Shown here: positions 1 through 25,869 of the stretch, piece by piece
Position numbering within the stretch: the stretch's first letter is position 1
How the letters are laid out: each line of letters begins with the position of its first letter
Origin: a virus
DNA: 25,869 bases
Virus record (IMG/VR): IMGVR_UViG_3300007538_000158
Location: 1 to 25,869 of that record
Strand: one strand, 5' to 3'
Notes under the pieces: model-generated
What the model saw: the letters and a program-made list of their open reading frames with translations, nothing else
Databases searched by the model: none
What the model was told of the DNA's origin: nothing
Program-made: the position numbers and the translations under genes

Positions 1-186
1 ATGATTGACGCAATACTTGAGCGCGCGGGTATCAATCCGCCGGGGCCGGATAAGAACCGCACGCAATGCCCGCGATGCAGCCGCCGCCGCAAGAAATCGC
101 AAGAGCGGTGCCTAATGGTTAAATGGATTGGATGGGTTGCGCAGGTGTATTGCCACCATTGCGGATGGAAGGAAACGCTGCAATGA
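1..186 (+). CDS. Small zinc-ribbon protein (primase-type zinc finger), possibly clipped by the window edge
   Basis: The 61-residue product carries two Cys pairs, C23-x2-C26 and C51-x2-C54, with a basic stretch (RRRKK, residues 28-32) and an extra C37 between them. This is the pattern of a zinc-ribbon nucleic-acid-binding module like those at the start of phage primases or in Ogr-like and small phage zinc-finger proteins. No catalytic domain is present, so it may act as a stand-alone DNA-binding factor; that role is inferred. The ATG is the first base of the window, so a longer N-terminus upstream cannot be excluded. Its stop overlaps the next start (ATGA at 183-186), which places it at the end of the early operon feeding xis and int. 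Confidence 0.6.
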   Translation: MIDAILERAGINPPGPDKNRTQCPRCSRRRKKSQERCLMVKWIGWVAQVYCHHCGWKETLQ

Positions 187-539
187 CACGTCCAGTTTTG
201 CTTGACTTCGTTGACGTAGCGAAAGAATGGGGAATGTCGCCCCAAGCGGTGCAGCGCGCCGCCGATAGGGTTGGGCTGACCGTCTACATGGGACGCAAGC
301 CAAAAATTCCAGAGGATGATTTGAAAAGGTTGATTGCATCATGCCAAGGCCAAGCAAAGGGGCGCGCCTCTACTGGCGAAAGCCCACAAAGACCCGCGCA
401 GGACAATGGGTTATCCTCGACGGGCAAACAGAGCGCAAAACAGGCACAGTTGATCGCGGAGAAGCTGACCAAGCGCTTGCCGACTACATCAACGCACGGG
501 GCATCAACCGTCACACCCATACGCCCGAAACTTTCCTAG
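183..539 (+). CDS. Excisionase-like helix-turn-helix protein overlapping the integrase gene
   Basis: The product has 118 residues from the ATG at 183, which overlaps the upstream stop. An in-frame start at 123 lies inside the previous gene and was not chosen. Residues 7-45 (DVAKEWGMSPQAVQRAADR, then a KIPEDDLKRLI segment) look like a winged-helix/MerR-like excisionase fold: a helix-turn-helix followed by a short wing ending in a D-L-x-R-L helix. The C-terminal half is Ser/Thr/Gln/Lys-rich and probably flexible. Its position directly ahead of int supports a directionality-factor role, but this is inference. The last 199 bases (341-539) are also the start of the integrase gene in another frame. 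Confidence 0.55.
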   Translation: MTRPVLLDFVDVAKEWGMSPQAVQRAADRVGLTVYMGRKPKIPEDDLKRLIASCQGQAKGRASTGESPQRPAQDNGLSSTGKQSAKQAQLIAEKLTKRLPTTSTHGASTVTPIRPKLS

Positions 540-1378
540 TGTCCGAGGCGCTGGTGGAGTACGGCGAGAACCGCGCGCCAAGCCGTGCCGCCCCAGAGCG
601 CATAGGCTACGCTATCAAGGCGTTGATGCCGTTTTGGCACGACTTGCCTGTTGGTGCCGTGACTATGGCCACATGCGCGCGCTATGCGTCTTACCGCGGC
701 AAGTCAGCCGGAACTGTCCGCCGTGAATTGGGCGTATTGCGTGCGGCGATGAATTGGTGCGTCAAGATTGGCGCATTGACGCGATGCCCCCCCGTTGAAT
801 TGCCAGCCCGCCCCGCGGCGAAAGAGTTATGGCTGACACGGGGCGAGGTTGCTAGGTTGATCCGCGCCGCCCGTACTGACCCGCGGTCAAAGCACCTTGC
901 CCGATTCATCCTATTGGCCGTGTATACGGGCAGCCGAAAGACCGCGGTATTGGATCTGCGCTTTGAACCGCACCCCCGCGGCGGCTGGATCGACTGCGAC
1001 CGCGGCGTCATGTACCGCGCTGCTAATGATGCAAGACTGACGAACAAGCGCAGAACGCCGGTAAGGATGCCTGCAAAGCTATTGGCCCATGCCCGCCGTT
1101 GGTCGCGCCAAGGTGGTTGGGTTGTCAATTACCGCGGCGCAAAGGTTGGAGACATCAAGACAGCATGGTCACGCATTCGACGCATTGCGGGATTGCCCGC
1201 GGCAACGCCCCACACGCTAAAACATACCGCGATTACATGGGCCATGCAGCGAGGGGCAAATCTGCCCGATGCCGCGGGTTTCTTTGGGACTTCGGTTCGC
1301 GTGATAGAAAAAACGTATTGGCACTATCACCCTGATTTTCAGGCGGGTACTGCGGCAATTATGGATAGGAAGGGATAA
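341..1378 (+). CDS. int: Phage tyrosine integrase
   Basis: This 345-residue site-specific recombinase should join the phage genome to the host tRNA-Arg locus 360 bases downstream. The N-terminal region resembles an arm-binding domain (about 1-55, GARLYWRK...GQWVILDG). A SAM-like core-binding domain follows (about 60-150), then the catalytic domain (about 165-345). Visible active-site residues are R199 (TGSRKTAVLDL), K in the LTNKRR segment, the H291-T-L-K294-H box, a Trp/His-rich stretch (W327, H328) and the nucleophile Y326 (IEKTYWHYHPDF). The second conserved arginine (HxxR) is a lysine here. The ATG at 341 was kept because the residues right after it match the usual N-terminus of this integrase family, although it lies deep inside the upstream gene. 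Confidence 0.93.
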   Translation: MPRPSKGARLYWRKPTKTRAGQWVILDGQTERKTGTVDRGEADQALADYINARGINRHTHTPETFLVSEALVEYGENRAPSRAAPERIGYAIKALMPFWHDLPVGAVTMATCARYASYRGKSAGTVRRELGVLRAAMNWCVKIGALTRCPPVELPARPAAKELWLTRGEVARLIRAARTDPRSKHLARFILLAVYTGSRKTAVLDLRFEPHPRGGWIDCDRGVMYRAANDARLTNKRRTPVRMPAKLLAHARRWSRQGGWVVNYRGAKVGDIKTAWSRIRRIAGLPAATPHTLKHTAITWAMQRGANLPDAAGFFGTSVRVIEKTYWHYHPDFQAGTAAIMDRKG

Positions 1379-1381
1379 GGC

Positions 1382-1666
1382 ATGGCTAAATTAGATTCAT
1401 ACGAAAAAAACATATGCGATGGAAACAAGCCGGGAAAGCTATTCTTGAAAGACTATGGCGATGGGGTTTGCGTCAATATGTGGATAATGGATTACGAATA
1501 TGACCCGATCCGCATTGCGTTCGGCATTGATGAGGAAATAACCATATTCCCCGGCGAAAATAAATGGGTAATGTTTGCACCGCATCAGCTTGAATACATC
1601 GCAGAGCGGGCAAAAAAGGCGGCGGCCATGGCCCAAAAATACTGCGATGAAAACCCAGAGGAATAG
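1382..1666 (+). CDS. Small acidic protein of unknown function between int and attP
   Basis: I do not recognise this 94-residue protein. It has no signal peptide or membrane segment. It has a central hydrophobic/aromatic beta-rich part (VCVNMWIMDYEYDPIRIAFGI) and an alanine/lysine-rich C-terminal helix (about residues 66-94). A good Shine-Dalgarno-like stretch (AGGAAGGGATAAGG) spans the integrase stop, so it is probably translated with int. The coding is visibly richer in A/T (aaa, ata, gat codons) than the head and tail genes, which suggests a later acquisition. A gene between int and its attachment site is not the simplest arrangement and marks it as a possible cargo gene. Confidence 0.6.
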   Translation: MAKLDSYEKNICDGNKPGKLFLKDYGDGVCVNMWIMDYEYDPIRIAFGIDEEITIFPGENKWVMFAPHQLEYIAERAKKAAAMAQKYCDENPEE

Positions 1667-1892
1667 GGGGTTTCTTGGCCGTATCTTGTCACGGCGAGAA
1701 CGGCCAAGGCGCAAAACGGCCTGCAAGTGATTGATTTGATTGGCGCACCCGACTGGATTCGAACCAGTGACCTCTGCCTTCGGAGGGCAGCGCTAGGCCG
1801 TTTGTTCACGCAATAACCCCGCTTTTCCCCTTGTTTGATCACGGTTGGCGGGTATCTAATGGCGGTCAATCTTGGCCGGACCAAGAAACCCC
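1667..1892. repeat. Paired 12-bp inverted repeats flanking the attachment core (candidate integrase arm sites)
   Basis: GGGGTTTCTTGG at 1667-1678 has a perfect inverted copy, CCAAGAAACCCC, at 1881-1892. The two enclose the tRNA-derived core (1741-1794) almost symmetrically. Within the same block CTTGGCCGT (1674-1682) pairs with ACGGCCAAG (1700-1708), and TCTTGGCC recurs at 1673-1680 and 1870-1877. Inverted arm sites on both sides of a core are what a lambda-type intasome uses. The assignment to integrase binding is inferred from position. The 9-bp hairpin at 1674-1708 could alternatively terminate the xis-int transcript, though no T-tract follows it. Confidence 0.55.
1741..1794 (-). other. 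attP: attP core: 3' half of a tRNA-Arg(CCG) gene
   Basis: On the minus strand this reads as the 3' part of a tRNA. It has the anticodon stem CTGCC/GGCAG with loop CTCCGAA (anticodon CCG, Arg). It then has the T-arm ACTGG-TTCGAAT-CCAGT, the 3' acceptor strand CGGGTGC, discriminator G and an encoded CCA (1741-1743). The sequence beyond 1794 does not give a D-arm or the 5' acceptor strand, so the tRNA is incomplete and not functional by itself. This is the classic core used by phage integrases that target tRNA 3' ends and restore the gene on insertion. Phage genes lie on both sides, which is why it is called attP and not attL or attR. Confidence 0.85.
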
Positions 1893-1918
1893 TTTCGTAA
1901 ATCTTTCGTACTCTCGTA
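1892..1918 (+). repeat. Three direct repeats CTTTCGTA/CTCTCGTA beside the attachment core
   Basis: CTTTCGTA occurs at 1892-1899 and again at 1903-1910, followed at once by the one-mismatch copy CTCTCGTA at 1911-1918. The starts are 11 and 8 bases apart, close to helical phasing. They sit in an AT-rich stretch between the attachment core and the small-gene operon. They may be arm-type or excisionase sites; no protein can be assigned from sequence alone. Confidence 0.45.
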
Positions 1919-1924
1919 AAATAA

Positions 1925-1973
1925 TATACGCAAAACGCAAATTAGTGCTTGATGCACATGCGCATTGCGTATA
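1925..1973. promoter_or_regulatory. 9-bp perfect inverted repeat TATACGCAA / TTGCGTATA (operator-like)
   Basis: TATACGCAA (1925-1933) and TTGCGTATA (1965-1973) form a perfect inverted repeat separated by 31 bases. The ACGCAA core is repeated at 1935-1940 and 1993-1998, and also at 1808-1813 on the other side. The block lies 43 to 91 bases ahead of the start at 2016, where a promoter for the small-gene operon is expected. A weak TTGATG (1949-1954) and TATAGG (1970-1975) pair with 15-base spacing overlaps it. It could be the operator of the helix-turn-helix protein at the end of the operon or a further integrase/excisionase element. Confidence 0.45.
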
Positions 1974-2015
1974 GGGTTGTCATAAGGAAACAACGCAACA
2001 CAAGGAAACAACACA

Positions 2016-2249
2016 ATGGCTCACCTTACCGAAGCGAAAATAATCGAAATGGCAGACGCCGCGCTGACCGCATACGAGTTCACTGGCGAAAAGCGCCGCA
2101 TGGGCGAAGTCGCTGCCGAGTATGCCGCCGATGAATTTGGGGTGAGTGCAACCGCAGCGCAGACTGGTTACGCCATCAAGCTGGCGCTGACCGGCTGGGA
2201 GGGCATCAAGGCCGCTACAAAGAAAGAGGTTGATGCGCAGTTCTCCTAA
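2016..2249 (+). CDS. Small acidic helical protein of unknown function, first gene of an attP-proximal operon
   Basis: The 77-residue product has no signal peptide, membrane segment or known motif. It is mostly helical by eye, with 12 acidic and 8 basic residues, and includes a GEKRRMGEVAAEYAADEF helix. A clear ribosome-binding site (AAGGA in CAAGGAAACAACACAATG) precedes the ATG, and the same AAGGAAACAAC sequence occurs once more just upstream. It is transcribed away from attP and against the late genes, as expected for a gene expressed separately from lysis and assembly. I cannot assign a function. Its size, charge and position beside a helix-turn-helix gene resemble phage anti-defence genes (inference). 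Confidence 0.65.
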   Translation: MAHLTEAKIIEMADAALTAYEFTGEKRRMGEVAAEYAADEFGVSATAAQTGYAIKLALTGWEGIKAATKKEVDAQFS

Positions 2250-2257
2250 CCTAACCG

Positions 2258-2273
2258 GGGGCTGCGGCCCCCA
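2258..2273 (+). other. GC hairpin after the first small gene
   Basis: GGGGGC (2258-2263) and GCCCCC (2268-2273) form a six-base all-GC stem with a TGCG loop, nine bases after the stop at 2249. No T-tract follows, so it is more likely a partial attenuator or transcript-end stabiliser than a full terminator. It would lower expression of the two downstream genes relative to the first. Confidence 0.4.
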
Positions 2274-2300
2274 CCACCCCACACAGCAAGGAATGCGGCA

Positions 2301-2456
2301 ATGACCAAGCAACAAATCCAAGACGCTATCACCGACCTAATGGAAGTGCGCCGCGAAATCTCAACAGTCAACCGCAACGCCGGGGAAACCATTTTTAACC
2401 CTGCTGCAACTGATGCGCTGCAAGCCGTGATTGAAATGTTGAAGGAGCAGGAATGA
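2301..2456 (+). CDS. 51-residue helical acidic protein, second gene of the small operon
   Basis: The reading frame from ATG 2301 encodes 51 residues beginning MTKQQIQDAITDLMEVRREI and ending in a helix with EMLKEQE. The ATG is preceded by a well-placed ribosome-binding site (AAGGA eight bases upstream), and the stop overlaps the next start (ATGA at 2453-2456). It carries nine acidic and five basic residues and looks like two amphipathic helices joined by a short GETIFNP turn. That suggests a small dimeric or partner-binding protein. No family is recognised. Coupling to the helix-turn-helix gene implies joint expression. Confidence 0.6.
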   Translation: MTKQQIQDAITDLMEVRREISTVNRNAGETIFNPAATDALQAVIEMLKEQE

Positions 2457-2665
2457 CCCCCGCGCAATTCCGCGAGGCGCTGCAATCGTTGCGCCTCGAC
2501 CAAGCCGCCGCCGTTAAGATGCTTGGCTACAAACGGCAGGCCAGCATAAGCGACCTTTGCACGGGCAAGCGCAACCCATCGGGCGCGACCGTGCGTCTGT
2601 TGCGGGCTTATTTGGATGGATACAGGCCGACCGACTGGCCAACGCAAAAAGCCCCCACCGATTAA
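2453..2665 (+). CDS. Small helix-turn-helix DNA-binding protein, last gene of the small operon
   Basis: The 70-residue product resembles the short XRE/Cro-like proteins of proteobacterial phages. It has an opening helix (TPAQFREALQSLRL), a helix-turn-helix at about residues 16-42 (DQAAAVKMLGYKRQASISDLCTGK) and a closing helix (GATVRLLRAYLDGY). A strong ribosome-binding site (AAGGAG) lies seven bases before the ATG, which overlaps the previous stop. Its most likely role is to bind DNA, perhaps auto-repressing its own operon at the inverted repeat 1925-1973 (inference). Its stop codon falls inside the loop of the terminator that follows. Confidence 0.65.
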   Translation: MTPAQFREALQSLRLDQAAAVKMLGYKRQASISDLCTGKRNPSGATVRLLRAYLDGYRPTDWPTQKAPTD

Positions 2666-2678
2666 GGCAGGGGCTTTT
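2647..2678. terminator. Bidirectional rho-independent terminator between convergent operons
   Basis: AAAAGCCCC (2647-2655) pairs with GGGGCTTTT (2670-2678) around a 14-base loop. The plus-strand side continues into CATTTTT, and the minus-strand side has five T residues. It therefore serves both the small-gene operon coming from the left and the late operon coming from the right, and it separates the two transcription units. Confidence 0.85.
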
Positions 2679-2733
2679 CATTTTTACCGAAACATTCCCA
2701 ACCCTACCCCATCCCGCGCGGCTTGGGAATACC

Positions 2734-3018
2734 CTAACCGTTTGGCGGCAATGCCTCGGCAACAATCTCGAACCCGTCACCCGATGCCAAAAGGCAGGTT
2801 TCGCCCGCAGGGCCGGTTGCGGTCATTGTCCAACTGCCCGCCTCGCGATTGGCGAACATTTCCAGAACAGCCCCGTTGGCTGACAGCCCGATTGATTGGC
2901 GCGTTTCCCCGTATTTCTCGGCAAGGTATGCCAGCACCGAGGCGCGCGGGGCGCATTGGGGCGCTGCATTAGCGGCAAATGGCAACAGAACGGCAAGGGC
3001 AAATATACGGATCATCAT
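2734..3018 (-). CDS. Exported small protein of unknown function, last gene of the late operon
   Basis: The 94-residue product starts with a classical signal peptide (MIRIFALAVLLPFAANA, cleavage after about residue 18). The predicted mature periplasmic domain contains PQCAPR, a helix VLAYLAEKYGE and a beta-rich part with SWTMTATGPAGETCLL. Two cysteines (in PQCAPR and GETCLL) could form a disulfide in the periplasm. Proteins of this type (signal peptide, CAPR, LAEKYGE) are common but uncharacterised in Rhodobacterales. It overlaps the preceding gene by ATGA, so it is produced with lysis proteins. A role at the envelope during lysis or superinfection is inference. Confidence 0.7.
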   Translation of the reverse strand: MMIRIFALAVLLPFAANAAPQCAPRASVLAYLAEKYGETRQSIGLSANGAVLEMFANREAGSWTMTATGPAGETCLLASGDGFEIVAEALPPNG

Positions 3019-3146
3019 AGTGCCTTTCTCATTTGTGCGATTAGGTCGAAAATCAGGATTGCAAATTTTGCGTAGGGAATGACCCCAAGCAATTCATGGC
3101 CGCGATACAGTTGCAGCCCTTCGGCGTTGACGTGCCAAGTAATCAA
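3015..3146 (-). CDS. 43-residue hydrophobic/aromatic small protein, TTG start
   Basis: A short frame lies in the gap between the phosphoesterase and the exported protein. It begins at TTG 3146 (overlapping the upstream stop, TTGA) and reads LITWHVNAEGLQLYRGHELL... to QMRKAL. The stop overlaps the next ATG. The frame stays open upstream to 3257, but that part lies inside the phosphoesterase gene. The residues (GLQLYRGHELLGVIPYAKFAILIFDLI) look like a compact beta-beta-helix domain, not random sequence. There is no strong ribosome-binding site, so translation would depend on coupling. Function unknown. Confidence 0.45.
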   Translation of the reverse strand: MITWHVNAEGLQLYRGHELLGVIPYAKFAILIFDLIAQMRKAL

Positions 3147-4279
3147 AACCGCACCGTCATGTCGTGCTTTAGCCCTGCCCGTTCGCAGAACATCATTGCG
3201 CGCATTGCCGCCGTATCGGTGTAACCCATATCGGCAGAGTGTTGATCCATTGAGCAAATCGCGGGAAGCTGAAACCAGCTAAACGCCCCATAGGTTTCTT
3301 GGCGTGGGTTGTGCAAATGGCCAGTGAACAGATACCAAAACCGACTTGCGCCGAATTGATCTGGAAAGTTTGGCGGGATATTCGCGGCCAGCTTTTCGGG
3401 CTTTATCCCGTGTCCATGATGCGCGGCAAGGAATACAGCGCCTTTTTGAAACACCCACATTTCACGCTCGGACTGGTCAATCGTCACGCGGGGATCGTTA
3501 TGGTATCTGTGATGCAAGGCAAGCCCAACGGCGTCCGGTGTGTTTGGGTCATGGTTGCCGCGATTGCTGCGATATATTACGCGCTCACTTCTCTGCAATG
3601 CCATGTCAATCTGCCAAGCCTTTGCCGCGGCTGATAACGCTAGATTGCGCCGATGTGACCCCGTGACCTTTAGCCTATGATCTGACCGCGGCGTTGCATC
3701 CTTATCGCAGTTCGCGTGGGTTAAGTCGCCATTGTCCAGAATGATTGCAGTCTCGCATGGTGGGATTGCCGCATGTGTTTGCGAAAACCCGTCTTTCATC
3801 CGTTCCATCGCTATATCTGGGCTGTAATCGGTGCCGCCGCGGTCGCTTGTGATTTCAACACCCAAATGCACGTCAGATTGTGGGAAAAATGCAATCTTGC
3901 CTGCTTGGGAATGTTCGCTTTGAATGATTGGTGGTGCCGCGGGAATATCTGAAAACGCCGCCCGCATCAGATCAAGTACGTTGGCTTGGTCGTCATTGCC
4001 CTTTTGTGAATACCGCGTTGACCGCTTAACTAGCTTGCCCTCGGCGTCCGTGATAATCCACCCGCCGTCTATTGTGCAGCCGTCAAGATTGGCGGCGACC
4101 ATGCTTTCCTGCATCCCATTTGGCAGGTGGAAGCCCTTCGCCTTTGCCGCGTTGTGCCGGTTGCGTAGCGTTTCGAGCGGCATCCCGACAGCCCGCGACG
4201 CCGCGCCCACGTTGCCATGCTCTTTGACCAGAGCGACAGCCTCGCGCATCTTTTCTTCGCTCAATCTGGGGTTAGCCAT
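3143..4279 (-). CDS. Metallophosphoesterase with an N-terminal helix-turn-helix
   Basis: The 378-residue product has two parts. Residues 1-50 form a Psq/resolvase-like helix-turn-helix (LSEEKMREAVALVKE...NVGAASRAVGMPLETLRNR). Residues 125-370 form a calcineurin-like phosphoesterase. The metal-binding motifs are in order: D136-x-H138, G184-D185, the G241-N-H-D244 box, H288/H290 and G320-H-L-H323, so the site looks intact and able to bind two metals. Such enzymes cleave phosphomonoesters or phosphodiesters of proteins, nucleotides or DNA; the substrate is not visible. It sits in the late operon between the outer spanin and small exported genes, sharing TAATG with the former. The DNA-binding domain points to a nucleic-acid substrate (inference). 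Confidence 0.85.
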   Translation of the reverse strand: MANPRLSEEKMREAVALVKEHGNVGAASRAVGMPLETLRNRHNAAKAKGFHLPNGMQESMVAANLDGCTIDGGWIITDAEGKLVKRSTRYSQKGNDDQANVLDLMRAAFSDIPAAPPIIQSEHSQAGKIAFFPQSDVHLGVEITSDRGGTDYSPDIAMERMKDGFSQTHAAIPPCETAIILDNGDLTHANCDKDATPRSDHRLKVTGSHRRNLALSAAAKAWQIDMALQRSERVIYRSNRGNHDPNTPDAVGLALHHRYHNDPRVTIDQSEREMWVFQKGAVFLAAHHGHGIKPEKLAANIPPNFPDQFGASRFWYLFTGHLHNPRQETYGAFSWFQLPAICSMDQHSADMGYTDTAAMRAMMFCERAGLKHDMTVRF

Positions 4280-4473
4280 TATTGCGCCCCCGCATCAAAT
4301 TTAGCGATGACAACCCGACCTGTGCGCCGCATGGCTGCAACATCATCGCCGCCCAGTGCCGCCGCGTGATCCGTCATCGGCCCGCGCAGGCCCGCAATCA
4401 AGGCGCTATCGCTTGGCCCTGTCACGCAGCCACTTAACATTATCAGCATCATCGCCGTTGCCAGTATCCGCAT
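4279..4473 (-). CDS. Outer-membrane spanin (Rz1-type lipoprotein)
   Basis: The 64-residue product starts with a lipoprotein signal (MRILATAMMLIMLSGC), with lipobox L-S-G-C at residues 13-16, so lipidation is expected at C16. The rest is a short soluble periplasmic tail. The first 68 bases overlap the end of the preceding gene in another frame, the layout of Rz/Rz1 pairs. In such pairs the lipoprotein binds the inner-membrane partner across the periplasm and fuses the membranes after the cell wall is cut. The proline content is low for an Rz1, which leaves some doubt. Confidence 0.7.
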   Translation of the reverse strand: MRILATAMMLIMLSGCVTGPSDSALIAGLRGPMTDHAAALGGDDVAAMRRTGRVVIAKFDAGAQ

Positions 4474-4651
4474 TTAGCATAGCCTCCGAAGTTGCGCGGT
4501 AAGTTTCCGCTGCCTTTTCCGCCGCCTTGGTTTTGGTCCGCTGCGCACCGTTGCGCCGCCCGGTAAGCCATGCAGCCGCAAGCGCGGCCATGCCCACCGC
4601 AGCCCACGCCACAGCGCGCCGCAGCCATGCAGGGATGAATGCCCACATCAC
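4406..4651 (-). CDS. Inner-membrane spanin (Rz-type), GTG or ATG start
   Basis: The 81-residue protein has one N-terminal membrane helix (about residues 8-29, LRRAVAWAAVGMAALAAAWL). A charged helix follows with a possible coiled coil (TKTKAAEKAAETYRATSEAML). This is a small version of the inner-membrane spanin topology. The start is GTG at 4651 (GTGA overlap with the holin-like gene), with an ATG one codon later. The partner lipoprotein begins inside this gene. Together they should complete lysis by disrupting the outer membrane. Confidence 0.65.
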   Translation of the reverse strand: MMWAFIPAWLRRAVAWAAVGMAALAAAWLTGRRNGAQRTKTKAAEKAAETYRATSEAMLNADTGNGDDADNVKWLRDRAKR

Positions 4652-4854
4652 TCGACAGCCCCGCGCAACCCGATGCCCACAAGGCCCGCGTTGATAAGCA
4701 CGGCTGGCTCTACGCCACCCGTTGACGCGTTGATAACCTTTGCCGCTTGCTCAAATTCGGGGAAGGCACTGGCCAGCGCCACAATGCAGCCCGCAACAAT
4801 GGGGGCAAATGATGCCAGCCACGTTAGCGACTTGGGTTTGAAATATTTATTCAT
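4648..4854 (-). CDS. Small two-segment membrane protein, candidate holin
   Basis: The 68-residue product has a basic N-terminus (MNKYFKPKS) and a hydrophobic segment at residues 11-30 (TWLASFAPIVAGCIVALASA). A weaker second segment is near the C-terminus (AVLINAGLVGIGL). It lies between the endolysin and the spanins with stop/start overlaps on both sides. A small membrane protein in this place is most simply a holin or holin partner that lets the signal-less endolysin reach the wall. Which of the two candidates (this one or the gene at 5444) is the pore former cannot be decided by eye. Confidence 0.6.
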   Translation of the reverse strand: MNKYFKPKSLTWLASFAPIVAGCIVALASAFPEFEQAAKVINASTGGVEPAVLINAGLVGIGLRGAVE

Positions 4855-5447
4855 GCCTTGCCCTTTCTAAAGATTGCCGCGATTGCCGCGAACAGATCCG
4901 CCCGGAAACTAGGCGCTCGGGTGACTGGAACGTGATCGGCGGGCGGTGCTAGGCCGTAACCATCGGCAAGCAATGCGGCCTCATATGCGACCGCGATTTC
5001 CGCGATTTCCGCAGCCTTATCCGTGCCGTTGATAACCCGCCGCGCCGCTTTGTAATTCGACCGCGACAGCGTGATGTAATCGGCAAGTTTTTTGCCCGTG
5101 AACCATCCCTCAAGAGAGCCTAGAACAAGCACCGATGCGCTGATTTCCGGATCAAGCGCGCGGCGGGGGTCAGTGGTTAGATCAACCTTCAACGCCTTGC
5201 CCGCGCGGATATAATTGTCTTTCCACGTCAATTGAGCAAAGCCGCGACCATACCACGGGTAATATCGCAGGTTTTTGCGCCGCCACTCCTCCGAAAGCCA
5301 ATAAGCCTCGACCACTGGTTTCATCGTGCGATTGGTTTCCCAAAACGCAGTCGCAAGCACATAAGCCGCTTGATTGCGCAACAGGTCATGTTTTCGGCAC
5401 TTGGTCAGGATTAACGGGGTAAAGCCTAATTTTAGGTCGGCCTTCAC
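4851..5447 (-). CDS. GH19-family (chitinase-like) endolysin
   Basis: The 198-residue enzyme shows the glycoside hydrolase 19 signature around residues 30-85. There is a likely catalytic glutamate in ATAFWE37TNRTM, then the substrate-groove block YYPWYGRGFAQLTW followed by K-D-N-Y. Members in phages cut the glycan strand of peptidoglycan. There is no signal peptide or SAR segment, so a holin is needed for release. The last 22 residues (FRADLFAAIAAIFRKGKA end) form a plausible positively charged amphipathic helix. The start is GTG at 5447 with a GAGG ribosome-binding site, overlapping the preceding stop. Confidence 0.85.
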   Translation of the reverse strand: MKADLKLGFTPLILTKCRKHDLLRNQAAYVLATAFWETNRTMKPVVEAYWLSEEWRRKNLRYYPWYGRGFAQLTWKDNYIRAGKALKVDLTTDPRRALDPEISASVLVLGSLEGWFTGKKLADYITLSRSNYKAARRVINGTDKAAEIAEIAVAYEAALLADGYGLAPPADHVPVTRAPSFRADLFAAIAAIFRKGKA

Positions 5448-5677
5448 TGTTTCACCTCGCGCAATAGCGACTTAATGTCGGCGCGGATTTCCGAAAGCAT
5501 CTTGTTGCTCTCATCGCGCGCCTCGCGGTGCGCCGCCATATCCTCTTGACGCTGCGCCCATACCCGCCGCAAATCCGCTTTGTTGGCAAGCATCATTGCC
5601 TCAAGCCGTACCAGCCAGACCACCGCCGCGATAAACGCCGCAACGATTGCCCAAAAGTCCCTGATTATTTCAGCCAT
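5444..5677 (-). CDS. Membrane-anchored coiled-coil protein, candidate holin or holin-associated protein
   Basis: The 77-residue product has one membrane segment near the N-terminus (about residues 6-24, RDFWAIVAAFIAAVVWLV). A charged helix of about 50 residues follows with heptad-like spacing (ADLRRVWAQRQEDMAAHREARDESNKMLSEIRADIKSLL). This resembles the XhlA-type lysis-associated proteins in reverse order. It is the first gene of the lysis cassette and overlaps the endolysin start by GTGA. It may form or regulate the membrane lesion (inference). Confidence 0.55.
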   Translation of the reverse strand: MAEIIRDFWAIVAAFIAAVVWLVRLEAMMLANKADLRRVWAQRQEDMAAHREARDESNKMLSEIRADIKSLLREVKQ

Positions 5678-5718
5678 TGCAGAATCACCCCGCGCTGTGT
5701 CTTGAGTGCATTAGCCAT
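5665..5718 (-). CDS. Possible 17-residue leader peptide ahead of the lysis cassette
   Basis: A tiny frame MANALKTQRGVILQWLK starts at ATG 5718 with GGA eight bases upstream. It ends ten codons... about ten bases into the next gene, overlapping its ATG at 5677. The next gene has only a weak ribosome-binding site, so ribosomes leaving this frame could re-initiate there. The frame is too short to judge by composition, so it may be chance. Confidence 0.2.
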   Translation of the reverse strand: MANALKTQRGVILQWLK

Positions 5719-5743
5719 GCCATTTCCTACTCTGGTGTGGTCA

Positions 5744-5777
5744 GCATCGGGCCTTGGGTTGCTGCCCTGCCCGATGC
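5744..5777 (-). other. 9-bp hairpin between tail fibre and lysis genes
   Basis: GCATCGGGC (5744-5752) pairs perfectly with GCCCGATGC (5769-5777) around a 16-base loop. It lies 40 bases after the tail-fibre stop and about 25 bases ahead of the possible leader peptide. No T-tract follows on the minus strand. It is therefore more likely an attenuator, processing site or 3'-end stabiliser than a full terminator, and lysis genes must still be read from upstream or from an unseen promoter. Apart from this hairpin and the leader peptide, 5678-5816 holds nothing I can recognise. Confidence 0.45.
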
Positions 5778-5816
5778 GCCTGTTATTTTTGCAATAAATC
5801 GTTAATCTGGGATGGA

Positions 5817-7766
5817 CTAAGTTCTAGCAACGATAGGGTAAATTGCCCAAGCCGTTGTTGCTGCTCTGTCCGCAGGAACGATTGTTTCGCCGCCAGTTAT
5901 ATTGTTGTCGGCTGTCCTGCCGGAATTTCCAGCACCCTCCAAATAAGGGTTTTTCAATACCTTTTCAGTCCCAGCAATAGACCAATATTGAGTGCCGGAA
6001 ACGGTTGTGCCTGTGCCGCTGGTGTTGGTATGCCCCACAAAGAAAGTCTGACCGGCTGGGATTACCACAGGGGCATCGAATGTTACTGTGTTTAGGCTGG
6101 CCGTGAAGGAATGCGATTTGCGGGCAACCGGTGACTCAAGTGTGGTGTTCACCCCACCCACAATAGCGTTACAATGGGAAACAATAACCTCGCCCACAGC
6201 GGCTGTGCCAGAATAAACTTTAACACCCGTTAACGTAACGTCCGTTATGGCTGTGTAGTACATGCCCTTAGTGGCAAAAGCCGACCCCGAACTTAAAGGA
6301 GCCGATGCAGTTAGGTTGGAGGCTATAGCGGCCTCGAAAGTCGCGTCTTCCCACTTGTTTTTAAAGTATGCGTTAAGGTCATCAACCGAAGCATCCGACA
6401 ACGCCTCGCCATAAAGTACGACTTCACCTATCGCGCCATTAAACACGTCTGTTAAATCGTTGGTTCGGCGGGTTGACCCTAACGAGATGGTATCTATCGC
6501 CGTCATCACACCAACATTTGACGCAGACGCGGTCAATGCTCTCTGGCCATTGATCCACATATCTATCGTGGTGCCATTATCTCGCACGACTACATAAGCC
6601 GCTTCAGCTTCATTCGCGATAAACCCCTTGGCGCTGTCCGTTATAACGCTGGTGCCTGCGCCGTCTACCTTGCGATAACCCGCCAGATTATCGAACGCAC
6701 GCAATCTTAGGCACGGGTTTGCATTAGTGGACGAGCTAAGGGCGACAATGGCGAGTTGCTCGGAGCGCCAGCCGACATCAGCTTGAAAAACCGCCGCAAT
6801 TGTGTGCGGTTTGTCTTCTGTCGCGAACCCAGAAAGACCCGTTGCGCTTATTGAAGACTGCCCTGTATCCCAATCGGCGGCAAGCAATCCGTTGATGGTC
6901 CTGCCAGTTTTGGGCCAACTGCTATTGATGCTAGAATTTAAATCTAGTGCGCCCGCTTGGTCTGGAATTACGATAATATTTGCGCCGGAAACAGTATAAT
7001 CCCCAAGGGAAAGGTCATAGTGGTGCATTGCCCCCGCTGGCATTTGGGTCACAACCTGCCCAACTGGATAGAACCCAATAGGCACAGCGCAGACAAATGT
7101 TGAATTGCTGAAGTTCATATTGATGCGCGTCTTTGCCGAATATAGAGCAACGAAAGGATATATTGCACCCGCTGGCGCAAGGGTGCCGACCGCCGCCGCC
7201 GCATTTAATGCAGCGCAATTTTTGAATAAGAACACCTCGCCAGCGCCGTTGATCGCAACGCCTGCGGTGTCGCTCCGCGCCAATGCCCCGCCATCGCCCA
7301 AATCAAGAATTGTTGCGCTGTTCTGCCGAATTGTCCCGTCCGACCACCATGCGATTTCTGTGGCCCTATCGCCGGGGATGCCGTTTAACGGCAAGGCAAG
7401 CGTGGCAATGCCGACCGCGAAAGTCGCGTTTTTAGGCGTGGCCTGCTGAATCTCATATTCCCAATATTCATTTCCAGAAATAGCGGTCGCGATATAGGCA
7501 ACGCCGAAGGTTGCCGGGTCGTTTGTGGTCCTGATCGCGGTTTGCCCGCTATCCGCTACCTCAATTCTTGTCGGTGAAGTATAACTTGGATCAATGCCCG
7601 GCTCTGGGTTGCTCGTTTCGGGGTCTGTTGGTGTTCCTGTCGGCGGGGTAGGGTCGCCCGCCGGAGGTAAAACAGGCGTGTCTCCGACAGGCTCAACATA
7701 TGGCGGCGCTAGGGACGCGACCGCGCCGAATGAAGGCAGGCCAACGCCCGAATTGAGCCAGCCCAT
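5817..7766 (-). CDS. Tail fibre / receptor-binding protein with SPRY-like and LamG-like domains
   Basis: The 649-residue product starts at ATG 7766, overlapping the upstream stop; a longer frame to 7835 runs inside the preceding gene. Residues 1-20 may attach to the virion. Residues 20-60 are a Pro/Thr-rich hinge (PPYVEP...PVLPPAG...PPTGTPTDPE). Residues 66-232 resemble a SPRY domain (YWEYEIQQA, FAVGIATLAL, AWWSDGTIRQN). Residues about 265-470 look like a concanavalin/LamG-type sandwich ending in IGEVVLYGEALSDASVDDLNAYF. The rest is beta-rich. Both domain types bind glycans or proteins, so host recognition is the likely job. It is the last tail gene before lysis. Confidence 0.75.
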   Translation of the reverse strand: MGWLNSGVGLPSFGAVASLAPPYVEPVGDTPVLPPAGDPTPPTGTPTDPETSNPEPGIDPSYTSPTRIEVADSGQTAIRTTNDPATFGVAYIATAISGNEYWEYEIQQATPKNATFAVGIATLALPLNGIPGDRATEIAWWSDGTIRQNSATILDLGDGGALARSDTAGVAINGAGEVFLFKNCAALNAAAAVGTLAPAGAIYPFVALYSAKTRINMNFSNSTFVCAVPIGFYPVGQVVTQMPAGAMHHYDLSLGDYTVSGANIIVIPDQAGALDLNSSINSSWPKTGRTINGLLAADWDTGQSSISATGLSGFATEDKPHTIAAVFQADVGWRSEQLAIVALSSSTNANPCLRLRAFDNLAGYRKVDGAGTSVITDSAKGFIANEAEAAYVVVRDNGTTIDMWINGQRALTASASNVGVMTAIDTISLGSTRRTNDLTDVFNGAIGEVVLYGEALSDASVDDLNAYFKNKWEDATFEAAIASNLTASAPLSSGSAFATKGMYYTAITDVTLTGVKVYSGTAAVGEVIVSHCNAIVGGVNTTLESPVARKSHSFTASLNTVTFDAPVVIPAGQTFFVGHTNTSGTGTTVSGTQYWSIAGTEKVLKNPYLEGAGNSGRTADNNITGGETIVPADRAATTAWAIYPIVART

Positions 7767-8029
7767 CAGGACACCGTAAAGGCGTGAATGCCCGTTGCTG
7801 TGGTGCCTGTTGACAAAACCCGCTTGGCCCCGCAAGTCAGTGTAAAGTTATCCGGCACGGTCACTGTGCGGGTGTTGCCGTCAGCGCTGACAAACACCAC
7901 CACGCCGCCGACCGTGATATAAAGCGCAATCGCCATTTTCGCCAAATCGGCGGAATCGGAAGGGGTGACGGGGATCAGGTCAGACGCAGGCCCGCCAAGG
8001 CCAACGCGGCCCGCAAATGGATTAGACAT
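7766..8029 (-). CDS. Spike base protein of the Rcc01079 type
   Basis: The 87-residue product starts at ATG 8029 (MSNPFAGRVGLGGPAS). The frame upstream to 8137 lies in the preceding gene and reads as non-phage-like sequence, so it was dropped. The pattern P-A-S-x-L-I-P-V-T-P-S-D-S, then a beta-rich half (ALYITVGGVVVFVSAD, TVPDNFTL, VLSTGTTATGI), matches my memory of the small spike base proteins named after the Rhodobacter capsulatus gene transfer agent gene Rcc01079. These sit under the head or tail spikes and mount fibres. Its location between two adhesin genes fits that. Confidence 0.65.
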   Translation of the reverse strand: MSNPFAGRVGLGGPASDLIPVTPSDSADLAKMAIALYITVGGVVVFVSADGNTRTVTVPDNFTLTCGAKRVLSTGTTATGIHAFTVS

Positions 8030-8040
8030 ATTTTTAACTC

Positions 8041-9159
8041 CTATGTGATTTCCCAACACGCCGCGATGCGCGCAACGGTTGCTGTTGCCGTGATTGTTTT
8101 TGTTGAAGCGGTAGGCACGATTTCTTCCGCCGCGCAAAGGCTGGACCCGAAGTTTGAAAAGTAGACGCTGGACAGCCCGCCGAGGGTGTAAGTCACCGCG
8201 CTGGTTCTGACAGAAGCCGCAAGCACAATCGAATTATCTGTTGCAGCAATTGACATATCACCAGCCACACCAACATTTTTAGCATCGGTCAATATCGGCG
8301 TTTGAACCGCCGCGCCGCCGATGTTCCAAGCGATTGCCCGCGAATTGACCTGCGCCGATCCGCCAAGCGTCACCACCACATCGCCGCTTTCACCCGTTGG
8401 CCGTGCGGTCCACATTTCGACAAATTCGGTCGTGCTGCCAGATGTATCCCGCGACCGTGTGGCCAAAACCGCCGCAACCCCGCCGATGGTAACGGCAGAA
8501 AGCGGATTCATTGCAGGCGTCCCGCTAGATGACCGCAAGGCAATTGCCACCGCAATCAGTCGGTTTGTGCGTTCCGGCCCGAAGTGCATCCCCGTGAATG
8601 TCACGGAAGAAACCGCCGAAACGCCCATATATCTTTCGGACCCGGCCAAATAAACATTTGGGAAAGCGACCGGCTGCGCAATGCTGCGCGTCTCGGCATC
8701 CGCCCAGCCTGTTTGCGGCGGCATCACCCACTCCGTTGCCCATGTGCTGCCGTCATCCGATGACTGCACAATGCCGTTAGTAGGTGTCTCTTTTGAATAG
8801 CTTGCGTTGGGCGATGAAAGCGTGATATGGCCCACAATCTCCGAATTGCCGCCGCCGAAATCATAGGAAAGCCACGAGGGTGCAATCTGTGCCGATGCCG
8901 TGGCCCAGAACGCGGCAAGCGAACCGTCGAAACCCTTTGCCGCCTCATAGCCGCCCGTGATGCTGGACGCCGCTGCCGTGCCTGTTCCTGTCAGACTGGC
9001 CCCGCCGCCCGTTTCGCGCAATTCCAGATCACCGACCATTGTATAAGTTGATCCGCCGCCGTTGCTCGGAATGTATAAACGCCAATATTGATGCCCGCCG
9101 GGTGTAAGCCCGCCGCCCATCGGATAGCGCTGCGATGATGTGACCCCAATCAACGGCAT
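8041..9159 (-). CDS. Tail adhesin with N-terminal discoidin (F5/8 type C-like) domain
   Basis: The 372-residue product starts at ATG 9159, which shares TAATG with the upstream stop. Residues about 20-160 look like a galactose-binding, discoidin-type domain: HQYWRLYI, GYEAAKGFDGSLAAFW, PSWLSYDFGGG, VQSSDDGSTW. The C-terminal 200 residues are beta-rich and Ser/Thr/Gly-rich, with immunoglobulin-like repeating strands. Such modules bind cell-surface sugars. Its position among tail-tip genes suggests a receptor-binding or side-fibre role. Confidence 0.7.
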   Translation of the reverse strand: MPLIGVTSSQRYPMGGGLTPGGHQYWRLYIPSNGGGSTYTMVGDLELRETGGGASLTGTGTAAASSITGGYEAAKGFDGSLAAFWATASAQIAPSWLSYDFGGGNSEIVGHITLSSPNASYSKETPTNGIVQSSDDGSTWATEWVMPPQTGWADAETRSIAQPVAFPNVYLAGSERYMGVSAVSSVTFTGMHFGPERTNRLIAVAIALRSSSGTPAMNPLSAVTIGGVAAVLATRSRDTSGSTTEFVEMWTARPTGESGDVVVTLGGSAQVNSRAIAWNIGGAAVQTPILTDAKNVGVAGDMSIAATDNSIVLAASVRTSAVTYTLGGLSSVYFSNFGSSLCAAEEIVPTASTKTITATATVARIAACWEIT

Positions 9160-9875
9160 TACGGCGTTACCGCCAACAGGCCGAACATATCCCATTCGTT
9201 TGCCGCGACCTTTTTGACCGTAACCACAGCTCCAACGTCCGCCGTTTCGGCATCAAAGCCGGTCGGCCCGTTGATCGTAACACCCACGGCCCCGGCGATT
9301 GTAACCGCCGCCGCGCCGTTTTGCCGGAAGTGGAACTCGGACCCTACAGGATAATCCGCCGTTGCGTCCAAGGGGATCGTCACAGCGCAGCCCGCCGCGT
9401 TTGTGCAGCGATGATAGGCAAACACCGCCGAGGGTGTGTGTGTGGTCCCTGTGACCGCCACAACGGCGCTGCGCGGCTCTTGGAATGTCAATTGATACGC
9501 GGCAAGGCCCGCCGTTAGGTGCGCCGCATCAAACACCGCTGGCGATGTGTGGTCATGCAGGACAAGATAAAGCCCATCGCCAGCCACGTTGACCAGATCA
9601 CTTGCGGCGTAGGCGGTTGATGCCGCCCAATTGCCACGCCAGCGAAAGGCCGTGCGGGGAACGGCAAACGGCCCAAACACTCGCGCATCGGTTAGCGTGA
9701 TGGTCAACTGCGTGCCGACCAGCGTTATATTGTCAATTTCTGCCGGTGCTGGTCCATCGCCCAAGGCGTCAACATCCGTCCGCAGGGTGTGAAAGTTCAC
9801 ATCAACCTCGGCTGCGGTCAGGTTGCCACCCTTGCCCGCGCCCCAAGCGCCCGCAGTTCTATAGATTATTGCCAT
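9159..9875 (-). CDS. Tail-tip protein with carbohydrate-binding-like insert
   Basis: The 238-residue product opens with IYRTAGAWGAGKGGNLTAAEVDVNFHTL. That N-terminus is seen on many proteobacterial phage tail proteins and is thought to seat them on the tail. Residues 75-115 (FRWRGNWAASTAYAASDLV, GLYLVLHDHTS) resemble the aromatic sheet of CBM5/12-like modules. The C-terminal third (FHFRQNGAAAVTIAGAVGVTINGPTG) is a beta-roll pattern common in fibre proteins. It is ahead of the discoidin protein and probably forms part of the same adhesion device. Confidence 0.65.
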   Translation of the reverse strand: MAIIYRTAGAWGAGKGGNLTAAEVDVNFHTLRTDVDALGDGPAPAEIDNITLVGTQLTITLTDARVFGPFAVPRTAFRWRGNWAASTAYAASDLVNVAGDGLYLVLHDHTSPAVFDAAHLTAGLAAYQLTFQEPRSAVVAVTGTTHTPSAVFAYHRCTNAAGCAVTIPLDATADYPVGSEFHFRQNGAAAVTIAGAVGVTINGPTGFDAETADVGAVVTVKKVAANEWDMFGLLAVTP

Positions 9876-9877
9876 TT

Positions 9878-10507
9878 TTATACCTCAAGGAAAACTGCCG
9901 TGTCTGCCGTTGTGCCGATACGCCAAGTGTGTGTGCCGCTCTCGTAATTGAATATTTTTGTGAAACCGAAAGTTGATTGGGTACTGGCCCCAGAGACTGC
10001 CCACTTGGAAGACCTGTAAGCCGTTGAAGGCTCTATGGTCAGCTTTTTGCCTCTAAATATATCAATCGTGATTTCGACATAAGAGTCCCTGCCGTCACCC
10101 GAAAACGGACACTCAAGATCAACGTGAAGCGCGGCGGGGTGTTCTTTCGTTGCAAGGCCCAGATTATACCAGACATCGCGAACTATTCGCACGGATGAAC
10201 TCGTGAAAGGCGTGTCATACCAACTAGCGCTATCACTAGCCGACATTTCCCCCCAAATTCTTGGCTTTTCGCCGTCAATGTGGACGGCTGGGCCGAAAGT
10301 TAATGTAGAAGAAGGGACCAACAAGGGGCCAACGCGCGGCTGTACCATTTTGATAGCGGGTTGCCACTGTGCGCCAGTCTCACCGCCAACAGACCCATCA
10401 GATAGATTTGTATACCAGTAATATCTCCAAGATAAGCGAACCACATCACTAAGCGCGGGGGGCCATTGCGCCGCCGTTATATTCTGGAAATGGTCCAACC
10501 TAATCAT
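9878..10507 (-). CDS. Putative tail-tip protein of unknown family
   Basis: The 209-residue product starts at ATG 10507 (MIRLDHFQNI), overlapping the previous stop by eight bases. An earlier ATG at 10528 would add seven residues inside the upstream gene. It is aromatic-rich and beta-rich (RLSWRYYWYTNLSDG, VEITIDIFRGKKLTI, HTWRIGTTADTAVFLEV) with no motif I can name. Its coding has more AT-ending codons than its neighbours, as is usual for host-range genes that exchange between phages. A structural tail role is inferred from position only. Confidence 0.5.
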   Translation of the reverse strand: MIRLDHFQNITAAQWPPALSDVVRLSWRYYWYTNLSDGSVGGETGAQWQPAIKMVQPRVGPLLVPSSTLTFGPAVHIDGEKPRIWGEMSASDSASWYDTPFTSSSVRIVRDVWYNLGLATKEHPAALHVDLECPFSGDGRDSYVEITIDIFRGKKLTIEPSTAYRSSKWAVSGASTQSTFGFTKIFNYESGTHTWRIGTTADTAVFLEV

Positions 10508-10982
10508 AATTTGCCCCGGTGCCTTCATGGTCTAGGGTGAACTTCCAAGCCTCACCGTCCGGCCCGCGAAATGTGATTGCATCAATGCGCTCGACATCAA
10601 CCCACATCGTCCTGTCTTCGGGGTCAGGGAACTCCTCAACCTCGGCGGGATTGTAAACGCGGATAGTTGTGGTTTGCCGCGATGTTTCCGGCAATTCCAT
10701 GCTTGGGGAGTAGTCAAAAATAGACCCCTCTTGCTCCAAGTATGTGACCCTGTTCGCCATTTGCCCTAAGAGAGAATTGGCATTTGAAGCCGTAGGGGAT
10801 ACGGCAACGACCAGCGGGTTCTCCAACTGCATTGCCGGGCTGATAAATCGGCTCGGCAAGCCCCATGCGACATATGCGGGCAGCAAGTCCTCTAAGTCGG
10901 ACAGCGGGGCCGGAACATACTGGACAAAAGCCGCGCTTTCAATCCGCGTAAATGGCCTGACTAGGGATTCAATTGACATCAT
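10500..10982 (-). CDS. Putative distal tail protein, unknown family
   Basis: The 160-residue product begins MMSIESLVRPF and overlaps the hub-like gene stop (ATGATG at 10982-10977). It is acidic in the second half (NPAEVEEFPDPEDRTMWVDVERID) and ends in a short hydrophilic tail. No signal peptide, membrane segment or catalytic motif is visible. The context, between the hub-like protein and the adhesins, suggests an adaptor linking tail tip to fibres (inference). Confidence 0.5.
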   Translation of the reverse strand: MMSIESLVRPFTRIESAAFVQYVPAPLSDLEDLLPAYVAWGLPSRFISPAMQLENPLVVAVSPTASNANSLLGQMANRVTYLEQEGSIFDYSPSMELPETSRQTTTIRVYNPAEVEEFPDPEDRTMWVDVERIDAITFRGPDGEAWKFTLDHEGTGANYD

Positions 10983-12706
10983 GCAGCCCCTAGATCAATG
11001 GTTTTCGGAATGGCCAGCGCAGACATTACAAGGGGGTAATCGGTCGCGAATGAAAGGCCAGCAAGCGGCTGCAAGTTTAGCTGCACAACTGTCGGGACCG
11101 TGTTTAGCGTGGCAATAGCTGTTTCTGCATCGGCCATTGGGCTTTGAAGTATGCTTTCCTGATCGGTCTGACCGTTTAGGACCACGCAGGAAAGCACCGC
11201 TTGCGCTGCGTTGTAGCTGTCAAAGTTCACCCCATCATCCGCCACGTTGACCGCGCCGAAATTGCCAAAGGCTAGATCCCCTGTTGCAAGCATTTCATCG
11301 CCGCCACTAAAGGCTTGCCAGCCTGTTTCAGCGTAACCGTCAGCGACATAGCAAGGCACCCCCACAGCGGCGCTTACCGTGCCGCCCGTGCCGATTGTGC
11401 AGCCTATTGTAACCGACCCTTGCAGCGCCCCATCATCGCCGGACAGCCCGAAGTTGTAGGCAATAACCTTGCCCGTTGCTGTGCCGCCCGGTATGCGCGC
11501 ATCTGCCAGCGTTGCCGACTTGCGACAGGAAAGACCGATTGCGGTTTGAAATGGGATTTGCGCGAATACCTCAACCGCCCGCGCCTGCGCGATAAGCCGC
11601 GCCCGCGCCACAAGCATCATATAGCGCAAACTTTCCGCGCCTCGGTCGGTCTGGAAGTATGACCGCCGCCCCAAGTCACCGATGGGCAAAACCCCGTCAA
11701 TTGCATCCGCAGCCGCCGAACTCACAAAATCAATCTGGATCTGGTCCTCGTCGTCGTCGTCCGCAATCAATTCTTGCAGCCCGCCGTTGATTGTGAATGT
11801 GACGTTTTCGGCACGGTCGCGCGATGCAACATAATCGCAAAGCATCTTGGGTTGGATCACATAAAGCGGAAAGTAAGCGCGGCTGTACAGGTCTGTATTT
11901 GCAATGATGCCGCGCGGGGTGACTGTCACCCCATCAACGCGGGGAATATCCAAACTGCCAACCGTCCAGCCCGCGCCAATCTTGCGGCCCGTGGTCGGCC
12001 AATCCCGTAAAAGCCCCTCACCCGTGTAGCTTGAAACGCGGTTTAAAAGCGTGGTGCCAGCCAGCCCGAAGGCGTCCGAAATCTTGCGGCTCACATCAAC
12101 CGACCCGACCGCCTCTTGCTTCCAAGTCATTGAAGCGTTGACAACCACGCGCCGCGCGGGAATTTCCGTGTACCGCATGGCCAAACTGTCGCGGTAAAAC
12201 GTGCCGCCAATATCAACCGTTCCATCCTCACCCGCGACAATATCCGAAACTGTCACCGCAAGGCTGGTGCGGTCGATATGGTAAAGCGCTGTGCGTGCCT
12301 CAAGCGCCACGTCAGCATCCGCGCGGCGGGCCGGTGCAAGCCAGACAGGATCGAACCACGGCAACACCCGCAGCCCATCCGCAACGGCTTCCTTTGCCGC
12401 GATATACTGCGGAGGCTTTGCTACGAAAGTCAGTGTGACCAGTTCCGCCGCGCTGTTTTCTGGCGCTCCAACCAGCCGCCCAAAAAATAGAGGGGTAACG
12501 GTCGTTCCATCGTCATAGGCAAGCCATGCCCACCGCTTGCGCGCGACCGATAAAAGGCCCGTGCGAGGGTTGACAATTTCAACAACCATTGACGCAAAGT
12601 CGCCTTCTGCGTGATCGACCGAAAACGAAAACACGCTTTCATCCACTCGCTCGAAGGCTTCCAAGAATGTGGTGTCGGTTGCGTCAACCCATGCGAAATA
12701 GATCAT
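10979..12706 (-). CDS. Tail hub / baseplate-like protein
   Basis: This 575-residue protein lies two genes downstream of the tape measure, where siphophages encode their hub. Its start is ATG 12706 with a good GAGGAA ribosome-binding site. N-terminal residues 1-110 (IYFAWVDATDTTF...FSVDHAEGDFASMVVEIVNPRTGL, FFGRLVGAPE) resemble the first domain of hub proteins of the gp27/gpD type. The middle has an acidic DDDDED run near residue 315 that may bind a metal ion. No lytic or cleavage domain is seen. The C-terminal region is beta-rich. Assignment rests on position and the first domain. Confidence 0.6.
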   Translation of the reverse strand: MIYFAWVDATDTTFLEAFERVDESVFSFSVDHAEGDFASMVVEIVNPRTGLLSVARKRWAWLAYDDGTTVTPLFFGRLVGAPENSAAELVTLTFVAKPPQYIAAKEAVADGLRVLPWFDPVWLAPARRADADVALEARTALYHIDRTSLAVTVSDIVAGEDGTVDIGGTFYRDSLAMRYTEIPARRVVVNASMTWKQEAVGSVDVSRKISDAFGLAGTTLLNRVSSYTGEGLLRDWPTTGRKIGAGWTVGSLDIPRVDGVTVTPRGIIANTDLYSRAYFPLYVIQPKMLCDYVASRDRAENVTFTINGGLQELIADDDDEDQIQIDFVSSAAADAIDGVLPIGDLGRRSYFQTDRGAESLRYMMLVARARLIAQARAVEVFAQIPFQTAIGLSCRKSATLADARIPGGTATGKVIAYNFGLSGDDGALQGSVTIGCTIGTGGTVSAAVGVPCYVADGYAETGWQAFSGGDEMLATGDLAFGNFGAVNVADDGVNFDSYNAAQAVLSCVVLNGQTDQESILQSPMADAETAIATLNTVPTVVQLNLQPLAGLSFATDYPLVMSALAIPKTIDLGAA

Positions 12707-13131
12707 ATTTCCTCAAGTTCCAACGTCCAGCCCAAAGCCGCCTCGGTTTCGGTCAACGCCTGCGCAACTGAAACAATCCGCATTTGCAAGCGGGGCCGGT
12801 AAAATGTGAACGTACCGTCAACGCGCGATGAATCCGGGACGACAGGCCGCGCTGGCGTTCCCCCAGTTGTCAGATAAGCCAATTCAGTTACGCAATCGAC
12901 CTGCACAGCCTGCCCCGGCCACACCCCATCTATCGCCGGGACATTCATATCCGTGCAGGATATGGTTGATGTGTATTTGCGAAACTCTGGCGCGGAAATG
13001 TCCACCAAGTCGCCATTGACTGTGCGGCGCATGGCCGAGGCTTGGCCGATCACCTCAAGCGATTGCTCGACCCCGCGCGCTGCGTATGGCGTCAAAAAGT
13101 CGCCGCTGATAACCAATAGTGTCTCGGTCAT
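12703..13131 (-). CDS. Distal-tail-like protein between tape measure and hub
   Basis: The 142-residue product starts at ATG 13131 (MTETLLVISGDF), overlapping the tape-measure stop (ATGA). An in-frame start at 13143 lies inside the upstream gene. It has beta strands and a proline-rich middle (PAIDGVWPGQAVQVDCVTE, TPARPVVPD), and ends TLELEEI. It sits in the place of the distal tail protein that joins tube to hub. No conserved motif confirms this. Confidence 0.55.
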   Translation of the reverse strand: MTETLLVISGDFLTPYAARGVEQSLEVIGQASAMRRTVNGDLVDISAPEFRKYTSTISCTDMNVPAIDGVWPGQAVQVDCVTELAYLTTGGTPARPVVPDSSRVDGTFTFYRPRLQMRIVSVAQALTETEAALGWTLELEEI

Positions 13132-15359
13132 ACGCCCACCCAACCCGGCTTGCGGCCAGCCGACCGAAGCCGCCGCGCCGTTGCAAATCTAGTTAAATCC
13201 TCGGCGGTTTTGTCGGTTGCTGTCATACCCTCAAAGGCCCGCCCGTCAATGTTCAACGTGACAGGACGCCCGCCCGATTGCGCGACCACAGCGCCGCCCG
13301 ATGCAAAGCGCGGCATTCCCACGTTGAAACCTTTAGTCAGACCATCAACCAGCCCGCCCGCAGCAAAGCCCGGTGTTTTTGGCAAGCGCATGTTATTCAA
13401 TGCGGCCAAAAGCTGCGGCCCGTAATGCCGAACCGCCGCCGCCTTCACCACAAATTCGCCGTTGGATAGCCGCGCCATGATGCTGTCAGAAGTGCCAGAC
13501 CCCGGCCCCCGCACATAACCGCCCGTTGCAAATCCGGCCAGTTGGCTTGATTTATTGCTTGAAGCGTCAGCACTCGCCGCCGCCCGCGCCGCGTCAACCG
13601 CCGCCCGCGCTGCCGCTTTAATGCGCTCAAAAGCCGCCGTGATACGGGATGCGACCCGATCAACTAGGTTGCCGAGATAATCGAAAGCGCCCGTAAAGCC
13701 GTCTTTCACAAAGCCCCAAGCCAAGGATGCGCCGTTTTTGATCGCCGCCCAGATAACATTGAATAATTCAACATGCGCGCTCCAAACGCTGTTGATTATC
13801 CCGCCTTCTTTGACCGCCGATTCACGCACCTTTGCAAAGGCCGCAGCGCCGAGGCTGGCGATACCATCCCAAGCCGCCGAGGCCACATTGGCCGCACCAG
13901 TGATAAACCCGCCGATCAGAGCGGGCAGACCCTCGAAAATTCCCGCGATGAAGTCATAAGCCAGACCAGCGCCCGCCTTGATTTCATCCCAGAAAATATA
14001 AATTGCAGCACCCGCCGCAATGATGCCTGTAATGATAAGCGCTGGCAGGCCGATGATGCCAACCAAAGCCGTGCCAGCCGCAGCCGCCGCCGTGCCAATG
14101 GCCGTGAATGCTGGCGCTAGAAGGCCCGCCGCCGCCACAGCAAGCCCCCACAAAGGCCCAAGCGCCCCGAATGCTGACGCGACAACGCCGACCGAGGCGG
14201 ACAGCAAGCCAAACAGGCCCAACAGTTTTGAAATAGCCGCCGCAATCAATATCTGCTGGCCAGTGAAATCGGTGCCGAATATGCCGTTGAAAGCGTCTGC
14301 TAGAAAATCAGCCGCAGTTGTTAGCGCATTGAATGCAGGAATGACAATTCCATAAACGGCGGCCTGCACGTTTTCGCCAAACGTCACAAAGGCCAGCGCG
14401 ACCTTCAACACCCAAGTATTTTGAACGCCCGCAAAATCACCGCTTAAAACCTTAGCAAAATCCTCAACGATTGGCACGGTTTTATTAACCAACTCATCGG
14501 TCCAATCAACCATCGCCTGCCGGTTGCGGGTGATTATATCAATGATTGCATCTGATCCGCGCGTGATAACCGGCGCGAATAAAAGGCCAATTTGTGACTG
14601 AACACCAACCCGCGCTTTATTTAGCGCCGCCAGTGAGTCATTCATTGCCTCGGCAATTGTGCCTTGCTCGTTTGTGAATACGATGCCCAGCGCCTCGGCC
14701 TGCGCGCCAAGTGCCGCAAGCCCCGCGCCGCCCGCATTTAGGAAAGGCAACATTCCAGCCCCGGCCTTGCCGAATAGGTCAATTGCCAGCGCCGACTTTT
14801 CCGCACCATCGGGCAGCTTGTTAAATCTGTCAGCCAATTCCCGAACGATTGCTTCCGTTGGCTTTAGCTTGCCGGTTGCGTCCTGCACGTTAATGCCCAA
14901 AGCCGCAAATTTTGCCTTGGCTTTCTCGCTGCCCCCGGCGACCTCGCCTAGTTCACGGTTAAGCCGCGCCATTGCGCCGCCCAATTCCTCTTGCGATACG
15001 CCCGACTGTTCCGCCGCGAATGATAGACGCCCGTAAGCATCAATCGCCAAGCCCGCCTCTTGCGCTTGTTTCTTGGCCGCGTCCGCTGCGTCCGTGCCTA
15101 CCTTGGCGAAGGCCACAACGCCCGCCACAGCCCCGACTATGGCCGCAGTTGCAATGGTCATGCGCTTGCCGACCGTTGCCAAGGAATCGCCCAGTTTGCC
15201 AACGGAACTGCCGACATTGGCAAGGCTCTTTTTCAGCTTATCAGCCGCAGCCCCAATCTCAAGAAAAGCGGCCTCGCCATTCTTGCCAATGGCCCGCAAT
15301 TCCTTTGCGATCTTGTCGCCGCCCTCAAGTGCGACCCGCTGATAAATCGTTTTGGCCAT
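13128..15359 (-). CDS. Tape measure protein
   Basis: The 743-residue protein is long, helical and alanine-rich. An N-terminal coiled coil (about 1-60) is followed by helix ATIAAIVGAVAGVVAFAKV, an extended helical middle with GAGMLPFLNAGGAGL and large hydrophobic stretches at about 385-480. The C-terminal GFATGGYVRGPGSGTSDSI and LSNGEFVVKAAAVRHYG block is typical of tape measures. At roughly 0.15 nm per residue the tail would be about 110 nm long. The hydrophobic stretches fit a role in membrane passage of DNA. The ribosome-binding site (AAGGGA) is good. There is no visible muramidase or peptidase domain. Confidence 0.92.
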   Translation of the reverse strand: MAKTIYQRVALEGGDKIAKELRAIGKNGEAAFLEIGAAADKLKKSLANVGSSVGKLGDSLATVGKRMTIATAAIVGAVAGVVAFAKVGTDAADAAKKQAQEAGLAIDAYGRLSFAAEQSGVSQEELGGAMARLNRELGEVAGGSEKAKAKFAALGINVQDATGKLKPTEAIVRELADRFNKLPDGAEKSALAIDLFGKAGAGMLPFLNAGGAGLAALGAQAEALGIVFTNEQGTIAEAMNDSLAALNKARVGVQSQIGLLFAPVITRGSDAIIDIITRNRQAMVDWTDELVNKTVPIVEDFAKVLSGDFAGVQNTWVLKVALAFVTFGENVQAAVYGIVIPAFNALTTAADFLADAFNGIFGTDFTGQQILIAAAISKLLGLFGLLSASVGVVASAFGALGPLWGLAVAAAGLLAPAFTAIGTAAAAAGTALVGIIGLPALIITGIIAAGAAIYIFWDEIKAGAGLAYDFIAGIFEGLPALIGGFITGAANVASAAWDGIASLGAAAFAKVRESAVKEGGIINSVWSAHVELFNVIWAAIKNGASLAWGFVKDGFTGAFDYLGNLVDRVASRITAAFERIKAAARAAVDAARAAASADASSNKSSQLAGFATGGYVRGPGSGTSDSIMARLSNGEFVVKAAAVRHYGPQLLAALNNMRLPKTPGFAAGGLVDGLTKGFNVGMPRFASGGAVVAQSGGRPVTLNIDGRAFEGMTATDKTAEDLTRFATARRLRSAGRKPGWVGV

Positions 15360-15360
15360 T

Positions 15361-16005
15361 TTAATCCCTTAATGCAGCGAGATAAAACCCGCCGATCCGC
15401 GCGGCGGCGGATTCAACCGCGCCTAAAACATTGAACTTCTTTTGAATGTTTACCGTATCGACCCCGACAAAGACCGGCACGGCGGCTGTGATGCCCTGCC
15501 CCGCTGCGCCCCGCCTCACCGCCGACATATTCAATTTGTATGGCGGTCCGCGCTTTTGTGCGGCCTTTCCAACGGCCATTTGCGCGGCCAAAATTTTAGT
15601 GTTTCCCTTGGTCCGAAGCGGGAATAACGGCGCAACCATAGCCGAAAACGATTTGGGGGTTGGCCGCTTGCCTGCTAGTTTCTTTGGAAGCCCCGGCAAT
15701 GGTATCCAAAGCGTTGGATTTCCGCGAATGGATGCGCCGCTTTCGAAAACATCAGCGTAGGGGATCTTGTGATAAATCGCCGCCGCCGCCTTCATGCTCA
15801 CACCTTTTTTCGGGTAAACATCGGCCCGCAAGGCGTTCTGCCACTTCTTAGAAAAGCCCGCCGCCGCGATGCTGGCGCGGCCCTCGGCTTTGGCCTGCGC
15901 CGCAACCATATCAATGGCAACAGTTCCGGCCCTTGCGATGTTATCGGAGAAAGAAAAGATGCCCTCGGCAAACGCTCCCTTTTCGGCTTGAAAGTTGAAT
16001 TTCAC
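15361..16005 (-). CDS. DUF6441-like phage tail protein
   Basis: The 214-residue basic protein contains F-S-K-K-W-Q-N-A-L-R-A-D-V-Y-P-K-K-G and A-A-I-Y-H-K-I-P-Y-A-D-V-F-E-S-G. These are the landmarks I associate with the uncharacterised DUF6441 family of alphaproteobacterial phages. The start is GTG at 16005, overlapping the preceding stop (GTGA). It is placed between the chaperone-like genes and the tape measure, so it is probably a minor tail or tail-assembly factor. Confidence 0.65.
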   Translation of the reverse strand: MKFNFQAEKGAFAEGIFSFSDNIARAGTVAIDMVAAQAKAEGRASIAAAGFSKKWQNALRADVYPKKGVSMKAAAAIYHKIPYADVFESGASIRGNPTLWIPLPGLPKKLAGKRPTPKSFSAMVAPLFPLRTKGNTKILAAQMAVGKAAQKRGPPYKLNMSAVRRGAAGQGITAAVPVFVGVDTVNIQKKFNVLGAVESAAARIGGFYLAALRD

Positions 16006-16202
16006 TTTTTCAGACCCTCAATCTCTTTTTTCAAAACCTTGGGATCGCCGCGCATGGCAAGCGACATTGCAGACATATCGCTGGCAATCTCCAACCGCCG
16101 CCGCTTTGCTGCAAATTCTTGAAAGCCGACAATCTGGCGCGGGGTGTAATCCCATGCGCCAGAATGACCCGATGCAATAAGCGCCTCGACAGCCCCGGCC
16201 AA
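16002..16202 (-). CDS. Second tail-assembly-chaperone-like frame, TTG start or -1 frameshift product
   Basis: The 66-residue frame reads VEALIASGHSGAWDYTPRQIVGFQEFAAKRRRLE...RGDPKVLKKEIEGLKK, helical and basic, like the small proteins ahead of tape measures. The only nearby start is a TTG at 16202 with a poor ribosome-binding site. The frame is open further upstream past the end of the preceding gene, in that gene's -1 frame. This is the layout of G/GT tail chaperones in lambda, so it may be made as a C-terminal extension of the 125-residue protein rather than on its own. Confidence 0.6.
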   Translation of the reverse strand: MAGAVEALIASGHSGAWDYTPRQIVGFQEFAAKRRRLEIASDMSAMSLAMRGDPKVLKKEIEGLKK

Positions 16203-16222
16203 TTCATAGCCGGGGCCGTGCG

Positions 16223-16600
16223 CTATGCTGCGCCGCCGTTGTGCTGACTTAGCACCCCCGACAGCTTTTCGACCAAAGGGGCAAGGCCACCCGGCATCGT
16301 CAGCTTTAGGATTGCCCCCAAAAGGTCGGCTTGCTCGTCAATGGAAAGCGCTGCCGCTGCCGCCTCGGCCTCGGCACTGAAATCGCCACAGCCCGCCGCG
16401 ATGATTGCCGCGACAGCATCCCCGCCGATGCCCAAAAGCCGATCAACGGAAACCTCGCGCCCAACCATCATTTCGCGCAATTCGGGAAAGCGCAAAATCA
16501 ATTGCGCAATCCCTTTGGCCGAAACCCCGCAAACATCAACAGCGGTGCCGCGAATGCTTACCTTGCTGGACAGCGGCGCAATATCAAGCAAACCCGCCAT
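16223..16600 (-). CDS. Tail assembly chaperone (gpG-like)
   Basis: The 125-residue product is mostly helical (GIAQLILRFPELREMMVG, DRLLGIGGDAVAAIIAAGCGD, AAAALSIDEQADLLGAIL) with a C-terminal EKLSGVLSQHNGGAA. It lies between tail tube and tape measure, where the chaperone that coats the tape measure is encoded. The start overlaps the tail-tube stop (TAATG). Near its end the bases GTCGGGGGTGC offer a run of five G at 16255-16259 where a -1 shift could occur. Confidence 0.7.
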   Translation of the reverse strand: MAGLLDIAPLSSKVSIRGTAVDVCGVSAKGIAQLILRFPELREMMVGREVSVDRLLGIGGDAVAAIIAAGCGDFSAEAEAAAAALSIDEQADLLGAILKLTMPGGLAPLVEKLSGVLSQHNGGAA

Positions 16601-17115
16601 TATGCTTGCTGCCGCACTGTGAACGTACCGAAGCCGCTGACACCATCAACCAGCACCTCGCCAGTGATTTCGATGTTGCCCCATTCGTCGGAGATAAAGT
16701 TTACCGAACCTTCCGGCGAGAAAGACACCTTCAAAAACTCGGCGTCCAACTGGTTGCCAACTTCGTTTGTTCCTGTGATGCGCAGCACGCCCTCGGTCGC
16801 GTTTGTCGCCAAAATCTCAATGATTTCATCGCCCGCGCTGTTGGTTGTGATAGTGCCGGCGATTGCCAGCGCAAGGTTTTCGGCTGTCACTTCGTCCATA
16901 ACAAGGCGAACGGTGCCGCCGCGCTCAACAATAACCGACTTGGCTTTTTGCTTTACGCCAGACCGGCTCGAAAAATAGTCCAGCTTGGTGATAGAGGGGG
17001 AAAATTCAACCTCGGAAACCTCGCCAACGTCACGCGCTGCGCTTTCGCCAGTGGCTTGGAACGTCACAACGCCCTTACCGATCCAAAGGTTGTCTGTTGA
17101 TGGGGATACAGGCAT
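16600..17115 (-). CDS. Major tail tube protein
   Basis: The 171-residue product is beta-rich with the pattern of tail tube proteins: an N-terminal NLWIGKGVVTFQ, then EVEFSPSITKLDYFSSRSGVK, a central MDEVTAENLALAIAG helix and a closing NIEITGEVLVDG strand pair. It forms the stacked rings of the tail. The ribosome-binding site is the best in the operon (AGGAGG, six bases before ATG 17115), in line with the high copy number needed. Confidence 0.8.
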   Translation of the reverse strand: MPVSPSTDNLWIGKGVVTFQATGESAARDVGEVSEVEFSPSITKLDYFSSRSGVKQKAKSVIVERGGTVRLVMDEVTAENLALAIAGTITTNSAGDEIIEILATNATEGVLRITGTNEVGNQLDAEFLKVSFSPEGSVNFISDEWGNIEITGEVLVDGVSGFGTFTVRQQA

Positions 17116-17130
17116 TAAAGCCTCCTATGC
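17109..17130 (-). promoter_or_regulatory. Perfect Shine-Dalgarno ahead of the tail tube gene
   Basis: The minus strand reads GCATAGGAGGCTTTAATG. AGGAGG is complementary to the 16S rRNA 3' end with six bases to the start. Most neighbours instead have weak sites and rely on stop/start overlap. This gene alone has a 14-base gap from its predecessor and so is translated independently. Confidence 0.7.
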
Positions 17131-17570
17131 TATAGTTTGTTTGGGTCGAAAGGGTAAGAAAATGTGAACGAAACGCCCATTTCGCCCTCCATAGTGCGGC
17201 CACGCGCCAGACCTGTTGCGCAACCATCGTACCGAATCCGGCCATTTCGCCCGGTAAGGCTTAAAAGCGTGGCGTCCGTTGTCACGGCTTCAATCACCAG
17301 CGCCCGCAAGGCGTTCAATTCGCTGCCGACTGCGGCGGGTGTTGAGCCTAGCAAAATGTAAAGTTCCGGCGTCATGTCCACTATCTGCGGGCTTGGGCCG
17401 GATCGCCCGCGCGGCTCACCATCGCGCGCAGTTTCGTCAGCATCCAGCAACACGATAGCGGGGCGCTGCCGATCCGACAGCCCGTCACGGTTGCGCGCGG
17501 CCAAGACAACGCCGGGGACAGCGGCAAGCACCGCAACCAAGCGGCTCAAAATCAATTCGCGGTGATCCAT
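17130..17570 (-). CDS. Tail terminator / minor tail protein (gpU-like)
   Basis: The 146-residue product has an N-terminal helix and strand (ELILSRLVAVLAAVPGVVLAARN), a loop with a GRSGPSPQIVDMTPELYILLG strand, an ALRALVIEAVT helix and a closing strand GVSFTFSYPFD. That alpha-beta order matches tail terminators that cap the tube. It is placed directly before the tail tube gene, the usual order. The short gap from the head-closure gene (one base) suggests coupled translation. Confidence 0.65.
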   Translation of the reverse strand: MDHRELILSRLVAVLAAVPGVVLAARNRDGLSDRQRPAIVLLDADETARDGEPRGRSGPSPQIVDMTPELYILLGSTPAAVGSELNALRALVIEAVTTDATLLSLTGRNGRIRYDGCATGLARGRTMEGEMGVSFTFSYPFDPNKL

Positions 17571-17571
17571 A

Positions 17572-17901
17572 TTAAGTCCCGATCAATACAAGCCAGATTT
17601 GACCATCTGCCGCGCCGCTTGGCGTAGGCCGCTCAATCACTTGATGCACCCGCCAAGTCGTGCCGTTTAGCGCGACCGTGCCACCGTCCAGCAAGGCCAA
17701 ATCAACCCCGGCAAGATCCGCCGCGCGAAAGGCCGCAACGGGCAAAATGCTTGCCACGTCCATCCGATTATCTACAATTTCAACGCCCTTGGTTTTATCA
17801 ACGGCGGTCAGTTCCAAGACCGTGCCACCGTCATAGGTCAACACCGCAGGCACCCCGAACACCGCGAAAATCGGCCCGTTCACAAGCTGGTTAAAATTCA
17901 T
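17572..17901 (-). CDS. Head-tail joining protein (gpFII-like head closure)
   Basis: The 109-residue product is a small beta-barrel-like protein (FAVFGVPAVLTYDGG...VLELTAVDK, GVDLALLDGGTVALNGTTWRVHQVIERP, QIWLVLIG). It opens with FAVFGVPA, similar to the lambda FII (phage head-tail attachment) family. It would bridge connector and tail terminator. It overlaps the stop of the methyltransferase gene. Confidence 0.65.
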   Translation of the reverse strand: MNFNQLVNGPIFAVFGVPAVLTYDGGTVLELTAVDKTKGVEIVDNRMDVASILPVAAFRAADLAGVDLALLDGGTVALNGTTWRVHQVIERPTPSGAADGQIWLVLIGT

Positions 17902-18452
17902 TCAGACACCACCGCAACAAAGTCCCGCGCATCATTGCGCCTTACATCAACCGCGCCCCAAAATTCGGAAAGTTTTGCTGCCCACCAATCGCCGGAATGC
18001 ACCGACAAGTGCAAAGGCTTGCCAATCAATCGGCCCATAACGTCAGGCCGCGTTGCAATGCCGAAATAACACCGACCCGAAACCCGCGCGCGGATCGCCC
18101 GCAACACATCATCAACGCGGCTCGGCGGGATATGCTCCATTACGTCACAGCAAAACCCGAAGTCAGCCAACATTGCGGGCATTTCCCAAAGGCAGGCCCG
18201 CACAAAATAAACGTCACATTCAAGCGCGTTTGCCGCATGGTCCACAGCCACAACCGACAGCCCGCGCTCTACGAACCAAGCCGAGGCGCGGCCCGTGCCT
18301 GCCCCGAAATCAATCAGCGCCTGCCCCGATGCCATGCCGCACGCGGTAAAAGCCGCCTCGCACTCGCCAAGACCGGGCGAAAACTTGCGGTATTCTGGCC
18401 GGTCCCAAATCTGCCGGTACTTCTCGGCCTCGGTCGTTGCCAGATCATCCAT
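17898..18452 (-). CDS. Class I SAM-dependent methyltransferase inside the head module
   Basis: The 184-residue enzyme has the Rossmann-type SAM motif I at residues 46-56 (LIDFGAGTGRA). The acidic residue after strand 2 (VVAVD71) should contact the ribose, and motif IV-like CCDVMEHIPP is at 101-110. There is no DPPY or NPPF motif and no target-recognition domain, so it is not a typical DNA base methyltransferase. It looks more like the small-molecule, protein or sugar methyltransferases of surface-polymer clusters. It overlaps both neighbours, so it is cotranslated with structural genes. The substrate is unknown. Confidence 0.8.
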   Translation of the reverse strand: MDDLATTEAEKYRQIWDRPEYRKFSPGLGECEAAFTACGMASGQALIDFGAGTGRASAWFVERGLSVVAVDHAANALECDVYFVRACLWEMPAMLADFGFCCDVMEHIPPSRVDDVLRAIRARVSGRCYFGIATRPDVMGRLIGKPLHLSVHSGDWWAAKLSEFWGAVDVRRNDARDFVAVVSE

Positions 18453-19050
18453 GCGGCAAGTCCTCTAAGTCGCAGAACGGAAAGCATTTCAAAGCGCTGT
18501 CACGGTTGGCATTGAACACCTCGCAACCTGCCGCCGCCAATTCAACGGCCATGCGGTTAAGCGATGGGATGAAGTGCCGCGCAAATGCGTTTTCAAGTGG
18601 CGGGGCGCGGTGGTTGTCGTGCCAGTTGCCGCCCTGCATATCAAAGCCCAAAAGCACAATCCGGCGCGCCCCCATCAGATAGGCCAAATTGATTGCCGAG
18701 GCACCGCCACAATATCCGGCAAGCCGCTGCGGATCTTGCGAAAGCGCCGCCGCCGGATCGTGCCGCAACAAGCGGATGCGGTCATCCACCTGCGGAACCT
18801 TTGCCCGCGTAACGATCAGACCGCCCTTAAACTCTGGCAACCGCCGATAATTCCACGAAAACCAACGCGGCCAACCATCAGCGAAAAATAAAATGTCAGC
18901 CCAAGGGGCCAAATCAAGGCCCGCATCGTTTACGGCGATAACATGCCCGCGCCCGCGAATTTGCTCGACATCAACGCCGGAAAGGCTTGCCCCCCCGCCG
19001 ATGATAAACGCGTCCCGACCGGCCCATTCACCAGCCGGGACGCGCCACAT
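18445..19050 (-). CDS. DUF115/glycosyltransferase-like protein inside the head module
   Basis: The 201-residue product has a nucleotide-sugar-type Rossmann start (DAFIIGGGASLSGVD), then VIAVNDAGLDLAPWADILFFADG, YCGGASAINLAYLMGARRIVLLGFDM, a histidine-rich NWHDNHRAPP block and ALKCFPF. This is the plan of DUF115/MptE-like and related glycosyltransferase-42-like proteins, which bind CMP- or other nucleotide-linked substrates. With the adjacent methyltransferase it could modify a glycan, capsid protein or nucleotide; this is inference. One base separates it from the decoration protein gene. Confidence 0.65.
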   Translation of the reverse strand: MWRVPAGEWAGRDAFIIGGGASLSGVDVEQIRGRGHVIAVNDAGLDLAPWADILFFADGWPRWFSWNYRRLPEFKGGLIVTRAKVPQVDDRIRLLRHDPAAALSQDPQRLAGYCGGASAINLAYLMGARRIVLLGFDMQGGNWHDNHRAPPLENAFARHFIPSLNRMAVELAAAGCEVFNANRDSALKCFPFCDLEDLPHG

Positions 19051-19051
19051 T

Positions 19052-19399
19052 TTAGACCGCAGCCGCAGGGGCGGTGCCGTTCAACCGTACAATGCCGGTT
19101 GCCGATGGGTTGGCCGCAACCGCAGCCGCAACACCGACAAGCACGTTGCCCGCTGTGGTTGCCGTAGTGCAAAGGCCGGTTGCAGGCACGGCATAGATTG
19201 CCTGCCCAACGGTCCAAGCCTGCGCCGAGGTTTTCGACAGCTCATAAGTGCCGCCGATAGCAAGCACCAAACTAGCACCCGTCAAGGCATCGCCTTGGGC
19301 AACGCCAGCCAACAGGCCCGCAACGACAAGCTGACCCGAAACGGCATCAGCCGCAGCCGTGATTGTGATGGTGTTACCATCCGAAACAAGATTTTTCAT
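19052..19399 (-). CDS. Head decoration / capsid cement protein (DUF2190-like)
   Basis: The 115-residue product starts MKNLVSDGNTITITAAADAV. It continues with the compact beta pattern of DUF2190 proteins (GVAQGDALTG, YELSKTSAQAWTVGQAIYAV, VGVAAAVAANPSATGIVRLNG). These proteins bind the capsid surface and stiffen it. It directly follows the capsid gene in transcription. A GGAG ribosome-binding site lies just before the start. Confidence 0.8.
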   Translation of the reverse strand: MKNLVSDGNTITITAAADAVSGQLVVAGLLAGVAQGDALTGASLVLAIGGTYELSKTSAQAWTVGQAIYAVPATGLCTTATTAGNVLVGVAAAVAANPSATGIVRLNGTAPAAAV

Positions 19400-19425
19400 T
19401 TTCAGAACTCCGTAGAAAGGGGAAT

Positions 19426-19447
19426 GGCCGGGGATCAGCCCCCGGCC
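19426..19447 (-). other. GC-rich 8-bp hairpin between capsid and decoration genes
   Basis: GGCCGGGG (19426-19433) pairs perfectly with CCCCGGCC (19440-19447) around a six-base loop, just after the capsid stop at 19455. There is no T-tract on the minus strand. Such a strong stem at the end of the most expressed gene can protect the upstream mRNA or partly stop polymerase, setting capsid above downstream genes. That role is inferred. Confidence 0.5.
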
Positions 19448-19454
19448 TCAAGGG

Positions 19455-21515
19455 TTATGCGCCCGCGTTTTTGTAGATTGCGCGGTGATCCAAAGGCGCA
19501 ACGCCCGCATCAATCCGCACTTTCAACTCAACGCCGTCCGAAGTCCAAGCGGTCTGCTCCTCAATATAAGGTGCCTCCACGCCGTCCAGATAGGCGACTT
19601 CGATGGTATCAAACGCGCCCGCATCGCCAGCCAAAAACCAAGCCGTTGCGCTTGAAGCGTCAAGGCGACCGTCAACGATAAGCTGCGCCATGCCCTGAAC
19701 CGGGTTGGAAGCCATGCCCTTCGATGTGGTCGGATCAACCGCCGAGGAAAGCAACTGCGAGGCAGAAGTTTCCAAAGCCGCTGGCACAATCAGATAGCGC
19801 GGGGCGATGTTCAACGAAGGCCCGCCTGCGGCTTCCTTTTGTGTCCGCATGGCCGCACGTCCAGCGCCCAACGATGCAACCGAAAGCGCTGCGGCGCTGC
19901 CGAGGTTATTGTGATCGGCGTGGAACAGTGCAACGCCGTCCGAAAGGGTCGGGTTGCCGGTCAACACGGCGTAAACCATATTCCCGACAGTGCGGCGGGC
20001 GGCGCGGCCCATGCGGCGCGGGGCTGTGCCAAGGATAGACAAATCATCATTGATGATTGCTTGGCGGCTGATACGCAGCATTTTGCCATAGGTGGCCAAG
20101 GCGATGGTTTCGCCACGGTCGCCAGCGGTGCCATAGGTATAGTCTGCGCCTTCCTCAACGGCTGGAAGCGAACCGAACAGGCCCAAGCCAACGCGCTTGT
20201 TTGCCTTAAAGTCGGTAAGAACACCCTTGCGCGTCCAAGCGTCAAAGGTTTCCTCTGACTCATCCCAGCCTTGCAATGCAGCCTTGCCCATCACGTTGGA
20301 AAGGATTTCCGCAAAGTCGCTGGTTGTGTGGGTGCCTGCCATTGTGAAGGCGCGGCCAACCATATCGCGGCGGTCAACAAAAGATCCGCGCTCACCGCTC
20401 ATGGCGATTGACTCGCGGGCAAGTTCAGCCAGCGACAGCGAGGAAAATTCGTTGCGTTCGCCACCAGTCAGGCCAGCCTTAGACATAAGGGCAAGGCCCG
20501 CGCCGGTCTTGAACTTGTCACGCGCATCCATGCCAACATGGTTGCCGCTTTTGATTTCTGTTTTCGTTTCCATTTCAGCCAATCCTTTGCGCTGCTGCAA
20601 AATTTCATCCAAGGCGACCGCCTCGCTCACGCCCCGCTCAATCAAGTCCAAGGCAACGGCGTGCTGCAAACCTGCAAGCGCTGTGGCCTCGGTGATCCGC
20701 TTGGCGCGGGTACGCTCGCGGATGGTGTCATTCACAACCGCAACGGCGGCGACAGGCTCAACCGCAACCGCTTGCGGCGTGGCTTCCTCAACTGCGGGTG
20801 TGACCGCTTGCGGCTCCTCCGCTACAACTTCGGCTTTGGTTTCCATTACTGGCTCCATTGGTTTAGGGGGTGTTTTCGGCCCCCCATTGATAAAGGCCGC
20901 AATGGCCAATTGCCCCGGCAGCGTGCCGAGGGTCGAGCAATCACGCCGCAATTCGGCGGGCGCGGTTGAATAAATCCGATAGTCAAAGGCGGCGGCGGCG
21001 GAGGCGGGCTGCGCATCGGTTGCACTTGCAAACCCCGCCATCACCGCCATTTCGCCGTCATAAACCGACTCTGCCCGCATGATTGAGCGGGCGGCATCCC
21101 GTGAAATGCCCGCCCGCGCGGCGTAGACATCCGCGTAAGCGTTAGACATAACGCGCAACTGTTGGGCAAGCTGCACATGGTCGCCCTCGGTGCCGCGTCC
21201 CTCGGTCATAGGCTGCGCCGGGTCGTGAATAAGCATCCACGCGCCGAGGCGCATTGTGATGGTATCGCCTGCCATTGCAATAAGGCTGGCAGCGCTTGCC
21301 GCCACACCGTCAACCACAACGTGAACCTCTCCGGGGTAATCTTTCAGCATCGTATAGATTGCCTGACCCTCGGTCGCCAATCCGCCGCCGCTGTTGATCC
21401 GAACTGTTAGCGGCCCGGTTTTGTCGCGCAGTTCAGCACGCACCGCCGAGGCTGTGAAAAAGTCCTCATCCCAAAAGGAATCGCCAACGGTGCCGCTTAA
21501 AATAATCTCATTCAT
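19455..21515 (-). CDS. ClpP-type prohead protease - scaffold - major capsid fusion protein
   Basis: The 686-residue fusion starts at ATG 21515 (MNEIILSG), overlapping the portal stop by eight bases; the open frame extends to 21593 inside portal and was trimmed. Residues 1-190 are a ClpP/S49-like protease with nucleophile S74 in GVAASAAS and H97 in MLIHDP. Residues 212-262 are a Pro/Ala/Glu/Val-rich linker, and 263-315 a helical scaffold-like segment. Residues 330-686 form a Mu gpT-like major capsid domain (MGRAARRTVGNMVYAVL, ALFHADHNNLG). Protease and scaffold are expected to be removed as the prohead matures. No separate scaffold or capsid gene is present in the window. Confidence 0.88.
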   Translation of the reverse strand: MNEIILSGTVGDSFWDEDFFTASAVRAELRDKTGPLTVRINSGGGLATEGQAIYTMLKDYPGEVHVVVDGVAASAASLIAMAGDTITMRLGAWMLIHDPAQPMTEGRGTEGDHVQLAQQLRVMSNAYADVYAARAGISRDAARSIMRAESVYDGEMAVMAGFASATDAQPASAAAAFDYRIYSTAPAELRRDCSTLGTLPGQLAIAAFINGGPKTPPKPMEPVMETKAEVVAEEPQAVTPAVEEATPQAVAVEPVAAVAVVNDTIRERTRAKRITEATALAGLQHAVALDLIERGVSEAVALDEILQQRKGLAEMETKTEIKSGNHVGMDARDKFKTGAGLALMSKAGLTGGERNEFSSLSLAELARESIAMSGERGSFVDRRDMVGRAFTMAGTHTTSDFAEILSNVMGKAALQGWDESEETFDAWTRKGVLTDFKANKRVGLGLFGSLPAVEEGADYTYGTAGDRGETIALATYGKMLRISRQAIINDDLSILGTAPRRMGRAARRTVGNMVYAVLTGNPTLSDGVALFHADHNNLGSAAALSVASLGAGRAAMRTQKEAAGGPSLNIAPRYLIVPAALETSASQLLSSAVDPTTSKGMASNPVQGMAQLIVDGRLDASSATAWFLAGDAGAFDTIEVAYLDGVEAPYIEEQTAWTSDGVELKVRIDAGVAPLDHRAIYKNAGA
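20573..20587 (-). promoter_or_regulatory. Candidate internal ribosome-binding site and start for a separate capsid protein
   Basis: Inside the fusion gene the minus strand has AAGGA (20587-20583) nine bases ahead of an in-frame ATG (20573-20571), which is codon 315. Initiation here would make a 372-residue protein holding only the capsid domain, starting METKTEIKSG. The site falls exactly at the scaffold/capsid boundary, like nested start sites in other phage protease-scaffold genes. Confidence 0.5.
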
Positions 21516-22950
21516 CTGGTGCAATCTCCATTTCCGGCGGGTCTGAATCGAAAGCCAAGCCAAGGCGGCGACTTTCCAGCGCATCCGCCTCAATCTCTTT
21601 CATCAGTCTTTCGGGGTCATAGCCGAGTTGGCGAACAACGCCCGACCGGCTTGCAAAGCCTGCACGCACTTTTGCGGCCAGTGCAGGAATTTCGCGGGTT
21701 GGATCGACAAGCGTGCGATGCGGCGGCACCCATTCCAGCTTAACGCCGGGGCTGCGCTTCATTTCGCGGATTGCCCAAGCGTCCAATGTCCACTTGCCAA
21801 TCGGTTGCATCATCTGCGGGATTAACATTAACCATTGCCACGCCGAGATATTGCGGTCCATTTCCATGCGGCCCATGCGGCCCGATGAAAAATTAACGCC
21901 GCTCAAGTCGCCCGTTAAGGCTTCATAGGTAACGCCCAAGCCCGCCGCGACAGCCCGCAGGACGTTGCGCGTAAATTCATCATACCCATCAACGCCCGGA
22001 GGTGCTGAAAAGCGAATATCCTCGCCCGGTGCCAGCGATTGAATGCGCCCCGGCACCAACTGGCCCGAAAGCCCTGTTGCCTCATCGTTCGGGTCGCCGT
22101 CCAAATTCGTGCGGAAGGCCGCGAAACAGGCCGCAATTTTCTGCCGCATTAACTGCGCGTCTTGATGGTCCGCCATATCCTGCAACTGCATAGCGATGGG
22201 CGAAAACCACGAAACCCCACGCTTTTGGCCGGGGCGGTCTTGCTTGAATACATGCGCGATATTGGCCGCATCAACTCGGCTTGTCTCGCGGCTGGCCGTA
22301 TAGCCGCCTGTGCCGGGGTGATCTTTGAAAAGATAGTAAGCAACGCGCCGACCGATGCGGTCGAACTCTATGCCCTCGAAAACCGTGTTTCCATTGGATA
22401 GCTTGCCGCTGGCCGATGTGTCCAGATAATCAGGCTCTAAAACTTCAATCTGAAAAGGCAAAGGCAAACCGTCACGCGCATCACGCGGGCGGTGACGTAT
22501 CAGCACCTCGCCGGAATCGACAATACAATTCATGGCGATGCGTTCCAACCCGTAGAGGTTATTGCGCCCCGTGGCATCAATCGCCGTTGTGTCTAAATGG
22601 TCCTCAATAGCAGACAAGAGGCTTTCCTTTGCCGCCTCATCTTTGCCCGTGATTTTCGGAATGATACCATCCCCGACCACGTTGTTGACAATCACTTGCT
22701 GCGCCCGCGCCGCAAAAGCGGTGTTGCGTATCATATCGCGCGCCACATAGGCCAAGCGCGCCCGCTGGCCTGCCGCCGCCGCGTCCGCATCCGTTGCCGC
22801 TGGACGCCAAGACGCACCCCGCGCGCCCGCCGTTGCCGCGTCATAGCGGCTTGTGGATTGCGTCAGCACCGAAAGCGCTTGCCGGTTGCGTTCCCGTTCA
22901 AGGGCGAAACCCGGCGCAATGGTTGAAAGGGCGCGGTCAATAAAATTCAT
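21508..22950 (-). CDS. Portal protein (lambda gpB family)
   Basis: The 480-residue protein has the landmarks of lambda-type portals. These are an N-terminal R-x-R-x-Y-D stretch, ARDMIRNTAFAARAQQVIVNNVVGDGI, EVLEPDYLD and HVFKQDRPGQKRGVSWFSPI. Further on are AAGLGVTYEALTGDLSGVNFSSGRMGRMEMDR and the C-terminal LGYDPERLMKEIEADA. It forms the twelve-fold ring through which DNA enters and leaves the head. It shares TAATG with the gpW-like gene. The lambda-type C-terminal half is usually a separate scaffold/protease gene; here that follows as the fusion. Confidence 0.93.
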   Translation of the reverse strand: MNFIDRALSTIAPGFALERERNRQALSVLTQSTSRYDAATAGARGASWRPAATDADAAAAGQRARLAYVARDMIRNTAFAARAQQVIVNNVVGDGIIPKITGKDEAAKESLLSAIEDHLDTTAIDATGRNNLYGLERIAMNCIVDSGEVLIRHRPRDARDGLPLPFQIEVLEPDYLDTSASGKLSNGNTVFEGIEFDRIGRRVAYYLFKDHPGTGGYTASRETSRVDAANIAHVFKQDRPGQKRGVSWFSPIAMQLQDMADHQDAQLMRQKIAACFAAFRTNLDGDPNDEATGLSGQLVPGRIQSLAPGEDIRFSAPPGVDGYDEFTRNVLRAVAAGLGVTYEALTGDLSGVNFSSGRMGRMEMDRNISAWQWLMLIPQMMQPIGKWTLDAWAIREMKRSPGVKLEWVPPHRTLVDPTREIPALAAKVRAGFASRSGVVRQLGYDPERLMKEIEADALESRRLGLAFDSDPPEMEIAPDE

Positions 22951-23144
22951 TACACGCCCTTTTGATAATACGGGTTTGAATAGCGCGTGGTTGATGTCGA
23001 AACCGCCCGCTCCATAACCCCAATCACGCGCAGCATCTCATCCGTGCTGGCATAGGTGACACTATTGCCGTCAGTCGTGACCGTCCGAACACCCGCCGCC
23101 ACAGCCGCGCGCAAATTATCAATCTGGGTTTGCGTGAAACTCAT
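22950..23144 (-). CDS. gpW-like head-tail joining protein
   Basis: The 64-residue product starts at ATG 23144 (MSFTQTQIDNL), overlapping the terminase stop (ATGA). A longer frame to 23174 is inside terminase. It has two helices flanking a beta hairpin (VRTVTTDGNSVTYASTDEML), the gpW fold, and lies between terminase and portal exactly as W does in lambda. It should sit under the portal and stabilise packaged DNA. Confidence 0.75.
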   Translation of the reverse strand: MSFTQTQIDNLRAAVAAGVRTVTTDGNSVTYASTDEMLRVIGVMERAVSTSTTRYSNPYYQKGV

Positions 23145-25129
23145 AGCCAACTCTTTCTTGCGGTCCCTAACCAATCATCGCCCAAATCATCGGGCGCGGG
23201 CTTGGGGGTTTTCTTTGGTGCTGTTTTAATCTCTGGCACATCATCTTGCGCCTCGTCGGGTGCGCCTGCGCGCTGCCCCGCAAGCGCTTGCCATTTCTCA
23301 TCTGTCATTGATGACCAGCCATGCCGCCGCGCTGCGGCCTCGGCGTAGATCATCGTATCAAGCGCCTCGTTTCTGCGCCCCGGCTCGGCCAGTTCCCAAG
23401 AACTCGTAACCACACCCGACCGCGCCCGCTTCAAAACCCGAACCTCGGATGCAATCATCCTGTAAAACTCATCGCCAAGCGCCCGCGCGAAATAGGTGAA
23501 GCCGCGTTCTGCCGGGTCTTTCTTATCAAGCCACCCGTAAAACTCGGCTTTTAACTGCGATACGTTGACCATGAATGCGCGCTTTTGTGCTTTTTTTACC
23601 TTGCCGTCATCGCGGCGCTGGAATTTCTGCGCGGATAGGATCGGCCCCGATGCCGTGTTGGCACCCTTTACCAAGATAACGCGCGACCAAGGCCAAGACT
23701 TGCCCCACTTCCACACGTCCTCGGTCCAGTTGCCGGAGTCGATTGCGAGAACATCAAGCCGTATCCGCAACCCTTTTTCCGTGCGCCAAGTCGTTTTTAG
23801 CAAATCATCAAGCGCATCGCGCCCCGCCGCGTCACCGATCTGGTGCGGGATTACAATGTAATCCACCACCCAACGCTGATAATCCCGACCGAAGGCAACA
23901 ATCTGCACCTCCATGCGGTCTTGCTGACAGTCAACGCCAGCCGTTAGAATAAAGCCCGCCGAGGGTAAAACACCGCGCGGCAAATAATCGTTTGGGCTTC
24001 CCTCGACCCTATCCCGCAAAGCCTGCCAACTTGGCCCGCTATTCGCCATTTCAAAAGGCAAGCCAAGAACATCATTCCAAAAGGTTTGCTCTGTTTCGGC
24101 TTCAACGTCTTTCCCCGTTGCCGCCTCTGTCCCGTCCACCAAGTCACTGCGCTGCCACCCCATCGCTTGCGCGTATTCAATCGCAATTGATGCCCAATCA
24201 CGCTGCGGCGCATAAGCCCGCCACAAGTGAAAGCCGGGATGATCCCCAGCCGGGTTATGCGCAACCCACCGCCCGCGCTTTACCATAGCCTCCTTATGGC
24301 CGTGGTTGATAATCCCGCCGCAAGCCTCGCAAGTGAAATGCGCAGATTGCAGGTTGTCAGGATCAAGCCGCGCTTTGAAATTATCCCAAGTTAGCGGCGC
24401 GAAGTTTTCGCAGTGCGGGCAAGGTACATGGAAAAACCGTTGATCGCTGCGCATGAAAGCCCGCGTGATCCGGCATGTTCCGGCAATCATCGGCGTAGAA
24501 ACCCGCAGGATTTTTGCATCCTCAAAGCCCGATGCCCGCGAAACCGCAAGCGCCTCTGGATCGCCCTGCGGCGTCATGTCGTATTTAGAAATATCATCCA
24601 TCACGACAAGCCGCCGTGATGTGCCGGTCAGGTCCGCTGGCGAACCGCTGGACGCAATCTTGAGCGACCCCGTGCGCTCCAATGTCTCTTGGTTAAACAT
24701 CGCGTCTTTGTTAGACCCGCCGCCCGCTCCAAATACCCGCACCAAGTCCGGCGCTTGCCGCCGCATTGGCAACCATTTGTTATTAACCCATTCACTTGCC
24801 GCCGATTGCGTAGGATGCACAACCAGCGCATCAAGCGCCGTATGGGCAAACCAAGCGCCGAGCGTGGGCTGTATCACTGAAACCGTCTTACCCCATTGCG
24901 CAGAACCGCGTACCGTGACCTCGCGCGCCGGGTGTTCCGGCGATAGCGTGGCGTGAATATCCCGCAGGAACTCAAACCGCGACATAGAGAACGGCCCCGG
25001 CATAGGCGACCGTGCGTCGAATACTAAGTTCTCCTCACACCACCGCGAAATGTCAGGCGGGTCTTGCGGGTGCATCGCTTGGGCTATGGCTTGCGCTACA
25101 ATGCCCTCTGATACGCCCAAAAACCCCAA
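23141..25129 (-). CDS. Terminase large subunit (lambda gpA family)
   Basis: The 662-residue packaging motor has an ATPase domain with the Walker A-like G75-S-A-Q-W-G-K-T82, the Walker B-like VVMDD (175-179), and a C-motif region near VSTP (210-213). A zinc-binding insert follows with C237-x2-C240 and C267-x2-C270. The nuclease domain begins about 395 (TAGVDCQQDRMEVQIVAFGRD) and contains DSGNWTEDVWKW. It cuts and translocates DNA into the prohead. The start is TTG at 25129, supported by GAGGAT seven bases upstream; the next ATG (codon 19) would remove only the first helix. The gpA family usually cuts at cos sites. Confidence 0.93.
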   Translation of the reverse strand: MGFLGVSEGIVAQAIAQAMHPQDPPDISRWCEENLVFDARSPMPGPFSMSRFEFLRDIHATLSPEHPAREVTVRGSAQWGKTVSVIQPTLGAWFAHTALDALVVHPTQSAASEWVNNKWLPMRRQAPDLVRVFGAGGGSNKDAMFNQETLERTGSLKIASSGSPADLTGTSRRLVVMDDISKYDMTPQGDPEALAVSRASGFEDAKILRVSTPMIAGTCRITRAFMRSDQRFFHVPCPHCENFAPLTWDNFKARLDPDNLQSAHFTCEACGGIINHGHKEAMVKRGRWVAHNPAGDHPGFHLWRAYAPQRDWASIAIEYAQAMGWQRSDLVDGTEAATGKDVEAETEQTFWNDVLGLPFEMANSGPSWQALRDRVEGSPNDYLPRGVLPSAGFILTAGVDCQQDRMEVQIVAFGRDYQRWVVDYIVIPHQIGDAAGRDALDDLLKTTWRTEKGLRIRLDVLAIDSGNWTEDVWKWGKSWPWSRVILVKGANTASGPILSAQKFQRRDDGKVKKAQKRAFMVNVSQLKAEFYGWLDKKDPAERGFTYFARALGDEFYRMIASEVRVLKRARSGVVTSSWELAEPGRRNEALDTMIYAEAAARRHGWSSMTDEKWQALAGQRAGAPDEAQDDVPEIKTAPKKTPKPAPDDLGDDWLGTARKSWL

Positions 25130-25130
25130 A

Positions 25131-25766
25131 CTAAATATCCTCGTCTATCTCCGCCTGCGTCTTTTCCGCGCTTTCCGCAACGGCCCGCGCCCGATCAGAA
25201 CGGCCCGCCCGATGCGCCCGCCACCGATCAACCAAAATTTGACGCGCCGTTTTGAAATCAACGCCCATCTGATCTGCAATGGCCCGCGCCCCATCGCGCA
25301 GCACAGATTCAAATTCTTTTATCTCTTGCGCTAACTGCGCGCGAACCTGCAACGAAACATCAGAAGCAAGCAAATAATGCCCCTCTGCCTCGGCATTCAT
25401 CCGGCGCAATCGCCGCGCCTCCTCCTCAACTTTTTGTGTCCGTGCAATTTCGTATCGCTCGGCGTCAAATAGGTCTGGCTGTCCGGGCGGTATCTTTTGA
25501 ACATCTGGCGGGGGATCAGCCGCAGCCGGTTCCGCCTCCCTGTGTTTTTCGGCCATAGTCCGCAATGCTGCGCGCGTATCCCTGCCGTTGCCCATCATCT
25601 GCAAGCGGTCAAGTTTAACCTCTAACGCCGCCGCGCACTTCGCAGGGTCAAAAACCCGTTGTTTTCCGGCCCCGTGATAACAACCGTTCAACCTTCCTTG
25701 CGCGACAAGCTGGCTTATTCTTGAACGATCAAGGCCCAATTCGTTCGCAAGTTGCGTTGCATTCAT
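25131..25766 (-). CDS. Terminase small subunit (Nu1-like)
   Basis: The 211-residue protein has an N-terminal winged helix-turn-helix (NATQLANELGLDRSRISQLVAQGRLNG, then RVFDPAKCAAAL), as in lambda Nu1. It has a Pro-rich linker (PAAADPPPDVQKIPPGQP) and a long coiled-coil or helical C-terminal half (RYEIARTQKVEEEARRLRRMNAEAEG), which mediates oligomerisation and binding to the large subunit. It recognises the packaging site, probably the repeats just upstream. ATG 25766 fits the family N-terminus but has no clear Shine-Dalgarno. Confidence 0.85.
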   Translation of the reverse strand: MNATQLANELGLDRSRISQLVAQGRLNGCYHGAGKQRVFDPAKCAAALEVKLDRLQMMGNGRDTRAALRTMAEKHREAEPAAADPPPDVQKIPPGQPDLFDAERYEIARTQKVEEEARRLRRMNAEAEGHYLLASDVSLQVRAQLAQEIKEFESVLRDGARAIADQMGVDFKTARQILVDRWRAHRAGRSDRARAVAESAEKTQAEIDEDI

Positions 25767-25778
25767 CGGGCAAGCCCG
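25767..25778 (-). promoter_or_regulatory. Short hairpin directly ahead of the small terminase start
   Basis: CGGGC (25767-25771) and GCCCG (25774-25778) are perfect inverted arms with a two-base gap, touching the ATG at 25766. No AGGA-type site is present. Either the hairpin masks the initiation region, lowering terminase synthesis, or the repeat is a protein-binding site. Confidence 0.35.
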
Positions 25779-25785
25779 CCCAGAT

Positions 25786-25840
25786 CATTGTTTAGCGACC
25801 TCAACAATGTCCGATTGTTTAGGCTGCGGGTTTTGTTTAG
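25786..25840. repeat. Three TTGTTTAG direct repeats and an inverted repeat upstream of terminase (cosB-like)
   Basis: TTGTTTAG occurs at 25788-25795, 25815-25822 and 25833-25840, with start distances of 27 and 18 bases. The first copy is also part of the inverted repeat CATTGTT (25786-25792) / AACAATG (25803-25809). Lambda has three R-sites for its small terminase subunit in the same position, between cosN and nu1. By analogy these may bind the Nu1-like protein. The rest of 25767-25869 shows only an AT-rich patch (TATATT near 25849-25854, minus strand) that might be a late promoter -10; no cut site is recognisable. Confidence 0.5.
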
Positions 25841-25869
25841 CGTGCCAAAATATATGCGCTTAGCCGCCC

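Follow-up and report, generated by a model that had tools for sequence, protein, structure and literature searches.

Gene content and setting of the operon

The stretch of DNA analyzed here (hereafter the window) is the IMG/VR record G000, 25,869 bases long. Its minus strand carries phage late genes, namely terminase, portal, a protease-capsid fusion, tape measure and tail genes, with an endolysin and an exonuclease-like gene toward the end of the unit, which is reached at 2734. Convergent with this end, on the opposite strand, lie three small ORFs of the lengths given by the original prediction, all of which are also picked by a codon-usage gene caller (Table 1). They stand between a probable attachment site and the late-gene end, and the prediction's picture of a separate unit adjoining attP, transcribed against the late genes and closed by a strong terminator, agrees with what we find. 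The end of the P0003 gene runs into the terminator hairpin, which can serve both converging units. The description of the three genes as coupled was slightly generous, because only P0002 and P0003 overlap (ATGA, 4 nt), P0001 and P0002 being 51 nt apart. The first two proteins are acidic, as had been noted. Ahead of the first gene, an 18-nt tandem duplication at 1981-2016 (CATAAGGAAACAACGCAA / CACAAGGAAACAACACAA) yields two Shine-Dalgarno-like AAGGA words.

Table 1. Features of the operon, its leader and the flanking integration module
Feature	Positions	Strand	Evidence and remarks
Tyrosine integrase	341..1378	+	phrog_1 6e-34, PF00589 2.7e-8; marks the integration module
3' part of tRNA-Arg(CCG) gene, probable attP core	1752..1795	-	Rfam tRNA, E 0.0022
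Left boundary of cargo slot, conserved	1783..1889		92% identity with sister phage L012
O2, putative distal operator TACGCAAAACGCA (reverse complement TGCGTTTTGCGTA)	1927..1939	-	inverted copy of O1 with 2 mismatches
Possible -35, TTGATG	1949..1954	+	read from sequence; 15-bp spacer to -10; weaker than in relatives
O1, putative proximal operator TGCGCATTGCGTA	1959..1971	+	overlaps the TA of the -10
Possible -10, TATAGG	1970..1975	+	read from sequence; position as in relatives
Cargo 1 (P0001), 77 aa, pI 4.84	2016..2249	+	predicted four-helix protein; homologs in L001 and L002
Cargo 2 (P0002), 51 aa, pI 4.55	2301..2456	+	predicted two-helix protein; no homolog found
HTH_3 regulator (P0003), 70 aa, pI 9.89	2453..2665	+	PF01381 3.1e-5, phrog_14076 2.1e-16
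Right boundary of cargo slot, conserved	2639..2676		95% identity with L012
Terminator hairpin	2647..2678		9-bp stem, -17.5 kcal/mol, z -3.4

The Rfam match that marks the probable attP, next to the integrase, is truncated (model positions 8-63 of 71) and scores below the gathering threshold; the visible tRNA similarity extends over about 1741-1797, and its anticodon loop, CTCCGAA, read from the sequence, identifies a tRNA-Arg(CCG). Repeated words of the CTTGGCCG type (1667-1708 and 1870-1892) and, in the same two segments, a perfect 12-nt inverted repeat (GGGGTTTCTTGG / CCAAGAAACCCC) flank the tRNA fragment and are possibly the integrase arm sites of attP.

The sister phage contig L012, whose exonuclease is 87% identical to that of the window, has the same slot boundaries filled with other cargo, namely a short ORF of hydrophobic character and a second one of 85 aa that encodes no HTH protein (read from sequence); hence the operon sits in a slot with fixed borders and exchanged content. 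The right boundary encodes the final residues of the last gene, TQKAPTD in the window and TQKAPAD in L012. L012 (also read from sequence) has another integrase, encoded on the opposite strand, and in L012:2931-4113 it accompanies late genes and slot borders that are kept, so that by sequence comparison the two phages differ by an exchange of the whole integration module. A 94-aa ORF without family match occupies the integrase-attP interval of the window (1382-1666), and near the corresponding place in L012 stands a 77-aa ORF; since the two are unrelated, this may be another exchangeable spot.

The whole window gave 0 megablast matches among phage records, thus no near relative in the phage collection, and a search with its integrase likewise recovered no relatives. 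The exonuclease gave 0 matches when aligned against bacterial genomes, so that no cultured prophage of the window's kind was found. A phosphoesterase/exonuclease-like gene (phrog_704) lies at 3143-4279, within the late unit and close to the lysis genes, and nearly 2,000 phage records hold relatives of it. Because the relatives of the window's genes point to phages of Rhodobacterales or Paracoccus, the host of the phage probably belongs to that group.

The P0003 family and its operators

That the third protein binds DNA, as originally proposed, is supported by its family assignments to HTH_3 (24.4 bits, against a gathering score of 23) and to PHROG 14076, a group of small phage transcriptional regulators of which P0003 is a member by profile; unlike the P0003 locus, the PHROG entry comes without operon context or operator. 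Relatives of P0003, recovered from IMG/VR contigs, from phages of Ruegeria, Rhizobium, Paracoccus and Aeromonas, and from Pannonibacter and Tritonibacter plasmids, share the pattern MTPxEIRxARxxLGLTQ...RLLRAYLDGYRPxDWP. Judged by these sequences the family is one of small regulators mostly from alphaproteobacterial phages, and P0003 is among its more divergent members. We compiled 20 non-redundant loci, leaving out near copies (L025, L026, L032, L033) and two contigs with doubtful or larger HTH proteins (L039, L040). In all of them the HTH gene directly follows one to three small genes; the distance to the small gene is within 20 nt in 17 of the 20, and 8, the window included, have an overlap of exactly 4 nt. 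Apart from one clear pair (L023/L028), the small partner genes are unrelated between loci. In L020, L022, L036 and Paracoccus phage Pkon1 the genes form separate cassettes that run opposite to the late genes, that of Pkon1 lying between amidase and holin, and in a Pannonibacter plasmid prophage the cassette lies among baseplate genes. Other members are found in early operons, for example in Rhizobium phage 16-3 and Ruegeria phages.

In the leader of the window's operon the original prediction had pointed to an inverted repeat. The repeat is real (1925-1939/1959-1973): its arms pair at 13 of 15 positions, for which dinucleotide-shuffled versions of the 126-nt leader give p ~0.01. It is better read as two copies of an operator; we dropped the single long dyad because four relatives carry the same operator pair. 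O1 and O2 depart from the form TACGC-N3-GCGTA at one and two positions, respectively, and their centers lie 32 bp apart, at -51 and -83 relative to the start codon. Sites with up to two mismatches are expected at a frequency of 0.06 per 150 nt, and O1 is the sole match with up to one mismatch on the plus strand of the 25.9-kb window. In L020, L021, L022 and L027 the double operators are spaced at 33-34 bp, and the proximal one is centered 47-55 nt before the start codon. The two sites are probable binding sites of P0003. The window's own promoter is not clean: besides the short spacer, an automatic scan prefers an upstream promoter, TTCGTA-N17-TAAAAT with its -10 at about 1917-1922, which scores above the one linked to O1.

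Most leaders of the family display a good sigma-70-type promoter in which the right end of a dyad forms the TA of the -10, as in L035 (TTGACA-C-TAGGGGCCACTGCCCC-TATATT) and L041 (TTGACA-AC-TAGCGCCATTGGCGC-TAAATC). When the promoter was picked by score alone, a dyad with up to one mismatch abutted the -10 in 12 of 19 leaders. Among promoter-like control sites drawn randomly within these loci the share was 4.5% (p 3e-12), and of the intergenic control leaders 6 of 61 had such a dyad (Fisher p 8e-6). The count is to be read with the fact that the motif was first noticed by eye in these leaders and that the loci have the HTH family in common. The window is absent from the 12 because the scan preferred its other promoter; with O1 taken by hand its leader, too, has a one-mismatch dyad. 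This test, anchored on the -10, replaced an earlier one for palindromes inside the spacer with shuffled bases, which had given a weak result, with a combined p of 0.0015 and few leaders reaching significance by themselves. Further, similarity within the HTH region tracks similarity of the operator half-sites (Mantel r 0.28, p 0.007), whereas similarity outside the HTH does not covary with it (p 0.53); without the window and L021 the values are p 0.02 inside and 0.24 outside. This covariation supports the view that each HTH protein of the family reads the dyad in its own leader.

Some leaders also contain hairpins in their 5' part. In L035 and L042 a GGGGC-N5-GCCCC hairpin repeats the half-sites of the upstream DNA operator (TAGGGGC/GCCCCTA), and similar hairpins occur at -30 to -36 in several leaders. 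Control at the RNA level, at which such hairpins might have hinted, was set aside, as leader hairpins near the ribosome site are not enriched as a class (13 of 20 versus 30 of 66, p 0.10).

Affinities with known Aca systems and nature of the cargo

A single-sequence search of the PDB with P0003 gave 0 matches. With the family profile, the best natural PDB match is Aca3 of Neisseria (9vt3; 30 bits, 4e-6), an HTH_3 regulator of 70-76 aa and hence of the size class of P0003, associated with type II-C Acrs. The alignment covers the HTH part alone, and the C-terminal RAYLDGYRPxDWP of the P0003 family lies outside the match. Aca3 represses its own acr-aca promoter (PMC9410906). By sequence P0003 appears to be distantly related to Aca3 and not closely allied to any named Aca family.

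In the host group, the nearest case that has been worked out is that of Rhodobacter phage RcapNL. Its AcrIC9 protein is an inhibitor of type I-C CRISPR-Cas, and the acrIC9 directon has three genes, the second a distant Aca3 homolog (Gussow et al. 2020, PMC7391736). Like the window's operon, this one (AFA44873-AFA44871, JQ066768) is short, lies on the integrase strand between the integrase and the late-gene end, and begins with a gene for a small acidic protein, of 79 aa as against 77 (the published 79 residues are obtained by extending the gene to an upstream ATG, METK...). Its HTH protein matches the P0003 family profile with 38 bits, which by our own conversion corresponds to E ~1e-8 when scaled to the PDB-set search, and its leader contains GTGCG-N5-CGCAC twice, 35 bp apart (32 bp in the window), with the proximal copy ending at the -10. 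The two operons differ in operator sequence (TGCG-N5-CGCA versus TACGC-N3-GCGTA) and in gene order, the HTH gene being second of three in RcapNL and last in the window; in a direct comparison the HTH proteins are distant (43% over 28 aa), and P0001 and P0002 gave no blastp match to AcrIC9 up to E 10.

In the described Aca families a small HTH gene is located downstream of small cargo in a mobile element, and the core promoter contains a dyad, frequently accompanied by another like it, as at the P0003 locus (Shehreen et al. 2022, PMC9410906; AcaFinder, PMC9765179). Examined against the features by which Acas are recognized, the window's operon showed that: 1) P0003 lies well within the limit for a small HTH protein (<150 aa). 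2) The HTH gene stands downstream of small cargo in a short operon of a mobile element. 3) There is an inverted repeat in the probable core promoter, as O1 overlaps the probable -10, with O2 upstream, subject to the 15-bp spacer and the rival promoter noted above. 4) The regulator is related, distantly, to known Acas, namely Aca3 and the RcapNL HTH protein. Unlike the described families, P0003 does not adjoin a known Acr family. The likeness of arrangement to acr-aca operons that was initially proposed is supported by a conserved HTH gene behind mostly unrelated small genes, dyads inside or abutting the core promoter, covariation of HTH and operator, distant links to Aca3 and the RcapNL protein, and a location between integrase and late genes that is shared with RcapNL. 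Most Acr discoveries were made by association, through a conserved regulator with changing small partners (PMC9765179), and the roughly 20 loci of the P0003 family show such a pattern.

The impression that the first two proteins are unlike known families also stood up, as neither gave a credible match in Pfam, NCBIfam, PHROG or PADLOC (best E 0.027 and 0.14). Most Acrs are themselves without a Pfam, NCBIfam or PHROG model. P0001 has two homologs (75-76% identity), both in viral contigs (L001 and L002), rather than mainly in the housekeeping contexts that the original prediction had held to speak against an anti-defence role; none was found in phages, plasmids or bacterial genomes, and P0002 has none in viral contigs or phages. 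In L001 and L002 the HTH gene is absent and the neighbors look like replication genes (VRR-NUC-like and helicase-like ORFs, read from sequence). The structure predictions called for earlier give four helices for P0001 (best model pLDDT 93.5, the five models ranging from 48 to 93) and two for P0002 (pLDDT 82). A Foldseek search of the PDB with the P0001 model returned nothing of note (best E 2.9) and a second fold search a best Z of 5.7, within the expectation for helical bundles; the fold aligns with two viral proteins of unknown function (E 0.002 and 0.01; TM 0.75 and 0.72).

Hardly any of the 26 cargo proteins of the family could be assigned to a known family, the matches being to ribosome modulation factor (RMF; 7e-5), DUF6900 and, weakly, YccJ, in one member each; cargo resembling RMF is located at L021:1371-1544 and L034:3738-3986, the assignment of the RMF match being our own. 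The Pkon1 cargo protein has 62 aa and is hydrophobic in a segment at its C-terminus. As the relatives include an RMF-like protein and a membrane protein among their products, the cargo of the family is not uniformly directed against defence.

Function of the operon

The above observations are best explained if the three genes are a phage cargo operon of acr-aca design with its own auto-repressor, the cargo most likely blocking a host defence, a reading that we consider probable. A housekeeping-type promoter would drive two small accessory proteins and, last, P0003, which in turn would bind both O1, overlapping the core promoter, and O2, located 32 bp farther upstream. Other Aca systems show strong expression on entry followed by shut-off (PMC9410906); by analogy, binding of P0003 would shut the operon off after a burst of expression on phage entry, and P0003 would presumably keep it low in the lysogen, while P0001 and P0002 may block a host defence. 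The parts of this proposal differ in strength: repression of the operon by P0003 is very likely, action of the cargo against some defence has a little short of an even chance, and action against CRISPR-Cas in particular is doubtful. P0001 and P0002 are nonetheless good candidate defence inhibitors, because the proven anti-CRISPR operon of RcapNL shares both design and position with theirs.

The same architecture might serve lysogenic conversion, with an auto-regulated cargo that benefits lysogen or infection by other means, such as superinfection exclusion or control of ribosomes or metabolism. The RMF-like and DUF6900 proteins among the relatives' cargo, the hydrophobic segment of the Pkon1 protein encoded between amidase and holin, and the homologs of P0001 among replication-region genes are all in keeping with this; yet in RcapNL the slot holds a proven Acr, and P0001 and P0002 showed neither a membrane segment nor an enzyme motif, so that we regard lysogenic conversion as rather unlikely for the window. 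Another explanation would make the HTH protein the antitoxin and auto-repressor of a toxin-first type II toxin-antitoxin system. HigBA and MqsRA have the same gene order, 4-nt overlap and auto-regulation, and the HTH of P0003 resembles the DNA-binding domains of MqsA and HigA, a likeness to MqsA/HigA-type antitoxins that has also been noted for known Acas (PMC9410906). Antitoxins are specific, however, whereas almost every partner of the P0003 family is a different protein; no toxin family was found among the 26 cargo proteins, P0001 and P0002 included, and the P0001 homologs of L001 and L002 do without an HTH gene. A toxin-antitoxin system is on these grounds highly improbable.

Nor do we favor a developmental role for P0003, as a Cro- or cII-like switch accompanied by small early genes with no accessory function. 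The family members in early operons fit such a role, but the window's operon has its own leader and terminator and adjoins attP at the late-gene end, and comparable isolated cassettes face the late genes in L020, L022, L036 and Pkon1. In addition, no site in the 25.9-kb window matches the operator better than the one in the operon's own leader, with the qualification that the rest of the early region, where sites for action in trans may lie, is outside the contig. We accordingly give the developmental switch little chance.

Returning to the acr-aca design, the locus is probably an exchangeable cargo operon with an Aca3-like, auto-repressing regulator; as far as its organization tells, it works like an acr-aca operon, and whether it is one depends on the action of the cargo. 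To our knowledge only a few anti-CRISPR proteins have come from phages of alphaproteobacteria, a class that includes abundant marine bacteria, AcrIC9 being among them. The regulator family together with its operator provides a handle at the sequence level that works without resemblance to known inhibitors, and the approximately 20 loci collected with it lead to about 25 small proteins, most of them of unknown function. If some of these are defence inhibitors, the handle is a productive search key. We put forward only tentatively the further proposal that P0001 and P0002 represent two new families of defence inhibitors, and that regulators of the P0003 type with their operator code mark a large, unexplored set of anti-defence cassettes in alphaproteobacterial phages; if it is true, a search by regulator and operator would find dozens of new inhibitors.
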